From NCBI RefSeq assembly GCF_003313335.1, contig NZ_QMHP01000001.1:186001-250000 (forward strand): a DNA stretch of 64,000 nucleotides, in the 5' to 3' direction. This document shows positions 1 through 64,000 of the stretch, piece by piece. This DNA comes from Pedobacter zeaxanthinifaciens (GTDB lineage Bacteria; Bacteroidota; Bacteroidia; Sphingobacteriales; Sphingobacteriaceae). A program made the position numbers and the translations under genes. Below the pieces are notes generated by a model that searched no databases, was not told the DNA's origin, and was given only the letters and a program-made list of their open reading frames with translations. Numbering within the stretch: position 1 is the stretch's first letter; every line of letters starts with the position of its first letter.

Positions 1-19
1 ACTTACCTAAACTAACAAA

Positions 20-151
20 CTATGATTTGTTTGCGTCTTTTACAGTTGGCTGCTGACGTTTATGTAGCTTTTCATGTTGATGTTCATGTTTACACCCTGT
101 ATGCATAAACGTAAAAGAAATCAGCACCACCGTTAGTCTTAAATATTTCAT
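20..151 (-). CDS. Small histidine-rich lipoprotein (43 aa)
   Basis: Read directly from the minus strand, this frame runs from ATG to TAG and gives 43 residues. The N-terminus is a hydrophobic stretch ending in a lipobox-like HTGC. After the cysteine comes a short tail, KHEHQHEKLHKRQ, with four histidines. A lipidated, histidine-rich tail suggests weak binding of a metal such as copper, zinc or nickel, but no family is recognised. It lies 83 bases downstream of the gene at 235-630 on the same strand, which also has histidine and cysteine clusters. Both may belong to a metal-efflux unit continuing past the left edge. The frame is short, so it could be spurious, but the signal peptide plus lipobox supports it. 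Confidence 0.5.
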   Translation of the reverse strand: MKYLRLTVVLISFTFMHTGCKHEHQHEKLHKRQQPTVKDANKS

Positions 152-234
152 GATATAATTATTGTAAATGCGATATTTATCAGTCTCTTATGAAAACGGA
201 TCATGATAAATTAAAGGACGGATTTTTAAGCTAG

Positions 235-630
235 TTAAGCTTGTACAAATGTAAGCCGCAATTGAGGAGGAGCTTTATTTGTAGATTTTACAAGTGAATA
301 TTTGCCTACCATCGCATCTACTAAATAGCGCAAAGTAGTGGAAGATAATGTTGGCGTAATAATCGATGGTGCGAAGTCTAGCCTTACTTCTTTGCTTTTA
401 ATGTGCGTAAGGTAATCACATACCGAACAATACTGTGTTTTAGTAATCGATTTTGAGCTGGCAGTTGTTGGATTTACATCGTCCTCATGCGAATGCAGCA
501 TTTGCGTTATAGGAATCAATAACAGCAAGATAGTCAGCATGTAGCAGCTTACTTGCCAAATACAGCACTTCACATATGTTGCTTTCGATTCCATTAATGC
601 TACAAAGTTGCAATAAAAATATCGAAACAC
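235..630 (-). CDS. Small membrane or exported protein with HSHED and CSVCDY motifs
   Basis: The 131-residue product has one strong hydrophobic segment at about residues 30-45. It is followed by HSHEDD and, further on, CSVCDYLTH, a CxxC pair near histidines. This resembles the small cysteine/histidine proteins often found beside heavy-metal efflux genes in Bacteroidota, although I cannot name the family. The start is uncertain. ATG codons at residues 13 and 31 would give shorter proteins, and the one at residue 31 places the hydrophobic segment at the N-terminus like a signal peptide. The 43-aa lipoprotein gene follows on the same strand. A metal-related role is inferred from motifs only. Confidence 0.6.
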   Translation of the reverse strand: MFRYFYCNFVALMESKATYVKCCIWQVSCYMLTILLLLIPITQMLHSHEDDVNPTTASSKSITKTQYCSVCDYLTHIKSKEVRLDFAPSIITPTLSSTTLRYLVDAMVGKYSLVKSTNKAPPQLRLTFVQA

Positions 631-727
631 GAAGTATTTTGTGTCTTTTTATTGAAGTAGATTGTAAATCTTACCATTGCAGAAGTTACAACCTAACTAT
701 TTCTTAAAATAGAGCTCAGGAAAAATC

Positions 728-1033
728 TTATTCCTGTTCGGTATTTGCTGATTTTTTCGTGGTGCGTGGCTTGGCAGCCTTTGCTTTAACATCCTGTTCT
801 TCAGGTTTGGTATCATTTGCCACCACTGGCGCTTCAGTTACAGGCTTAGCTGTTTTTTCAATTTCTTTGGCGAAAGAGGAGGCCGCCTTTTCGATTAATT
901 TTTTAAGCTTTCTGTTAGGTTCTGCAAAGGAAGAAATTAAGTTACTTAGGTCGTTAACTAAATTGGCTTTAACAGCTTTTATTGATTTTTTACGATTGGC
1001 TTTAAGCTGTGCTTTTTGTTTGTTTTTCTTCAT
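728..1033 (-). CDS. Lysine/alanine-rich small protein of unknown function
   Basis: The product is 101 residues and very rich in lysine and alanine. The basic N-terminus (KKNKQKAQLKANRKKSIKAVKANL) leads into a predicted amphipathic helix at about residues 25-60. A low-complexity Ala/Pro/Lys/Glu tail follows, ending in PRTTKKSANTEQE. The composition resembles histone H1-like or nucleoid-associated proteins of Bacteroidota, so nucleic-acid binding is possible. No catalytic motif is visible. A plus-strand frame covers nearly the same bases but reads as a hydrophobic shadow of this one. It stands alone, with about 100 bases on its 3' side to the next gene. Confidence 0.65.
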   Translation of the reverse strand: MKKNKQKAQLKANRKKSIKAVKANLVNDLSNLISSFAEPNRKLKKLIEKAASSFAKEIEKTAKPVTEAPVVANDTKPEEQDVKAKAAKPRTTKKSANTEQE

Positions 1034-1268
1034 GAAATTGCTTTTTCTGCAAAACTAGGGCATTACGAGGTTAAGTGTATATTATCATTTTGTTAATGTT
1101 AACTATTGCTGTTAACATAAAATTGATATAGGTAGCTGCCTAGCTATAAAACTAGTTTCTTCAGTATTTAACTAACGCAATAATGATATCAATCACTTTT
1201 TGGTGTGACCAAACAAAAGAAAAAAAGTGGGCTACATCAATATTTTTGGCGAAAACTATAATTCATTT

Positions 1269-3029
1269 ATGCCGCACAAATTTCACATTCCAGTTTTAGG
1301 TTTAGGTTTTTCGATAGATACACCCTTAAAAGTAGCCCGTTACGGCATTTCGTCTGTGGTTTCTATCGTTGATGATGAGCTAACGGAAAGGATGCGCAAA
1401 TATCATTCAAAGCTGAATGGTATTACTTATAGCGCAATAGAAAAAAAGGAGAAGCAGTTCAGGACCAAACGTATCACGGCTTATTTGAATCTTTTACATG
1501 ATTTGATTGACGAACAATTTGAAGACCTCAAGCAACAAGATTTTATTGAAGGTAATGATATTTGCAGGTATTTCGAATTGCTACCTATGGCCTCACAACT
1601 CAGGCAGGGATACGAATTGATGATGGAGTACCCGGAAGGTGAAAGCAAAAAGATATTTCAGCAACTATTACGTTCCAAAATGGTAAAAGGTAGTATTGAT
1701 GTAAATATCATGGCAAAAGTAGATAAGCTGAACTTTGCCAAAGGGGAATACCTTGGAGATGATCAAACTGATGCGCTTGCAGCTTTAAAAGGATTTGCCG
1801 AAAGCAAGCTTAATGGTGCTGTGGTGCTATCTGCAGGCATGAACCCAAAATTGTATGCCTTTATTGAAAGATTTAAAGCTTTTTATCCTAATGATAAAGC
1901 TGAGTTCGATAAGCGTATTATACTTAAAGTCAGTGATTTTAGGTCTGCATTAATTCAATCTAAGTTTCTTGCAAAAAAAGGGCTTTGGGTGTCCGAATTT
2001 CGTATCGAATCAGGTTTAAATTGTGGTGGTCATGCCTTTGCTACGGATGGTTTTTTACTGGGGCCAATATTGGAGGATTTTAAATTCAATCGTTTAGCGA
2101 TGCAAAAGGAGCTTTTCGAGTTATACCAAAATGCGCTAAAACAAAAGCAATTGGACGTAAAGCAAGCTCCGCATCAAAAAATAACCGTGCAAGGCGGAAT
2201 TGGTACGGCGGAGGAAAATGAGTTTTTACTTCAACGTTATCAACTGGATGCTACCGGATGGGGTAGTCCGTTTTTATTAGTGCCTGAAGTTACCAATGTG
2301 GATGAACAAACGCTTAATCAGTTGGCTAAGGCTACGCAGGACGACTACTATTTGAGCAATTCATCTCCGCTAGGTGTGCTTTTTAATAATTTTAAGCATG
2401 CAAGTATGGAGAAACTTAGGCTAAAACGTATTGCAGAGGGCAAGCCCGGTAGTCCATGCACTAAAAAATATTTATGCAATAACACTGAATTTACCACTGA
2501 GCCCATCTGTACCGCCTCCAAAAAATACCAACAATTAAAAATCAATCAGTTACTTTCCTTCAATTTAAGTTCGGAAGAATACCAAGAACGATTTGATCAA
2601 ATTACTGAGAAAGTGTGCTTATGCGAAGGTTTGTGCACCTCTACTTACATTAAAACACATCAACTCAAACAAAAAGAAAGTACCGCGGTAGCGATTTGTC
2701 CAGGGCCAAACTTGGCTTTCTTTAACGGTATCTATTCATTAGACGAAATGGTGAATCATATCTATGGCAATGCCAATTTATTGGAACACATCGATCGTCC
2801 ACATCTTTTTATTAATGAATTAAACCTATATATCGATTATTTAAATGATCAAGTTAAAATTTATTTAAAAGAGGTTAATGATAAGAAAATTAAATATTTG
2901 AATTCATTTAAGCAACAACTTGAAAATGGCGTAAGCTATTATAAAAATTTGTTTACCGACTGGCCAAATACTGATTTATTAACACAATTGTTTGGAGCAG
3001 AACAACGACTTCAGAATATCAAGATTTAA
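1269..3029 (+). CDS. Large conserved-looking protein with Gly-rich loops and Cys-rich C-terminus, unknown function
   Basis: The product is 586 residues from the ATG chosen here. A GTG at 1227 would add 14 residues, but GTG starts are uncommon in this window. The N-terminal two thirds contains segments reminiscent of an FMN-type TIM barrel (VLGLGFSIDTPLKVARYGI, ESGLNCGGHAF, VQGGIGTAEEN, ATGWGSPFLLVPE), loosely like nitronate monooxygenases. The last third has clustered cysteines (PCTKKYLC, PICT, KVCLCEGLC, ICPG), which could bind an iron-sulfur cluster. No signal peptide is seen, so it should be cytoplasmic. It precedes the FixL-like kinase by 123 bases. The fold assignment is a guess from motif similarity, and the function is unknown. 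Confidence 0.85.
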   Translation: MPHKFHIPVLGLGFSIDTPLKVARYGISSVVSIVDDELTERMRKYHSKLNGITYSAIEKKEKQFRTKRITAYLNLLHDLIDEQFEDLKQQDFIEGNDICRYFELLPMASQLRQGYELMMEYPEGESKKIFQQLLRSKMVKGSIDVNIMAKVDKLNFAKGEYLGDDQTDALAALKGFAESKLNGAVVLSAGMNPKLYAFIERFKAFYPNDKAEFDKRIILKVSDFRSALIQSKFLAKKGLWVSEFRIESGLNCGGHAFATDGFLLGPILEDFKFNRLAMQKELFELYQNALKQKQLDVKQAPHQKITVQGGIGTAEENEFLLQRYQLDATGWGSPFLLVPEVTNVDEQTLNQLAKATQDDYYLSNSSPLGVLFNNFKHASMEKLRLKRIAEGKPGSPCTKKYLCNNTEFTTEPICTASKKYQQLKINQLLSFNLSSEEYQERFDQITEKVCLCEGLCTSTYIKTHQLKQKESTAVAICPGPNLAFFNGIYSLDEMVNHIYGNANLLEHIDRPHLFINELNLYIDYLNDQVKIYLKEVNDKKIKYLNSFKQQLENGVSYYKNLFTDWPNTDLLTQLFGAEQRLQNIKI

Positions 3030-3060
3030 TGTTTTTTATAATGGCTTTTGTAAAATACTT

Positions 3061-3078
3061 AACTTGCCATGGTAAGTT
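3061..3078. promoter_or_regulatory. Inverted repeat upstream of the FixL-like kinase
   Basis: AACTTGCC and GGTAAGTT form a near-perfect dyad around a central AT, 75 bases before the kinase start. There is no T-run after it, so it looks more like an operator than a terminator. No protein can be assigned to it. Confidence 0.25.
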
Positions 3079-3152
3079 GCACATCATTAAGTTGTATCCG
3101 CAGATGGTAACTCACACTTTTAAACTAGGAGCTGAATAAATTTATCTGATTG

Positions 3153-4343
3153 ATGGAAAGAGCCAAACTGTTAAATGCTATTATCGAAAACGCTATAGAC
3201 GGAATTATCACTATTGACGAGTTCGGTATTATTGAACATATTAACCCATCGGCTTTGACATTATTTGGCTATGATAGAGAAGAGTTGATCGGTAAAAACG
3301 TGTCAGCATTGATGCCACAGCCAGATCAGCAGCGACATGACCAATACATCGCCAATTACAGGCACAGCGGAAATGCTCATATTATTGGCATAGGCAGGGA
3401 GGTGCAGGGGCAACGTAAAGATGGTTCTATCTTTCCTTTCAGATTGGGTGTAAGTGAGGTGAAATTTTCTGATCGGAGAATATTTACGGGCTTTATTCAC
3501 GATTTAAGTAGGCAGAAAGAAGATGAGCTTAAGATTAAAAGCTACACCGAAGAACTGGAGCAAAAAATCAAAGAGCGTACGCAGGACTTGATTCGTTCCA
3601 TCAATGAACTGGAAACAGCCAAGGAACACGTGAGTGCTTTATTTGAAAAAGAAAAAGAACTTAATCAGTTGAAAACGAGGTTTGTATCTATGGCTTCTCA
3701 CGAGTTCAGAACTCCGCTAAGTTCAATCCAACTTTCGGCCTCGCTAATTGATAAGTACAGCTCCAAAAATGATGAAGCAGGTGTAAATAAGCATACTTCA
3801 AAAATTAAAAATGCCATCAACAACCTCACCACTATTCTCAATGATTTCCTTTCATTGGAAAAATTGGAGGCCGGCAAAGTTGAACCAGCTGCAAATTGGT
3901 TCGATATGATTTCTTTTGCGGAGGAGATTGTGGAGGAAATGCAATTGATCAGCAAGCAAAATCAGCTGATTGTGTACGAACACAAAGGCACAAGCGCACA
4001 GGTTTTTTTGGATCATAACCTCTTGAAAAACTGTATCATCAATTTAATTTCCAATGCAATAAAGTATTCTGGAGAAAATACCATGATCCAGTTTAACAGC
4101 ATTTTAACCGCTCAGGAACTTACCATCGAAGTAAAGGATAATGGCATTGGAATACCGGAAATTGATAAGGCGAATTTGTTTGAGCCATTTTTTAGGGCGC
4201 ACAACACGGGAGATATTCCCGGTACGGGACTGGGCCTAAATATCGTAAAACGTTACGTAGGGCTTATGAACGGTACGGTAAGTTGCCAAACCGAACAAAA
4301 TAAAGGAACCACATTTACCTTGAATTTTAGTTTTAACCATTAG
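3153..4343 (+). CDS. FixL-like PAS sensor histidine kinase, candidate haem oxygen sensor
   Basis: The protein is 396 residues with a PAS domain at about 8-120, a coiled coil at 120-175, a HisKA domain with phospho-acceptor H183 in SHEFRTPL, and a HATPase domain with DNGIGIPE and GTGLGLNI. It has no transmembrane segment, so it is cytoplasmic. Aligning by eye to Bradyrhizobium FixL, H62 in RHDQYI matches the proximal haem histidine H200. I77, R82 and L98 match I215, R220 and L236. R206 is replaced by N68, and I238 by V100. Oxygen or another gas bound to haem is therefore a plausible signal. A TTG one codon upstream was rejected as the start in favour of ATG. Its partner regulator starts 10 bases downstream, and the cbb3 oxidase cluster lies about 7 kb away. 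Confidence 0.9.
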   Translation: MERAKLLNAIIENAIDGIITIDEFGIIEHINPSALTLFGYDREELIGKNVSALMPQPDQQRHDQYIANYRHSGNAHIIGIGREVQGQRKDGSIFPFRLGVSEVKFSDRRIFTGFIHDLSRQKEDELKIKSYTEELEQKIKERTQDLIRSINELETAKEHVSALFEKEKELNQLKTRFVSMASHEFRTPLSSIQLSASLIDKYSSKNDEAGVNKHTSKIKNAINNLTTILNDFLSLEKLEAGKVEPAANWFDMISFAEEIVEEMQLISKQNQLIVYEHKGTSAQVFLDHNLLKNCIINLISNAIKYSGENTMIQFNSILTAQELTIEVKDNGIGIPEIDKANLFEPFFRAHNTGDIPGTGLGLNIVKRYVGLMNGTVSCQTEQNKGTTFTLNFSFNH

Positions 4344-4353
4344 CAATTAACGC

Positions 4354-5382
4354 ATGAAAAAGGTTTTAGTAATTGAAGATAACGACGATATAAGAGAAGG
4401 TACGGTAGAGGTTTTAGAACTTGCAGGCTATGAAGCCATCGCTGCAAAAAATGGAAAATTAGGGGTGGAGTTGGCTTTAAGTTCATCTCCGGATATCATT
4501 TTATGTGATATTATGATGCCAGAATTGGATGGTTACGGTGTGCTTTATCTGTTGAGCAAAAATCCAAAATTAGCAAGCATTCCTTTTATATTTATGACTG
4601 CAAAAGCGGAAAGAGCCGACATGCGCAAGGGTATGGAAATGGGCGCTGATGATTATTTAACTAAGCCTTTTGACGATTTAGAGCTTTTTAATGCGATAGA
4701 AAGTAGGCTGAAGAAGAAAAATCAGACTGTAGGTTTTAAAGCAACTCCTAAAGATATACAGAGCATTTTCGCAGAACTAAAACAAAAAGGTAAGCAGCGA
4801 CATTTTGCCTCCAAACAAGTGATTTATGTAGAAAATGATGAGCCTAATTATCTTTACTTCGTTAAAAGTGGTCAGGTAAAAACTTATCGTAGGTTTAAGG
4901 ATGGTAGGGAACTGTCGTCGAATATTTTTAAGGACGGAGATTTTTTTGGTTATGAAAGTTTGTGCTGTGGTGTTGCCTATGCTGATAATGCCGCCACGTT
5001 AGCCGATACTGAACTACTTCTCATTCCTAAGGTTGATTTTATGGATGCACTATTTAACCATCAGGAAATGGCTACGGCCTTCATCGAGTTGTTATCTGGA
5101 AATATTCGCTTTAAGGAAGATCAAATGCTGAAGTTGGCTTACTTTTCGGTACGCAAAAGGGTGGCAGAGGCTTTGGTACAGCTTGGTAGAAAGTTTACTA
5201 AGACTGGGGAAGACAGTTGTACTTTAAAGATATCTAGGGATGATTTAGCTGCATTTGTGGGCACTGCCAGCGAAACGGTAAGCAGAATGTTAGCTGATTT
5301 CAAAGAGGAAAAACTGATTGAGAAACATGGTAACGCAATCTACATTGTATCAATTGATAAGCTTAGTAAAATTAAGCAGTAG
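4354..5382 (+). CDS. Response regulator: receiver fused to CRP/FNR-type regulator
   Basis: The protein is 342 residues. Residues 1-120 are a CheY-like receiver with acidic EDNDD, phospho-acceptor D52 in CDIMMPELDG and K104 in LTKPF. Residues about 145-250 form a cyclic-nucleotide-binding-type beta roll (GQVKTYRRFKDGRE, DGDFFGYESL). The C-terminus is a CRP-family winged helix with the recognition segment TASETVSRMLADF. FNR-type N-terminal cysteines for an iron-sulfur cluster are absent, so oxygen would be sensed through the kinase and phosphorylation. One polypeptide thus combines what FixJ and FixK do separately in rhizobia. It is co-transcribed with the kinase. Expected targets carry TTGAT-N4-ATCAA-like sites; one lies at 10913-10924 upstream of the hemN unit. 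The target assignment is inferred. Confidence 0.93.
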   Translation: MKKVLVIEDNDDIREGTVEVLELAGYEAIAAKNGKLGVELALSSSPDIILCDIMMPELDGYGVLYLLSKNPKLASIPFIFMTAKAERADMRKGMEMGADDYLTKPFDDLELFNAIESRLKKKNQTVGFKATPKDIQSIFAELKQKGKQRHFASKQVIYVENDEPNYLYFVKSGQVKTYRRFKDGRELSSNIFKDGDFFGYESLCCGVAYADNAATLADTELLLIPKVDFMDALFNHQEMATAFIELLSGNIRFKEDQMLKLAYFSVRKRVAEALVQLGRKFTKTGEDSCTLKISRDDLAAFVGTASETVSRMLADFKEEKLIEKHGNAIYIVSIDKLSKIKQ

Positions 5383-5393
5383 TTGTTTAGTTT

Positions 5394-5450
5394 AGTCCGG
5401 AAGTCTGGAAGTCTGGAAGTCCGGAAGTCCGAAAAGTCCGAAAGTCCGGA
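5394..5450. repeat. 8-bp tandem repeat (AGTCCGGA family), about 7 units
   Basis: Units of AGTCCGGA or AGTCTGGA repeat about seven times with one single-base slip. The block lies between the converging CRP-type regulator and DUF4142 genes. The same 8-bp family occurs degenerately and in reverse orientation at 15451-15500. Confidence 0.85.
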
Positions 5451-5507
5451 AGTTCAGTGCTGCCTTTGTATCGCTATGATTAAGATTTTAATGCTGTTTA
5501 AAATAAG

Positions 5508-5545
5508 AAGCGCTCAAATTTGATTGCTGACAAATCAGAGCGCTT
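5508..5545 (-). terminator. Hairpin terminator after the DUF4142 gene
   Basis: AAGCGCTC at 5508-5515 pairs with GAGCGCTT at 5538-5545, with a further TGATT/AATCA pairing inside. On the minus strand a T-rich stretch follows. It sits between convergent genes, so it may act in both directions. Confidence 0.6.
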
Positions 5546-5550
5546 GCTAA

Positions 5551-6189
5551 TTAATTTCCCGTTGATACTTCGCCAGGGCGTGTACTTTGCGTTCCACTAT
5601 CTGTTGAAGCTGCGATGAGCTTGGCTGCCATAGCCCGTTGGTGTTGTACATTAGGCAAGCTTGCATCCGCAAAATTCTTTAATTCTACGGTCTTTAAATG
5701 CGAACCTTCTTTAAATACAGTAGTAAATGTCGCTAACATTTGATTGATTTTCTGCAAACTTTGTTGATCTAAAGTTGGCGATGAAAGCTCCTTCAATGCA
5801 CTTAATTCTTTTTGTTGAGCTTCTGATAGTTTTCTCTGCATCAATAAACCCTCACTTTTTGCCATTTTTTCTACACTGCTCACTATTGCTTGATAGTTTG
5901 TTCCAAGTTGATCGCCAAACTTCCTAAGTTCGCTGTTTTTGCTTTGAGCGGTAATAGCTGCCAAATCAACCATGTATAAACTGTGCGAGTAGCTTGACAA
6001 AATGAAAGACTTTTCTCGTCCATCCATATCAACCTCTGCGGTATTTACCTTGGCTTTTGTGCTGGCATCAATAACTGAATCCGATGCTTCCGAAGAAGAT
6101 TGGTCATAAGATCTTTCTGCAGGAGTGCAGGAAGCAATTGCTAGGCAACTCGTGAGTGCCAAAACTGTAAATCTGCTAAAATATTTCAT
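5551..6189 (-). CDS. DUF4142 family lipoprotein
   Basis: The product is 212 residues from the chosen ATG; another ATG four codons upstream (6201) is possible. A signal peptide ends in a lipobox, AIASC, so a periplasm-facing lipoprotein is expected. The mature part from about residue 50 is an all-helical DUF4142 domain: a first helix with FILSSYSHSLYMVDLAAITAQ, a central KFGDQLGTNYQAI segment, and a C-terminal FKEGSHLKTVELKNFAD helix. DUF4142 proteins have a ferritin-like four-helix fold of unknown biochemical role. It is a single-gene unit convergent with the CRP-type regulator, with its own hairpin terminator. Confidence 0.85.
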   Translation of the reverse strand: MKYFSRFTVLALTSCLAIASCTPAERSYDQSSSEASDSVIDASTKAKVNTAEVDMDGREKSFILSSYSHSLYMVDLAAITAQSKNSELRKFGDQLGTNYQAIVSSVEKMAKSEGLLMQRKLSEAQQKELSALKELSSPTLDQQSLQKINQMLATFTTVFKEGSHLKTVELKNFADASLPNVQHQRAMAAKLIAASTDSGTQSTRPGEVSTGN

Positions 6190-6321
6190 AACGGCTGTCA
6201 TTTATTAATAAACTTATAACCATTTAAATCTCTTTTAGTTGAATAAATCTGAACTTTTATTAACAATTGAGGAAAAAGCAAAATTTTAAAACAAACGATG
6301 CCAGTTTGCGATTAATTAGAC

Positions 6322-7845
6322 ATGAAAAAACATCCTCACGCTTTAGCATTAACGCTTTTATGTGTAATGCTTTCTTTTGTAATCTATTCCTGCGGTAATA
6401 AGAATGCTGAATTTGCTAAGTTGACATCAAAATCTACCGGTAATAAAGTTTTTAAACAAATGGATCCCGAAGTGCTCGCTGAAAAAATTAAAACGAAGCA
6501 GCAGTCCATGAAAAAAAACTTCCGCAACCCTAAGTTTATGCAGGCTTACTACGAGCAACAGGAGTTCCAGCCGGTAATGTTGCAAAAGGTATTCGCCGAA
6601 AAACAAATGGATAGCCTAATGGCAGTTTTAGATAGCGTTGGCAATCATGGTTTATCGCCTAACATGTTTAATGCTGCTAAAATTCACGCTTTATACAGCG
6701 ATATGAAAGACAATAAAAAGATAGCGACTGTAGAACAGGCTTACGCTTCTGTAGCGGAGTTAGAGCTTTTGTTGGCAGCGGCTGTAAGCGATTATAGTGA
6801 TGTGATGCAGTTTGGAGCAATTAGTCCGAGGAGAATTTATGCGCAGTATTACACGGAAACTAAGCGCCCGGATGAGAAAAGTTTTACAGCTACGCTTGAT
6901 GCAAAAGATACGAAAGCATATCTGGATAGTATTCAGCCTAAAGCAGAACCATATTTGGCTATGCAACGTGAGCTAAAGCGTTTATCAACCGAAACAAGTG
7001 CTGCTAATGAAGAAGCGAAAAGAATTTTAATAGTAAATTTGGAACGTATGCGCTGGCAAAATAAGCCAAGCGGCGATAAATATGTTCTGGTAAATATTCC
7101 TGATTTTACGTTGGATGTAATGGAAAAAGGAAAATCTGCTTTAAAAATGAAAGTTTGTGTAGGAGAGGGACGAAATAAAGATTATGCCGATAAATTGGTC
7201 GAATACGATGAGAGTGGTGTGAAGAAAGACAGGCCATTTAACAGAGAAACGCCACAGCTTAATAGTTTAATTCATAGTGTGCAAGTTAATCCAGTGTGGA
7301 ATATTCCGCAGAGCATTGCCTCCAACGAAATTTCAAAATACGCAGCAGCGGATCCTTATTATCTTTCCAATAACAACATCGATGTTTATCAAGATGGAAA
7401 AATCGTGGATGATCCAGAAACTATTGATTGGTCGGAAGATGGTGCTGCGAAAAAATACAGTTTCAAACAGCGCCCAGGAGATGACAACTCGTTAGGTAAG
7501 ATTAAGTTTCTTTTCAACAACCAAAGCAGTGTTTACTTACACGATACGCCAGCTAAGAAAGCCTTTAATTTGCAGGTGAGGGCAGTAAGTCATGGTTGCG
7601 TACGCGTAGAAGAGCCAATGAAACTAGCACAAGCGCTTTTTGGAAATGGAAATCAGTATCAAACTATCCAAAATGCAATGCAAACAGGACAACCGCAAGC
7701 TAAAGATATTGCCCTGCCAAACAAAGTTCCGGTGTATTTAACTTACAACACGTGTTGGTTAGATGAGAGCGGGAAACTGCAGTACCGCAAAGATGTATAC
7801 GGTTTGGATATTGTATTGTACACGCATTTGCAACGATTGGGCTAA
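6322..7845 (+). CDS. L,D-transpeptidase of the YcbB type, lipoprotein
   Basis: The 507-residue protein has a lipoprotein signal (VIYSCGNK), a helical YcbB-like scaffold region to about residue 230, and a YkuD catalytic domain. The catalytic motif SHGCVRVEEP places the nucleophile at C426, with the usual upstream histidine in VYLHDTP. Such enzymes cross-link peptidoglycan through 3-3 bonds or attach substituents to it in the periplasm. The order fits the family: the conserved NLERMRW segment just before the catalytic domain, then VNIPDFTLDV. It converges with a second YkuD-type gene at 7871-8650, giving two peptidoglycan L,D-transpeptidases side by side. Confidence 0.93.
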   Translation: MKKHPHALALTLLCVMLSFVIYSCGNKNAEFAKLTSKSTGNKVFKQMDPEVLAEKIKTKQQSMKKNFRNPKFMQAYYEQQEFQPVMLQKVFAEKQMDSLMAVLDSVGNHGLSPNMFNAAKIHALYSDMKDNKKIATVEQAYASVAELELLLAAAVSDYSDVMQFGAISPRRIYAQYYTETKRPDEKSFTATLDAKDTKAYLDSIQPKAEPYLAMQRELKRLSTETSAANEEAKRILIVNLERMRWQNKPSGDKYVLVNIPDFTLDVMEKGKSALKMKVCVGEGRNKDYADKLVEYDESGVKKDRPFNRETPQLNSLIHSVQVNPVWNIPQSIASNEISKYAAADPYYLSNNNIDVYQDGKIVDDPETIDWSEDGAAKKYSFKQRPGDDNSLGKIKFLFNNQSSVYLHDTPAKKAFNLQVRAVSHGCVRVEEPMKLAQALFGNGNQYQTIQNAMQTGQPQAKDIALPNKVPVYLTYNTCWLDESGKLQYRKDVYGLDIVLYTHLQRLG

Positions 7846-7863
7846 CATTTGCTAACCCAATCG
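7834..7863. terminator. Convergent hairpin between two L,D-transpeptidase genes
   Basis: CGATTGGG at 7834-7841 pairs with CCCAATCG at 7856-7863, and the stem begins inside the end of the upstream gene. There is no strong T-run. Its position between convergent genes favours a bidirectional terminator. Confidence 0.5.
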
Positions 7864-7870
7864 CTTACGG

Positions 7871-8650
7871 TTAATCAAAATTGTTAACCTGCATTTGATC
7901 GTTAGCAAAACTGGCAGCTAAAGTTTCATTAAGATATTTAGAATGGTATTTTTCATCTGTTTTGTTGATGAAAAGTACCGTTTTATCTTCAATAGTCTGG
8001 ATCACTTTATCGGCTACTTCGGGTGCTACTGCAGGGCAACCTTGGCTGCGACCTAATCTGCCTAACGCTTTAATGGTACCTTCACTAACGTAAGCAGCAC
8101 CATGTACTACAATGGACCTACTACGGGCGTTGGAGTTAAAGCCCTCATCTAAACCATCTAATTTTAAAGATTTGCCGTGTACACCGTTGTAAACTTCTCC
8201 GGTTAGGTAAAATCCTAAACTACTTGAAAATGAATTGTTAATGTTAGAAAATGCATTAGCCTCATCACCACCACTGTTTTGCCCGTGTGCTACCCAAGTG
8301 TTTAATAGCAACGTTTTGTGTTGCAAATCAATAATATAAAGTCTTTTTCTGGTGCTCAACTGGTCAAAATCCGCAATCGTTAAAATAGACTTATGAGGCA
8401 CCAAGCCCAACTGCCTTAAGTTGTAGAAACCTGTAAGTGCTTTCTCAAATACTGATAATGCCAGCCCCTTTTCCTTCAAATTTAAGTCGGTGTACAAGCT
8501 ATTGATGTGCGTATTATAAACGCTATCTGCAGAAATAACCGTACCAATAACCTTATTAGCTGGAGGTGCCATTTCAGTTTTACTAGTGGCCGATAAAAAA
8601 AAGAAAATTGTAATGCCTAAAAAGCCTAATCCTAAAAGTGATTTCTTCAC
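7871..8650 (-). CDS. Murein L,D-transpeptidase catalytic domain protein (YkuD_2-like)
   Basis: The 259-residue protein has an N-terminal hydrophobic signal or anchor (residues 4-22). The catalytic region fits the compact family of murein L,D-transpeptidases: SIVVHGAAYVS with H183 and GRSQGCPAV with C205. The preceding segment (LYIIDLQHKTLLLNTWVAHG) is the usual first strand pair of the domain. It differs from the neighbouring YcbB-type enzyme in lacking the scaffold region. It probably acts on peptidoglycan in the periplasm. Upstream (8651-8910) there is no gene; that stretch holds the promoter region shared with the divergent receiver gene. Confidence 0.9.
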   Translation of the reverse strand: MKKSLLGLGFLGITIFFFLSATSKTEMAPPANKVIGTVISADSVYNTHINSLYTDLNLKEKGLALSVFEKALTGFYNLRQLGLVPHKSILTIADFDQLSTRKRLYIIDLQHKTLLLNTWVAHGQNSGGDEANAFSNINNSFSSSLGFYLTGEVYNGVHGKSLKLDGLDEGFNSNARSRSIVVHGAAYVSEGTIKALGRLGRSQGCPAVAPEVADKVIQTIEDKTVLFINKTDEKYHSKYLNETLAASFANDQMQVNNFD

Positions 8651-8877
8651 GTTGTTCCTTATAATGATTAGGTAATATATTGGGCTATAGGCTAAGGGGG
8701 TTTAAATTATATCTTACAAAGATAAGTCTAATACTCGTTTTCGGAGTAATTACTTTTGGATTGTTGCCTAAAAATGACATTAGTGTTTGATGTTAATAAC
8801 CTTTAATTGTATTTCAATTTAAATGCTGTACATTGCCTTACGAAGTGTTGCTTTTATCGTGAAACTTCGAAAACAAT

Positions 8878-8899
8878 ATCATAACTTAAATGTTATGAT
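8878..8899. promoter_or_regulatory. Perfect 8-bp inverted repeat before a receiver gene
   Basis: ATCATAAC and GTTATGAT are exact inverted repeats separated by TTAAAT, ending 11 bases before the ATG at 8911. A second dyad, CGAAGT/ACTTCG (8841-8846 and 8864-8869), lies just upstream. The near dyad would be an operator or an RNA hairpin over the ribosome-binding region. Confidence 0.5.
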
Positions 8900-8910
8900 G
8901 TCAGACACTT

Positions 8911-9279
8911 ATGAAGCAGAAGCGAATATTGATTATTGAAGACGATCCGGATATATTGGAAATCTTGGACATCATCTTTGTAGAAGACGGCTATGAGGTA
9001 ATTACTAACTCAAAAGGCCTTAAGACCGATGAAATAGCGGTTATTAACCCCGATTTAATTTTACTCGACGTAAGAATTAGCGGCTTCGAAAAAACCGGAG
9101 CGCAACTTTGTGCGGAATTAAAATCGTTGCCTCAAACCAAAGGCATGCCTGTTGTGTTATTATCAGCCGAAAGGGATTTGGCACGATTGGCAGAAGAAGC
9201 GCATGCTGATGCGATGGTGAATAAACCATTTGATATTGAGCATTTGTTACTCACAGCAAAGCAATTAGTGAAAGCCTAG
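8911..9279 (+). CDS. Stand-alone response regulator receiver
   Basis: The product is 122 residues and consists only of a CheY-like receiver. It shows the acidic pocket EDDPD, phospho-acceptor D53 in LLLDVRIS, and the lysine in VNKPFD. There is no output domain, so it should act by protein contact with a partner. The gene 51 bases downstream encodes a ferritin-like helical protein and may share its transcript. No histidine kinase gene is adjacent. Its start lies just after a perfect inverted repeat, which suggests specific control. Confidence 0.9.
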   Translation: MKQKRILIIEDDPDILEILDIIFVEDGYEVITNSKGLKTDEIAVINPDLILLDVRISGFEKTGAQLCAELKSLPQTKGMPVVLLSAERDLARLAEEAHADAMVNKPFDIEHLLLTAKQLVKA

Positions 9280-9330
9280 CGTTAAATTCAAACACTTAAA
9301 AAAATAAAATTTAGCACAACTATCTGAATT

Positions 9331-9828
9331 ATGAACGTGGATTATGAAAAAATAGAGCGTTTTTTTATAACGCATCTAGATATGATTTACTGTACAAAAT
9401 CCCACTTAATCGTACATTTACCTGAATTATTAGAAAAAGCCCACTATCCGGAATTGAAGACTTCTATTTTGCAAACGTTAGATAACGTACAAACGGAGAT
9501 GTCTAAAATGGAGGTGATTTACGCCTTGCTGGACTCAGCTTACACAGAAGCAAACGCAAAAGGTGTAAAGGGTTACATAGCTGACACATTTGCCACCATT
9601 GCCGAGCAGGGACAGGATAAGGAATTGAGGGATCTCTCTATTCTCTTTTACCTTCAAAATGTTGAAAGCTTGGAGATGGCTACTTTCCAAACGCTTCAAA
9701 TGGCGGCTATAAAGCTTAAAAATAGGCAAGTAGTAACGCTATTAAAAGAAAACTATGAGGAAGCTAAGGCTAACCGAACTTCACTGTTGTTGGTAGTGAG
9801 TAAGTATATTACATCGGGAGAAGAATAG
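9331..9828 (+). CDS. Ferritin-like helical protein (DUF892/YciE-like)
   Basis: The 165-residue product is almost entirely helical and resembles DUF892 (YciE/YciF) proteins: an opening FFITHLDMIYCTKSHLIVHLPELLEKAHYPELK helix, then a helix with VQTEMSKMEVIYALL, and a terminal pair with NVESLEMATFQTLQMAAIKLKN. In that family such helices form a ferritin-like four-helix bundle, often stress-linked, sometimes metal-binding. The family assignment is by eye and moderately sure. The end is 7 bases from the end of the convergent deacetylase gene. It probably shares a transcript with the lone receiver upstream. Confidence 0.8.
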   Translation: MNVDYEKIERFFITHLDMIYCTKSHLIVHLPELLEKAHYPELKTSILQTLDNVQTEMSKMEVIYALLDSAYTEANAKGVKGYIADTFATIAEQGQDKELRDLSILFYLQNVESLEMATFQTLQMAAIKLKNRQVVTLLKENYEEAKANRTSLLLVVSKYITSGEE

Positions 9829-9835
9829 AGGCCAA

Positions 9836-10810
9836 TTAAAATTCGCCTTTTACGCTACTGCTCAAATCGAACATTAACCATTGCCGGCTTTGTACAAGCT
9901 GGCTTTTGTTTTTTATCAGGTTTAAAAAGTCTTTTACGCCCACTGGTTCATTTCCATTGCCGTGTATTAAAACAATGCTGCCATTTTTAGGCTGATTGCC
10001 TTTGGCTAACCAAGCATCGCTGCCTATGGGCAATAAGCCCAAGGTGGTAATTTGTTTCACAATGGCGCTATCCGAAACCAAGCCTGGAAACCTGAAAAAT
10101 ATAGAGGGTATCATGCCTTTCTCTAACAGCAATTGCTCTAATTTCAATACCTCGTTATGGATATTGGTACCTGGTTTTAATAGGAAGTTTTCGGTTAATG
10201 GAACTTTTGGATCGTAATAGTGGCTGTAAGTATGGTTAATCCATGTCACTTTGATAAGTTGCTTTTGCTGCAGCTCATTAATCCATTGTATGTCATTTTC
10301 ATGTTGTAGCAAAAATTTTCCGGCTATAGATAAACCAATGGGCACTGGCTTTTCGATACTAGCGAAGGAGCTAATTAGTGCATTAAAAATACTTCGGTCC
10401 AAAGGTTTATGCGATGGACATAAATCAACAGTTAAAGTAATTCCTTTTTCCGCCGGATATCCGTGAGTAATACCAGCATCTTGTATTAAAAAAGACTGAT
10501 TCTCAACATCAATTAAAGCTTTTATAAATGGTGTATTTGGATAGGTATATTTTAACTGCTGCCAATAACTTGAGCTAAATTTAACGTTAGCCGAATCTAA
10601 AATTGTAGTGTTGAGCGTGTTTACATCAACCGCAAGGAATTTTGTTTTGCCTTGTTGCCTAAATTTCCTCAACAAGATAAAATCGCTTTTAGCAAATGAC
10701 GCTTTGCCGATAAAAACGCTATAGTTCTGAATGGCTACTTGTGCATCGCTCTGTTGAGCAAAGCAAAAAAAACTCATAAGGCATAATAACAGTTTTCTCA
10801 TTGCATTCAT
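9836..10810 (-). CDS. NodB-like polysaccharide deacetylase family protein, secreted
   Basis: The 324-residue protein has a signal peptide ending near AQQSDAQ. The NodB fold is recognised by ITLTVDLCPSHKPLD (D129), the HxxxH metal pair H193/H197 in INHTYSHYYD, and FFRFPGL as the RxPG-like motif. A second aspartate next to D129 is replaced by leucine (VDLC rather than FDD), so the metal site is not canonical and the activity could be altered. Substrates in the family are N-acetylated glycans, including peptidoglycan, which would suit the nearby L,D-transpeptidases. An alternative ATG lies three codons downstream. It transcribes away from the hemN unit. Confidence 0.82.
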   Translation of the reverse strand: MNAMRKLLLCLMSFFCFAQQSDAQVAIQNYSVFIGKASFAKSDFILLRKFRQQGKTKFLAVDVNTLNTTILDSANVKFSSSYWQQLKYTYPNTPFIKALIDVENQSFLIQDAGITHGYPAEKGITLTVDLCPSHKPLDRSIFNALISSFASIEKPVPIGLSIAGKFLLQHENDIQWINELQQKQLIKVTWINHTYSHYYDPKVPLTENFLLKPGTNIHNEVLKLEQLLLEKGMIPSIFFRFPGLVSDSAIVKQITTLGLLPIGSDAWLAKGNQPKNGSIVLIHGNGNEPVGVKDFLNLIKNKSQLVQSRQWLMFDLSSSVKGEF

Positions 10811-10912
10811 TGAGCGTATAAATCAGAACTCCCAAATCTAATATTTTAGGATAATCATTGCTTAAAAAAATTGCGTCACTCAGAATTTTAGAAGTCTTTA
10901 ATCCTTAATTCC

Positions 10913-10924
10913 TGATGAAAATCA
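10913..10924. promoter_or_regulatory. CRP/FNR-type dyad TGAT-N4-ATCA
   Basis: TGAT, GAAA, ATCA matches the core of the FNR/FixK consensus (TTGAT-N4-ATCAA) except for the outermost base on each side. Its centre lies about 62 bases before the start point implied by the TAGTTTTG octamer at 10970, a common spacing for class I activation. The receiver-CRP protein at 4354-5382 is the obvious candidate to bind it, by inference. Confidence 0.55.
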
Positions 10925-10969
10925 TTTTTTAGCATAATGATGCTCAAGCCTCAAAGCAAAAAGGCAAGG

Positions 10970-10977
10970 TAGTTTTG
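10970..10977 (+). promoter_or_regulatory. Bacteroidota -7 promoter octamer TAGTTTTG
   Basis: TAGTTTTG matches the TAnnTTTG -7 element and lies 20 bases before the ATG of the LDH-like gene. No good -33 TTG is placed upstream, as expected for a promoter that needs an activator. Confidence 0.5.
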
Positions 10978-10996
10978 TGATATATAAAAGAATTTC

Positions 10997-11446
10997 ATGA
11001 AGGCTATCGCATATAATATTAAACCTGAAGAAAAAGAATGCTTGGTGTTGGCTAATCATAAAAAACATGATATCACTATTATAGCCAATAGTTTAAGTAA
11101 AGAAACTTTGCCTTTTGCTCAAGGTAAGGAAGTGCTAATTGTGTTTAATGAAGATGTACTTGACGCAGATTTGATTTTAGGCTTAAGGACTTTAGGGATA
11201 AAATACATTGCTACTTCATCTTTTGAAACTCAACATATTGATTTAACTGCAGCAGGTTTGGCAGGCTTTAAAATAGCAAATGTTCCGGTAGCTAGAGATG
11301 GTTCCAATTTGGCAATGGAGAGGATGCAACAGGTAATTAAAAATCTAGATAATTGGGCGGCTGGAAAATGTGTTGGCAAGGCCTGTTGTTGTCCCAATGA
11401 TTGTGGCGCAGCAATGAGGAAAGGAGCGGACGATGGCCAGCACTGA
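10997..11446 (+). CDS. Rossmann-less D-lactate dehydrogenase-like protein with Cys-rich tail
   Basis: The product is 149 residues. Residues 1-100 resemble the N-terminal catalytic segment of D-lactate dehydrogenases (KAIAYNIKPEEK, LGIKYIATSSFETQHIDL, FKIANVPV). Residues about 105-128 resemble the C-terminal segment (QVIKNLDNWAAGK). The central NAD-binding Rossmann domain that normally lies between them is absent, so dehydrogenase activity is not expected. The tail carries C125, C130, C131, C132 and C136 and could bind metal. The end overlaps the hemN start by 14 bases, so the two are probably translated together. A role in haem, copper or iron supply to the cbb3 oxidase is an inference from position. 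Confidence 0.85.
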   Translation: MKAIAYNIKPEEKECLVLANHKKHDITIIANSLSKETLPFAQGKEVLIVFNEDVLDADLILGLRTLGIKYIATSSFETQHIDLTAAGLAGFKIANVPVARDGSNLAMERMQQVIKNLDNWAAGKCVGKACCCPNDCGAAMRKGADDGQH

Positions 11447-12779
11447 GTTATTAAAAAAATACAATGTAGCAGCTCCACGCTACACCAGTTATCCAACAGT
11501 GCCTTACTGGGATAACAACCAGTTTAACGTGACACAATGGAAACAACGATTGGTTACTGCCTATGGCTTACACAAGCAAGAGGGCATCAGTTTGTACATA
11601 CATTTACCATTTTGCGAAAATTTATGTACTTATTGTGGTTGCAACACCCGTATCACCAAAAATCATGGTGTTGAATCTCCGTATATCACTGCATTATTGC
11701 AAGAGTGGAAAATGTATTGCGACTTACTAGGTGAGCGCCCAAAAATTAAGGAAATACATTTGGGAGGCGGTACACCAACTTTCTTTAGTCCGGATAATTT
11801 GAAGCATTTATTAGCGACTATTGCGGGCGGAGAGCGATTTGATGATGGGGCAACCTGCTCTTTTGAAGGACATCCCGATAATACAACTGCTGAACATTTG
11901 CAGGTTTTATATCGATTGGGCTTTAAACGGTTAAGCCTGGGCATTCAAGATTTTGACCCAACAGTACAATTCATGATTAACCGTTATCAAACACCTTTGC
12001 AGGTTCAAACAATTACCGAATTGGCTAGGTCGATAGGTTATCAGTCTGTGAATTACGATTTGATTTACGGTCTTCCTGGGCAGCGTAAAGAAGGTTTGAA
12101 AGCCACCATTGAGGAAGTGACCAAGCTTAACCCTGATAGAATTGCATTTTATAGTTATGCTCATGTGCCTTGGATAAAAGCTGGTCAGCGTCATTTTACA
12201 GAAAACGATATCCCGCAAGGAGATGAAAAATTTGCTTTATATGAAACTGGAAGACAAATGCTGGTTGAAGCAGGTTATGAGGAAATTGGGATGGATCACT
12301 TCGCTTTAAAAACAGATAGCCTATATATTGCAAGTAAAGCAGGTAAGCTACACCGCAACTTCATGGGCTATACCGACCAGCATACGCCAATCTTATTGGG
12401 TTTGGGCGTTTCTTCCATCAGCGATTGCGGAACTGCTTTTGCACAAAATGCCAAAACTGTGGAGGAGTACAAAAAGATGATCGCAACTAACGAATTGGCA
12501 GTTCAAAAAGGGCATTTGCTTAGCTTGGAGGATCTTCAAATACGTAAGCATATCTCCAACTTAATGTGTCAAAACCAAACTGTTTTTGATAGTGATGTTG
12601 ATGCCGCAGTACTCAACCGCCTGCAACCAATGATTGATGATGCATTGGTAAGCATAGATGCACAAAAAGTCACTATTAAACCAATGGGTAAATCCTATTT
12701 GAGGAATGTATGCATGGCTTTTGATAGCAGGCTTTGGGAACAACAGCCAAAAACGCAACTATTTAGTACAGCCATTTAA
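11433..12779 (+). CDS. hemN: Oxygen-independent coproporphyrinogen III oxidase
   Basis: The 448-residue radical SAM enzyme decarboxylates coproporphyrinogen III to protoporphyrinogen IX without oxygen, in the cytoplasm. The cluster motif is C61, C65, C68 in LPFCENLCTYCGC, with the extra C70 typical of true HemN. HLGGGTPTF and the HemN-type RYTSYPTVPYW start and SLGIQDFDPTVQ segment support HemN over HemW. Length agrees with the family. It overlaps the LDH-like gene upstream and is followed by ccoI after 69 bases, so haem is made with the oxidase. The FNR-like dyad at 10913-10924 should control the whole unit. Confidence 0.96.
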   Translation: MASTELLKKYNVAAPRYTSYPTVPYWDNNQFNVTQWKQRLVTAYGLHKQEGISLYIHLPFCENLCTYCGCNTRITKNHGVESPYITALLQEWKMYCDLLGERPKIKEIHLGGGTPTFFSPDNLKHLLATIAGGERFDDGATCSFEGHPDNTTAEHLQVLYRLGFKRLSLGIQDFDPTVQFMINRYQTPLQVQTITELARSIGYQSVNYDLIYGLPGQRKEGLKATIEEVTKLNPDRIAFYSYAHVPWIKAGQRHFTENDIPQGDEKFALYETGRQMLVEAGYEEIGMDHFALKTDSLYIASKAGKLHRNFMGYTDQHTPILLGLGVSSISDCGTAFAQNAKTVEEYKKMIATNELAVQKGHLLSLEDLQIRKHISNLMCQNQTVFDSDVDAAVLNRLQPMIDDALVSIDAQKVTIKPMGKSYLRNVCMAFDSRLWEQQPKTQLFSTAI

Positions 12780-12848
12780 AGTAACAGCATTTTGTTTCAT
12801 CAGTTTGTTGTCAGTAGCAATCAAAAATTATAGAAAGGAGCCCATTAC

Positions 12849-15236
12849 ATGAACCATTCAGCGCTTACCCACCAAAGTTCAGTTTGCTACCATTGTGGTG
12901 ATCAGTTATCTACTATAAAATTGAGCTACGATGATAAAGATTTCTGTTGCGTAGGCTGTAGAAGTGTGTATCAGTTACTTTCTGAAAATAACATGTGTAA
13001 TTATTACGCATACAATGATACTCCGGGGCAACGCGTAGCCAACAGTGGTCATTTCGAATACTTAGATGAGGAGAGTATCATTACACAGTTAATCAATTAT
13101 AAAGATGAAGACAATACCATCGTCACTTTTTACATTCCATCTATCCACTGCAGCTCTTGTATTTGGTTGCTGGAACATCTCTATAAAATAAATGCTGCTA
13201 TTTTTAGTTCTCGTATAGATTTTTTAAAAAAGGAAGTAACCATTAGCTATAAGCACAAGCAAGTTTCTTTACGTGAAGTGGTACAAATACTGAGTAACAT
13301 TGGATACGAGCCTTTAATCAGTCTGCAAGATGTAGTCAAAGAGAAAAGCAATTCGGTAAACAAGCAATTGATTTGGAAAATTGCCATTGCCGGATTTAGC
13401 ATGGGCAACGTGATGCTGTTTAGTTTTCCAGAGTACTTTGGTTTATCTAATATAGAAAAAGAGTTTCAGCAGCTTTTTGCTTGGCTAAATTTGGCGTTTT
13501 GTATCCCTGTTACATTTTATTGTGCTAAAGATTACTTTACATCGGCTTTTGCCAGTTTAAAACAACGCTACATTAACCTAGATACGCCACTTGCGCTCAT
13601 CATAGCAGTGCTTTTTATACGTACCGCTATTTCAACACTATTGCATACAGGTCCGGGTTTTGCAGATACGTTAACAGGACTGGTTTTTTTGTTGTTAATG
13701 GGGAAATGGGTAAAACAGCGCACTTATCAGCATATTTCGTTTGATAGGGATTACCGTTCGTACTTTCCAATTGCCATTACTACCTTGAAAGATCACCGGG
13801 AAAAACCGGTAGCCATTAGTGATATAGCCGTTGGGGATCGGCTGTTGATACGCAATGGCGAATTAGTTCCAGCTGATGCCATATTGATGAAAGGTGATGC
13901 TTGGCTGGACATGAGTTTTGTAACTGGCGAAGCCGCACCTCAGCAGAAAGTTTTGGGTGAAATGGTGTATGCTGGCGGTAGGCAGATGGGGGAGGCAATT
14001 GAGTTGGAAGTCATCAAGCCGGCTTCGCAAAGTTACTTAACTGGATTATGGAATAAGGATTTTTACAAGTCCGATTTAAAGAAAAAGAGTTTTAATGATC
14101 GCATTGCAAAATATTTCAGTATTGGTGTTTTTGTAGTTGCTTTCGCGGCTACAGCTTATTGGTTATGGCAAGGCGATAGCACCAAAGCATGGTCGGCTTT
14201 TACCGCGGTAATTATTGTTGCCTGCCCTTGCGTTTTGGCCTTAAGTACGCCATTTACTTTGTCCGCAATTTTATCAGTTTTCGATAAAAAAGGCTTCTAC
14301 GTTAAAAATACTGACGCTGTTGAGCAGTTGGCCGATTTGGATACCGTGGTTTTTGATAAGACTGGAACATTGACAAGTACACATCAATCTGCTATTGTTT
14401 TTAGTGGAAATTTAACGGAAAAAGAACAGTTGATGGTTGCTTCGCTGCTGTATAATTCCTCGCATCCTTTAAGTAGGCAGGTCTTTAAAAGTTTAAATCC
14501 TTACCGAATTTATCCTATTGTTAAATACAACGAATTATTGGGTAGGGGTATTACAGGAGTGATAGAAGGCAGTGTAGTTTATGCTGGCAGCGTAAGGGGA
14601 CTAGCGCAGCCGATAGAAAGCAAAGAGGAAGCAGGCGTACATATTGCTATCGATGGCGTTTACAAGGGTTGTTTTTCTATTGACCAACAGTGGAGAGAAG
14701 GTATATTTCCGTTGATTAAATCTTTGGAAGATAAATATCAGTTAAAGGTGCTTTCTGGAGATACCAATAAAGATGAACAGATGCTGAAATCGATCTTCAG
14801 CGCTGATGCCAAGATGGCGTTTAACAAAAGTCCGCAACAGAAACTGGAAGCGATTAAACTATTACAGCAACATGGCTCAAAAGTAATGATGCTAGGGGAC
14901 GGATTGAACGATGCTGGAGCGTTGAAGCAAGCAAATTTTGGGGTTGCAATTACTGATAACATTAATAATTTCACGCCAGGTTGCGATGCGATATTAAGTG
15001 GAGATCACATTGGTTTGTTACCTCGTTTTATTGAATTGAGCAAGGATGGTTTGAAAACAATTAAAATCAGCTTTGCTATAGCCACTGCATACAATTTGAT
15101 TGGGGTTTACTATGCGGTACAGGGTACACTTTATCCTTTAGTTGCTGCGGTTTTAATGCCAATAAGCACCATTACGATCATCAGTTTTACAAGTTTTGCC
15201 ACACGATATTTTGCAAGGAAGAATGGGTTGAGGTAG
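12849..15236 (+). CDS. ccoI: Copper-translocating P-type ATPase for cbb3 oxidase assembly
   Basis: The 795-residue protein starts with a cysteine-rich zinc-finger-like region (CYHCG at 13-17, FCCVGC at 32-37). It continues with an HMA-type domain having CSSC at 101-104, then a P1B-ATPase core: VTGEA, the membrane CPC motif at 459-461, and the phosphorylated D503 in DKTGT, with GDGLNDAGAL near the end. CPC and the N-terminal architecture match CcoI/FixI, which supplies copper for cbb3 oxidase. An unusually strong Shine-Dalgarno-like GAAAGGAG lies 9 bases before the ATG. A repeat-filled gap separates it from ccoS. Confidence 0.95.
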   Translation: MNHSALTHQSSVCYHCGDQLSTIKLSYDDKDFCCVGCRSVYQLLSENNMCNYYAYNDTPGQRVANSGHFEYLDEESIITQLINYKDEDNTIVTFYIPSIHCSSCIWLLEHLYKINAAIFSSRIDFLKKEVTISYKHKQVSLREVVQILSNIGYEPLISLQDVVKEKSNSVNKQLIWKIAIAGFSMGNVMLFSFPEYFGLSNIEKEFQQLFAWLNLAFCIPVTFYCAKDYFTSAFASLKQRYINLDTPLALIIAVLFIRTAISTLLHTGPGFADTLTGLVFLLLMGKWVKQRTYQHISFDRDYRSYFPIAITTLKDHREKPVAISDIAVGDRLLIRNGELVPADAILMKGDAWLDMSFVTGEAAPQQKVLGEMVYAGGRQMGEAIELEVIKPASQSYLTGLWNKDFYKSDLKKKSFNDRIAKYFSIGVFVVAFAATAYWLWQGDSTKAWSAFTAVIIVACPCVLALSTPFTLSAILSVFDKKGFYVKNTDAVEQLADLDTVVFDKTGTLTSTHQSAIVFSGNLTEKEQLMVASLLYNSSHPLSRQVFKSLNPYRIYPIVKYNELLGRGITGVIEGSVVYAGSVRGLAQPIESKEEAGVHIAIDGVYKGCFSIDQQWREGIFPLIKSLEDKYQLKVLSGDTNKDEQMLKSIFSADAKMAFNKSPQQKLEAIKLLQQHGSKVMMLGDGLNDAGALKQANFGVAITDNINNFTPGCDAILSGDHIGLLPRFIELSKDGLKTIKISFAIATAYNLIGVYYAVQGTLYPLVAAVLMPISTITIISFTSFATRYFARKNGLR

Positions 15237-15241
15237 TTGTT

Positions 15242-15318
15242 AGGTATCAGGAGTCAGGGGTCAGGTATCAGGAATTAGTGGTCAGGGGTTAGGGAATAGG
15301 TATTAGGTATTAGGTGTC
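15242..15318. repeat. 7-bp tandem repeat (AGGTATC family), 11 units
   Basis: Eleven consecutive 7-base units start with AG (for example AGGTATC, AGGAGTC, AGGGGTC, AGGTATT). The block begins 5 bases after the ccoI stop codon. It holds no open frame of note. Confidence 0.88.
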
Positions 15319-15332
15319 AGTAACTAAAATTG

Positions 15333-15404
15333 ACTAATGAACTAATGAACCAGTGAACCAATTAACTAATGAACCAGTGAACTAATGAACTAATGAACCA
15401 ATGA
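15333..15404. repeat. 8-bp tandem repeat (ACTAATGA family), 9 units
   Basis: Nine exact-length 8-base units alternate between ACTAATGA and variants ACCAGTGA, ACCAATGA and ACCAATTA. There are no unique spacers, so this is not a CRISPR array. It lies in the ccoI-ccoS gap, 14 bases after the 7-bp repeat. Confidence 0.88.
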
Positions 15405-15450
15405 ACTACTCCGTCTATCCAAAAATTTATCCCTGTCCTTTGTTCTAACC

Positions 15451-15500
15451 TCGGACTTCCCGACTTTTCTGACTTTCCGATTCTTCAACTTCCAAACTAA
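15451..15500. repeat. Degenerate 8-bp repeat, inverse of the 5394-5450 family
   Basis: Units such as TCGGACTT, CCCGACTT and TCCGATTC are degenerate reverse complements of the AGTCCGGA units at 5394-5450. It is the third repeat family in the 300-base gap at 15237-15536, which otherwise holds nothing recognisable. Confidence 0.65.
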
Positions 15501-15536
15501 AAAACTAATTAACCAATCACAAAACAACCAAAAAAC

Positions 15537-15716
15537 ATGAACATACTTTATTTTTTAGTCGGATGCAGCGTTACCATGGCGCTCATCTTCTTAGGCGCAT
15601 TTTTTTGGTCGCTCAAAAGTGGTCAACATGATGATGTATATACACCAAGTGTACGTATTCTTTTCGACGACGAAACTGATATTCCTGAAAGTGATAAAGA
15701 TCATATTTCCGACTAA
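15537..15716 (+). CDS. ccoS: cbb3-type oxidase assembly protein CcoS
   Basis: The 59-residue product, MNILYFLVGCSVTMALIFLG onwards, has one N-terminal transmembrane helix. A short cytoplasmic tail follows with WSLKSGQHDDVYTPSVRIL, matching the CcoS pattern in which an aromatic/Lys-Ser-Gly-Gln-Asp stretch follows the helix. CcoS is needed for cofactor insertion into cbb3 oxidase. It lies 72 bases before ccoNO, the usual place for the gene. It was read directly from the sequence because of its small size. Confidence 0.92.
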   Translation: MNILYFLVGCSVTMALIFLGAFFWSLKSGQHDDVYTPSVRILFDDETDIPESDKDHISD

Positions 15717-15748
15717 CGCTTATCATCAGCTTTGCTGTAGCGCTAGGA

Positions 15749-15756
15749 TAACTTTG
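15749..15756 (+). promoter_or_regulatory. Possible -7 promoter octamer TAACTTTG before ccoNO
   Basis: TAACTTTG fits TAnnTTTG and lies 32 bases before the ccoNO start. A TTTG at 15731-15734 is only 14 bases upstream, shorter than the usual -33 spacing, so an independent ccoNO promoter is only possible. Confidence 0.35.
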
Positions 15757-15788
15757 TTTCCAACATAACAAATCTATTTCTAATCATT

Positions 15789-17930
15789 ATGCAGCTAGAA
15801 AAATTTACTTACGACAACAAAATTGTACGAAATTTCGGTATTGCTTCCGTAGTATGGGGCATTATCGGGATGTTAGTAGGATTAATTGTTGCCATGCAGT
15901 TGTACAAGCCCGAACTTAACATGGGCAATCAGTACACCACCTTTGGTCGTATTAGGCCGCTACACACCAATGCCGTAATTTTCGCTTTTGTGGGTAACGC
16001 TATCTTTATGGGCGTTTACTATTCGCTACAGCGCCTATTAAAAACCCGAATGTTTAGTAACGTGCTCAGCAATATCCATTTTTGGGGCTGGCAGTTAATT
16101 ATTGTTTCTGCTGTAATTACTTTGCCTTTAGGAATCACTTCATCTCATGAGTATGCTGAGTTAGAATGGCCTATCGATATAGCGATTACCTTAATTTGGG
16201 TGGTGTTCGGCATCAATATGTTTGGTACCATCATCAAACGTCGCGAAAGGCATTTATATGTAGCCATTTGGTTCTATATTGCCACTTTCGTAACCATTGC
16301 AGTATTGCATATTGTAAACTCATTTCAGCTGCCTATATCTTTCTTAAAAAGTTATTATGTGTTTGCCGGAGTGCAGGATGCCTTAGTACAATGGTGGTAC
16401 GGGCATAATGCGGTTGCTTTCTTTTTAACAACACCATATTTAGGGATGATGTATTACTTTCTTCCTAAAATGGCGAATCGCCCAGTGTATTCATATAAAT
16501 TGAGTATCCTTCACTTTTGGTCACTAATCTTTATCTACATCTGGGCTGGCCCACACCACTTGCTATATACTTCCTTGCCAGGATGGGCGCAATCACTAGG
16601 TGTAGTTTTTTCCATCATGTTAATTGCACCGAGTTGGGGCGGCATGATCAATGGCTTGTTAACCTTGCGTGGAGCTTGGGATAAAGTGCGTGAAGATGTT
16701 ACCTTGAAGTTTATGGTGGTGGCACTTACTGCTTATGGTATGGCCACTTTCGAAGGTCCAATGCTCTCCCTTAAACAAATTAATGGTATTGCCCACTTTA
16801 CAGATTGGATTGTAGCCCACGTACACGTAGGTGCGCTTGGTTGGAACGGTTTTTTAACCTTCGGCATTTTGTATTGGTTAATTCCTCGTATCTACAAAAC
16901 AGAGCTCTACTCTAAAAAATTAGCTGGCTTCCACTTCTGGATTGGTACGCTTGGGATTTTGTTTTACGCTATTCCAATGTACTGGGCAGGTTTTACCCAA
17001 GGTTTAATGTGGAAAGAGTTTACTTCAGAGGGTTTGTTAAAATACGCCAACTTTTTAACTACTACACTGCAAATTATTCCAATGCATATTTTACGCTCTA
17101 TTGGCGGTGCACTTTATTTGATAGGTGCAATTGCGATGACCTACAACCTTGCAAAAACAATGTTGAAAGGAAAGCTAGTAGCCAATGAGGAAGCGGAGGC
17201 AATGCCTTTAGCGAAAGTGGTAGTTGACGAAGATGCTGCGGATAGAAAATGGCACAGAATTTTGGAACGCAAGCCAATGAAATTTATGGTGTTGTCTTTG
17301 ATCGTAATCTTAATTGGTGGTATGGTCGAAATGATGCCGACTTTTACTATCGAAAGTAATGTGCCAACCATTGCTAGCGTAAAACCATATACGCCGTTAG
17401 AGTTGGAAGGTAGAGATTTGTACATCAGAGAGGGCTGTGTGAATTGTCATTCGCAAACTATCCGTCCGTTTAGATCGGAAACTGAGCGTTACGGCGAATA
17501 CAGCAAAGCAGGGGAGTTTGTATACGACCATCCATTTTTATGGGGTAGTAAACGTACAGGACCTGATTTACACCGTATTGGTGGTAAATACTCTAACGCT
17601 TGGCACTACAATCACATGATGGATCCAACTTCAATGTCTCCAGGTAGTATTATGCCTCCTTATCCTTGGTTAATTGCCCAAAAATTGGATGTAAGCCAAA
17701 CGCCTGCTAAAATTAGAGCGATGCAAACTTTAGGTGTGCCTTACAGAGAAAATTTTGACGCAGTGGCTGTAGCTAAATTAAACGCTCAGGCTGAAACCAT
17801 AGCGGAAGACCTAAAACAGAATAACATACAAGTGAAAAGCGACAGAGAAATTATAGCGCTAATTGCCTATCTGCAACGTTTGGGTACCGATATCAAAGCA
17901 AATAAAACAACTATTCCTTCTAACCAGTAA
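15789..17930 (+). CDS. ccoNO: cbb3-type cytochrome c oxidase, fused subunits I and II
   Basis: The 713-residue inner-membrane protein joins CcoN and CcoO. Residues 1 to about 470 are the haem-copper oxidase core with twelve or so membrane helices; HTNAVIFAFVGNAIF, WWYGHNAVAFF, GPHHLLYTSLP and HVHVGALGWNG carry the haem and copper histidines. From about 505 a membrane anchor leads to a CcoO-type cytochrome c domain with CVNCH at 550-554 and the distal methionine in SPGSIMPPYPWL. It reduces oxygen with high affinity and pumps protons. The N/O fusion is the common arrangement in Bacteroidota. ccoQ follows after 4 bases. Confidence 0.97.
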   Translation: MQLEKFTYDNKIVRNFGIASVVWGIIGMLVGLIVAMQLYKPELNMGNQYTTFGRIRPLHTNAVIFAFVGNAIFMGVYYSLQRLLKTRMFSNVLSNIHFWGWQLIIVSAVITLPLGITSSHEYAELEWPIDIAITLIWVVFGINMFGTIIKRRERHLYVAIWFYIATFVTIAVLHIVNSFQLPISFLKSYYVFAGVQDALVQWWYGHNAVAFFLTTPYLGMMYYFLPKMANRPVYSYKLSILHFWSLIFIYIWAGPHHLLYTSLPGWAQSLGVVFSIMLIAPSWGGMINGLLTLRGAWDKVREDVTLKFMVVALTAYGMATFEGPMLSLKQINGIAHFTDWIVAHVHVGALGWNGFLTFGILYWLIPRIYKTELYSKKLAGFHFWIGTLGILFYAIPMYWAGFTQGLMWKEFTSEGLLKYANFLTTTLQIIPMHILRSIGGALYLIGAIAMTYNLAKTMLKGKLVANEEAEAMPLAKVVVDEDAADRKWHRILERKPMKFMVLSLIVILIGGMVEMMPTFTIESNVPTIASVKPYTPLELEGRDLYIREGCVNCHSQTIRPFRSETERYGEYSKAGEFVYDHPFLWGSKRTGPDLHRIGGKYSNAWHYNHMMDPTSMSPGSIMPPYPWLIAQKLDVSQTPAKIRAMQTLGVPYRENFDAVAVAKLNAQAETIAEDLKQNNIQVKSDREIIALIAYLQRLGTDIKANKTTIPSNQ

Positions 17931-17934
17931 AATT

Positions 17935-18117
17935 ATGTTCAAGCAAATAAAAGACCTAGCCGGAGGTGAGTTTTATCTCATCTTATCTCTGCTCATATTC
18001 ATGGCTTTCTTCATTTTGGTAACAGTATATCTATTGAAAATGAACAAACAACATCTAGTTGAAATGAGTAATCTCCCAATTAGCGAACCTCAAAATAATG
18101 GTTATGAAGAAGTTTAG
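17935..18117 (+). CDS. ccoQ: CcoQ-like small subunit of cbb3 oxidase
   Basis: The 60-residue protein starts at the ATG 4 bases after ccoNO; a longer upstream frame overlaps ccoNO and was rejected. It has one transmembrane helix (FYLILSLLIFMAFFILVTVYLL) and a polar tail. Size, topology and position between ccoNO and ccoP match CcoQ, which stabilises the oxidase. The sequence is poorly conserved in this family, so the name rests mostly on context. Its end overlaps the ccoP start by 20 bases. Confidence 0.82.
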   Translation: MFKQIKDLAGGEFYLILSLLIFMAFFILVTVYLLKMNKQHLVEMSNLPISEPQNNGYEEV

Positions 18118-19033
18118 TTTGATGATATTTTTTGGCTTGCTGGCTATTAACGCTATTGCTCAAGGCGGTGCAGCTGCCAGCGCAACAGGAGAGGCGGCGC
18201 CAGTTATTCCCGAGCCATCTTTAGGTGTGAGCACAACAGAATTATTGATCATCACTTTGTTGGTGTTCTCCATTATCCTGCTTTTTGTGGCCATCACACT
18301 TTACAATAGTTTTAAAGTGATTTATCAGGAGCGAATTAATCCAACGCCTTACAGATCAAAAGAACAGCAATTGCTAGAGTATGAGGATTGGAAAAAGCAA
18401 AATGGCAGCCGCCCTAATTTGTGGACCAAGCTTTTGAGTTTAAAGCCACTATCGGCTGAAAAGGATTTAGAAATTCCGCATACTTACGATGGTATTAAGG
18501 AGCTTAACAACCCTGTTCCTACTTGGTTTAACGTACTTTTTTATGGTACCATCATCTTCGGAGCAATTTATCTGTACTATTATCATTTTAGTGACCGCGG
18601 CCAACGACAAGACGATGAATATCAAACTGAAATGGCAAAAGCTGCTATTGAAAAGCAGCAATTTTTAGCTAAGTCTGCTTCTTCGATTGATGAAAATTCG
18701 GTTAAGGTAGATCCTGCACAAATTGCTACAGGTAAAGGTGTATTTGATGCGAATTGTATTGCCTGCCACGGGCAACACGGCGAGGGCTTGGTTGGTCCAA
18801 ATTTAACCGATGAATTTTGGTTACATGGCGGTAGCGTGAAAGATATCTTTAAAACCATTAAATATGGCGTTCCAGCAAAAGGCATGGTAAGTTGGGAGAA
18901 AAACATGAGCTCTTCTAACATCAGTGCTGTAGCTAACTACATTTTATCGCTTCAGGGTTCTAAGCCGGCAAATGCTAAAGCGCCACAAGGTGAAAAATAC
19001 GACCCCGCTGCTGCTGAAACTGCCGCTAATTGA
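18098..19033 (+). CDS. ccoP: cbb3-type cytochrome c oxidase subunit III, mono-haem
   Basis: The 311-residue protein has an N-terminal signal-like helix, a second helix around ELLIITLLVFSIILLF, and the FixP N-terminal motif with IKELNNPVPTWFNVLFY followed by a membrane helix. One cytochrome c domain follows, with CIACH at 220-224, VGPNLTD, and a methionine in KGMVSWEKNMSS as likely axial ligand. Canonical proteobacterial CcoP has two haems; only one CxxCH is present here. It passes electrons to CcoO. The ATG two codons downstream (18104) is an alternative start. Confidence 0.95.
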   Translation: MVMKKFSLMIFFGLLAINAIAQGGAAASATGEAAPVIPEPSLGVSTTELLIITLLVFSIILLFVAITLYNSFKVIYQERINPTPYRSKEQQLLEYEDWKKQNGSRPNLWTKLLSLKPLSAEKDLEIPHTYDGIKELNNPVPTWFNVLFYGTIIFGAIYLYYYHFSDRGQRQDDEYQTEMAKAAIEKQQFLAKSASSIDENSVKVDPAQIATGKGVFDANCIACHGQHGEGLVGPNLTDEFWLHGGSVKDIFKTIKYGVPAKGMVSWEKNMSSSNISAVANYILSLQGSKPANAKAPQGEKYDPAAAETAAN

Positions 19034-19073
19034 TATAGCTAAATAGAATTGAAATCGAATAATAGGTAAAGTG

Positions 19074-20450
19074 ATGGCAAAATCTGAACAAAAAAGCAAA
19101 GAAAGTCAAAAGATTTTAGGCCGAACATTTCTATATCCGAAGAAGCCGCAAGGTACTTTGTATAACAAAAGAAGTTGGTTCAGTTATAGTTTATTGCTGT
19201 TATTGTTTGCCAGCCCATTCGTGAAACTGAATGGCGAACAACTGATATTGCTCAATCTGTTGGAGAGGAAATTTGTTTTCTTTGGATTGATTTTTACACC
19301 TCAAGATTTCTATCTTTTTGCATTGGCAATGCTCATTTTTATGCTCTTCATTGTATGTTTCACGGTGGTTTTGGGTAGGCTGTGGTGCGGTTGGGCCTGC
19401 CCTCAAACCATTTTTATGGAAATGATTTTTCGGAGGATTGAGTACTGGATTGAAGGCGACGCCAACCAACAGCGTAAGTTAGATGCACAAGCCTGGAACT
19501 TCGAAAAAATTTGGAAAAAAGGGATAAAGCATTTGTTGTTTCTATTGATATCCTTTTTAATTGCGAATACCTTTTTGGCTTATGTCATCGGTTCGGATAA
19601 ACTTTATCTTATCATCACAGAACCTATTAGTGAACATGCTAGCGGTTTTGTATCTATATGGATTTTTACCCTAGTTTTTTACGGTGTATTTTCCTATCTG
19701 AGAGAAGTGGTGTGTACCGTAATTTGTCCATACGGTCGCTTGCAGGGAGTATTGTTAGATAACAAAAGCTTAATCGTTGCGTATGATGAAGTTCGTGGCG
19801 AGCCAAGAGGTCATCTTCAAAAAAATGAAAGCCAAAATTTAAAGGGCGATTGTATAGATTGTGGTCTTTGTGTTCAAGTTTGTCCAACAGGCATAGATAT
19901 TAGAAAAGGAACACAGCTGGAATGCGTTAATTGTACAGCTTGTATTGATGCCTGCGATGAAGTAATGCTCAAAATCAATAAACCCAAAAAGCTAATTGGA
20001 TTTTACACACACGATTTCATTACCAAAAGATCGCGATTTAAAATTGGAGCTAGAGGAATTGGATACGCTGCGGTATTATTTGTAGTGATGATGGTTTTTT
20101 CTTCGCTTGTTTACAAAAGGGAGGCGGTTCAAACTACCGTACTTCGAGCAAGCGGAACTTTGTTTCAAAAGCGCAAAGATGGGAGCATCGCTAATTTGTA
20201 CAATGCTGAATTAATTAATAAAACCAATAAGGATATCCGATTCATACTTCGATCGGCCGACAAAAATGATCAGATTGAGTTGATTCAAGCTGATACTTTG
20301 CTGCCCAGGGAAGGAACGGCAAGATTGACCTTTTTTCTCATCAAACAACCGAAAAACATTAAAGATTTTAAAAGTAAGATCGCTTTTGAAGTGCAGGAAA
20401 ACGGTATAACAGTCAGCAAAGCGAGTACTACGTTTTTTGCACAACCTTAA
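19074..20450 (+). CDS. ccoG: CcoG-type ferredoxin-like copper reductase for cbb3 assembly
   Basis: The 458-residue membrane protein has several helices and an internal ferredoxin domain. Two cysteine clusters start at C260 (CIDCGLCVQVCP and CVNCTACIDAC). A conserved GRLWCGWACPQTIFMEMIFRR segment precedes it, and an Ig-like periplasmic C-terminal domain follows. This matches CcoG/RdxA/FixG, reported to reduce copper(II) for cbb3 biogenesis. The GTG one codon upstream was not used as the start. It lies 40 bases after ccoP in the same direction. Confidence 0.95.
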   Translation: MAKSEQKSKESQKILGRTFLYPKKPQGTLYNKRSWFSYSLLLLLFASPFVKLNGEQLILLNLLERKFVFFGLIFTPQDFYLFALAMLIFMLFIVCFTVVLGRLWCGWACPQTIFMEMIFRRIEYWIEGDANQQRKLDAQAWNFEKIWKKGIKHLLFLLISFLIANTFLAYVIGSDKLYLIITEPISEHASGFVSIWIFTLVFYGVFSYLREVVCTVICPYGRLQGVLLDNKSLIVAYDEVRGEPRGHLQKNESQNLKGDCIDCGLCVQVCPTGIDIRKGTQLECVNCTACIDACDEVMLKINKPKKLIGFYTHDFITKRSRFKIGARGIGYAAVLFVVMMVFSSLVYKREAVQTTVLRASGTLFQKRKDGSIANLYNAELINKTNKDIRFILRSADKNDQIELIQADTLLPREGTARLTFFLIKQPKNIKDFKSKIAFEVQENGITVSKASTTFFAQP

Positions 20451-20483
20451 ATATACAATTAGCTTCGGCGTAAATAATTCAAC

Positions 20484-20912
20484 ATGAATTGGGGAACAAA
20501 AATAGTTTTAGGGATGGCGGCTTTCATGTCGTTCATTATTGGCATGGCCATTTATATGTTTAATAATTATGGTAAAGATGCGCTTGTAGAGGACGACTAT
20601 TACGAAAAAGGTATCAACTATGATAAGGAATTTAATGCCAAAACCAATACGCTGAATGACCAGGCAACACCAGTTATCGATATTACTAAAAGCCAGCTGA
20701 TCATTAAGTTAAAAGATAGTGCCAACTACGATTTGGCGCTGATGAGGCCTTCGGCGAAAGCAGCCGATATTCATAGTAAAGGACATACCATTGGAGAGGC
20801 GAATTTGATATTGATTGACCTAACAGGAATGAATAAAGGGCTTTGGCAGTTGAAATTAGCTTGGACTGTTGGCGGCAAAGACTACCTATTTACCAAAGAA
20901 ATTACGCTATGA
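20484..20912 (+). CDS. ccoH: FixH/CcoH family assembly protein
   Basis: The 142-residue protein has one N-terminal transmembrane helix (IVLGMAAFMSFIIGMAIYMF). A periplasmic domain follows with the FixH hallmark DDYYEKGINYDKEF, and a beta-rich end with KGLWQLKLAWTVGGKDYLF. CcoH/FixH stays bound to cbb3 oxidase during its assembly. It follows ccoG by 33 bases, and its stop codon overlaps the next ATG (ATGA), indicating translational coupling with the SafE-type gene. Confidence 0.92.
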   Translation: MNWGTKIVLGMAAFMSFIIGMAIYMFNNYGKDALVEDDYYEKGINYDKEFNAKTNTLNDQATPVIDITKSQLIIKLKDSANYDLALMRPSAKAADIHSKGHTIGEANLILIDLTGMNKGLWQLKLAWTVGGKDYLFTKEITL

Positions 20913-21607
20913 GCTTTATGCCACTTGCTTTTTTGATGGGTTTTTTAGGAAGCTTACACTGTGCCGTAATGTGCGGCCCCATTGTATTGGCTTTACCATT
21001 GAGCAAAAACAACAGGTGGCAGCATGTGTTTCAAATCTTGCTTTATCAACTAGGTAGGATAAGCGTTTATGCCGTATTAGGCGCTTTTGTTGGGTTAATT
21101 GGCGATGCATTTCATGTGTTTGCCAAACAGGAGGTAATCAGCTTGATAGTAGGAATTTTACTTGTAACATTTACCCTGTTGCAATGGAGCGGCGGCTACA
21201 TTTCGTTTTTTCAAAAGATACAAGCTAAGATGGTAAAGCCTTTGAGTAAGCTAATGGGTAAGGTGTTTCATTTCCCCATGTGGGGTTTGCTAGCAGGCAT
21301 GCTTAATGGTCTAATTCCATGTGGAATGGTGTATTTGGCTTTGGCCACAGCACTCAATTCTTCGGGCTCACAATCAGCTGCTTACTTTATGCTTTTGTTT
21401 GGTTTGGGCACTACACCGCTAATGCTCGCCATTTCAATTAGTGGAATTTACCTGAAGAGATACTTGCGCTTTAACAGTCAAAAATTAATCCCTTGGTTTG
21501 CTATTTTTTTAGGAGCTCTGTTTATTCTGCGTGCTGCAAATTTGAATATTCCATTTTTATCGCCACAAACACATTCTACATATGGTAATACCGCAAATTG
21601 CGGTTAG
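20909..21607 (+). CDS. Sulfite exporter TauE/SafE-like membrane protein of the cco cluster
   Basis: The 232-residue protein has about six transmembrane helices. It starts with FLMGFLGSLHCAVMCGPIVLALPL, the cysteine-containing pattern of the UreH/DsbD-type transmembrane family near cco genes (CAVMCGP), and has a matching GLLAGMLNGLIPCGMVYLAL in the second half. Proteins of this group at this position are thought to move or reduce copper for the oxidase. The exact substrate is unknown here. A frame starting 22 codons earlier lies inside ccoH and was rejected. It is the last gene of the cluster. Confidence 0.9.
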   Translation: MSFMPLAFLMGFLGSLHCAVMCGPIVLALPLSKNNRWQHVFQILLYQLGRISVYAVLGAFVGLIGDAFHVFAKQEVISLIVGILLVTFTLLQWSGGYISFFQKIQAKMVKPLSKLMGKVFHFPMWGLLAGMLNGLIPCGMVYLALATALNSSGSQSAAYFMLLFGLGTTPLMLAISISGIYLKRYLRFNSQKLIPWFAIFLGALFILRAANLNIPFLSPQTHSTYGNTANCG

Positions 21608-21641
21608 TACAATTTTAATTTTGCGTATTTATTTTAGTATT

Positions 21642-21669
21642 AATACCATTTAGTGGGTATTTTTCTTTT
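21642..21669 (+). terminator. Rho-independent-like terminator after the cco cluster
   Basis: AATACC at 21642-21647 pairs with GGTATT at 21656-21661 around an 8-base loop, followed by TTTCTTTT. It ends the respiration cluster. Confidence 0.55.
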
Positions 21670-21695
21670 GATACTTATTTGTGATATTTGCTCAT

Positions 21696-22088
21696 ATGTT
21701 GAACAAAATTAAATTCATACTCTCACTGCTATTTGTCTTCATTAGTCTTTTATCTTGCGATAAAGAGAACATTAATAAAGAAAATGGTCAATACGCAATT
21801 ACCTTTAATTACGTGGGTACACAACACCTAGAACTTTTGGTTTATGTTGATGGTCAATTGTCAGGTTCGTTTTTTCCAGCTCCAAATGTGGTGCCCAGTT
21901 CTACCACCGAGTGTAGAGATTTAAAAGACCCAGATAAACTCACTAACGTTTACGTGATTAAAGATGTTACAAAAGGTGAGCACACCATTGAACTAAGAAG
22001 CAAAAGCGATGAATTAATTACAACGCTACAATTCGAAATGCTTGATAGGGAATGCGTGTTCCAAAGCTTCAACTTAGTAAAAAACTAA
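21696..22088 (+). CDS. Small secreted lipoprotein, unknown function
   Basis: The 130-residue product has a lipoprotein signal (ILSLLFVFISLLSC) with the lipidated cysteine near residue 21. The mature part is beta-rich, with FNYVGTQHLELLVYVDGQLSG and TKGEHTIELRSKSDELITTLQFEM suggesting a small Ig-like or cupredoxin-like sandwich. Two further cysteines (ECRD, RECVF) may form a disulfide. No family was recognised. A GTG five codons upstream was rejected as the start in favour of ATG. It converges with the signalling operon at 22160. Confidence 0.75.
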   Translation: MLNKIKFILSLLFVFISLLSCDKENINKENGQYAITFNYVGTQHLELLVYVDGQLSGSFFPAPNVVPSSTTECRDLKDPDKLTNVYVIKDVTKGEHTIELRSKSDELITTLQFEMLDRECVFQSFNLVKN

Positions 22089-22159
22089 CGCTAATAATTT
22101 TCTCGCTATCTAAATCTATGTAGTATTTAATTACAGTTGATTTAATGCCTCAATTAATT

Positions 22160-22579
22160 TTATATTCCAAGCGAACCAGAATATTTGCTCAAAAGTTCTT
22201 TTAACTCGTTGGGATAGAGCGGTTTTTTAAGTAGCTTAATTACAAGCGGGTTAGCTTCTGCTTTTTTGATGTCGCCAAAATCCAGTGTTGAAGACAAAAT
22301 GGCGAGTTTGCAAGTGTCAAGGAAGGCTTTTGGAAATTTCTTATAGATTTCTAAAAATTCAAAACCATCCATTTCAGGCATTTGGATATCCAATAAAATA
22401 AAATCAGGCCACTGTTCAGGATTGCTTAGGTTTTTATTGATGTAAGCAAGTCCTTCTTCGCCCGATTGGCAAGAAATAATCTCATCGAAAAAACCAGATA
22501 AGTTGATGATCCTATAATGTATCTTTAAATCAATCTCATTGTCATCAATCAGCAGCACTTTTCCTGTTCTATTTGGCAT
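22160..22579 (-). CDS. Stand-alone receiver, last gene of the Rv1355c-type signalling operon
   Basis: The 139-residue protein is a CheY-like receiver with acidic DDNEID, phospho-acceptor D64 in ILLDIQMPEMDGFEF, and the lysine in LLKKPLYP. There is no output domain. Its start overlaps the end of the receiver-kinase gene by 11 bases, so the two are co-translated. It is probably phosphorylated by one of the two kinases upstream and passes the signal by binding a partner that cannot be identified from this window. Confidence 0.92.
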   Translation of the reverse strand: MPNRTGKVLLIDDNEIDLKIHYRIINLSGFFDEIISCQSGEEGLAYINKNLSNPEQWPDFILLDIQMPEMDGFEFLEIYKKFPKAFLDTCKLAILSSTLDFGDIKKAEANPLVIKLLKKPLYPNELKELLSKYSGSLGI

Positions 22580-23651
22580 TGGGTATTGTTATTTTAAAGG
22601 TGGTACCATTTTCTATATTTGAGCTTACGTTAATATTTCCGTTAATTTTATTCAATGCTTCTTTAACAATAAATAGGCCTAAACCGCTTCCGTGGTGCAT
22701 TTTGCTTTTGAAAAACTGAGTAAATATTTTTTCCAAATGCTCCTTAAGGATGCCCATACCGTTGTCGTTAATTTCTATTTGCGCTTCATGTTCATCCACT
22801 TCTATGTGAATATTAACGGTTTTATTGGGTTCGTTAGTCTTTTGATATTTAATGGCGTTGGATATCAGGTTGCTAAGGATGACCTCAATTCTAAACGCAT
22901 CCCCAATAAACCTTACATTTTGGTTGATACTAACGTTAAAGTTGGTGTCTTTGTCCGAAAAACCATGTAGTTCAACCAGTTCGTTAACAATGGTAGCAAA
23001 ATTAATCTCGCTATGGTCGGGCACATCTTTAGCGTTTTTATAGTACTGCAGCGTTTTCTGGATATAGTAATCAAGTTTGTTGGAACAGGTTTCTATTAAT
23101 CCCCAATACTCGCCACTGGAGTCGTACAAACCTTCCATTTTAACCAAGTTGATGATACCTATCACTGAAACCAATGGTGCTCTTAACTCATGCGAAATAC
23201 TATAAATAAAACGGTTAAGCTCATCATTGGTTTTCTGCAGCTCAACCATCTTGTTGCGTAAATCTATTTTCGCTCTGTAAGCGTCGTAGGCATTTTTTAT
23301 TGAGTTGTGAAGTTCCAAATCATTCCAGGGCTTGGTAATGTACCTGTAAATATCCCCATGGTTAATGGCATCAGCTAAGGCTTCAATATCCGTATATCCA
23401 GTAAGTAAAATACGGATAGGATCGGGGTGGGTATCTACAATGCTCCTAAAAAATTCCACACCCGTAGTGTTGGGCATTTTCTGATCGGCAATGATCACAT
23501 GAACATCAATGTTTTGAAGTATGAGCAAACCCTCTGCCGCCGAAATAGCGGTATAGATTTCGTACATACGCCTAAAACTAGCACGGAAAGCCTGAAGGTT
23601 ATTTTCCTCATCATCTATGTATAAGACGCGTACGGTAGGAGTGCTCATCAT
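22569..23651 (-). CDS. Receiver-histidine kinase hybrid, cytoplasmic
   Basis: The 360-residue protein has an N-terminal receiver (D56 in IIADQKMPNTTGVEF, KPW motif near 108). A short coiled coil and a HisKA domain follow, with H154 in SISHELRAPL, then a HATPase with NLISNAIKYQ, DNGMGI and GSGLGLFIV. It lacks membrane segments and a sensor domain, so it takes its input through the receiver, probably from the 7TMR kinase encoded 8 bases upstream. The receiver closely resembles the divergent receiver at 28929-29384. A second ATG lies one codon downstream. Confidence 0.94.
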   Translation of the reverse strand: MMSTPTVRVLYIDDEENNLQAFRASFRRMYEIYTAISAAEGLLILQNIDVHVIIADQKMPNTTGVEFFRSIVDTHPDPIRILLTGYTDIEALADAINHGDIYRYITKPWNDLELHNSIKNAYDAYRAKIDLRNKMVELQKTNDELNRFIYSISHELRAPLVSVIGIINLVKMEGLYDSSGEYWGLIETCSNKLDYYIQKTLQYYKNAKDVPDHSEINFATIVNELVELHGFSDKDTNFNVSINQNVRFIGDAFRIEVILSNLISNAIKYQKTNEPNKTVNIHIEVDEHEAQIEINDNGMGILKEHLEKIFTQFFKSKMHHGSGLGLFIVKEALNKINGNINVSSNIENGTTFKITIPNAK

Positions 23652-23659
23652 AATGTTAG

Positions 23660-25780
23660 TTATGGTATATTTACATGCAAGGTAATAATAAATTCAGTAC
23701 CTTTTCCAACTTCAGAAACAACTTCTATATGTCCTTTGTGTTTTTCAATGATACTAAACACAATAGACAAACCTAATCCTGTGCCTTCCCCAATATCCTT
23801 GGTAGTGAAAAATGGTTCAAAGATGCGATGTTTCACTTCTTCGCTCATGCCCGTACCGCTATCCTTAATGCTAATGAAAACTTGTTGGCTATCATACCAA
23901 CTGCGTATAGTTAAAAATTCTTCTTGGGCCTGTACTTCTTTACTCTTTATAGCCTGCACCGCATTAGAAACCAAATTCATAAATACTTGGTTAATTTTGC
24001 CTGGCATGCACTCTACCTTTGGTAAGTTCCCTAGGTCTTTAATTACCACCAAATTGTCGGGTAGGGTATTTCTAATTAACACCAAAGTAGATAACAGCCC
24101 TTCGTTAAGGTCAATGGCTTTCATATCGGTTTCATCCACACGGCTGAAATTCCTTAAACTCCTAATAATTTCTGCTGTACGCTTCGCTCCCTCGCTAATA
24201 CCAGAAAGTAATGAAGTAATTTCGTTGTTGATAAAGCCTAAGTCAATCTGTCGTTTATAGGCATCAATTTCATCAAACTGTTTTTTAATATCACCTTCAA
24301 AATCAATCTTTTCATATTTGCTAATGATGTCTTTCAAATCGTCGATATCCAATTGCAGTGGCTTCACATTCGAAGTAACAAAATTAATTGGGTTGTTGAT
24401 TTCGTGTGCAATACCCGCCGTAAGCTGACCAAGAGCCGCCATTTTTTCGGCATCTACTAGTTGCGACTGTGTTGATTTCAGATTGTTAAGCGTTTCGTTT
24501 AGCGTGGTATTTGCATTTTCGAGTTCTTCCGTACGTTCTCTAACTTTTTTCTCTAATATGATATTTTGTTCCTTAATTAACTTCTGGTTTTCTAAAGATG
24601 CATTCAAGGCTTGCACCTGTGCCGTTTCATTTTCTTTCTTGAAGTAATTAATTTTATCCGCCAAAGCAAACGAGAGCAACATTACTTCAATTGCTGATGA
24701 TAATTGGAGTAAATATGTGGTAAACGTATTGTAAGGCATAATGCCGTAGTCTTTTAACACAAATAGAATTGCTCCAACAAGTAAAATCGACCAGGCTAAA
24801 AGATAGAAGCCTGCGGGTTTAAAATGTTTCTTGAAATACACATAGTAGGAGGCATACATGGCAATACCAGCTCCAAGCAGCGTAAGTATTTGCATTAAAA
24901 TGAAAGTGGCCGTGCTACCAATTACTAGCAATGCACCAATACTGATTACTACCAAAATCAAATAAACCTTGAATAGCTTATGTGAAAATGGTGAGAAAAG
25001 TTTGGTGTTTAAAAATGAAATGGTAAACAAGCAGGCAAATACTAAGCCCAGCAACGAATACAGCACCACAGAGTTTTGATTCATGAAGGAATCTGCTTCC
25101 CACATATACCTACGCCCGTAGCCTTGTATTGAAATTTGAGCTAACCAGGTGAAAAGGATATAGAAAACGTAAAAAATATAGCTTCTGTCGCGTACAACGA
25201 TGAATAAGAATAAGTTGTATACGAACATTACGAGCATTATACCGGTATAAATACCAAAAATGATATCTCTTAATGCATGCTTTTCAAGTAATTCGTATTC
25301 TTTTTTTACAGAAATTTTAGTGATGAAAACCTCGTGTGGCCTTAATCTGAGATACAGTACATCGCTTTTATTTAACAATTTTGGTAATAGGAATGAAAAA
25401 CCTTGACTGTTTTTTGCCGTACCATTGTTATACAAATCGAAAGACCTGATCAGCGAATCTTTTTGTCCAAATCTTTTTAAATATAACTTCGCTAGCTGAA
25501 ATCTAGCTTGATCAATAGTTAACAATTCATTCTTGAAACCAAGAACGTTGTTGGGTACAAGCTTTATCCAATAAGTATGGTCACTCGTGCCAAAATTGAG
25601 TATTTCTGTTTTTATTTCGGTAAAAGGAGAGTTAACAATTTGTTCAAAGGTTTTTGAATTGCTCTTATCTTCCAGGTAATATGTTTTAAACAAGCTTTGA
25701 GTGCTGCGCTCAGCAAAGCAAATGCTGCTGTAAAAAAGCGCTATACTTAAAAATAGGTATCTGATTATGGCTTGCTTCAT
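23660..25780 (-). CDS. 7TMR-DISM sensor histidine kinase
   Basis: The 706-residue protein has a signal peptide (to about residue 22) and a periplasmic 7TMR-DISM extracellular domain (about 30-170, with TYWIKLVPNN and FLLPKLLNKSDVLYLRLRPHE). Seven transmembrane helices lie at about 180-380, followed by a long coiled coil, a HisKA domain with H459 in GIAHEINNPINF, and a HATPase ending in GEGTGLGLSIV. DISM extracellular domains resemble carbohydrate-binding folds and bind small ligands. The gene overlaps the upstream acyltransferase gene by 4 bases (ATGA). Sensing the product of the upstream enzymes is a hypothesis based on this coupling. Confidence 0.95.
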   Translation of the reverse strand: MKQAIIRYLFLSIALFYSSICFAERSTQSLFKTYYLEDKSNSKTFEQIVNSPFTEIKTEILNFGTSDHTYWIKLVPNNVLGFKNELLTIDQARFQLAKLYLKRFGQKDSLIRSFDLYNNGTAKNSQGFSFLLPKLLNKSDVLYLRLRPHEVFITKISVKKEYELLEKHALRDIIFGIYTGIMLVMFVYNLFLFIVVRDRSYIFYVFYILFTWLAQISIQGYGRRYMWEADSFMNQNSVVLYSLLGLVFACLFTISFLNTKLFSPFSHKLFKVYLILVVISIGALLVIGSTATFILMQILTLLGAGIAMYASYYVYFKKHFKPAGFYLLAWSILLVGAILFVLKDYGIMPYNTFTTYLLQLSSAIEVMLLSFALADKINYFKKENETAQVQALNASLENQKLIKEQNIILEKKVRERTEELENANTTLNETLNNLKSTQSQLVDAEKMAALGQLTAGIAHEINNPINFVTSNVKPLQLDIDDLKDIISKYEKIDFEGDIKKQFDEIDAYKRQIDLGFINNEITSLLSGISEGAKRTAEIIRSLRNFSRVDETDMKAIDLNEGLLSTLVLIRNTLPDNLVVIKDLGNLPKVECMPGKINQVFMNLVSNAVQAIKSKEVQAQEEFLTIRSWYDSQQVFISIKDSGTGMSEEVKHRIFEPFFTTKDIGEGTGLGLSIVFSIIEKHKGHIEVVSEVGKGTEFIITLHVNIP

Positions 25781-26493
25781 ATTCTTGATAGGTCAAAGAC
25801 GAGTGTAACATCGGTGCCAATTTTTGATACTACCTGTTTGGTTTGGACAATGTCGTTTCTCATGGTTAGAATATTTGTTTTTTCAGGTTCGAGCGCCAAA
25901 GGTAAATTTACGATATCGTGGTTAAACATCACAGTGGCCGTCATATCGTCTTTAGGATAGTAGAATTTGCCGTTGTTTCCAAGTTCCTTTACAGGTTCAA
26001 ATCCGCCACGTACTACATTTCGGTAAGTAGCAGGAGCAGCAAGGCCAAATAATGTTTTAAGGTTCATAAATTGGGCATAAGCTACACAGGCTGTACTCAG
26101 GTGATTGCTACCTACGCCTAAACCAGCAACTTCAAACGAGTTCCAAACACCTGCAACTTCACCAGTTCCGCCGTCGGTATAGTCGTCAACCATTTGATAA
26201 ATTTTTTCATCCATGTAGCCAACCGCATCTTCAATTGGAAGTCTGTTGATACGATTTGCCCTATGAATTCTTCCGCCACCAACAGCTTTTCCAGTATCTC
26301 CATCGGTTACCAGCATAACATAAACGTCGGGGTTCAGTATCCAGTCGGCTTTTGCGGAAGTAATTTGGGTAATTCCGAAAATTTCCAATACCCGTCGGTG
26401 GCCATCCATAAAATTAATACAAGCTTCTCTATCATCAATAGCTCTAAAGGCTGTAAAATTGATGCGCTTTATTTCTGAGTTATGCCCTTCCAA
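25777..26493 (-). CDS. GNAT-fold acyltransferase, autoinducer/N-acyl amino acid synthase-like
   Basis: About 238 residues from a TTG at 26493. The frame stays open to an ATG at 26598, but that would overlap the upstream gene by 119 bases, and the extra residues look like translated overlap. No ATG lies nearer before residue 27 (FMDGHRRV). The core FRAIDDREACINFMDGHRRVLEIFGI, then YVMLVTDGDTGKAVGGGRIHRA and a final VVRGGFEPV segment, recall LuxI-type and FeeM-type enzymes that move an acyl group from acyl carrier protein to an amine. That assignment is by pattern and is moderate. It sits between the Rv1355c-like enzyme and the 7TMR kinase. Confidence 0.8.
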   Translation of the reverse strand: MEGHNSEIKRINFTAFRAIDDREACINFMDGHRRVLEIFGITQITSAKADWILNPDVYVMLVTDGDTGKAVGGGRIHRANRINRLPIEDAVGYMDEKIYQMVDDYTDGGTGEVAGVWNSFEVAGLGVGSNHLSTACVAYAQFMNLKTLFGLAAPATYRNVVRGGFEPVKELGNNGKFYYPKDDMTATVMFNHDIVNLPLALEPEKTNILTMRNDIVQTKQVVSKIGTDVTLVFDLSRI

Positions 26494-28810
26494 TGGAGAA
26501 AATTTTATCGTTTGACTTTCTGATGGTTTTTTCTGGAGATGCGCTAGCCTTAAAAATTCTAAACATAAACATAGAAACAGAATTTTCAGGCTTGTCAAAT
26601 ATAAGATTAAACTCGTTTTCTGCGTTGGTTAAATACAACTTTCTTTCTTCGGATAAAGTTGCGCTTTTTTCTACAGTATTTTTATAGAAAAATAAAAGAG
26701 GGACATTAACCGGGTGGATTTGAAAATCTGATGCAGTGGCGCCTAACCACATTTTTTCAGCTGCTATGCCACACTTGATCCAAGATTGCACCTCGTTGTT
26801 TGGCATACAAATTAATCCAATTGCCGATGAACTCATGAACTGTTGCGTTAGCAATCTTCCAAACGCACCGCCGCCTTTTATCTGTTCCAAAAAGCTAATC
26901 ATCCGTTTGTCTTGTAGGAGCCTAATTCCGTATTGGTCGTTAATTCCTAAATCGAGTGTATGTATGCCAATACCGTCCTCAGTTTTAGCAACCTCATCAG
27001 GTGTCCAGCGCATTTCTTTTACAATGAAATCTTCATGCGCTTGCGGAATAAACATCCTAAACAAATCGGTAGTGGTCGCTATTTCTGAAAGCCTTTTTAT
27101 CTTTGCCGCATCTTGGATAAATGTAAGCGATGCGCCTTCGGTTTGTTCAACTAAACCACAAAGGTAAGCCATTTCTTCGTTTGAAATTTCAGTACGCGGA
27201 GGGCTTTTCCTGTTCGTATGCCTAAGTGGGATTTGTTTTTCTAGCAACTTCTGCTCTTCCGTAGCTTCTGCTCCATCAGTGAAGGTGAAAATAGCGAGGT
27301 GTTTCGGCGCAAATTGCGGCGTTAGTTTCCAATGCACTTCTAGTTTTTGTACACTAGCTGCCAACAATAAATTTTCAATGGCTGCACCTATGGAAGTATA
27401 GGACGAAATAAATTGCGGATCTAAATAGGCAGCGGCTGTATTTTCATCTAAAAATAAATGCAGTTTCTTATCTTGATAATGCCAACGCCAAGGTTGGTTA
27501 TTGCCTCCTGACGGTGCTTTTTTAACCGCATCAATAAGGTAGTAAATCTGCTCATCGTTTAATTGCTTTGCTGCAGCTAAGTCTAAGTCTTCAAATTGAT
27601 GCTCACTAACGAAATTGATGATATCAGAAGCACTTAGTGGTGGGGCAGTGTGTGTTTCTGTAATACTGTTATTTTCCTCCTCTGGATTTGTAATCATTTC
27701 ATCTAAATCCAAGAAATATCTTCCTGAAACTTTAAGTGTGTTAAGGAGGATTTTTCTTGACAAATCTGCACTAACGCCACCGCCAAACGTTACTGCACTT
27801 GCTAGCTGTGGCCATGTTGATATAGAGCTCATCAACTCAACCGCCGAAGCTTTCATACGGGGTGAAAGTGTTTCGAACCCTGTTACGGCCGCAATGTAAG
27901 GTACTTTTTCATCGAAGGTTTTGAGATGTTTGAACTTGCTCATGTCCAAATGGTCAACCATTCCGTGTAAAATTGGCCGATTGGGTTCTAGGTCAAAACG
28001 CTCAATGTCAATTGTGCCTCTGTCGCTGCCTTCCATCAATACTGGTATTTGAAGGTTTCTGGCAGCCTCTCTGGCACTTATTTTAATGTCAAAGCTGTCA
28101 CACTCATCAATAAGTAAATCGAGTTTTCCATTCTCGGTTAAAAAAGATTGGATGTTATCATCAGTAATGCCTTCATCAAAACATACGACATTTAAAAATG
28201 GATCAATTTCTGCAATTTCTCTTGCTACAATAACCGTTTTTTTAACGCCTATATTTTGTACACCAGTTCTTATTCTGTTGATGTTACTTAAGTCTAATTC
28301 ATCAAAATCAGCAATGCGGAGTTCGCCAAAACCGCGTTCCATAGCCAAAGTAAGTGAAACTGATTGTCCCACGGAAAGTCCTATAACGCCAATTTTTTTG
28401 GTTGATAAGAGCTCTTGCTCGTCTTGAGTTATTTTATGCTTGTTGCGATTGGTCCTAACTGTAATGAATTCTTCTTGATCTAAGATATGGACCAGCTTAT
28501 TTGCCCAAGGGTAATATACCCATACGCCGTATTCGTTGCTGTTGCCGATTTTTTCTATTGCCATTTTTTCAAGCTCTGCCTTGGGAAGCATTGCGTTTAA
28601 TGGCTTAGTACATTTGATAAGTTCGGTAACTTGATTTTTTATCGTGTCGAAAACCTGTAAATTATCAGCTTTTGATAGGAGGTTGTTAAATGTAGTTTTA
28701 TCGTCACTGTTCGACAGTCTCAGTATAACCGGTTTATAAAGATTCTGTGTTTCTTTTGTTTGGATGATTAGAGCGTTCAGGTGAGAGCTTACAGCGTCTG
28801 TGGTATACAT
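26480..28810 (-). CDS. Rv1355c-family protein: E1-like ThiF domain fused to nitroreductase
   Basis: The 776-residue protein has an N-terminal region of about 130 residues, then a ThiF/E1-type nucleotide-binding domain (GVIGLSVGQSVSLTLAMERG, the ADFDELDLSNINR motif with its conserved Arg, and LLIDECDSFDIK). A nitroreductase-like domain follows from about residue 400 (KKAPSGGNNQPWRW for FMN, LRHTNRKSPP, then GLICMPNNEVQSWIKCG). The glycine loop reads GLSVGQ instead of the canonical GxGxxG. E1 domains adenylate a carboxylate; nitroreductases do FMN redox chemistry. Together they suggest a modified small molecule. It is the first gene of a five-gene operon. Confidence 0.92.
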   Translation of the reverse strand: MYTTDAVSSHLNALIIQTKETQNLYKPVILRLSNSDDKTTFNNLLSKADNLQVFDTIKNQVTELIKCTKPLNAMLPKAELEKMAIEKIGNSNEYGVWVYYPWANKLVHILDQEEFITVRTNRNKHKITQDEQELLSTKKIGVIGLSVGQSVSLTLAMERGFGELRIADFDELDLSNINRIRTGVQNIGVKKTVIVAREIAEIDPFLNVVCFDEGITDDNIQSFLTENGKLDLLIDECDSFDIKISAREAARNLQIPVLMEGSDRGTIDIERFDLEPNRPILHGMVDHLDMSKFKHLKTFDEKVPYIAAVTGFETLSPRMKASAVELMSSISTWPQLASAVTFGGGVSADLSRKILLNTLKVSGRYFLDLDEMITNPEEENNSITETHTAPPLSASDIINFVSEHQFEDLDLAAAKQLNDEQIYYLIDAVKKAPSGGNNQPWRWHYQDKKLHLFLDENTAAAYLDPQFISSYTSIGAAIENLLLAASVQKLEVHWKLTPQFAPKHLAIFTFTDGAEATEEQKLLEKQIPLRHTNRKSPPRTEISNEEMAYLCGLVEQTEGASLTFIQDAAKIKRLSEIATTTDLFRMFIPQAHEDFIVKEMRWTPDEVAKTEDGIGIHTLDLGINDQYGIRLLQDKRMISFLEQIKGGGAFGRLLTQQFMSSSAIGLICMPNNEVQSWIKCGIAAEKMWLGATASDFQIHPVNVPLLFFYKNTVEKSATLSEERKLYLTNAENEFNLIFDKPENSVSMFMFRIFKASASPEKTIRKSNDKIFSIGRA

Positions 28811-28928
28811 TTTCGTATTCTAAAGATGAATTTTTCGGCATAAAAAGTGGTTTTCCATAGTTAAAACACTAAATTAGTTTTTTAGAATTACAATAAAAAA
28901 GTATTTTTAACTTTTTATTACTTGAAAA

Positions 28929-29384
28929 ATGACAGCGAATATCCTTTACGTTGATGATGAACCACATAATTTAAGTGCCTTTGCGGCTACTTTTCGTAGA
29001 TTGTATAAAGTTTTTACAGCAGAGTCTGCTGATGAGGGCAGGAAAATTTTAGATACAGAAGATATACAGGTGGTAATTACCGACCAACGCATGCCTAAAA
29101 CCACTGGTGTAGAGTTTTTAGCTTCGATATTAGAGAACCACCCTGATCCCATTAGAATGATTTTAACGGGTTATACGGATATAGATGCTGTAATTGACGC
29201 AATTAACAAAGGTCAAGTTTATCGTTACATTCAAAAACCTTGGATGGAGGAAGATTTACGTATTAATATAGACAAGGCTATCGAGATTTATACGCTCAGA
29301 AAAGAAAATAGAGAACTTACTGAAAAGCTTTTAGTTGCCAACCAGCAGTTAGAGTTTATCGCTCGTCAAAATCTATTATCTTAG
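28929..29384 (+). CDS. Receiver protein, paralogue of the operon hybrid's receiver
   Basis: The 151-residue protein is a receiver (VDDE, D52 in VVITDQRMPKTTGVEF, KPW near 108) with a C-terminal helix (about 120-151) and no further output. It is divergent from the Rv1355c-like gene by 118 bases. Its receiver shares long motifs with the one at 22569-23651, such as TTGVEF, HPDPIR, LTGYTDI, DAIN and YRYI-KPW, so the two are duplicates or partners in one pathway. It may be a regulated single-domain output; no DNA-binding domain is present. Confidence 0.92.
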   Translation: MTANILYVDDEPHNLSAFAATFRRLYKVFTAESADEGRKILDTEDIQVVITDQRMPKTTGVEFLASILENHPDPIRMILTGYTDIDAVIDAINKGQVYRYIQKPWMEEDLRINIDKAIEIYTLRKENRELTEKLLVANQQLEFIARQNLLS

Positions 29385-29513
29385 CTCTTTTAGGTGGATT
29401 TTACTTTGCCGATACATTTCATGCATTTACCGATACTATACCGTCTTGAGCAAAATATCTAGTTAACTTCATGCTTCTCCTAGGTTTCTACCTCTTTATG
29501 TTTTCAATTTGAA

Positions 29514-32500
29514 ATGAAAAACAGATTTCTGCTCATTGTATTAGGCTATTTTCTTTTGGTCAATGCACACCTTTTTGCACAAAGCACTTCTAATAAAGGC
29601 ACCGATTTTTGGGTGGCTTATACTGGCCACATTGATGGCTTGAATTCTAGGATGACTTTGTTCCTATCATCCGATGTAAATACTACCTATCAAGTTAAAT
29701 CTGGTAACGTGGTAATTTCAAGTGGGTCAATAACTGCAAATGTGGTTAAGCCTGTCTTTATTGATCCAACGATATACAGTGTTTATATTGGTAGCTCGGA
29801 TATCCTAGAAAGCAATAAAGGGATTAATGTCACCAGTGCTAGTGCAATTTCACTTTACTGCGTAATATCAAACAACGCTCGTACAGGCTCAACCTTGGTG
29901 TTGCCAACTTCGGCCTTAGAGCAAGAATATTATGTTTTTTCGCAACAAAACACAGGTAGTAGTAACCAGGCTGTCTATTCGGAGTTTACCATAGTAGGCA
30001 TTAAAGATGGGACTACGGTAGAAATTACTCCAACTCAGAATAACCGGAACGGCACAAGAGCAGCCAATACAAAATTCAATATTACATTAAACAAAGGGGA
30101 CGTTTATCAGTATCAGGCAATCAATGATTTAACAGGTAGCCAGGTGAAATCAATAAGCGGTTGTTCGCCCGTGGCAGTTTTTTCTGGTAACTCTTGGGCT
30201 GCATATTGCGAAGCAGGCAATTCACGCGTTGCAGCGGGTAGCTTTAGTCCAAATGGCGGTGATAACCTGTTTCAGCAGTTATTTCCCGTAACTGCTTGGG
30301 GACGTAATTTTGTATCGGCACCTTTTTATAATACGCTTAACGGCAATACTGATGTCATTAAGATTATTGTTGCAGAAGATAATACCACGGTTACTGTAAA
30401 CGGCAGTACTACCGTCGCTAATGGCACGGCTTTATTAAATCCATATAGAAAAGGTAGTGTCATCACTTTTTACAGTACATCGCCAAATGTAATAAAGGCA
30501 AGTCTACCGATAGCGGTTGCGCAATATCAGACATCTCAAAATTGTAACCTAAACAATGCTGCTACTTCGGGTCAGGGAGGCCCTTATCTTGGAGATCCAG
30601 AGATGACTATCCTAAATCCAATTGAGCAAACTTTGAAAGATATTGCTGTTTATTCTAAGCTGAACAGCGTTACTGGGGTAAATACTAATATTTCTAAATA
30701 TTACCTCAATATCATTATCAAAACAGTGGATATTGCGGGATTTACGCTTGATGGAGCTACCATTGTTAGTCAATTTATGCCAATTGCTGATGGCGAATAC
30801 AGTTATGCTGTGGTGGATGTAACTAATTCTGGAGATCAACATCGGTTGATAGCGAGTGGTGGTTTTGTGGCTATAGCTTACGGCTATGGGCTGGTGGAAT
30901 CGTACGCTTACTTAGCCGGAACAGATTTAAAGAACTTAAAAAGTAATATCCAGGTATTTTCAAAAGGAAGCAGTATCGCATCCACTAATTTTTGTTTGGG
31001 CACTAATTTTGATTTTGTTTTACAACTTCCTTATGTTACCGATAAAATAACGTGGACACTCAATAACGGTGCTAAAGTTGATATAGTGAATACGCCTTCT
31101 TATACCACAAAAGTGGAAGACGGACAGACATTTTACCTTTACAACTACTCACTTTCTTCGGCATTTTTCCCAAATTCAGGAAACTACGTATTGAAAGCGT
31201 TAATTCAAAAGCCCACAGCGGCAATCTGTGCAAACGACGAAGAGCTATTCACCACATTCGATGTGTTTTCACCTAATTTCACATCACAATCAGAAGCTTG
31301 TGTAAATACAGATGTTCAATTCACAGACTCGTCGCCGCGTACTGGGGGAAATATTAAAACGTGGAGTTGGGACTTTGGCGATGGTGTAATAGATAACAAT
31401 CAGAATCCAAAGCATAAATTTTCAACCCCGGGCGTAAAAACAGTTAAACTTACTGTTACTACAGATTTAGGCTGTAATTTAACTGCTACAAAAACATTAA
31501 CGGTCATTACAGCTCCTAAATCAGCTTTTACTGCTGTAGGTCCGTTCTGTCCGGGGGCAACTATTCAATTTAATAATGAAAGTACCTTTGTAAACTCGAA
31601 TATTGTAAGTAGAGTCTGGGATTTTGGAAATGGTGCGCCAACATCCACCGCTGTATCTCCGACTGCCGTTTATACCACCGCCGGCACATATAACGTAAAA
31701 TTAATTTCTACCTCTTCAAGCGGTTGTGCTGATACATTAATAAAGGCAATTACCATTTATGAGATACCGGAAGTTACGTTTAATGATCCTGGTTCGTGTG
31801 TTAATGACGTGGTAGCATATCAAGGAGTAGCAGTTAAGGGTACAATTACTTCTTGGCTGTGGGATTTTGGGGATGGTACCAACGACATATCTCAAAAATC
31901 TTTGCAGAACCCGAATCACAAATATACTGCTCCGGGAACTTACACAGTTAAATTAACCGCAAGTTCTGATAAAGGTTGTCCGGTGACTTTCTCCAAACAG
32001 ATTTTAATTAGTGGTAGTAATCCAAATCCAATATTCGAGGTTAAAAATGCGAACACGAAATTATGTGCCGCTGTAGATGTTAGCTTTGAAAATAAAAGCA
32101 CCATTGGTTTTGGAAATATTACTAAACTAGAATGGATATTTGACTATAAAGTTGGAGGCGCCAATACTGTCGAAGTTGATAATGCACCTACTTTCGGAAA
32201 AATTTACACACATCAATTCCCGAATGCAGCCAGCATCACAAACTATAAAGTGGTGCTACGTGCTTATTCCGGTCAGCAATGTGTTGTTGAGTCGGCTCCG
32301 GTTACAGTAACCATTTATCCAGCGCCAATTTTAAAGTTCGACGCCATTACCTCGTTATGCGAAAATGATAATCCAGTGCAGTTAATAGCGGTTGATGAAA
32401 ATAGTTTAGCTGGTAATTTTGTGTTTTCGGGAACAGGCGTTACTTCAAATGGCATCTTTAGTCCACGCGTTGCAGGCCCAGGTAATTTTAATATTAAATG

Positions 32501-33056
32501 TACTTACAATGCCAATGGTTGTACAGCCGAAAAGAATATTAATATCACGGTAGATAAATTACCTGTTGTAACTATGCCGCCGGATATGGATATTTTACAA
32601 GGCGGGCAAAAACAAATCGCTGCATCGGCTACTGGGGCTAACTTAAAGTTTAAGTGGTCGCCATCTGAAGGGTTGAGCGCCGACGACATCATTGATCCGA
32701 TTGCCAAACCTACCAAAACAACTAAGTATACTTTAACTATAACTTCAAATAGTTGTGATGTGGTTTATGAATACTTAGTAACCGTACATGAAGAACCAGT
32801 TATCCCTAACGTATTTAGCCCTAATGGCGATGGTAAAAATGATACTTGGAATATTAAGTATTTAGAGACACTCCCAAATGGAATAATTACTATATTTAAC
32901 AGGTACGGACAGAAGGTGTTTAATGCTTCCCCGTATAACACTCCTTGGGATGGACGATTTAATGGTACAGATGTTCCTGTGGGTGTTTATTATTACATTA
33001 TAGAACCGAACAACGGAAAGAAAAAATACACAGGATCGCTCACCGTCTTAAGATGA
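29514..33056 (+). CDS. Giant IgGFc-binding/PKD surface protein with type IX secretion C-terminal domain
   Basis: The 1180-residue protein has a signal peptide, then a region of about 450 residues beginning SNKGTDFWVAY that matches the IgGFc-binding-type fold (STLVLPTSALEQEYYVFSQQ). PKD repeats follow (WSWDFGDG, RVWDFGNG, WLWDFGDG, with a fourth degenerate unit) and an Ig-like unit. It ends in a gliding-motility-type C-terminal domain (NVFSPNGDGKNDTWNI, VPVGVYYYIIEP). Such domains direct type IX secretion through a PorP/SprF partner. The stop overlaps the next gene by 4 bases. A surface adhesin role is inferred. Confidence 0.93.
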   Translation: MKNRFLLIVLGYFLLVNAHLFAQSTSNKGTDFWVAYTGHIDGLNSRMTLFLSSDVNTTYQVKSGNVVISSGSITANVVKPVFIDPTIYSVYIGSSDILESNKGINVTSASAISLYCVISNNARTGSTLVLPTSALEQEYYVFSQQNTGSSNQAVYSEFTIVGIKDGTTVEITPTQNNRNGTRAANTKFNITLNKGDVYQYQAINDLTGSQVKSISGCSPVAVFSGNSWAAYCEAGNSRVAAGSFSPNGGDNLFQQLFPVTAWGRNFVSAPFYNTLNGNTDVIKIIVAEDNTTVTVNGSTTVANGTALLNPYRKGSVITFYSTSPNVIKASLPIAVAQYQTSQNCNLNNAATSGQGGPYLGDPEMTILNPIEQTLKDIAVYSKLNSVTGVNTNISKYYLNIIIKTVDIAGFTLDGATIVSQFMPIADGEYSYAVVDVTNSGDQHRLIASGGFVAIAYGYGLVESYAYLAGTDLKNLKSNIQVFSKGSSIASTNFCLGTNFDFVLQLPYVTDKITWTLNNGAKVDIVNTPSYTTKVEDGQTFYLYNYSLSSAFFPNSGNYVLKALIQKPTAAICANDEELFTTFDVFSPNFTSQSEACVNTDVQFTDSSPRTGGNIKTWSWDFGDGVIDNNQNPKHKFSTPGVKTVKLTVTTDLGCNLTATKTLTVITAPKSAFTAVGPFCPGATIQFNNESTFVNSNIVSRVWDFGNGAPTSTAVSPTAVYTTAGTYNVKLISTSSSGCADTLIKAITIYEIPEVTFNDPGSCVNDVVAYQGVAVKGTITSWLWDFGDGTNDISQKSLQNPNHKYTAPGTYTVKLTASSDKGCPVTFSKQILISGSNPNPIFEVKNANTKLCAAVDVSFENKSTIGFGNITKLEWIFDYKVGGANTVEVDNAPTFGKIYTHQFPNAASITNYKVVLRAYSGQQCVVESAPVTVTIYPAPILKFDAITSLCENDNPVQLIAVDENSLAGNFVFSGTGVTSNGIFSPRVAGPGNFNIKCTYNANGCTAEKNINITVDKLPVVTMPPDMDILQGGQKQIAASATGANLKFKWSPSEGLSADDIIDPIAKPTKTTKYTLTITSNSCDVVYEYLVTVHEEPVIPNVFSPNGDGKNDTWNIKYLETLPNGIITIFNRYGQKVFNASPYNTPWDGRFNGTDVPVGVYYYIIEPNNGKKKYTGSLTVLR

Positions 33057-34021
33057 TACGTTTAGGATTTATTATTGGTATATTATTTTGTACGAACATA
33101 GTTTTCGCTCAGCAAAGACCACATTATTCGCAATATCTACAAAATATGTCGGTAATTAATCCTGCTGTTACGGGTTTAAATCAGGGAATGGACTTACGAC
33201 TTGGCATTAGAAACCAATGGCAAGGTTTAAAGGATGCTCCTAAAACTGGCTATGTGACGTTTAGCATGCCTGTTTCTTTTGGTGGAGATATGGCTAACTA
33301 CAGAGCAAGTGATTTGGGAGTTCCAGAGCCTGCTACAAAAGATGATATGTTTGACTACACTGCTTCAATGCCACATCATGCTTTTGGAGTATTGTTTTTG
33401 AACGATAAAACTGGCCCGTTAAATAGAATTACCGCTAATTTAACTTATGCCTACCATTTGGCACTTGGCGACAGAGCAAACATTTCAGTTGGCATTGGAG
33501 TAGGAGGAAGTAGGTTAGGCATCAATTCTTCGAGCTTGTTGTTTGAGGAAGAAGGAGATCCCACCGTGGGAGGCTCTGGTGAAATTAACAAATATGTACC
33601 TGATTTAAATGCTGGCCTATATTTTTACGGACCAACTTTTTACGTAGGTGCTTCTATGCAACAAATTATAAAAAATAAAATTGCTTTTGATGGTGATTTT
33701 AATGTAGGTAAGGAAGTTGCTCACTATTTTTTAACGGTTGGAAATAAATTTTGGATTAATAATGATTTTTCGGTTACTCCATCTGTTATGCTTAAAGTAG
33801 TTAATCCACTACCTAAAGCATTCGACCTTAATTTAAAATTCGCCTACAGAAATAATTTTTGGATTGGCGGAGGATATAGAAAAAATGATGCTTTTTTTGG
33901 TAACTTAGGCTTTAATGTTGCTAATACTGTTGGGGTAGGATATGCTTACGATTATACTACCTCAGAATTAAATACTGTTTCGACCGGATCACATGAAATA
34001 ACCTTGAGAGCTTTGTTTTAA
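33053..34021 (+). CDS. PorP/SprF family outer membrane protein
   Basis: The 322-residue protein has a signal peptide ending at FAQQRP. The PorP/SprF hallmark start is YSQYLQNMSVINPAVTGLNQ, followed by RNQWQGLKDAPKTGYVTF and a beta-barrel rich in aromatic strands. It ends in an aromatic residue (RALF), as outer membrane barrels do. Family members partner with type IX secreted proteins that carry the gliding-type C-terminal domain, as SprF does for SprB. The start overlaps the giant adhesin stop (ATGA), pairing the two. A second copy of the cassette follows at 34032. Confidence 0.95.
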   Translation: MIRLGFIIGILFCTNIVFAQQRPHYSQYLQNMSVINPAVTGLNQGMDLRLGIRNQWQGLKDAPKTGYVTFSMPVSFGGDMANYRASDLGVPEPATKDDMFDYTASMPHHAFGVLFLNDKTGPLNRITANLTYAYHLALGDRANISVGIGVGGSRLGINSSSLLFEEEGDPTVGGSGEINKYVPDLNAGLYFYGPTFYVGASMQQIIKNKIAFDGDFNVGKEVAHYFLTVGNKFWINNDFSVTPSVMLKVVNPLPKAFDLNLKFAYRNNFWIGGGYRKNDAFFGNLGFNVANTVGVGYAYDYTTSELNTVSTGSHEITLRALF

Positions 34022-34031
34022 ATATTAATTA

Positions 34032-37000
34032 GTGCCTATGAAAGTCTACCTATCTTTCGCACTCTCACTTTTTTGCTTTTTGTCCAACGTCAGCGCCCAA
34101 GGAACTTCTAATAAAGGCACTGATTTTTGGCTTATGTACGGAGCGCATGTATCTAGCTACTCGGGAAATAGCCCGCAGAAGATGTCTATTTATGTAACTT
34201 CAGACGTTTCTACCACGGGTAAATTGGATATTCCGGGCATTAGTTATACAACTAATTTTTCTGTTAACGCCAATCAGGTTACGGTAGTTGATATTCCTCT
34301 CGCCGCCTATGTGGGTGGTACAGAAGGCAAATTTAACAAGGGAATGCATCTTACCTCGGTAAAACCTATCGTCGCTTATGCGCATATTTACGATTCTTCT
34401 GTTTCGGGAGCCACGTTAGTACTTCCCACTAATACCTTGGGTAAGGATTATTACTCGCTCAACTTTACTCAAAAATCAAATTCGTTAAATGCCTATAGTT
34501 TTTGTTCTATTGTAGCTGTTGAGGATAATACCCAAGTGAATATTACACCGTCTGTGCCTACACAAGGTGGCTGGCCAGCGGGTGTACAACAAACTATTAA
34601 TCTTAATAAAGGCGAAGTATATCAAATATTGGGCTTAGAGAATTCTAGGGTTGATTTGAATCCAAATGGAGCTCAAAGAAATTGGTCAACAACAGGTGGC
34701 GACTTAACAGGTACAATTATTAAGTCGGTTGCAGCAAATGGTCAGTCGTGTAAAAAAATCGCAGTGTTTTCCGGTAGTACTAAAATATCTATCAGTTGCG
34801 TTGCTACTTCTCCGGGTTCTGCAGATAATCTTTTCCAACAAGTTTATCCAACCGCTACTTGGGGTAAGTCATTTATAACGGTTCCTTCAAAAAATAGGAA
34901 TTACGATATCTACAGAATCTTTAAAAGTAATCCGTCGGCAGTGGTGAAACTTAATGGGACAGTTATTCCAAGCGCTAATTTTGTTAATAACTTTTACTAT
35001 GAATTTGCAAGCCAAAACACAAACTTTATTGAAAGTGATAATTCCATACAAGTTGCTCAGTATCAAGTAACCCAAGGTAGAACAATTAATTGCACAACTT
35101 TTCAGACCGATGTTGGCGATCCTGAAATGATTTACCTTAATCCACTTGAACAAACGCTGGATAAGATTACAATGTATTCAAGCTCCTTTTTTGCAATTAC
35201 AGCCCATTACATCAACGTAGTTATTAAAACAAGTGATGCGCCTAGTTTTACGTTGGACGGCGTAGCCAAAGGGGCTAGTTTTGTTCCTGTGCCACAAAAG
35301 ACTGGTTATTCTTTTGCTCAGTTAAATGTTACTTCCGGTACGCATACGCTGCAGGCTAATGGCGGTTTTAATGCCATAGCGTACGGTTTCGGTAATGCCG
35401 AGTCATACGGTTATGCTGCCGGAGCAAGTTTAATTTCGCCCGGCATCGAAGTTTTTAACGGAAGTTTAAATGCTGCTAATAAAAAAAATATGGGCTGCGT
35501 AAACGCTACGTATGATGTTTACGTTTCCCTGCCTTATCAACCTTTATCGATCAAAATAGATATTGATAATGGTCAGCCAGCTGCTAATGTTCCTTTGCAG
35601 TTAACAGATACCTACACTAATAACGATATTCTTTACTATAGATATAAAGTGTATGATCAAATTAGCTTCGCAACCGCCAAAAAATATGTAGTAAAAGTAA
35701 CGGCCGAAAAACCCATATCTGACGGATGTGGTGCGGTTGATGAACTTGAATTAGAATACGAAATTTTAGATAATCCAAGTTCGCAGTTTGACATTTCGGC
35801 TGGAGCTACTTGTGAAGACAAAGCAGTTACCTTTACTGATAAAAGCCTTGCTAACGGAAATACAATTGTAAAATGGTACTGGGATTTTGGTGACGGAAAA
35901 AATGAAGTGAGAACTAGTGCAACGCCTTTTACACATAGCTATGTTCCTGGCAACTATTCCGCAAAATTACTTGTAGAGAATCAATCTGGATGTTTATCAG
36001 AAGCGATAACGAAAGATATTAAAGTTTACAACTTGCCAAATCCTACTTTTTCAACTACAATGCCCTTATGCGAAAGTCAAAGGGTAAGGTTTATTGATCA
36101 ATCTACATCTGTTGATGGCACAATTACAGCCTGGCTGTGGGATTTTGGAGATGGTCAAACCTCAACAGAGGCTAGCCCTGCCCATACATTCTCCGGTGCT
36201 GGCAATTACGCCATAAAATTAACAGTAACCACTCAAAATGGATGTGAAAAAAGTATTGTAAAAAATTTATCCATCAGCCCTTCACCTATATTAGATTTTG
36301 AGTTGCCCGACTTATGTTTGGCTGATGCAAAAGCAACGTTTATCAATAAAACTACTATTTCTGATAATAGTGTATTGAGTTATGTTTGGGATTTCGGCGA
36401 TTATTTAGCGTCTCCGGCACACCCTAATGTGTCGTCGGCGGTTAATGGCCAACATGTGTATACCGCAGTAGGGATTTATCAGGTAACGCTAACAGTTACT
36501 ACAGTAAATGGCTGTGTTAGCGTCATAAAAAAACAATTTCGAGTAAATGGTAGCATTCCTAAAGCTGGTTTCGAAGTAGTTAATCAATCTAATTTGTGTA
36601 GTAACGCTCCGGTTAGTTTTTTGGATAAAGCAACAGTTGATTTTGGTGAAATAACCAGAATTGAATGGTATTTTGACTTCGCAAACAAAACTACCCCCGA
36701 TATAGTTGATGACAATCCGCAGGTAAGAAGTGCAAATTCGCAATCCTATTTGTTTAAATATCCAACCTTTAGTAATTCGCCTAGCAAAACTTATTTAGTT
36801 AAGATGGTGGTTTATTCGGGAGGTTCATGTGTTAGCGAAGAAGTCAAATCTATTACCATTTATCCAGAAGCTGTAGTTGATTTTTCTTTAGAGTCTTCGT
36901 GTTTAAAAAACGGTACGGCTGTGTTCAATAATACTTCATCATATATCAATAATAATGCTACTTTAACCTATAAATGGGATTTTGGAGATCCTGATGCCAA

Positions 37001-38195
37001 TGCTCAAAATCCAAATACTTCTAGTGCTAAAGTGGGTGAACACAATTACATCAAGGCGGGGAGGTATACCGTAAGCTTAACGGTAACTACGCCTTTAGGC
37101 TGTGATAAAACCATCACGAAAGAAATTGTTGTTGATGGTGCTCTTCCCGTTGCTGATTTCACGGTGCTAAGTCCTGATGTATTATGCGTGCAGTCTCCAG
37201 TACGTTTTGAAGACAACACGAGCATTATTTTTGGGAACATCACTAAAATTGAATGGTATTACGATTTTGCAAATAATCCAAGCCAAGTAGTAGTCGATAA
37301 TTCACCAGGAACAAGTACCAACCCTAAAATCTATAGTCATCAATATCCAATATTTAGCACGCCGCTTACCAAAACTTATACGGTAAAAATGGTTGCCTAC
37401 TCTGGAAATACTTGTGTATCTACGGTAGAAAAAACAATCACATTAAACGCAATGCCTGAAATTGATTTCACGGCGATAGCTGAAATTTGTTTGGAAGCGC
37501 CAGAAATTCAACTAACCGCACAAGAAAAAAATGGGATAAACGGCACTGGCATATTTAGCGGAAAAGGTGTTAGCGCTAACGGTATATTCAATCCTTCATT
37601 AGCGGGCATCGGCTCACACGACATTACTTATACCTTTTCTTCCGAAGGTGGTTGTAGTGTTCAGGCTACACAAAAAATTACCGTTAACCCTACACCTATA
37701 GTTGATGCAGGTGAAGATAGAATGGTGCTGGAAGGCGGACAAATTAGACTTAATGCTACGGCCACCGGTGCTGCTAACTTAACCTACAAATGGACACCCT
37801 CTCTCGGCTTAGATAGAGACGACGTGTTAAATCCAATAGTAAAACCTACCGATGATATGATGTATACACTTACCGTGAAAAGTGACAAAGGATGTACGCA
37901 GTCCGATGTTGTTTTTGTTAAATTACTGCGTAACTTAGATATTCCTTCTGCAATTACGCCAAATGGCGACCAAGTTAACGATGTATGGAATATCAAATAT
38001 TTGGATAGCTATCCTTCCGTAAAAGTGGATATTTACGATAGGACCGGACAAAAGGTATTTGAAAGCAAAGGCTATCAAACACCTTTTGATGGAACTTATA
38101 AAGGTAATCAGTTGCCGGTTGGAGTTTATTACTATATTATCAACTTAGTTGGTTATGGCAAGCCAATAACTGGAACATTAACAATCATCAAATGA
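34032..38195 (+). CDS. Second giant IgGFc-binding/PKD surface protein with type IX C-terminal domain
   Basis: The 1387-residue protein is a longer relative of the 1180-residue one. Signal peptide, SNKGTDFWLMYG, an IgGFc-binding-like N-terminal region, then alternating PKD units (WYWDFGDG, WLWDFGDG, YVWDFGDY, YKWDFGDP) and degenerate EWYFDFAN or EWYYDFAN units. It ends in SAITPNGDQVNDVWNI and LPVGVYYYIINL. The extra length comes from more PKD-type repeats. The start lies 10 bases after the first porP/sprF gene, and the stop overlaps the second by 4 bases. All four genes probably form one transcript. Confidence 0.93.
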   Translation: MPMKVYLSFALSLFCFLSNVSAQGTSNKGTDFWLMYGAHVSSYSGNSPQKMSIYVTSDVSTTGKLDIPGISYTTNFSVNANQVTVVDIPLAAYVGGTEGKFNKGMHLTSVKPIVAYAHIYDSSVSGATLVLPTNTLGKDYYSLNFTQKSNSLNAYSFCSIVAVEDNTQVNITPSVPTQGGWPAGVQQTINLNKGEVYQILGLENSRVDLNPNGAQRNWSTTGGDLTGTIIKSVAANGQSCKKIAVFSGSTKISISCVATSPGSADNLFQQVYPTATWGKSFITVPSKNRNYDIYRIFKSNPSAVVKLNGTVIPSANFVNNFYYEFASQNTNFIESDNSIQVAQYQVTQGRTINCTTFQTDVGDPEMIYLNPLEQTLDKITMYSSSFFAITAHYINVVIKTSDAPSFTLDGVAKGASFVPVPQKTGYSFAQLNVTSGTHTLQANGGFNAIAYGFGNAESYGYAAGASLISPGIEVFNGSLNAANKKNMGCVNATYDVYVSLPYQPLSIKIDIDNGQPAANVPLQLTDTYTNNDILYYRYKVYDQISFATAKKYVVKVTAEKPISDGCGAVDELELEYEILDNPSSQFDISAGATCEDKAVTFTDKSLANGNTIVKWYWDFGDGKNEVRTSATPFTHSYVPGNYSAKLLVENQSGCLSEAITKDIKVYNLPNPTFSTTMPLCESQRVRFIDQSTSVDGTITAWLWDFGDGQTSTEASPAHTFSGAGNYAIKLTVTTQNGCEKSIVKNLSISPSPILDFELPDLCLADAKATFINKTTISDNSVLSYVWDFGDYLASPAHPNVSSAVNGQHVYTAVGIYQVTLTVTTVNGCVSVIKKQFRVNGSIPKAGFEVVNQSNLCSNAPVSFLDKATVDFGEITRIEWYFDFANKTTPDIVDDNPQVRSANSQSYLFKYPTFSNSPSKTYLVKMVVYSGGSCVSEEVKSITIYPEAVVDFSLESSCLKNGTAVFNNTSSYINNNATLTYKWDFGDPDANAQNPNTSSAKVGEHNYIKAGRYTVSLTVTTPLGCDKTITKEIVVDGALPVADFTVLSPDVLCVQSPVRFEDNTSIIFGNITKIEWYYDFANNPSQVVVDNSPGTSTNPKIYSHQYPIFSTPLTKTYTVKMVAYSGNTCVSTVEKTITLNAMPEIDFTAIAEICLEAPEIQLTAQEKNGINGTGIFSGKGVSANGIFNPSLAGIGSHDITYTFSSEGGCSVQATQKITVNPTPIVDAGEDRMVLEGGQIRLNATATGAANLTYKWTPSLGLDRDDVLNPIVKPTDDMMYTLTVKSDKGCTQSDVVFVKLLRNLDIPSAITPNGDQVNDVWNIKYLDSYPSVKVDIYDRTGQKVFESKGYQTPFDGTYKGNQLPVGVYYYIINLVGYGKPITGTLTIIK

Positions 38196-39217
38196 GATAT
38201 TTTAAATTCTTATTTACTTTATTGACCTTGATGATAGGTGTGGCAGTGATATTGAAAGCACAGCAACGGCCGCAGTACACGCAATATGTGTTTAACAATT
38301 ACTTGCTTAACCCAGCTTTAAGTGGTACTGAAAATTACACCGATATCAAGGTCGGCCATCGTTTGCAGTGGAGCGGTTTAAAAGACGCCCCCCGAACTTC
38401 ATTTGTATCTGCGCATTGGAGTTTGGGCGATAAGTACTTATGGCAAAATCCTTTATCTCTCCCAGAAAAAGGGGATGACCCGATGAGCAAAAATTACATG
38501 CAAAATTACACCTCATCACCAGCACACCACGGTATGGGCGTAATGGCAGTGTCAGATAGGGCAGGGCCTCTGTCTAGAATTGATGCAGGAGTAAGTTACG
38601 CCTATCATTTGCAACTTAGCGGTACCAGTAATTTGGCCGTAGGCACATATGTCGGTTTCAGTAGAATTTCACTCGATGTGAATGCTTTACAACTAGAAAC
38701 GGAGGCGGATCCCGCACTTACTAACGTTATTGAGTCGCAATTTAAACCAGATGCCTCCATTGGGGTATGGCTTTATGGTGCTAGGTTTTTTGCTGGGGCT
38801 TCCATTCAACAAATTATTCCGCAAACATTGGCCTTCACCAAAAATTCAAACTATACACAAGGAAAATCGGTGCCGCATTTTTTTGTAACCTCAGGATATA
38901 AATTATTTTTAGATGAAGAGGTTACCTTAATACCTTCGTTTATGGCTAAAGGCGTTTCTGGTTTGCCTATTTCGGTAGATTTGAACGCTAAAGTTTCCTT
39001 TAAAGATAAAATATGGATAGGAGGAAGCTATCGAAAATCTGATTCGTTTTCGGCGATGGTGGGTTTTAACTTTAAACAGTTTGCCAATCTTACCTATGCG
39101 TATGATTTAACTACCTCCGAAATCAGAACGGTATCTAACGGTACCCACGAAATTGTATTGGGCATACAGTTAAATAGCGTTTATCAGGTATTTAGCGGAG
39201 GCCGTACTTGGCGATAA
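38192..39217 (+). CDS. Second PorP/SprF family outer membrane protein
   Basis: The 341-residue protein resembles the upstream PorP/SprF: signal peptide ending at KAQQRP, YTQYVFNNYLLNPALSGTENYTDIKVGHRLQWSGLKDAPRTSF, and matching blocks through to TSEIRTVSNGTHEIVLGI. It forms the second half of the duplicated cassette and should anchor or export the 1387-residue adhesin. It ends 15 bases before the convergent rpoN gene. Confidence 0.94.
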   Translation: MRYFKFLFTLLTLMIGVAVILKAQQRPQYTQYVFNNYLLNPALSGTENYTDIKVGHRLQWSGLKDAPRTSFVSAHWSLGDKYLWQNPLSLPEKGDDPMSKNYMQNYTSSPAHHGMGVMAVSDRAGPLSRIDAGVSYAYHLQLSGTSNLAVGTYVGFSRISLDVNALQLETEADPALTNVIESQFKPDASIGVWLYGARFFAGASIQQIIPQTLAFTKNSNYTQGKSVPHFFVTSGYKLFLDEEVTLIPSFMAKGVSGLPISVDLNAKVSFKDKIWIGGSYRKSDSFSAMVGFNFKQFANLTYAYDLTTSEIRTVSNGTHEIVLGIQLNSVYQVFSGGRTWR

Positions 39218-39232
39218 CTACACAGGTGAATA

Positions 39233-40708
39233 TTACAGTTCTTTCCTTAATCGGGCAACTGGGATATTCATCTGTTCGCGATATTTTGCAACCGTTCTTC
39301 TTGCAATGTTATAACCATGTTCTTTCAAGATTTCGGTCAAACGTTCATCTGCTAAAGGTTTACGCTTGTCTTCTTTGCCAATGCAGTCTTCCAAAATTTT
39401 CTTCACTTCTTTGTTGGAAACTTCTTCGCCACTTTCGGTTTGTATGGCTTCAGAGAAGAAAGATTTTAACAGAAACGTACCGAATTCAGTTTGCACATAT
39501 TTAGAGTTGGCTACCCTTGAAACGGTAGAAATATCCATATCGATTTTATCGGCAATATCCTTTAAAATCATCGGTCGCAATTTGCGCTCGTCACCACTCA
39601 AGAAATAGTCGTATTGGTAGTGCATTATAGCGTTCATTGTTTTTAATAGCGTTTGCTGACGTTGTCTAATCGCATCAATAAACCATTTTGCCGAGTCCAA
39701 CTTCTGCTTAACAAACTGCACTGCTTCCTTCATTTTTTTATCCTTTTGGGAAGCTTTTTCATAATGCTCAAACATGTCCATATACGAGCGACTAACGCGT
39801 AACTCCGGAGCATTTCTTGCATTTAATGTGAGTATCAAAACGCCATCATTATTGCTGATATGGAAATCTGGAATAATTTGCATTTGCTTCGTAGTAACTT
39901 GGTTTGAATCGCCAGGTTTGGGATTTAAACGCAATATTTCAGCTACTACCTCTTTCAATTCTTCACTATTTAAACCAACTGCACGTTCTAGTTTATCATA
40001 GTGTTTTCTAGTGAATTCATCTAAATGATGCTCCACAATGTCAATTGCTTTTTTAACCAACGGATTGCTGGTGTCTTTACGCTTCAATTGCAATGCTAAA
40101 CATTCCTGTAAATCTCTGGCTGCAATTCCTGGAGGGTCAAAACTTTGGATGAGCTTGAGCATTTCCAATACGTCTTCTTCTTCTACAATTACATTTTGCG
40201 AAAAAGCCAAATCGTCAATCATTGACGTGATTGGTCTCCGTAAATAACCATCATCGTCCAAACTTCCAATAATCTGTTTTCCAATTACAAAGTCCTGATC
40301 TGAAAGTGGAATCAGATCTAATTGCTGTTGTAGGCTTTCGAAAAAAGTTGTTTCAATGGCAATAGGCGTTTCTTTTTTTTCCTCATCATCATCGCCATTG
40401 CTGTAAGATGTGCTGTAGTCGTTAGTGTTGTCATCTTGCAGATAATCATCCACATTGAATTCATCTAAACTAGTATCTTCGCCGGCGTCACCATCAAAGT
40501 CATCTCTTTCATCATTCAAATCATCATATTCTCCTTTTGGTTCATCTAACGATATAAGGCTAGAGTCTTCCAAAGCCGGATTTTCTTCCAATTCTTCTTT
40601 GATACGGGTATCTAACGCAACGGTAGGTACCTGCAACAACTTGATAAATTGAATTTGTTGTGGAGATAGTTTTTGTAATAACTTTTGCTGAAGATGTTGT
40701 TTTAGCAT
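39233..40708 (-). CDS. rpoN: RNA polymerase sigma-54 factor
   Basis: The 491-residue protein has the glutamine/leucine-rich region I (LKQHLQQKLLQKLSPQQIQFIKLLQVP), an acidic low-complexity region II (about 50-115, many Asp and Glu), the core-binding region, and the C-terminal RpoN box ARRTVAKYREQM. It directs polymerase to -24/-12 promoters with AAA+ activators; none of these is obvious in the window. The start was set at the ATG giving MLKQHL; an ATG eight codons upstream is possible but not family-like. Confidence 0.96.
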   Translation of the reverse strand: MLKQHLQQKLLQKLSPQQIQFIKLLQVPTVALDTRIKEELEENPALEDSSLISLDEPKGEYDDLNDERDDFDGDAGEDTSLDEFNVDDYLQDDNTNDYSTSYSNGDDDEEKKETPIAIETTFFESLQQQLDLIPLSDQDFVIGKQIIGSLDDDGYLRRPITSMIDDLAFSQNVIVEEEDVLEMLKLIQSFDPPGIAARDLQECLALQLKRKDTSNPLVKKAIDIVEHHLDEFTRKHYDKLERAVGLNSEELKEVVAEILRLNPKPGDSNQVTTKQMQIIPDFHISNNDGVLILTLNARNAPELRVSRSYMDMFEHYEKASQKDKKMKEAVQFVKQKLDSAKWFIDAIRQRQQTLLKTMNAIMHYQYDYFLSGDERKLRPMILKDIADKIDMDISTVSRVANSKYVQTEFGTFLLKSFFSEAIQTESGEEVSNKEVKKILEDCIGKEDKRKPLADERLTEILKEHGYNIARRTVAKYREQMNIPVARLRKEL

Positions 40709-40838
40709 AAATGGGAATAAAAGAGTTTTCAAAAATAAACAAATGCTTTATAATTTTGTTGGTTTATTTGATTAATTAATGTTCTTTTGATTAAGTTTAT
40801 ACTTACTAAATTTATCTTTTTACTTAAAAAACAGGCTT

Positions 40839-41273
40839 ATGGGATTTGTTAAAGAATTTAAAGAATTTGCAGTTAAGGGCAATGTAATGGACCTAGCAGT
40901 AGGGGTAATTATCGGAGGTGCCTTCGGTAAAATAATTGATAGCGTAGTGAAGGATTTGGTGATGCCTATTGTTTCAGCAATTATTGGACAGCCTGATTTT
41001 AGTCAGCTTTACTTGGTGCTGAAGGGCAATGTGCCAGCTAACATGCCTTTAGAAGAAGCTAGAAAATTACCTGAGACTGCCATTTTCGCTTACGGAAATT
41101 TTATCACCGTTGCTATTAACTTTTTCCTTTTAGCACTAGTTATTTTCATTATGGTTAAAGGAATTAATTCTTTGAAACGTAAAGAGGAAGCCGCACCATC
41201 TGCTCCGCCAGCGCCTTCAAAAGAACAAGTTTTGCTTGCAGAAATTAGAGACTTATTAAAAAATAAACAATAA
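40839..41273 (+). CDS. mscL: Large-conductance mechanosensitive channel
   Basis: The 144-residue inner membrane protein matches MscL throughout: [39 protein letters not shown] (first helix with the gate), a periplasmic loop, a second helix ([23 protein letters not shown]), and a C-terminal amphipathic helix with LLAEIRDLL. It opens under membrane tension to release solutes in osmotic downshock. A clear hairpin terminator follows. Confidence 0.97.
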
Positions 41274-41285
41274 CATTTTTCTTTT

Positions 41286-41319
41286 GACCGATGTATCTCC
41301 GTGCATCGGTCTTTTTTTA
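41286..41319 (+). terminator. Strong rho-independent terminator after mscL
   Basis: GACCGATG at 41286-41293 pairs exactly with CATCGGTC at 41304-41311 and is followed by a run of seven T. Confidence 0.85.
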
Positions 41320-41340
41320 TCATCAAACAAAAATGAATTA

Positions 41341-41766
41341 ATGAAAAAAATATTATTTCTATCACTCTTCCTATTTGCATCTGCTACCTACGCTCAAGAC
41401 AAAAAAGAACAGGCATTGCTAAATGCAGTAGAAAAATTGAAAGAAGCAATGGTCAGCGGCGACAGGCAGGCGTTGGAATCCATCGCAGATGCTGATTTAA
41501 ACTATGGTCATTCCAGCGGCAAAGTAGAGGATAAGGAAACTTTTGTAGAAACTATTGCCAGTGGCAAATCTGATTTTGTAACTATCGAACTAAAAAATCA
41601 AACTTATAAAATTACAGGAAAAACAGCGATTGTTAGACATCAACTGCATGCTAAAACTAATGACGGCGGCAAACCCGGCGAGGTTCACTTAGGAATCATG
41701 CTGGTTTGGATCAAGCAAGGAAAAGATTGGAAATTATTGGCTAGGCAAGCTTATAAGTTGCCATAA
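41341..41766 (+). CDS. Secreted NTF2-like (DUF4440-type) protein
   Basis: The 141-residue protein has a signal peptide (MKKILFLSLFLFASATYAQ). The compact domain resembles DUF4440/SnoaL-like folds: AMVSGDRQALESIADADLNYGHSSGKVEDKETFVETIASGK, then VRHQLHAK and LVWIKQGKDWKLLARQAYKLP. Such secreted NTF2-like proteins are common in Bacteroidota and mostly uncharacterised. A GTG-type start far upstream would overlap the mscL terminator and was rejected. The gene ends directly against the convergent lacI-type gene. Confidence 0.86.
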   Translation: MKKILFLSLFLFASATYAQDKKEQALLNAVEKLKEAMVSGDRQALESIADADLNYGHSSGKVEDKETFVETIASGKSDFVTIELKNQTYKITGKTAIVRHQLHAKTNDGGKPGEVHLGIMLVWIKQGKDWKLLARQAYKLP

Positions 41767-42777
41767 CTACCTAATAAATAGCGAAGTGTCCAATACTTTC
41801 TTTTCAAAGTCTTCAATTGGATACTTCGATTCTATTATTTTAAGCAACATTTCAGTAGCCAATCGTCCAATTTCGTAAGCTGGCTGCCTTACCGAAGTAA
41901 GTGATGGGTTGAACAAATCCAAAGCATCAGAGTTGCTGAAACCTGCTATAGCCATATCTTTTGGCACTTCTATTTTAAGGTTTTTAAATACGCTTAAACA
42001 TCCTGTACTGAGCCTATCACCAGCAACAAAAATTGCATTTGGCTTATCCTTTAAGGCCAATAGTTCTTTAATGGCGGTTTCAGTTTCTTCATAAAGCATG
42101 CCACCATGCGGGCAATATTTTACGTAGTCTTCATTAAATGGAATCCCGCTATCCGCCAGTGCTTTTTTATAGCCACTTAGGCGTTCAATGCTAATAGAAA
42201 GATAGCTAGAACTGGTTAGATGAGCTATTTTTTTGTATCCTGAATTAATGAGGTATTTGGTAGCATCATAAGCTCCTTTTTCGTTGTCTGCAATTACCTT
42301 ATGGGTAATGATTTCATCCGCAACTCTGTCGAAAAACACAATTGGCAAACCTTTATCATGTAAATTTTTCAAGTGGGAGATATCGGAAGTTTGAGAAGAT
42401 AATGATACCAATAAACCATCTACTGATCTAGACGCCAAGTGATTAACGTTGATTACTTCTCTATCATATGATTCGTGTGTTTGAGAAATGATAACATGGT
42501 AACCTTTGTCATACGCAATAGATTCAATACCATCTATAGCTTGGGAAAAATAGCTATTTGCTACCTCACTCACTACTACACCAATAGATTTGCTTCTGCG
42601 TTCTTTTAAACTTAACGCTATAGGATTGGGCTTGTAACCTATTTGTTTGGCATAATCGGTCACTAATTTTTTGGTGGCCGGACTAATTTCGTAAGTGTCT
42701 CTTAACGCTCTGGAAACCGTAGAAGTGGATAGTCCAAGGGCTTTAGCAATATCTTTTATGGTAACGGGCTCAAACAT
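41767..42777 (-). CDS. LacI family transcriptional regulator of the pectin locus
   Basis: The 336-residue protein has the LacI helix-turn-helix at residues 5-25 (TIKDIAKALGLSTSTVSRALRDT), hinge, and a two-lobe periplasmic-binding-protein ligand domain (IGVVVSEVANSYFSQAIDGIE, FDRVADE, GFSNSDAL). It is divergent from the susC gene by 232 bases, and a LacI-type pseudo-palindrome is in that space. Regulators of this type bind a sugar or oligosaccharide and control the adjacent polysaccharide locus; a pectin-derived ligand is inferred. No hybrid two-component or anti-sigma regulator is present in the locus. Confidence 0.93.
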   Translation of the reverse strand: MFEPVTIKDIAKALGLSTSTVSRALRDTYEISPATKKLVTDYAKQIGYKPNPIALSLKERRSKSIGVVVSEVANSYFSQAIDGIESIAYDKGYHVIISQTHESYDREVINVNHLASRSVDGLLVSLSSQTSDISHLKNLHDKGLPIVFFDRVADEIITHKVIADNEKGAYDATKYLINSGYKKIAHLTSSSYLSISIERLSGYKKALADSGIPFNEDYVKYCPHGGMLYEETETAIKELLALKDKPNAIFVAGDRLSTGCLSVFKNLKIEVPKDMAIAGFSNSDALDLFNPSLTSVRQPAYEIGRLATEMLLKIIESKYPIEDFEKKVLDTSLFIR

Positions 42778-42887
42778 GTTTGTAGTGTGTTTTTACGTAA
42801 GTGGCTAGCTTGAATATGTATTTCAAAAATAGCACTATTTATCTATACTATTAAAGATATAATTTTTACTTGTATTTGGCAACGTTG

Positions 42888-42903
42888 TCGGGAACGATTG
42901 CAT
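42888..42903. promoter_or_regulatory. LacI-type operator candidate between lacI and susC
   Basis: TCGGGAACGATTGCAT has the central CG and flanking arms of LacI/PurR-type operators. It matches 13 of 16 positions with TTGGGAACGTTTGCAC at 57011-57026 upstream of the GH28 gene. In both places GCAAC lies a few bases upstream (42879 and 57003). The octamer AACGTTGT also occurs twice nearby (42881 and 42941). Confidence 0.6.
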
Positions 42904-43009
42904 AAATTTATACCGGGCGTTTCGTGCTATATCTTAAAAAAACGTTGTAGAATTGTTTTAGGAAGGCCCTAGGCCTATCTGCATATAACCAAATTTTTAA
43001 CCACATTGT

Positions 43010-46000
43010 ATGAAAAAATTCTTGCTGTTTTTTTGTGTCTTAGCTATTGGCGTTCAGCTGGTGCAGGCACAAACAAGGCCAGTAACGGGAAAGGTAACCG
43101 AAAAAGCTACCGGATCGCCGCTTCCTGGTGTAGCCGTTACCATTAAAGGAACAAAAAATGCGGTATCCACCGATGCCAATGGTATTTATAAAATTAGTGT
43201 GCCAAGTTCTGGTAGCACTATTTTAGTTTTTAACTCTATTGGATTTGATAACCTAGAAATTGCTGTAGGCACAAAATCACAGGTTAACGCCTCATTGGAG
43301 GAAAGCTCAACTACACTTAGCGAAGTTAAAATTGTAAACATCGGTTATGGGACGGTAAAACGTGAGGCATTAACCGGCGCTGTAACTTCTGTGGGAGCGG
43401 CAACAATTGCTGCTGCGCCAGTGGCTTCTGCTTTAGAAGCTATCCAAGGTAGGGTAGCGGGTGTTAACATTACCTCAACAGAAGGTTCTCCGGATGCTGC
43501 TTTGAACGTTCGCGTTCGTGGTGGTGGTTCCATTACGCAAAGTAATGAGCCGCTTTACATTGTAGATGGTTTTCCTGTTACTACAATTGCAGATATTGCT
43601 CCGCAAGATATTGAAAGCATAGACATCCTTAAAGATGCTTCTGCAGCGGCTATCTACGGATCTAGAGGTGCTAACGGGGTGGTTTTGGTAACTACCAAAA
43701 GTGGTAAAGATGGAAAAACAAATATCTCTTATAACTTATTTGGCGGTTATAGAAAAATTGCCAAAACGTTAGGCGTATTAAGCCCTTATGATTATGTTAC
43801 TTGGCAGTACGAAAGAGCCCTATTAGGAGGTTCTTTAAATGATTACACACAGTATTTTGGCAATTATCAGGATATTGATTTGTACCAAAATGTTCCGGCT
43901 AACGATTGGCAAGACTTAGTTTTTGGCAGAACCGGAAATACTATCAATAGCAACTTAAGTATCATGGGCGGAAGCGATAAAACTAAATTTAGCTTAAGCC
44001 ACAACTTTATTAAGGACAGGGCTATCATGCAACTTTCCGGCTATGAGAGGCAAAACATCAACTTTAAATTAAACCACAAATTATATAAAAACCTGACTTT
44101 AGATTTTGGCTTGAGATATTCTGATACCAAAACTAACGGTGGTGGCGCTAACGAAGTTAGAGAATTCTCGTCAGCAGATTCACGTTTAAAGTACGCCATG
44201 CTATATCCGCCGTTTCCGGTACCAGGTTTAACCACTGATGATAGTGATCCCGACTTTCAATTATACGATCCTTTAGTGGCTATTTCAGATAATGACCAAT
44301 ATGTACAAAGAAAACAGTATAACATCAATGGATCTTTAACTTATGATATTTTATCAGGTTTAAAGTTTAGAACCGATGTTGGTTACGATGGTGTTAGAAA
44401 TGATCAAGATCGTTTTTACGGAAAATCCACTTATTATGTGCGTAATTTCCCAACAGGCGACAACGCTGGTAAACCGGCCTTAATTTTAACAAATGGTAAC
44501 AGGGTATCTTTCAGAAATACCAATACTTTAAATTACAATTTCGAAAAGCTATTAGGCAAAAACCATAACTTAACGGTATTGTTAGGTCAAGAATTTCTTA
44601 AAACAGAAGAAAATACACTTACCAATGTGGTACATGGTTTCCCTTCAACCTTCAGCTTTGCTGATGCCAGAGTATTAACTACACAAGGTGCGGCTAATTC
44701 AGTTGACCACCGTTTTGCCAACGACTATAAATTACTTTCATTCTTTGGTAGAGCTAACTATGATTATAAAAGTAAGTATTTGTTGAGTTTGGCAATGAGG
44801 GTTGACGGTTCATCGAAATTTGCACAAGGTAACCAATGGGGATATTTCCCATCAATTTCAGGTGCGTGGAGAATTATCCAAGAGGATTTCATGAATGGTA
44901 CTAAATCATGGCTATCTGATTTGAAAATTAGGTTGAGTTATGGTGCTGCTGGTAATGATAATATCCCAGTAGGTCAAATTAACCAAACTTTCGAAAATAA
45001 CACCACTACTTGGATCAATGGCGCTACTAGTTTTTGGGGTCCTTCGAAAATCATGGCTAACCCAGATTTGAAATGGGAAACAACCGTTTCTAGAAACGTA
45101 GGTTTAGATTTTGGATTTTTAAAGAACAAAGTTACTGGTACTGTTGATGCCTACATTAATAGAACTAAGGATTTGTTGATGGAATTTGCTGTTCCGGGAT
45201 CAGGCTACAATACGCAGTTTAGAAATATTGGTGAAACTCAAAACAAAGGTTTAGAGCTAAGTTTAAACTACAAAGCAATACAAAATAAAAACTTTGATTT
45301 ATCATTCTCTGGAAACATTTCATTCAACAGAAATAAAGTAATTTCAATGGGTTCATTGATCAATTATCCGGGTAACTCTAACTGGGCTTCAACTGAAATC
45401 AGTACAGATTACCTGTTAATTCCAGGAGCTTCAATTGGAAGAATTTACGGTTATAAAAATGCTGGACGTTACGAAGTTTCAGATTTCTCAGGCTTTAACT
45501 CAGCAACTAATACTTGGACATTGAAACCAGGTGTTGCCAACGCAAGTTCGGTGATTGGTACCGTTAGGCCAGGCTCAATGAAATTGGAAGACTTAAATGG
45601 AGATGGTATTGTAAATTTAAGCGATAGAACTTTTATCGGAAATACGATGCCATTACATACTGGTGGTTTTTCAATCAATACAAGAGTTTATGACTTCGAC
45701 TTTGCTGCTTACTTTAACTGGAGCTATGGCAATGATGTTTATAATGCAAACAAAATCGAGTATACTTCTACAAGTAAGTACAAATCAAGAAATATGATTG
45801 ATATTATGGCTACTGGAAAGCGTTGGACTAACTTACGTGCTGATGGTACAATTAGTAATGATCCAGCAGAATTAGCGGCAATGAACGCTAATACTACAAT
45901 GTGGTCGCCGTTTACTAGAGCTTATGCATTAACAGATTGGGCAGTTGAAGATGGTTCTTTCTTGAGATTATCTACCGTGACTTTAGGTTATACCTTACCA

Positions 46001-46198
46001 GCTCAAATCTCTAATAAGTTAAAAATGAAGAAACTAAGAGTTTATGCTTCTGGTAACAACGTATTTTTGTTGACTAACTATACTGGATTTGATCCAGAGG
46101 TTTCAACAAGAAGAAGTACTGGTTTAACACCAGGAGTTGATTACTCAGCTTATCCAAGAAGCAGGTCTATAATTTTTGGTTTAAATGTTGGCTTTTAA
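43010..46198 (+). CDS. SusC-like TonB-dependent outer membrane transporter
   Basis: The 1062-residue protein has a signal peptide (to about residue 20), a CarboxypepD_reg-like N-terminal domain (RPVTGKVTEKATGSPLPGV), a plug domain (EAIQGRVAGVNITS, RVRGGGSI, NEPLYIVDGFPV, DILKDASAAAIYGSRGANGVVLVTTK) and a large C-terminal barrel ending in GLNVGF. SusC proteins import bound oligosaccharides through the outer membrane, powered by TonB. It pairs with the SusD-like gene 13 bases downstream. Substrate is inferred to be pectin fragments from the enzymes in the locus. Confidence 0.96.
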   Translation: MKKFLLFFCVLAIGVQLVQAQTRPVTGKVTEKATGSPLPGVAVTIKGTKNAVSTDANGIYKISVPSSGSTILVFNSIGFDNLEIAVGTKSQVNASLEESSTTLSEVKIVNIGYGTVKREALTGAVTSVGAATIAAAPVASALEAIQGRVAGVNITSTEGSPDAALNVRVRGGGSITQSNEPLYIVDGFPVTTIADIAPQDIESIDILKDASAAAIYGSRGANGVVLVTTKSGKDGKTNISYNLFGGYRKIAKTLGVLSPYDYVTWQYERALLGGSLNDYTQYFGNYQDIDLYQNVPANDWQDLVFGRTGNTINSNLSIMGGSDKTKFSLSHNFIKDRAIMQLSGYERQNINFKLNHKLYKNLTLDFGLRYSDTKTNGGGANEVREFSSADSRLKYAMLYPPFPVPGLTTDDSDPDFQLYDPLVAISDNDQYVQRKQYNINGSLTYDILSGLKFRTDVGYDGVRNDQDRFYGKSTYYVRNFPTGDNAGKPALILTNGNRVSFRNTNTLNYNFEKLLGKNHNLTVLLGQEFLKTEENTLTNVVHGFPSTFSFADARVLTTQGAANSVDHRFANDYKLLSFFGRANYDYKSKYLLSLAMRVDGSSKFAQGNQWGYFPSISGAWRIIQEDFMNGTKSWLSDLKIRLSYGAAGNDNIPVGQINQTFENNTTTWINGATSFWGPSKIMANPDLKWETTVSRNVGLDFGFLKNKVTGTVDAYINRTKDLLMEFAVPGSGYNTQFRNIGETQNKGLELSLNYKAIQNKNFDLSFSGNISFNRNKVISMGSLINYPGNSNWASTEISTDYLLIPGASIGRIYGYKNAGRYEVSDFSGFNSATNTWTLKPGVANASSVIGTVRPGSMKLEDLNGDGIVNLSDRTFIGNTMPLHTGGFSINTRVYDFDFAAYFNWSYGNDVYNANKIEYTSTSKYKSRNMIDIMATGKRWTNLRADGTISNDPAELAAMNANTTMWSPFTRAYALTDWAVEDGSFLRLSTVTLGYTLPAQISNKLKMKKLRVYASGNNVFLLTNYTGFDPEVSTRRSTGLTPGVDYSAYPRSRSIIFGLNVGF

Positions 46199-46211
46199 TT
46201 GAAATAGAACG

Positions 46212-48014
46212 ATGAAAAAAATTAATTATATACTATTATTTATTGCGTTTAGTTCAATAATAAGTGGATGTAAAAAGGCATTAGATGCTCCGGCAAAATC
46301 GGCCTTAGAAGAATCAGTAATATTTTCGACGCAAAGTTTAGCGGAGGGTGCTGTTACGGGTATATTACAAGCTTTTGCTGAAACTAACTCTTACCGTGGA
46401 AGATATATTGTTTATTATGGAACTAACACCGATAGTGAAGTAATAAGTAGCATTAAAACCGTAGGCGACGATAAATCTAGATTGGCCAATTACAATACCA
46501 ATGTAAATAATGGTCAAATGAATACGGAGAACAATGTTTGGGCAATGTTATACTTGGGTATTGAGCGTGCTAACTTAGCTATCAGAGGTTTAAGAGCTTA
46601 TGGTAATGTGGATTCAAACCCGCAGATGGCTCAGCTTTTAGGTGAGGTGTTAACATTAAGAGCTGTGATGTACAGCGATTTAATCAAAGCTTGGGGCGAT
46701 GTTCCTGCCAGGTTTGAACCTGTAACAAGTGAAACCATTTACACGCCAAGAACAGACAGAGATGTAATTTACAAGCAGTTATTGGCAGATTTAGCTGAAG
46801 CTTCCAATTACCTGGCTTGGCCGAACGCAACGAGCAGAACAAGTTCGGTAGAACGTGTAAGCAAAGCATTCGCTAAAGGCTTAAGAGCTCGTATTGCTTT
46901 AATGGCAGGAGGTTATGCGTTACGTCAAGATAAAACCGTTCGTTTAAGCAATGATCCAGATTTGGAACGTACAAAAATGTATACCATTGCAAAGCAAGAG
47001 TGCTTGGATATCATTAACAGTGGTACAGTAAGGTTATTGCCTAACTTTGAAACAGTTTTCAGAAATTTAAATCAGGAAGTACTTACCGCTGGACAAGAGT
47101 CAATGTGGGAAATTCCTTTCAGCGAGGGTAGAGGTAGGGTAATTTTTGATATGGGAGTTAACCATGCTAAAATTGACAAGTACACTGGACAAAACAAAGG
47201 TGGTACTGTAATCGCTAACCCTGCAATGTGGTACGAGTTTGAAAAGCAAGATACCAGACGTGCGGTAAGCATTACACCTTACGGATGGGATAGTGATGGA
47301 ACTGCAAATACAGCTTTCCAAGTGACATCAACATTGGGTAAAATGTATTTAGGTAAATACCGCTACGAGTGGATGAAACGCAGAGTAACTTCAACAAATG
47401 ATGATGGTATCAATTGGATGTACATGCGCTATGCCGATGTATTGTTAATGGCTGCTGAAGCAATTAACGAAATAGATGGTCCAACTGCTGCTGCCCCATA
47501 TCTTAAACAAGTAAGAGACAGAGCGTATGTAGGTAATACTGCCTTATCTACAGCATATATGGCTACAGTTACTGGTTCAAAAACTGCATTTTTTAACGCT
47601 ATCGTGAAAGAGCGTTCGTTAGAATTTGTTGGTGAAATGTTAAGAAAACAAGATTTGATTCGTTGGAATTTGCTAGATAGTAAATTAGCCGAAAACAAAA
47701 AGAACCTAGAAGATCTAGAATTGAGGCGTGAAAAATATGCCAATTTGCCTGCAAAAATTTACTATACTTTAAATGGCGAAAATTTAACCATTTACGGACT
47801 TGATTTTGGTGACACAGATGCAATTGGTGCAGCTGGCGGATATGCTTCAAATAAAACTTGGACAATGTCTTCGTCTTCTGATGCAACTACTTTTTGGAAT
47901 GCGCTTAGCCAAAATCCACAAAATCAACCTAGTAAACAATCTTATTGGCCAATTTGGCAAACTTTCCTCGATTCATCGAATGGAACGTTAAATAATAATT
48001 TCCTAGGGCTTTAA
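46212..48014 (+). CDS. SusD/RagB family glycan-binding lipoprotein
   Basis: The 600-residue protein has a lipoprotein signal (IISGCKK, Cys20) and the helical SusD/RagB fold. Features include NNVWAMLYLGIERANLAIRGL in the N-terminal tetratricopeptide-like part, LRAVMYSDLIKAWGDVPAR, NWMYMRYADVLLMAAEAIN and IVKERSLEFVGEMLRKQDLIRW. Lipoproteins of this type cap the SusC channel and capture glycans at the cell surface. It is co-transcribed with susC and the surface lipoprotein gene that follows. Confidence 0.95.
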   Translation: MKKINYILLFIAFSSIISGCKKALDAPAKSALEESVIFSTQSLAEGAVTGILQAFAETNSYRGRYIVYYGTNTDSEVISSIKTVGDDKSRLANYNTNVNNGQMNTENNVWAMLYLGIERANLAIRGLRAYGNVDSNPQMAQLLGEVLTLRAVMYSDLIKAWGDVPARFEPVTSETIYTPRTDRDVIYKQLLADLAEASNYLAWPNATSRTSSVERVSKAFAKGLRARIALMAGGYALRQDKTVRLSNDPDLERTKMYTIAKQECLDIINSGTVRLLPNFETVFRNLNQEVLTAGQESMWEIPFSEGRGRVIFDMGVNHAKIDKYTGQNKGGTVIANPAMWYEFEKQDTRRAVSITPYGWDSDGTANTAFQVTSTLGKMYLGKYRYEWMKRRVTSTNDDGINWMYMRYADVLLMAAEAINEIDGPTAAAPYLKQVRDRAYVGNTALSTAYMATVTGSKTAFFNAIVKERSLEFVGEMLRKQDLIRWNLLDSKLAENKKNLEDLELRREKYANLPAKIYYTLNGENLTIYGLDFGDTDAIGAAGGYASNKTWTMSSSSDATTFWNALSQNPQNQPSKQSYWPIWQTFLDSSNGTLNNNFLGL

Positions 48015-48025
48015 TTTATTCGGCA

Positions 48026-49591
48026 ATGAAAAAAGAAATTAAAAAACTATTTATATTTTCTTCGCTTTCGCTGGCATTAATTGCTGGATGTAAGGAAAGT
48101 GAACTAGAAGAAATCACTACCCTTAAAACGGATAGAGCGTTTTCTGCAACTGGCTTAAGTGCTGTGGTGGTTAATAAGGTAAATGTTAGGCTTACTTGGA
48201 ATAAAGTATCCAACGCAGCTTCTTATGTAATTGAAGTGTATGATAATGCCAACTTAACTGGTACGCCTTTCAAAACAGTTTCGGGCGTTAGAGCTGATCA
48301 AATACCTTACACCGTTACTGGCTTAGCAGGTAATGTTCAGCACTCTGTACGTATTAAATCAATCAGTGCTGATGGTGCTGCTGATTCCAAATGGGTTAGT
48401 ACAACCTTCAAAACTGATCCGGAACAAATTTTAAACCCGGTAAATTTGGGTGATATCACTTCCAACTCTACCAAAGTGACTTGGCCAGCCGGTGAAACAG
48501 TAACCAGATTAGTGTTTACGCCAGGCAATATTGCCTATACATTAACCGCAACTGATATTGCAAATGGAAGTGCAACAGTAACAGGCTTAACCCCTGAAAC
48601 ACTTTACACAGTTGCTATTTTTAACAATACTGTACAAAGGGGAGCAGTTAATTTTACTACAGGAGTAGATGTAAGCACGTTCACACAGGTAACCAATGAT
48701 TTGGAATTAGCTAACGCTTTAGCTGGAACCGGACCTGTTAAAATTGCTTTGTATCCAGGAACTTATACGCTATTGGCTGATATTACAGCAAATAAAAACA
48801 TTACCATTGTAGGTACAAATGCTGGTAACAAACCAATAATTAACAGAGCGGTGTTTAAATTGGAAAACAATGCAAGTTTAACTTTAAACAATGTTAAGCT
48901 TGATGGTAACCAAGCTACAAATACCAATCAGTTGATTATTTACAATGCTGCTTCTGCAGGAACTTATGGCGCTGTATCTATTTTAAATTGCGAGATGTAC
49001 AATTATGCAAAAGGTTTAATGTACATCAATGTGGCAGCCCTTGTAGAGTCGGTAACTATAGAAAATAATATTTTTAGAGATATTAATGTTAGCGGTGCAT
49101 CGTTTGTGGATATGAGAGCAGGGTTTGCTAAAACGTTTACGATGAAAAACAATACGCTGTATAACTTTACTACTACTGATGCGCAACGAGATCTGTTCAG
49201 GATAGATGCAACAACAAATTTTAGTACACAAACAGGTAATAAGTTTACAATTGTAAATAATACTTTCAACAATGTAATGAATTATACAGGTACCAGATAT
49301 TTGTACAATAGGCTAACTACTTTATCTAACTATTTCAATAAAAATATCGTTGCAAATAGTCAGGCTTATTATACTAATCAAAGTGCTACCGCTTTAACAG
49401 AGCTGTTAAACAATAACTATTTCAATGCTGCTAATTTCTACGAAAGCACAACAACTTCCGCTAAAAATGATGCTGCAGCTAATGGTTACACCAAATTAGA
49501 TCCAGGATTTACTAATGCCGCCGCCGGCAACTTTACCATTTCCAATGTTGATTTAAAAGCCAACGGAATTGGTGATGTAAGGTGGAGATAA
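48026..49591 (+). CDS. Surface glycan-binding lipoprotein with fibronectin-like and DUF5123/DUF4957-like parts
   Basis: The 521-residue lipoprotein (ALIAGCKESE) has a fibronectin-type III-like N-terminal region (VRLTWNKVSNAASYVIEVYDN) and further sandwich repeats. From about residue 220 there is a parallel beta-helix-like part (ANKNITIVGTNAGNKPIINR, ENNASLTLNNVKLDGNQ, TFTMKNNTLYNF) typical of DUF4957/DUF5123 proteins in pectin loci. It is likely a surface binding protein, or an inactive lyase-like one, working with SusCD. A hairpin with T-run (49606-49636) follows. Confidence 0.85.
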   Translation: MKKEIKKLFIFSSLSLALIAGCKESELEEITTLKTDRAFSATGLSAVVVNKVNVRLTWNKVSNAASYVIEVYDNANLTGTPFKTVSGVRADQIPYTVTGLAGNVQHSVRIKSISADGAADSKWVSTTFKTDPEQILNPVNLGDITSNSTKVTWPAGETVTRLVFTPGNIAYTLTATDIANGSATVTGLTPETLYTVAIFNNTVQRGAVNFTTGVDVSTFTQVTNDLELANALAGTGPVKIALYPGTYTLLADITANKNITIVGTNAGNKPIINRAVFKLENNASLTLNNVKLDGNQATNTNQLIIYNAASAGTYGAVSILNCEMYNYAKGLMYINVAALVESVTIENNIFRDINVSGASFVDMRAGFAKTFTMKNNTLYNFTTTDAQRDLFRIDATTNFSTQTGNKFTIVNNTFNNVMNYTGTRYLYNRLTTLSNYFNKNIVANSQAYYTNQSATALTELLNNNYFNAANFYESTTTSAKNDAAANGYTKLDPGFTNAAAGNFTISNVDLKANGIGDVRWR

Positions 49592-49605
49592 TGAACAAAT
49601 AATTT

Positions 49606-49636
49606 AGATGGGGCCGACAAAGCCCCATCTTTTTTT
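49606..49636 (+). terminator. Hairpin terminator between binding-protein and enzyme genes
   Basis: AGATGGGGC pairs exactly with GCCCCATCT, followed by TTTTTT. It sits 14 bases after the surface lipoprotein stop and just before the CE12 gene, so the binding module can be expressed more than the enzymes downstream. Confidence 0.8.
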
Positions 49637-49649
49637 AAAGCTTTTTTTT

Positions 49650-50405
49650 ATGATACGTCACTTTCTGTTATTTTCTTTCATTTTCGTAGCTGCATTTTTT
49701 CAAGTTTCCCAAAATAAAACTACGGTATTTATCATAGGTGATTCCACCGCCGCTAACAAGCTTACCACCGCTTATCCAGAAACAGGTTGGGGAATGCCAT
49801 TTTCTTACTTCTTTGATCAAACAGTGGAAGTAAATAATTTGGCTAAAAATGGTCGTAGTACCCGTACTTTTTTAAGTGAAGGTTTATGGAATACGGCGCT
49901 ATCTACCATGAAAAAAGGAGATTATGTGCTGATCCAATTTGGACATAACGATGAAAGTAAAGAGAAAACCGACCGGTATACCAGTCCTGATCAATACAAA
50001 GAAAACCTAACTAAATTTGTGAACGAGGCCAGGGCTAAACAAGCCACTCCAATTTTAATCACGCCTGTTTCTAGAAGGAAGTTTGATAAAGATGGAAATG
50101 CTTTAGAAACACATAAAGAGTACACTCCATTGGTTAAAGAAATTGCTGCTAAACTTAATGTGCCTTTAATTGATTTAGATGAAAAAAGCCAAAAATTGTA
50201 TCAGCAGTTTGGTGAGGAAAACTCTAAACTACTTTTTCTGCAATTGCAAGCTAATGAACATCCAAATTATCCTGAAGGTAAAATAGATAATACGCATTTT
50301 AATGAACTTGGTGCTCGTAAAATTGCACAGATTGTGCTTCAAGAAATTAAGAGCTTGAATTTGCCTTTGGCTCAACACATTATAAAACCAATTGTGAAAA
50401 AGTAA
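49650..50405 (+). CDS. Rhamnogalacturonan acetylesterase, CE12-like
   Basis: The 251-residue protein has a signal peptide and the SGNH hydrolase blocks: catalytic serine in FIIGDSTAAN, glycine in NLAKNGRSTRTF, asparagine in QFGHNDES, and the Asp-His pair in DNTHFNELGA. This matches rhamnogalacturonan acetylesterases (CE12), which remove acetyl groups from rhamnogalacturonan I so lyases can act. A longer frame upstream lies in the terminator and was rejected. Its stop overlaps the following ATG by one base. Confidence 0.92.
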   Translation: MIRHFLLFSFIFVAAFFQVSQNKTTVFIIGDSTAANKLTTAYPETGWGMPFSYFFDQTVEVNNLAKNGRSTRTFLSEGLWNTALSTMKKGDYVLIQFGHNDESKEKTDRYTSPDQYKENLTKFVNEARAKQATPILITPVSRRKFDKDGNALETHKEYTPLVKEIAAKLNVPLIDLDEKSQKLYQQFGEENSKLLFLQLQANEHPNYPEGKIDNTHFNELGARKIAQIVLQEIKSLNLPLAQHIIKPIVKK

Positions 50406-51382
50406 TGCGAAGTAAGTTGCTCATTTTTTTGATTGCCTTGCTGTTTAACTACTCAATTGCGCAAGAACCACGAAAGCAGCCCGCGGCCACCTTTGATTTT
50501 GTGGTGGCGCAAGATGGTTCCGGCAATTTCAAAACTGTACAAGAAGCGTTAAATGCAGTGCCTGATTTCAGAAAAGTAACAACAACAATTTTTATCAAAA
50601 ATGGCATTTATAAGGAGAAATTGAATCTATCTAACTCAAAGCAAATGGTTACCCTAATTGGCGAGAGTGTAGAAAATACCGTGTTAACTTATGATGATTG
50701 GGCTCAAAAAAAGAATATTTTTGGAGAAGAAAAAGGCACTTCTGGTTCGTCGAGCTTTTACGTTTACGGGCCGCAATTCACAGCTCAAAATATCACTTTC
50801 CAAAATTCTGCAGGTCCTGTAGGGCAAGCGGTAGCGCTGTTTGTTGCTGGCGATAAGGCTCGTTTCATTAACTGCAGAATGCTAGGTTTTCAAGATACGC
50901 TTTACACCTATGGTTATGGCAGTAGGCAGTATTACTACAAATGCTACATAGAGGGTACAGTAGATTTTATCTTTGGCTCATCTACGGCAGTATTTGAAGA
51001 ATGCGAAGTTTTTGGTAAAACTGGTGGTTATTTTACGGCAGCCTCTACACCAGACAGTATTAAATATGGCTACGTCTTCATCAACAGTAAGTTTACTGGA
51101 AGTGCAGCTGAAGGTTCTTTTTATTTAGGCAGACCATGGCGTCCTTTCGCTAAAACGGTTCTAATCAATTGTGAACTTGGTAAGCAAGTTAAGCCCGAGG
51201 GATGGCACAATTGGAACAAGCCTGATGCCGAAAAAACATCATTTTATGCCGAATATAAAAGTAGAGGTGATGGTGCAAATAATGAGGCTCGTGTAAAGTG
51301 GGCTCATCAATTGACTGAAAAAGAAGTGAAGGATAAATTTACTTTGGATAAAATCTTTAACGGTTGGAAACCTATTGATTAA
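50405..51382 (+). CDS. Pectin methylesterase, CE8 (first copy)
   Basis: The 325-residue secreted enzyme has a signal peptide (to about Q20) and a CE8 beta-helix. Catalytic residues in view are Q141 in GPVGQAVAL, D164 in GFQDTLY, D187 in GTVDFIFG, and R243/W245 in LGRPWRPFA. It removes methyl esters from homogalacturonan, exposing it to pectate lyases and polygalacturonases. Sequence differs from the second copy 23 bases downstream in the loops, so the two may prefer different methylation patterns. Confidence 0.96.
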   Translation: MRSKLLIFLIALLFNYSIAQEPRKQPAATFDFVVAQDGSGNFKTVQEALNAVPDFRKVTTTIFIKNGIYKEKLNLSNSKQMVTLIGESVENTVLTYDDWAQKKNIFGEEKGTSGSSSFYVYGPQFTAQNITFQNSAGPVGQAVALFVAGDKARFINCRMLGFQDTLYTYGYGSRQYYYKCYIEGTVDFIFGSSTAVFEECEVFGKTGGYFTAASTPDSIKYGYVFINSKFTGSAAEGSFYLGRPWRPFAKTVLINCELGKQVKPEGWHNWNKPDAEKTSFYAEYKSRGDGANNEARVKWAHQLTEKEVKDKFTLDKIFNGWKPID

Positions 51383-51405
51383 CTACTTTTTACAATCTGT
51401 TTGAA

Positions 51406-52353
51406 ATGAAAAAGCTAACCCTAATTATATACTTGTTATCAACTTTCGGATGGTGTGTTGCACAGGATTACCCGAAAGAACTTTCTGTAGCGCAAGATGG
51501 TACAGGTAATTATAAAACCATACAGGAAGCGGTAATGGCTGTACGAGATTATAGCGATCAGCAAGTTACCATCTTCATTAAAAAAGGAACTTATAAAGAA
51601 AAGCTGGTTATCCCTGCGCAAAAAATTAGAATTAAATTAGTAGGTGAGGATAAAGATCAAACAATCATCACTTTCGATGACTATTCTGGAAAAGGGTCAA
51701 TCAATACTTATACCTCTCATACTGTTTTAGTTCAGGGCAATGATTTTGTGGCAGAAAATTTAACCTTTCAAAACTCGGCGGGACCAGTAGGACAGGCCGT
51801 AGCTTTACATGTTGAGGCTGATCGTGTGGTCATCCGTAACTGTAAGATATTAGGCAATCAAGATACTTTATTTTTATCGGCAGATACTAGTAGGCAATAC
51901 TACGTCAATTGCTATATTGAGGGCACCACAGATTTCATATTTGGTGCAGCTACCGCAGTGTTCGAGGCTTGTCACATCCATAGCAAAAAAAATTCTTACA
52001 TCACGGCGGCTTCAACCTCTCCGTATCAGGCATTCGGCTTCGTATTTTTTGACTGCGAGTTAACCGCCGATACTGCATTTAAGAAAGTTTATTTGGGTAG
52101 ACCATGGCGTCCTTATGCAAAAACGGTGTTTATTCGTACCGAAATGGGCGACCATATCTTACCGCAGGGTTGGAGTCCTTGGAATAAAACAGAAAATCAT
52201 AAACAAACGTACTATGCTGAGTATGGTTCTTACGGACCTGGCTTTGTTAAAGAACAACGTATTGAATGGTCTCATCAGCTCACTAAAAAAGAACTGAAAA
52301 AATACACAGTAAAGAACATTTTTTCGGGAAATGGCCAATGGCTTCCCAATTAA
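51406..52353 (+). CDS. Pectin methylesterase, CE8 (second copy)
   Basis: The 315-residue secreted enzyme is a paralogue of the preceding one. Signal peptide to about A19, then the CE8 fold with GPVGQAVAL, D153 in GNQDTLF, D176 in GTTDFIFG, and R232/W234 in LGRPWRPYA. All catalytic residues are kept, so it should be active. Having two CE8 genes side by side suggests adaptation to highly methylated pectin. The PL1 gene follows after 15 bases. Confidence 0.96.
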   Translation: MKKLTLIIYLLSTFGWCVAQDYPKELSVAQDGTGNYKTIQEAVMAVRDYSDQQVTIFIKKGTYKEKLVIPAQKIRIKLVGEDKDQTIITFDDYSGKGSINTYTSHTVLVQGNDFVAENLTFQNSAGPVGQAVALHVEADRVVIRNCKILGNQDTLFLSADTSRQYYVNCYIEGTTDFIFGAATAVFEACHIHSKKNSYITAASTSPYQAFGFVFFDCELTADTAFKKVYLGRPWRPYAKTVFIRTEMGDHILPQGWSPWNKTENHKQTYYAEYGSYGPGFVKEQRIEWSHQLTKKELKKYTVKNIFSGNGQWLPN

Positions 52354-52368
52354 TCTATAATTATTAAG

Positions 52369-53874
52369 ATGAAAATAAATCAGAAATATTTGCTTCTAGC
52401 AGCCTTTGCGTTGTTAGCTTGCTCTAAAAAAAGTACTACGCCTACAGGTAATGACAATGGTGGCAATACCAACGGAGATAATAAACCGGTTCAGGTACAG
52501 GAAACTGCCTACGCTTTTCCTGGTGCAGAAGGATTTGGTAAAAATACCACTGGTGGTAGAGGTGGTAGAGTAATTAAAGTTACCAATTTAAATGATTCGG
52601 GAACTGGAAGTTTAAGGGAAGCCCTTAGCGCTACTGGTGCTAGAATTATTGTATTTGAAGTTTCTGGAAATATTGTACTTAATAGCAGATTAGTCATCAA
52701 TAACGGAAATGTAACCATAGCAGGGCAAACCGCTCCGGGAGATGGTATTTGCATCCAAAACTATGAGTTAAACATCAATGCTAGTAACGTAATTGTACGC
52801 TACATGCGCTTTAGGTTAGGTGATGTAAATGTGGCTACTATTGAAAGTGACTCGTTTTGGGGACGTGGGTTAGAAAATATCATGATTGATCATTGCTCAA
52901 TGAGCTGGTCTATTGACGAATGTGCTTCTTTTTATCACAACAAGAACTTTACTATGCAGTGGTGCATGATCACTGAAAGTATGAATAACTCAGGACACTC
53001 CAAAGGTGCGCATGGGTACGGGGGTATTTGGGGTGGTTCTCCTGCAACATTTCACCATAATTTGTTGGCTCACCATACCAGTCGTAATCCTAGGTTTGAT
53101 GGTGGATTAAGATACAGTAACGGCAGTGGTACAGGTGTTGGTCCTTTTGGTCCAGACAAGGTGGACTATCGCAATAATGTGATTTACAATTGGAGCAGCA
53201 ACAGTGCTTACGGCGGTGAAAACGGGGAGTACAACATGGTAAACAATTATTACAAAGCTGGACCTTCAACTCCTTCAAGTAAAAACAAAAGAATAATGCA
53301 GGTTACCAAAGATGTGACCACTGGTGCTTCTAATCCAGCTAGTTACGGCGTTGGTTACGGTACCTTTTATATCGATGGTAACTATGTAGATGGCAACCCG
53401 ACAGTTACTGCTAATAACTGGAATGGTGGCGTAGATTATGATTCGGGCATTACGGAAACTATGGTACGTAAAACAGTGCCATTTGCTAACTCTGAACTAA
53501 CAGCGCATACCGCACTGCAAGCTTATGAAGCGGTTTTAAATTACGCAGGTGCTTCCTATAAAAGAGATGCGGTAGATACTAGAATAGCTAGTGAAGTAAG
53601 AACTGGAACAGCTACTTACAAGGGTTCTATCTCTGGTTTGTGGGGAATCATTGATACGCAAAAAAATGTTGGAGGGTGGCCATTATTGAGCCAAACAGCA
53701 GTTTTAAAAGATACCGATGGTGATGGAATGCCTGATGATTGGGAAATTGCGAACAAGCTTGATCCGAATAAGGCAAACGCCAATGGTAGGGATCTAAGCT
53801 CTGCTTACGATAATATCGAAGTTTACCTTAACAGCTTGGTGAAGTCAATTACAGAAGCGCAGTATAAGCCTTAA
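52369..53874 (+). CDS. Pectate lyase, PL1-like, lipoprotein with C-terminal Ca-binding motif
   Basis: The 501-residue lipoprotein (ALLACSKKS) has a Gly/Asn linker and the PL1-type beta-helix (YAFPGAEGFGKNTTGGRGGRVI, GTGSLREALSATGARIIVFEVSG, TIAGQTAPGDGI, SWSIDECASFYHNKN, HTSRNPRFDGGLRY). It cleaves polygalacturonate by beta-elimination using calcium. Near the C-terminus, DTDGDGMPDDWE is a thrombospondin-3/dockerin-like calcium motif. The lipid anchor places it on a membrane, probably at the surface with SusD. Confidence 0.93.
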   Translation: MKINQKYLLLAAFALLACSKKSTTPTGNDNGGNTNGDNKPVQVQETAYAFPGAEGFGKNTTGGRGGRVIKVTNLNDSGTGSLREALSATGARIIVFEVSGNIVLNSRLVINNGNVTIAGQTAPGDGICIQNYELNINASNVIVRYMRFRLGDVNVATIESDSFWGRGLENIMIDHCSMSWSIDECASFYHNKNFTMQWCMITESMNNSGHSKGAHGYGGIWGGSPATFHHNLLAHHTSRNPRFDGGLRYSNGSGTGVGPFGPDKVDYRNNVIYNWSSNSAYGGENGEYNMVNNYYKAGPSTPSSKNKRIMQVTKDVTTGASNPASYGVGYGTFYIDGNYVDGNPTVTANNWNGGVDYDSGITETMVRKTVPFANSELTAHTALQAYEAVLNYAGASYKRDAVDTRIASEVRTGTATYKGSISGLWGIIDTQKNVGGWPLLSQTAVLKDTDGDGMPDDWEIANKLDPNKANANGRDLSSAYDNIEVYLNSLVKSITEAQYKP

Positions 53875-53879
53875 ATTTA

Positions 53880-55529
53880 ATGTGCTTTAGGAAGCTAAAA
53901 CTACTTTTTTGCTCCATTTGGTGTGTGTTTATGTTTATTGCGATAAGCAGTGGATCTAATGCGCAACAGTTGCCTTATGTATCAAAAGTTTGGGTTGCTG
54001 ATCTCGGTAATGGGAAATATAAAAATCCGGTAATTAATGCGGATTATTCTGATCCAGATGCAATCAGGGTGGGAGATAAGTTCTACATGATTGCATCGAG
54101 CTTTGATGCTGTGCCTGGTCTTCCCATTTTAGAATCAACAGATTTAGTAAACTGGCAACTAATTGGTCATGCACTACATCGGCAAATTCCTATTGCTCAT
54201 TTTTCTAAAACACAACATGGTAATGGGGTTTGGGCTCCGGCTATCAGGTACCATAATAAGCAATTTTACATTTTTTATCCCGATCCTGATTTCGGGATTT
54301 ATATGATTAAGGCCAGTAAAATCAACGGGCCCTGGACTAAACCTGTTTTGGTAGAGGCCGGCAAGGGCTTAATAGATCCGTGTCCGCTTTGGGATGAGGA
54401 CGGAAAAGTGTATTTAGTGCATGCCTACGCTGGCAGCAGAGCGGGCATCAAGAGTCTTCTGGTTATTAAGCAACTAAATGCTACTGCTGATAAAACCATT
54501 GACGAAGGTAAAATTGTATTTGATGGCCATGAGCAAGATCCAACCTTGGAAGGGCCTAAACTATATAAGCGCAATGGGTATTACTATATTTTTGCTCCGG
54601 CTGGTGGCGTGGCTACAGGCTGGCAGTTAGTACTTCGTTCAAAAAATATTTATGGTCCTTATGAGCGTAAAGTGGTGATGGATCAAGGCAAGTCGCCAAT
54701 AAATGGTCCGCATCAAGGGGCTTGGGTAAATACACCATCGGGAGAAGACTGGTTTCTGCATTTTCAAGATAAAGATGCTTATGGTCGAGTGGTACATTTA
54801 CAACCAATGATATGGCGCAATAATTGGCCAGTTATTGGAGTAGACAAAGATGGCGATGGCGTAGGAGAGCCCGTTATGGTTTATCAAAAGCCAAATACCA
54901 AACCAAGCAGAGTGATGACAACAGTTGAGAGCGATGAATTTAATGGTTTAAAATTAGGCCTACAATGGCAATGGCAAGCTAATCCTGTGGCTACTTGGCA
55001 TTTTATAAATCCGAGCAAAGGAAGCTTAAGATTGTATACTGCTAAAGTTCCAGACAGCTCAAACAACTTGTGGAACGTGCCTAACATACTGCTGCAGAAG
55101 TTGCCAGGTGATGAGTTTACGGCAAGCACCAAATTGTCTTTTACGGCTAACCCGAAATTAGAAAACGAGAAAATTGGTTTAACGGTTTATGGCTTAAGCT
55201 ATGCTTATTTAGCTGTTAAATCTAAAAAAGATGGTCTTTACCTCGTATACGCTACATGCAAAAATGCCGACAAAGGAACCCAAGATAAAGAACAAACCTT
55301 GGCCAAATTAACAAGTGCTACAATTTATCTGCGTGTTAATGTGAGGCTCGGTGCAAAATGCCAATTTGCTTACAGTACCAATGGAATCGACTTTGTTTCG
55401 ATAGATGAAATCTTTGAAGCCACGCCGGGTAAGTGGATTGGTGCCAAGTTAGGTTTGTTCGCCATTCGTGATCAACAAACTAACGATAGCGGTTATGCGG
55501 ATTTCGACTGGTTTAGGATAACAAAGTAA
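53880..55529 (+). CDS. Glycoside hydrolase family 43, probable arabinofuranosidase or xylosidase
   Basis: The 549-residue secreted protein has an N-terminal five-bladed propeller with the GH43 motifs NPVINADYSDPDAIRVGDKFYM (base Asp), GLIDPCPLWDEDGKVYLVHA (pKa-modulating Asp) and DPTLEGPKLYKRNGYYYIFAPAG (acid Glu). The C-terminal half (about 340-549) is a concanavalin-like beta-sandwich, as in GH43 beta-xylosidase-type enzymes. Within a pectin locus it most likely removes arabinose or related side chains, but its subfamily cannot be decided by eye. Its start lies 6 bases after the PL1 stop. Confidence 0.92.
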   Translation: MCFRKLKLLFCSIWCVFMFIAISSGSNAQQLPYVSKVWVADLGNGKYKNPVINADYSDPDAIRVGDKFYMIASSFDAVPGLPILESTDLVNWQLIGHALHRQIPIAHFSKTQHGNGVWAPAIRYHNKQFYIFYPDPDFGIYMIKASKINGPWTKPVLVEAGKGLIDPCPLWDEDGKVYLVHAYAGSRAGIKSLLVIKQLNATADKTIDEGKIVFDGHEQDPTLEGPKLYKRNGYYYIFAPAGGVATGWQLVLRSKNIYGPYERKVVMDQGKSPINGPHQGAWVNTPSGEDWFLHFQDKDAYGRVVHLQPMIWRNNWPVIGVDKDGDGVGEPVMVYQKPNTKPSRVMTTVESDEFNGLKLGLQWQWQANPVATWHFINPSKGSLRLYTAKVPDSSNNLWNVPNILLQKLPGDEFTASTKLSFTANPKLENEKIGLTVYGLSYAYLAVKSKKDGLYLVYATCKNADKGTQDKEQTLAKLTSATIYLRVNVRLGAKCQFAYSTNGIDFVSIDEIFEATPGKWIGAKLGLFAIRDQQTNDSGYADFDWFRITK

Positions 55530-55538
55530 CTTTCCCTA

Positions 55539-56873
55539 TTACTGGTTGTCAATCTTTTCAAGCAAAATATTTCTCAGGTTTGCACCTAACACTGAAAGAA
55601 ACTGATATCCAGTTTTACTTTCGATGGTTTTGATATTTGTTCTGTAGTCTCTCCAGTTGCTGCCCACGGAGTTTTCGTTAGGTATAAATACGGCAATAAT
55701 TCTTGTATTGTTATTGATTCTGCTGAGGTCGTCATCGCCCAAAGGCAACACTAAAATAATTTTCCAAACGGCATTAGGTACGGTAATTTTCCCCGATTGC
55801 AAACTGTAAGTAATTCCTCCCTGGCTGCCTGTTCCACCGCTTCCAAAAGTACCAGAAATGATATAAGCTTCGTTGCCCGCTTTAACTAAGGTTCGGGTAT
55901 AGTCTTCCAAGTTTGCCCAAACAACTTGGTTGTTCCTCGGTGCTTGCGGCACCATGTTAGTCATCAAAAACGTAGCCGAATTAGCTTCGGTAGTTGAAGT
56001 CCGATCTGCAGAAGGGCACATGTGGCCCCTGTCAAATCCAGAACCAGAATAGCTGCTGCTTTGTACAATAAACCAATTATTTGGTAGCAAGGTGTTTGCT
56101 CTAAAGTCGTCTTGTCGTTTGGCGGTACCTAAATCTTTTTCTTCCAAATGCCAGCTAACCCAATTAGGAATTCCCTTACTACTGTTGTAAGAGCTTATGT
56201 AATACGGTTGTTCTAGCAAATAATTTTCGAAATTAACTACATCATAAGTGGCATTGCTAGGATTGCCAAGTAAAATGTGGTTAACGGTTTGGTTGCTAGC
56301 TGAGCCTTGCGAACCTGTTGTTAATCCCGTTACTAAAAAATCGTCGATGTTAATTCTGTTTGAATTCCCATCAACCTTTAAGATTTTAAATCTTATTTCT
56401 CCGGAAATATTTAGCTTTAATTCCAGCTTATTTAGCGATACGTTATTTGCTAATATTGTATCACTTAGGGCTTTCCAATCATCATCTCCGGCTACGCTAT
56501 ACAAAACAATAAACTTACCGTCCGCATCGTCTCCATATTTCGCATATTTTAAGCTTACATATTTGATAGTGGCGGAAGTTTTAAAGTTGCTGTAGATATA
56601 ACCATTATTTCTTAGTCGGACCGCATTCAAACCATTTTTAGCATCGCCAGCTAAATTTCCAATCAATGCATCGTTAAAAATCCAGCTCCCCGAATTAAGT
56701 TGCACTTCAGCTTCTGAATAAGATGATTTAGTTCCCTTTTCAAAATTTTCGTCAATAATTTGAATAGGGGAACTCTCATTTACAGCAGGATTTTCATCTT
56801 TTTTACAAGCAATGCCGTTTAAACTAAGTAAGGATAAGATGGTAATATAACCGAAGAATTTTGCTTTCAACAT
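55539..56873 (-). CDS. NUC1-type DNA/RNA non-specific endonuclease, lipoprotein
   Basis: The 444-residue lipoprotein (LNGIACKKD) has an N-terminal beta-sandwich-like region (about 35-190, jelly-roll-like). The C-terminal nuclease domain carries the DRGHM motif: FDRGHMCPSADRT with catalytic H284, and LTNMVPQAP-type downstream NMVPQ with NQVVWANLE. It cleaves nucleic acids and should act outside the cytoplasm. It is in the middle of the pectin locus on the opposite strand and has no obvious link to pectin; nucleotide scavenging or insertion is possible. Flanks are 9 bases to GH43 and 305 bases to GH28. Confidence 0.93.
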   Translation of the reverse strand: MLKAKFFGYITILSLLSLNGIACKKDENPAVNESSPIQIIDENFEKGTKSSYSEAEVQLNSGSWIFNDALIGNLAGDAKNGLNAVRLRNNGYIYSNFKTSATIKYVSLKYAKYGDDADGKFIVLYSVAGDDDWKALSDTILANNVSLNKLELKLNISGEIRFKILKVDGNSNRINIDDFLVTGLTTGSQGSASNQTVNHILLGNPSNATYDVVNFENYLLEQPYYISSYNSSKGIPNWVSWHLEEKDLGTAKRQDDFRANTLLPNNWFIVQSSSYSGSGFDRGHMCPSADRTSTTEANSATFLMTNMVPQAPRNNQVVWANLEDYTRTLVKAGNEAYIISGTFGSGGTGSQGGITYSLQSGKITVPNAVWKIILVLPLGDDDLSRINNNTRIIAVFIPNENSVGSNWRDYRTNIKTIESKTGYQFLSVLGANLRNILLEKIDNQ

Positions 56874-57010
56874 CTAGTAACTTTTCTTGAATAGAGTTAG
56901 CATAGATGTGGGCTAAAACTAATAAAAAGTTTGGAATTATATGAGCTTTTAATGTACAACCTATCGCCTACAAATAAGCAACTTGTAACATCCGCTTTAC
57001 ATGCAACAAT

Positions 57011-57026
57011 TTGGGAACGTTTGCAC
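57011..57026. promoter_or_regulatory. LacI-type operator candidate upstream of GH28
   Basis: TTGGGAACGTTTGCAC shares 13 of 16 bases with the site at 42888-42903 and has the same central CG. It lies about 160 bases before the GH28 start, so the LacI regulator may control the second enzyme operon as well. Confidence 0.6.
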
Positions 57027-57080
57027 AGTTATTTTCGAGCTTTTAGTTCGTTTAATGGCCTAAACTGTGTAGACTTGTTA

Positions 57081-57108
57081 TTGAATGTTGCTAGGCAATT
57101 TAGTTTTG
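57081..57108 (+). promoter_or_regulatory. Bacteroidota-type promoter for the GH28 operon
   Basis: TTG at 57081-57083 and TAGTTTTG at 57101-57108, 17 bases apart, match the -33/-7 pattern (TTG and TAnnTTTG). The octamer is identical to the one before the LDH-like/hemN unit. A start site near 57115 would leave a leader of about 65 bases. Confidence 0.5.
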
Positions 57109-57178
57109 AATAGTCAATTTTTATGATGTTACGATACCTATTAAAAACGTAACGTATTAAACTAACCAATATAAATAC

Positions 57179-58855
57179 ATGGATAAGAAGAAAATTGTAG
57201 CTTCCATTTTTGCATTACTCATTGCAGTACCAACTATAGTTTCGGCGCAAACCGCTAAAAAACCATATTCTTTTAACAATTTACCGGTTATTGCTAAAAC
57301 TTCTTTCAAGAAGGATACTTTTAATATTGTTAATTATGGCGCTAAAAGTGATGGGATTACATTGGTAACAAAAAATATTAATGATGCCATTACAGCTTGT
57401 AATAAAAAAGGTGGCGGCGTTGTGCTGATTCCTAAAGGGCTGTGGATTACCGGTCCAATAGAGCTAAAGAGCAATGTGAATTTGCATCTGCAGAAAAATG
57501 CTATGTTGCAATTTACCCGCGATTTTAACCAGTATCCCCTAGTTAAAAGCAACTGGGAAGGTTTGCCGCAAATGCGTAATCAATCTCCGCTTTGGGCAAC
57601 TAACCAAACCAATATTGCGGTTACTGGATATGGTATCATCGACGGCGGTGGCGATGCTTGGCGAATGGTGAAAAAAAGCAAGTTAACCGAAACGCAGTGG
57701 AAAACATTAGTGGCATCTGGAGGGGTGCTTTCTGAAGATAAAAAAACGTGGTATCCCTCACAAAAGAGCTTAGAAGGTTCAAAAATCAAGGGTAATCCTG
57801 GAGAAATTAAAGCAGATAAGGATGCTGCTTATTATGAATCGTTAAAAGATTTTTTCCGTCCTAATTTATTGGTATTTACATCTTGTAAAAAAGTACTATT
57901 GGAAGGCGTTACGTTTCAAAACTCGGCAGCTTGGAATATTCACCCATTAATGTGCGAGGATTTAACAGTGAGAAACGTGTACGCAAAAAACCCTTGGTAT
58001 GCACAAAATGGCGATGGTATTGACATCGAATCTTGCAAAAACGTACTGATAGAAAATAGCACTTTCGACGTAGGCGACGATGGAATCTGTATTAAATCTG
58101 GAAGAGATGCTTGGGGACGTAAAAGGGCAATGCCTACAGAAAATGTCATCATCAGAAACAGCACAGTGTATCACGCACATGGTGGCTTCGTTATCGGTAG
58201 TGAAATGAGTGGTGGCGCAAAAAACATCTTCGTTTCCGACTGTACGTTTATTGGCACCGATATCGGATTGCGTTTCAAAACTACCAGAGGTAGGGGCGGC
58301 GTTGTAGAGAATATTCACATCAAAAATATCAACATGATGGATATTCCGGGCGAAGCCATATTGTTTGATATGTATTACGCAGCCGTGGATCCGATTGCCT
58401 TAGTAGGTGATCAGCGTGAAGCGCCAAAAGTAGAAATGTTGCCTGTTACTGAAGAAACACCTGTATTTAAAGACTTTTTTATTGATAACGTAGTTTGCGA
58501 TGGAGCGGATAAGGCCATATTTGTACGTGGCTTGCCTGAAATGAGCATCGCTAATATCAATCTAAGTAATATTAATATCAAAGCTGCTAAAGGTATTGAC
58601 ATTCAGGAGGGTAAAACAATTAATTTAACTAATATTAAACTTACCATTGAGCATGGCAATCCTTTAATTAACATACAAAATGCAAATGGTGTTAATCTAA
58701 AAAACATCAGCTACAATAGCGCCGATTTGTTGTTCAGAATCAGTGGTGATAGAAACAGCAATATTAAAACTACTGGATTAGACGTTTCTAAAGCGCAAAA
58801 ACAAGCTGAATTTTTAAATGGTGCTCAAGAAAAATCACTTCAAATCGCTAAATAA
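57179..58855 (+). CDS. Polygalacturonase, GH28
   Basis: The 558-residue secreted protein has a signal peptide (to about A23) and the GH28 beta-helix. Motifs in order: NGDGIDIES (D279 and D282), GDDGICIKSG (D300/D301), HGGFVIGSEMSGG (H334) and RFKTTRGRGG (R365, K367). It hydrolyses galacturonic acid chains with inversion. It is the first gene of a three-gene operon; the stop codon overlaps the next ATG by one base. Confidence 0.96.
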   Translation: MDKKKIVASIFALLIAVPTIVSAQTAKKPYSFNNLPVIAKTSFKKDTFNIVNYGAKSDGITLVTKNINDAITACNKKGGGVVLIPKGLWITGPIELKSNVNLHLQKNAMLQFTRDFNQYPLVKSNWEGLPQMRNQSPLWATNQTNIAVTGYGIIDGGGDAWRMVKKSKLTETQWKTLVASGGVLSEDKKTWYPSQKSLEGSKIKGNPGEIKADKDAAYYESLKDFFRPNLLVFTSCKKVLLEGVTFQNSAAWNIHPLMCEDLTVRNVYAKNPWYAQNGDGIDIESCKNVLIENSTFDVGDDGICIKSGRDAWGRKRAMPTENVIIRNSTVYHAHGGFVIGSEMSGGAKNIFVSDCTFIGTDIGLRFKTTRGRGGVVENIHIKNINMMDIPGEAILFDMYYAAVDPIALVGDQREAPKVEMLPVTEETPVFKDFFIDNVVCDGADKAIFVRGLPEMSIANINLSNINIKAAKGIDIQEGKTINLTNIKLTIEHGNPLINIQNANGVNLKNISYNSADLLFRISGDRNSNIKTTGLDVSKAQKQAEFLNGAQEKSLQIAK

Positions 58856-60798
58856 TGAAAAAGCTTTTTAAACACGGAGCAGTTGGAGCCGCTTTTGTTG
58901 TCGCATCGTTAAATGCTGTTTCGCAAGTGAAACCTACCTTGCCGCTTTCTCAACAAATGGCGTCTACGGTGATGGAAATCTGGAAAGATTCACTGAACCT
59001 TAACCCAGAAGTGCCCAAAAAAGTTAAATGGGCTTACGATCAAGGTGTAGTTTTAGAAGGAATAGATGCCATTTGGCGTAGAACTGGCAATGGTGAATAC
59101 TTTAAGTACATGCAAAAAAGCATGGATTTTTTTGTAACCAAAGAGGGCAATATCGAGCGTTATAAACAAAGTGATTATAATATCGATAACGTTAAAAATG
59201 GAAAAATCCTGCTCGATTTATATAAAGTAACTGGTCAAAAGAAATATTTTACTGCTGCTACAGCGTTATGGGAGCAGCTAAAACAACACCCAAGAACCAA
59301 AGAGGGTGGTTTTTGGCACAAAAAGGTTTATCCTTACCAAATGTGGTTGGATGGGCTTTACATGGGACAACCCTTTTACGCGGAGTATGCTGCTCTTGTG
59401 AAAGATGATAAGGCTTTTGATGACATTGCAAATCAGTTTGTGTGGATGGAGAAACATGCAAGAGACTCAAAAACTGGTTTACTTTACCATGGTTGGGATG
59501 AGTCGAAAGCTGAAGCTTGGGCAAATAAAACCACTGGTCAATCGCCAAATTTTTGGGCAAGGGCCATGGGTTGGTACGGCATGGCTATGGTTGATGTATT
59601 GGACAACTTCCCTCAAAATCATCCAAGAAGAAAAGAAATTTTAGCAATCTTGGGCCGTTTTGCTCAAGCAGTACAAAAAGTTCAAGATCCAAAAACAGGC
59701 TTATGGTTTGATGTTTTGGATAAACCAAACGGGAAAGGAAATTACGTAGAAGCTTCTGCCTCTAGCATGTTTGTATATACTTTCGCTAAAGCGGTTAGAA
59801 ACGGCTGGTTGCCGGCAACTTATTTCAGTGTTGCCGATAAGGGATACAACGGCATTAAAAAGCAGTTTGTTGAGCAGCGGGCAGCAGGTCAAGTTAACTT
59901 AAAGGGAACAGTGGAAGTTTCCGGATTGGGAGGCAAGCCTTACCGAGATGGCAGCTACGAATATTATGTGAGCGAAAAAGTAATTACCAACGATCCAAAG
60001 GGAGTTGGTGCATTTTTACTTGCTGCTAATGAGATGGAAATAGCACAAACGCCTAAAGTTGGCAAAAATAAAACTGTAGTTTTAGATTCATATTTCAATA
60101 ATGAAGTAAAGAAAGATCAAAGTGGCAATGATCTTTCTTGGCACTACAAATGGGAAGAGCGTGCTAATGGTGGATTTTCCTTTTGGGCTGAGCAATTCGA
60201 AAATTCAGGGTTCAAAACCAAAACTTTATATCAGGCACCTACTTTAACCAATTTAAAAAACGCTGCCGTTTATATCATCGTTGATCCTGATTTCGAAAAA
60301 GAAAATCCGAAGCCAAATTTCATTTCTTCAACGGATATTCAACAAATTTCTGCTTGGGTTAAAGCAGGTGGCGTATTGGTTTTAATGGGGAATGATGCAG
60401 CAAATGTAGAGCTAGAAAACTTCAATAAGCTAGCTAATGTATTTTGTGTTCATTTTAATGGAGATAGCAAGGGGACCGTTCCTGTACCGACAAATTTTGA
60501 AACAGCAAAAGTGGTGGTGTCAGCTGGAAATAGCATTTTCAAACCTAAGGATTTATTTATCAAAGAGTACAGCAGCCTCAAGTTAACAGGAAATGCCAAA
60601 GCGGTGTTGAAGGATAAAGACGGAGATAATGTAATGTCGGTAACTAAATTCGGTAAAGGTACCGTATTCGTAATTGGCGATCCATGGTTATATAACGAAT
60701 ATGTAGATGGACGCAAAATACCTGCGAATTACGAAAATTATCAAGCTGCTCAAGAATTAATTAATTGGTTGGCAAAACAAACCATCGACAAAAAATAG
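58855..60798 (+). CDS. GH105 unsaturated rhamnogalacturonyl hydrolase fused to DUF4350-like domain
   Basis: The 647-residue secreted protein has a signal peptide (to about SQVK). The GH105 alpha/alpha barrel covers about 30-390 (VLEGIDAIWRRTGNGEYF, MWLDGLYMGQPFYAEYA, FWARAMGWYGMAMVDVLD, EASASSMFVYTFAKA). It removes the unsaturated galacturonyl residue left by lyases. The last 240 residues form a DUF4350/ThuA-like glutamine-amidotransferase fold (WVKAGGVLVLMGNDAANVELENFN, GKGTVFVIGDPWLYNEYV). GH105 proteins usually end after the barrel, so this fusion is notable. Polygalacturonase lies directly upstream. Confidence 0.93.
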   Translation: MKKLFKHGAVGAAFVVASLNAVSQVKPTLPLSQQMASTVMEIWKDSLNLNPEVPKKVKWAYDQGVVLEGIDAIWRRTGNGEYFKYMQKSMDFFVTKEGNIERYKQSDYNIDNVKNGKILLDLYKVTGQKKYFTAATALWEQLKQHPRTKEGGFWHKKVYPYQMWLDGLYMGQPFYAEYAALVKDDKAFDDIANQFVWMEKHARDSKTGLLYHGWDESKAEAWANKTTGQSPNFWARAMGWYGMAMVDVLDNFPQNHPRRKEILAILGRFAQAVQKVQDPKTGLWFDVLDKPNGKGNYVEASASSMFVYTFAKAVRNGWLPATYFSVADKGYNGIKKQFVEQRAAGQVNLKGTVEVSGLGGKPYRDGSYEYYVSEKVITNDPKGVGAFLLAANEMEIAQTPKVGKNKTVVLDSYFNNEVKKDQSGNDLSWHYKWEERANGGFSFWAEQFENSGFKTKTLYQAPTLTNLKNAAVYIIVDPDFEKENPKPNFISSTDIQQISAWVKAGGVLVLMGNDAANVELENFNKLANVFCVHFNGDSKGTVPVPTNFETAKVVVSAGNSIFKPKDLFIKEYSSLKLTGNAKAVLKDKDGDNVMSVTKFGKGTVFVIGDPWLYNEYVDGRKIPANYENYQAAQELINWLAKQTIDKK

Positions 60799-60848
60799 TA
60801 GTCGCAAGATCTTTAGCAATGTTTTAGCCAAACTCAAAACAGCACAAC

Positions 60849-61877
60849 ATGAAAAATATCATTTATATACTAGTAGTTTGCATGCTTGCTTTAAGTAGCT
60901 GCGCAACAGCGCAAAATGTTTCAAAATCAGATGTTAAAACAGATAGCATTGCCGATAAAATGTTGGTTTACCAGCTAAGCAATGGTGGTTGGCCTAAACA
61001 GTTAGAGGATAAAAGCGTTGTGAAATATGAGTATCCGCTTACCAAGGAATTGCTTTCGAAAATTAAAGCAACCTCTCCGTTGCATGCCACTATTGATAAC
61101 AATGCAACATCTAGAGAAATTAATGCGCTGGTTTTAGCTTATAAAAACACCAATAATCCTGCTTATTTAAAGGCAGCGGAAAATGGAATAGAATATTTGT
61201 TAATGGCTCAATATGCCAACGGTGGGTGGCCGCAATATTATCCTGATAAAAGCAGTTATAGGGCAGAAATTACCTATAATGATAATGCAATGATTAACGC
61301 ATTAACGGTAATGTTAAATATTGTTGATAGAACTAATGGTTTTGAAGTAGTAGATGCCAAATATATTCCCAAAGCAGAAAGTGCCGTAAAACGGGGCATA
61401 TCTTGTATCCTGAAAACCCAAGTTGTACAGAACGGCAAAAAAACAATTTGGGCTGCACAATATGATGAAAATACATTGCAACCAGCTAAAGCAAGAGCTT
61501 TTGAGCCAGCGTCATTAAGTACAAGTGAATCTGTTGGTGTGGTTCGGTTTTTAATGAAGCTTAAAAATCCATCCGTTGAAATTAAAGACGCCATTAAAAA
61601 TGCAATTGAATGGTTTGAAAGCACTAAAATAGTTGGCTTTAAGTACGATAAGATTGGCGACAAGGATAAAGGCCTGGTGCCTAACGCAGAAGCCGTAAGC
61701 TGGGCAAGATTTTACGATTTCAATACCAATAAGCCAATTTTTGGTGATAGGGACAATTCCATTAAAGATAGGGTAGAAGACATCAGTCAAGAACGCAGGA
61801 ACGGTTATGCTTGGTATGGTACATTTGCTCAAAATTTATTAGCTAAAGAATATCCAAAGTGGTTAAAGGCTAATTAA
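60849..61877 (+). CDS. Pectate lyase, PL10
   Basis: The 342-residue lipoprotein-like protein (ALSSCATAQ) has the PL10 alpha/alpha toroid: YQLSNGGWPKQLEDK, TIDNNATSREINAL, QYANGGWPQYYPDKSSYRAEITYNDNAMINALTVM, and PNAEAVSWARFYDFNTNKPIFGDRDNS near the C-terminus. It cleaves polygalacturonate by beta-elimination with calcium. It follows GH105 by 50 bases and closes the locus with a clear terminator. Confidence 0.95.
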   Translation: MKNIIYILVVCMLALSSCATAQNVSKSDVKTDSIADKMLVYQLSNGGWPKQLEDKSVVKYEYPLTKELLSKIKATSPLHATIDNNATSREINALVLAYKNTNNPAYLKAAENGIEYLLMAQYANGGWPQYYPDKSSYRAEITYNDNAMINALTVMLNIVDRTNGFEVVDAKYIPKAESAVKRGISCILKTQVVQNGKKTIWAAQYDENTLQPAKARAFEPASLSTSESVGVVRFLMKLKNPSVEIKDAIKNAIEWFESTKIVGFKYDKIGDKDKGLVPNAEAVSWARFYDFNTNKPIFGDRDNSIKDRVEDISQERRNGYAWYGTFAQNLLAKEYPKWLKAN

Positions 61878-61911
61878 ATTTATTAAACATTATAAACTTA
61901 ATTAATATCAT

Positions 61912-61945
61912 AAAAACCAGACTTAAACTAAAGTCTGGTTTTTTT
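61912..61945 (+). terminator. Strong terminator at the end of the pectin locus
   Basis: AAACCAGACTT pairs with AAGTCTGGTTT around an AAACTA loop and is followed by T residues. Confidence 0.88.
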
Positions 61946-62326
61946 GCTAATTGACTTGCTATTGCTGTATCATCTCTCTTTTTTAAGTATCAGCTTTTAC
62001 AAGTTCCATTAATGTATAATCTTAAAGCGAACTTTCTTAATTCATTTTACGTAATGCTGCGAGTGTATAATTTACACTCAACTATGCAATTGTAACAGAT
62101 TTGTTCAGTTTTTAGTACATTTCATTTCAGTTGTGCCATCTACTCAAAACATCGTTGATTTAATTGTTTTACTCTTATAAGTTGTTGTTTGTTAGTTTTT
62201 TATAGATGTCTCCTTTAAACTATTTCGTCAAATGGCATGTTGTTTGAACTTTAGCCTGCAGTTGCAAGCATCAACTAGCAACCCATAAAAATTAAAACGA
62301 CTATCAAAAAATTAACAAAAAAAACA
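61946..62326. other. Gene-free stretch before an outer membrane barrel gene
   Basis: No coding frame is convincing here. It holds a perfect 7-bp inverted repeat (GAGTGTA and TACACTC, at 62061-62067 and 62073-62079, 5-base spacer), which could be an operator, and the promoter of the barrel gene, which I could not place. Confidence 0.55.
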
Positions 62327-62857
62327 ATGAAAAAGTATACTAAATCAATAGCGGCTGCAGTAGCTGCACTAGCTATTTTCGTAACAACAAATGTTAACGC
62401 TCAAACTGCTTCTGAACCTACAAATCCTTCACGTCAGAAATTAGGTATCGGATTAAATTTAGGTGTGCCAACTCAAGACGGTTATAGTTTTGCAATTGGT
62501 GGTGATATCCGCTACCAAGTTGATTTGGACAGACAATTATCTATTCCAATTACAGCTGGTTACACTAACATCTCTCTTAAAGATGAATTTGGCGGCGGAA
62601 GTTTTGGATACATTCCAGCAAAAGCAGGTTTAAAATATTTCTTTAGTACTTCTGGTGCTGGTGCTTATGCATTAGCTGAAGCTGGTGCTGCTTTCGGTAC
62701 TAACAAAGGTGCAGGTACATCCTTTGTATATTCACCTGCTGTTGGTTACGCTTGGGATAATGGTTTCGATCTTGGCGTTAAATATGAAGGTTTAGCTAAA
62801 GACGGAATGAACAACGGTTACGTTGGTTTACGTTTAGCTTATGGGTTCAAACTTTAA
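62327..62857 (+). CDS. Small outer membrane beta-barrel protein
   Basis: The 176-residue protein has a signal peptide (to NVNAQ), then a barrel of alternating strands: LGIGLNLGVPTQDGYSFAIGGDIRYQVDL, SIPITAGYTNISL, AKAGLKYFF, and a final GYVGLRLAYGFKL that ends in a hydrophobic-aromatic pattern typical of outer membrane proteins. No enzymatic motif is seen. Codon use looks optimised, so it may be abundant. It has its own terminator. Confidence 0.88.
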   Translation: MKKYTKSIAAAVAALAIFVTTNVNAQTASEPTNPSRQKLGIGLNLGVPTQDGYSFAIGGDIRYQVDLDRQLSIPITAGYTNISLKDEFGGGSFGYIPAKAGLKYFFSTSGAGAYALAEAGAAFGTNKGAGTSFVYSPAVGYAWDNGFDLGVKYEGLAKDGMNNGYVGLRLAYGFKL

Positions 62858-62897
62858 GCTTTAGTTAACAAATTATAATCGTAATATAATATTACTT

Positions 62898-62927
62898 AGC
62901 TCCGATAATTTTATCGGGGCTTTTTTT
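62898..62927 (+). terminator. Terminator after the outer membrane barrel gene
   Basis: CCGATAA and TTATCGG pair within an AGCTCCGATAA/TTATCGGGGCT stem, followed by seven T. Confidence 0.75.
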
Positions 62928-63022
62928 GTGTTTTTAGAATAATAAATGCTATTTTGACCACAAAACAGAACATATACGACAACGGTGTGCTCTACCAAAT
63001 ATCTAGTTAAAATTAACCGCAT

Positions 63023-63571
63023 ATGAAAAGTAAAAAATACATTGTTTTGGTTTTGCTGGCTACATCAGCCTTATTTGCGTGTAATAGCAATAACAAAACC
63101 ATCGAGTTGCACGACAGTACTCAAGTAGCTAATGCTGGTGATACAACTGTTGCTACTGATTTGGCGTTTAAAAACGATACGCTTAAAAATATTTACGCAA
63201 GTTATACTAATTTGAAAGATGCGCTGGTCGCTACCAAGGCCAGTGAGGCTAAGTTGGCCGCAAATGGTTTAGCCACAGCATTAAAGGGTTTTGCAGGTTG
63301 CGAAAGTGCAGCAAACATAGCCAGTAAAATCAGTGCTGCTACTGATATAAAAGTACAACGTGCTGCATTTAATGATTTGAATGTAGAGTTAATCCCAGTG
63401 TTTAAACACGCTGCGCTAACTGCTGGAACTATTTACGTTCAGCATTGCCCAATGGCAAATAACGGCGACGGTGCCGACTGGTTATCCTCAGCTAAAAAAA
63501 TACAAAACCCTTACTATGGCGATGAAATGATGGAGTGCGGTAGAGTAGCGGAAGAAATAAAAGGTAAATAG
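63023..63571 (+). CDS. DUF3347 domain lipoprotein
   Basis: The 182-residue lipoprotein (SALFACNSN) carries a DUF3347 domain: KNIYASYTNLKDALVATKASEAKLAANGLA, then the C-terminal signature IYVQHCPMANNGDGADWLSSAKKIQNPYYGDEMMECG. The signature has Cys, His and Met residues, as found in CusB-like copper proteins, so metal binding is possible. It lies upstream of citrate synthase but in a separate unit. Confidence 0.93.
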   Translation: MKSKKYIVLVLLATSALFACNSNNKTIELHDSTQVANAGDTTVATDLAFKNDTLKNIYASYTNLKDALVATKASEAKLAANGLATALKGFAGCESAANIASKISAATDIKVQRAAFNDLNVELIPVFKHAALTAGTIYVQHCPMANNGDGADWLSSAKKIQNPYYGDEMMECGRVAEEIKGK

Positions 63572-63686
63572 CCTGTATTAAAAGTGCATTAGAATTGTTA
63601 AAATATATGTAACAAGTCTATAATTGTACCGGCCAAATTTTAATAAAAGAAAATAACTACTTATAATTATATAAAATTTTAGATAT

Positions 63687-64000
63687 ATGTCAACTACTGC
63701 AGAAATTAAGATAGACGGACAAACCTACGAATTTCCGGTAATCACTGGAACTGAGGGAGAGAAAGCTATTGATATTTCAAAATTAAGAGACCTTACTGGT
63801 CACATTACGTTAGATTTTGGATATAAAAATACAGGTTCTACCAAAAGTGCGATCACCTTTTTAGATGGTGAGCAGGGAATCTTAAAGTATCGTGGATACC
63901 CTATTGAAGAGCTTGCCGAAAAGGCTTCATTTTTAGAAGTTGCCTATTTGTTGATTTATGGCGAACTTCCTTCGGCAGAAACTTTGGAGAAATTCCAAAA
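63687..64000 (+). CDS. gltA: Citrate synthase, 5' part only (cut by window end)
   Basis: About 104 residues are visible from the ATG. They match type II citrate synthase N-terminal sequence: the small beta region with [14 protein letters not shown], then [49 protein letters not shown]. It condenses oxaloacetate with acetyl-CoA at the entry to the citric acid cycle. The catalytic His and Asp are beyond the edge. The upstream 115 bases hold no gene. Confidence 0.95.

Follow-up and report, generated by a model that had tools for sequence, protein, structure and literature searches.

What do two small-molecule enzymes and three signalling proteins accomplish together in one operon? The 64,000-nucleotide stretch of Pedobacter zeaxanthinifaciens DNA analysed here (the window) carries such an operon on its minus strand at 22160-28810, and this operon probably makes both a fatty amino-acid signal and a membrane receptor that recognises it. 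The five genes and their divergent neighbourhood are:

26480..28810, minus strand: gene 1, a ThiF/E1-like cyclase fused to an FMN nitroreductase-family oxidase (TrzS/OxzB-like; Rv1355c family), 776 aa
25777..26493, minus strand: gene 2, an N-acyl-amino-acid synthase-like GNAT acyltransferase, 238 aa from TTG 26493
23660..25780, minus strand: gene 3, a 7TMR-DISM sensor histidine kinase and candidate receptor (Pfam DISMED2, 7TMR-DISM_7TM, HATPase_c)
22569..23651, minus strand: gene 4, a receiver-histidine kinase (REC-HisKA-HATPase by Pfam), presumed phosphorelay component
22160..22579, minus strand: gene 5, a stand-alone receiver without output domain (Pfam Response_reg)
28811..28928, no strand: divergent intergenic region of 118 bases, presumed from its position to be a shared control region
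28929..29384, plus strand: divergent stand-alone receiver (Pfam Response_reg), a sixth member outside the range first reported

The operon is real, and the order and tight spacing described in an earlier note on this DNA hold: gene 2 overlaps gene 1 by 14 bases and gene 3 by 4 bases, a gap of 8 bases separates gene 3 from the receiver-kinase, and the receiver-kinase overlaps gene 5 by 11 bases. The unusual start mentioned there is the TTG at 26493 of the acyltransferase, 14 bases inside gene 1. The longest frame of gene 2 opens at TTG 26598; relatives favour TTG 26493, which aligns with the ATG at locus L037. A promoter and terminator scan returned 13 promoter-like and 6 terminator-like sites, where shuffled sequence gave 20.9 and 5.0, and assigned no promoter to the intergenic region. 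Pfam and NCBIfam agree with the domains first proposed, with the exception of gene 2, which matched no family.

Gene 1 points to the chemistry. It matches NF005901 with 788 bits (cut-off 476) over residues 17-771, which places it in the Rv1355c/TrzS family, and its Pfam domains, ThiF and Nitroreductase, are those of a cyclase/flavin oxidase fusion. Because any other model reaches at most 206 bits, we rejected a ubiquitin-like E1 or a thiamine enzyme. Asp238 in the ATP motif of the ThiF domain does not vary across the 11 aligned proteins, nor does Arg585 across the 8 aligned fusions; by position the two would fit the catalytic residues Asp217 and Arg540 of M. smegmatis TrzS, a protein outside the alignment, and Arg540 could map elsewhere. 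Thus, the operon is not as unrecognisable among named pathways as had been thought: genes 1 and 2 have the layout of acyl-oxazolone biosynthesis, as described for TrzAS (Mycobacterium, Rhodococcus), OxzAB (Pseudoalteromonas rubra) and TyzABC (M. tuberculosis), where a ThiF-flavin oxidase fusion (TrzS, OxzB) adjoins an N-acyltransferase; the candidate counterpart of the latter here is gene 2. For TrzS and OxzB, ATP-dependent oxazolone closure by the ThiF domain and desaturation by the flavin domain have been published. These publications do not report a cognate kinase and call the role of oxazolones unresolved; by contrast, in Bacteroidota the enzymes come with a receptor-type kinase and receivers.

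Searched against Pfam and NCBIfam at E 0.1, gene 2 matched no family, the known autoinducer synthase (LuxI) models included, and a PDB sequence search returned nothing; its likeness is one of fold. The AlphaFold2 model (pLDDT 91) has FeeM as its best PDB match (Z 16.3, 182 residues); other GNATs and the AHL synthases TofI and LasI lie within 1 Z of this score, in effect a tie. By the likeness of this model, gene 2 would be an N-acyl-amino-acid synthase-like GNAT. A gene 2 profile matched the candidate Rhodococcus neighbour in the TrzA position weakly (164 columns, E 0.011, probability 3.8) and the neighbours at L173 and L174 not at all, and a search of plasmids found no gene 2 relatives. At L173, a Streptomyces locus, a sensor/response-regulator pair lies about 5 kb downstream.

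Gene 3 has the DISMED, 7TMR-DISM_7TM and histidine kinase domains (Pfam) that define a 7TMR-DISM sensor kinase. In its model (pLDDT 92), an extracellular domain with a RetS-like fold (residues ~31-160) is followed by the 7TM part (~161-384) and the catalytic part (~440-706). It is not one of many similar DISM kinases, as the next best match in its own genome scores 106 bits versus 1539. None of the four signalling proteins has a DNA-binding or cyclic-di-GMP output domain by Pfam.

Since the same neighbourhood recurs across Bacteroidota, the operon is more than chance and not a one-off of this genome. In all 160 loci examined (including the best 80 of 553 named loci), a 7TMR-DISM kinase adjoins the gene 2 relative or lies within four genes of it, as expected of a quorum-sensing pair, in which synthase and receptor-type kinase stay together: it is adjacent in 97 and one gene further in 59, in 2 it lies at a distance of three or four genes, and in the remaining 2 the contig ends just after it begins. 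Except for those two beginnings and five shorter frames (L104, L109, L128, L141, L166), the kinase frames exceed 650 aa (153 loci). The pairing holds in 60 of 60 same-family loci and 80 of 80 named loci (the best 80 of 553), sets that overlap and share genomes (for example, L032 and L093), and, in a sample of 395 genomes from the phylum, in each of the 12 further positive ones. A receiver-kinase lies near the acyltransferase in 147 of the 160 loci (again including the best 80 of 553 named), the divergent receiver is conserved along with the cassette, and a receiver like gene 5 occurs in many relatives, not all. L132, from a metagenome-assembled genome labelled Azovibrio, a betaproteobacterium, we treated as mis-binned because its gene row is almost identical to that of L134, labelled Bacteroides.

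Counted by genome, the cassette is patchy, present in 85 of 151 genomes and missing from 10 of 20 sampled in the window's own genus. A homologue of the divergent receiver or of the receiver-kinase REC domain occurs in all 85 genomes that have the acyltransferase and in 3 of the 66 that lack it, and a strong ThiF match is accompanied by the acyltransferase in 68 of 69 genomes, the sole exception lying at a contig edge. The check on gene order that the earlier note proposed shows enzymes and kinases as one conserved unit. Enzymes occurring mostly without the kinases, which that note named as evidence against its idea, are not what the examined Bacteroidota loci contain; outside the phylum, this kinase is missing from all 4 plasmid loci with ThiF enzymes that were examined (PLSDB, with incomplete gene tables). 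Among the matches listed in literature searches, several of them broad and with preprints and most subscription papers outside their scope, none described such a Bacteroidota system.

One position in the cassette is variable. The finishing enzyme is a ThiF-oxidase, a ThiF protein alone, a SAM methyltransferase, a vanillyl-alcohol-oxidase-like flavoenzyme or an ICMT-like methyltransferase, as assigned by custom profiles, position and length, and 8 of 18 genera contain more than one type (one genome per species). We compared this variation with FastTree trees of the kinase parts. From 161 loci including the window, 151 were usable (kinase >650 aa, enzyme type known), 138 remained after removal of 13 with identical acyltransferase ends, 132 of these had a receiver-kinase, and 68 entered the genus test. 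On these 68, enzyme type changes 5 times on the 7TM tree (minimum 3) versus 21 times on the kinase catalytic tree (4-6 and 18-22 in 40 bootstraps), and genus changes 29 times on the 7TM tree versus 18 times on the kinase tree (minimum 17). Thus, at the sequence level, the kinase groups by tailoring chemistry in its sensor half and by species in its output half; covariation of receptor sensor and signal-making enzyme, a further feature of quorum-sensing pairs, is seen at this level. The difference persists when the two ThiF types are merged (2 versus 12 changes) or when ThiF with and without oxidase is considered alone (3 versus 10), two types that partly intermingle on the 7TM tree. The methyltransferase types form one branch on the 7TM tree (support 100); on the kinase tree an AU test rejected them as a single clade (p 0.010; quick IQ-TREE trees, with 20 rather than 21 type changes for the kinase part).

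A close pair illustrates the exchange. L054 (ThiF) and L189 (methyltransferase) are 90% identical in the acyltransferase, 74% in the kinase and 29% in the 7TM part, and the drop in kinase identity ends at about residue 360-380; an AU test of genus g16 was picked post hoc, after this comparison. Just eight residues are conserved in methyltransferase-type and not in ThiF-type sensors, seven lying within the 7TM part. Identity in the extracellular domain shows no difference by type even in close pairs (kinase identity 75-80%; 24.8% versus 25.8%).

These results strengthen the idea of a self-made signal, and we infer that the kinase binds the product of its own pathway. The GNAT enzyme would acylate an amino acid, probably an aromatic one given the FeeM-like fold, the TrzAS/OxzAB layout and the vanillyl-alcohol-oxidase-like finishing enzymes of relatives; vanillyl-alcohol oxidases act on 4-hydroxyphenyl groups. 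By homology, the ThiF domain would spend ATP to cyclise carboxylate and amide into an oxazolone, and the flavin domain would desaturate it to a neutral, lipophilic acyl-azlactone. Because the 7TM part changes along with the finishing enzyme, this part of the adjacent DISM kinase would be the main site of recognition, and the kinase would signal via the receiver-kinase and the stand-alone receivers. In relatives, the other finishing enzymes would yield saturated oxazolones or methylated or oxidised N-acyl amino acids, methyl esters being possible products of the methyltransferase types. The sensor half of the receptor would be exchanged with the finishing enzyme while the kinase half and its partners stay, which is how a chemical language with matched signal and receptor would be expected to look. 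We consider it likely that the locus is a self-sensing, most likely quorum-sensing, cassette in which a DISM kinase receives an acyl-oxazolone signal and passes it to a phosphorelay. Points that weigh against this view are the extracellular domain's indifference to enzyme type, the near-equal 7TM identities of same-type and different-type pairs among distant loci, the intermingling of the two ThiF types, the partial tracking of enzyme type by the acyltransferase, the marginal match of gene 2 to a protein in the TrzA position and the lack of the cassette in half of the genomes sampled from the genus. We also lean towards a lipid quorum-sensing family of the Bacteroidota's own, with N-acyl amino acids, five exchangeable finishers and a matched 7TMR-DISM receptor acting within the membrane, in which acyl-oxazolones are signals and dialects arise by joint exchange of finisher and sensor half.

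The lipid need not leave the cell. An oxazolone-type lipid could stay in the producer's envelope, where the DISM kinase would gauge it and tune synthesis or envelope stress without cell-to-cell signalling. Such cell-autonomous homeostasis, which we think unlikely, is in keeping with the 7TM part, the one that would meet a membrane lipid, being the part that tracks chemistry, and with the tryptazolones of actinobacteria, which are cell-associated and whose authors connect oxazolones with stress physiology; however, the patchy presence of the cassette speaks against it, and repeated exchange of chemistry and sensor among close relatives is, on general reasoning, more typical of cell-cell recognition.

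Far less probable is a specialised-metabolite operon whose kinase senses another cue and only controls the operon, the joint exchange being hitch-hiking between conserved flanks. The finishing gene adjoins the 5' end of the kinase, and hence its sensor half, in many loci (the acyltransferase-enzyme-kinase order), and the block that is exchanged lies between conserved acyltransferase and kinase sequence, so gene and sensor half could move together by recombination without being functionally matched; yet the equally close acyltransferase tracks enzyme type only partially (15 changes versus 5), a single enzyme type occurs in both gene orders within some 7TM clades (33 and 4 loci; 11 and 6), and all 19 methyltransferase-type 7TM parts form one clade, two Taibaiella loci included. 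The plasmid enzymes that lack this kinase would suit an unrelated sensor, as would the fading of the enzyme-type signal among distant loci (kinase identity 55-60%), where 7TM identity is 37.6% for same-type and 36.4% for different-type pairs.

The preferred reading, a signal matched to its receptor, has parallels. In LuxM-LuxN and CqsA-CqsS of Vibrio, a synthase gene lies beside a polytopic membrane histidine kinase that feeds a phosphorelay, and a lipophilic signal is read in the membrane. The Bacteroidota cassette likewise sets a candidate synthase beside a polytopic membrane kinase with a presumed phosphorelay, and differs in its synthase and receptor families and in its exchangeable finishing chemistry; by analogy, it may be read as a LuxM/LuxN-like family for lipid quorum sensing whose signal chemistry can be exchanged. 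The ComQXPA and Agr pherotype systems also place a polymorphic synthesis-and-sensor block beside a conserved kinase and regulator. Their signals are peptides, whereas those of the cassette would be acyl-amino-acid derivatives, and its types were compared between species.

If this reading is true, oxazolones would gain a testable function and 7TMR-DISM sensors a ligand class. A single receptor family of soil and aquatic bacteria would be tied, by its neighbours, to differing finishing chemistries, and signal finish and receptor sensor moving together in a block would offer a natural experiment on the divergence of chemical languages. Gene 3 shares with the 7TMR-DISM sensors RetS and LadS the RetS-like extracellular fold and the DISMED2-7TM-kinase architecture. 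It differs in sitting with candidate signal synthase genes; neither RetS nor LadS is known to have a signal synthase gene beside it. In the gene 3 model, the 7TM part also has weak similarities to GPCRs and Wntless.

The five genes are tightly packed, with overlaps of 14, 4 and 11 bases and one 8-base gap at their junctions, and a divergent receiver gene is counted as a member of the same unit:

28810-22160, minus strand: in 5'→3' order, a ThiF/flavin-oxidase fusion (gene 1), a GNAT-type enzyme (gene 2), a DISMED2-7TMR-DISM histidine kinase, a receiver-histidine kinase and a receiver
28929-29384, plus strand: the divergent receiver

Gene 2 most likely starts at a TTG codon (26493), which aligns with the ATG of its relative in locus L037, and histidine and aspartate motifs are found in the operon's kinases and receivers. 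Downstream of the divergent receiver, the plus strand (29514-38195) encodes a 1180-amino-acid protein with a T9SS type B sorting domain, a 322-amino-acid PorP/SprF-like protein (judged by eye) and a similar protein of 1387 amino acids. Frames matched by their similar length occupy the counterpart of this stretch in most Pedobacter loci displayed and in L110 (labelled Flavobacteriaceae); these genes are probably chromosomal context.

The earlier note had joined the enzymes and the kinase in one synthesis-and-sensing unit, and this unit proves conserved across Bacteroidota: in 160 of 160 loci (60 from the same family, 80 named and 20 further ones), a DISM kinase lies within four genes of gene 2. 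It adjoins gene 2 in 97 loci, lies one gene beyond in 59, and is three and four genes away in one locus each; in 2 loci just its start is visible before the contig ends. The named loci, the best 80 of 553, comprise Pedobacter, Mucilaginibacter, Olivibacter, Daejeonella, Taibaiella, Algoriphagus and Owenweeksia records and many MAGs, and among them the closest relatives of gene 2 are from Pedobacter. Within the family, gene 2 is found in 85 of 151 genomes and a strong ThiF match (>300 bits) in 69, of which 68 also contain gene 2 and the remaining one lies at a contig edge. Either the divergent receiver or its homologue, the REC domain of the receiver-kinase, occurs in 85/85 gene 2-positive versus 3/66 negative genomes (related genomes, so that the Fisher value is descriptive), one of these three being the broken-contig ThiF case. 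A phylum sample of 395 genomes contains gene 2 in 13, including the window's own genome, and the kinase in all other 12. A receiver-kinase is near gene 2 in 147/160 loci, the misses reflecting partly contig ends and partly real absence, as in two Taibaiella loci. In these (L162 and L169), acyltransferase, methyltransferase and DISM kinase are followed directly by the conserved receiver, which suggests, because the receiver-kinase is missing, that kinase and conserved receiver are the minimal core. Individual loci vary further: L151 has two tandem acyltransferase genes, L091 and L195 each have a tandem receiver pair, and the gene rows of L132 (a MAG labelled Azovibrio) and L134 (labelled Bacteroides) are almost identical, a probable case of mis-binning.

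The pathway had been described as not recognisable as a named one; instead, gene 1 falls in the Rv1355c/TrzS family (NCBIfam NF005901; score 788 bits, cut-off 476, residues 17-771). Rv1355c is TrzS, which together with the N-acyltransferase TrzA makes N-acyl tryptazolones by tryptophan N-acylation, ATP-dependent cyclisation and O2-dependent desaturation (PMC12856293); tyrazolones are the products of TyzABC and Pseudoalteromonas rubra OxzAB (PMC10404671). In gene 1, Asp238 of the ThiF ATP motif is invariant in 11/11 aligned proteins, and Arg585, a candidate equivalent of TrzS Arg540, is kept in 8/8 fusions. The best PDB match to the predicted fold of gene 2 is FeeM (VIA-align Z 16.3, 182 residues, 3.1 Å), tied within 1 Z with the GNAT acyltransferase 1xeb, SACOL1063, ElaA and the AHL synthases TofI and LasI; RpaI, BjaI and many other GNATs rank lower, and GCN5 is within the Foldseek list. 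This fold establishes the superfamily and favours, rather than proves, the activity. Because related clusters, according to the N-acyl tyrosine work (PMC12479983), yield dehydrotyrosine acids and no detected oxazolones, the end product of the window operon could be a dehydrotyrosine-type acid instead.

The finishing enzyme is exchangeable. The 160 loci carry ThiF with oxidase (98), ThiF alone (32), a SAM methyltransferase (19), an FAD oxidase (5) or an ICMT-like methyltransferase (2), and in the other 4 a contig end cuts the gene before its type can be read; Pfam was run on examples. The fifth type, an ICMT-like carboxyl methyltransferase, is found in L176 and L179, from two genera of another family in the same class. 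The FAD oxidase is nearest to 4-cresol dehydrogenase, eugenol oxidase and vanillyl-alcohol oxidase. Because these enzymes act on 4-hydroxyphenyl substrates, the likeness suggests that tyrosine is what FAD-oxidase loci acylate. An N-acyl amino acid could be a substrate of all five types, and four of the five could cap its carboxylate, although the methyltransferases could methylate elsewhere instead; N-acyl alanine methyl esters (PMC11580390) serve as a comparison.

We propose that the most likely product of acyltransferase and finishing enzyme is a lipophilic derivative of an N-acyl amino acid. Its recognition would fall to the DISM kinase's 7TM part, perhaps together with the extracellular domain, predicted to have a RetS-like fold. 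The phosphoryl group would then pass to the receiver-kinase and the stand-alone receivers. What this analysis shows is gene content, conservation, covariation and predicted folds; the chemistry, recognition and phosphotransfer, as well as release, density dependence and output of the cassette, are inferred. Cell-autonomous sensing of the lipid is likewise compatible with the sequence data and survives as an alternative to signalling between cells.

Recognition of the finished product would fit the way the kinase varies. We split the kinase into extracellular, 7TM and catalytic parts, whose mean pairwise identities over 138 loci are 23%, 38% and 58% (gene 2, 50%; receiver-kinase, 48% over 132 loci). 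Over 132 loci, enzyme type changes 9 times on the 7TM tree and 14 on the extracellular tree, versus 24 on the acyltransferase, 32 on the kinase (catalytic part) and 29 on the receiver-kinase tree; shuffled labels give ~46. In 20 bootstraps of 120 columns the ranges separate (7TM 7-13, kinase 28-35). A set of 68 family loci comes from 18 genera, and in 8 of these genera two or more types occur. Here type changes number 5 (7TM), 7 (extracellular), 15 (acyltransferase), 21 (kinase) and 19 and 21 (receiver-kinase parts), with a minimum of 3, and genus changes, in the same order, 29, 31, 27, 18 and 17 and 19, with a minimum of 17. Poor resolution of the kinase tree does not explain this crossover, because that tree resolves genera almost perfectly. 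In this 68-locus set, merging the two ThiF types leaves 2 changes for 7TM versus 12 for kinase, and ThiF with versus without oxidase gives 3 versus 10; the AU test agrees with the tree counts. By these comparisons, the sensor half of the kinase tracks the finishing chemistry.

Pairwise identities follow the same division. Same-type pairs share 51% of 7TM residues versus 38% for different-type pairs at 75-80% kinase identity, and 60% versus 43% at 80-90%, whereas acyltransferase and extracellular identity show scarcely any gap at equal kinase identity. In distant loci (55-60% kinase identity) the 7TM gap is nearly gone (37.6% versus 36.4%). The 42 close different-type pairs show low identity until residue ~360-380, where the 7TM part ends; from there on their identity equals that of 421 same-type pairs. 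L057 (ThiF) and L085 (methyltransferase), for example, share 86% of the receiver-kinase, 81% of the kinase and 73% of the acyltransferase, versus 32% of the 7TM and 29% of the extracellular part; for L054 (ThiF) and L189 (methyltransferase) the values are acyltransferase 90%, kinase 74%, receiver-kinase 63% and 7TM 29%. The main doubt about this matching is that the sensor half may hitch-hike with the finishing enzyme through recombination between conserved flanks. However, the acyltransferase is equally near and yet tracks enzyme type less, and both gene orders of one type occur inside several 7TM clades, which argues against hitch-hiking. Because ThiF-alone and ThiF-oxidase sensors partly intermingle in the 7TM tree, receptors may not always discriminate these two products. 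In a Foldseek search with the window's sensor model (23660-25780, mb7161422a8b2), the 7TM part weakly matches human Wntless and class A/C GPCRs.

The pathway enzymes are of a known kind, and so is the arrangement: as in LuxM/LuxN and CqsA/CqsS, a synthase adjoins a polytopic sensor kinase. We found no description, in the literature searched, of Bacteroidota that exchange a finishing enzyme and a sensor half together in a system with acyl amino acid/oxazolone chemistry. The idea of oxazolones as signals is shared with the TrzAS authors, since they point out the resemblance to acyl-homoserine lactones and the neighbouring cyclic-di-GMP genes, while calling the role unresolved (PMC12856293).

Outside Bacteroidota, no DISM-type kinase is annotated within 4-7 kb on each side of the ThiF enzymes in four plasmid loci (Rhodococcus, Mycolicibacterium, Streptomyces and Nitratidesulfovibrio), taken from 26 matching records. 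On the Rhodococcus plasmid (L172, 2820-6968), a GGDEF gene lies two genes upstream of the TrzS homologue, echoing the cyclic-di-GMP genes that adjoin M. tuberculosis trzAS, and is possibly another signalling link of oxazolones. The Streptomyces plasmid (L173, 6929-8727) encodes a ThiF protein that shares 43% identity with the ThiF part of gene 1, and after it a GNAT from a different family (Acetyltransf_3); no kinase is adjacent, but a sensor/response-regulator pair lies ~5 kb downstream. On the Nitratidesulfovibrio plasmid (L175, 3083-6007), a 974-amino-acid ThiF-family protein is encoded near PEP-CTERM proteins.
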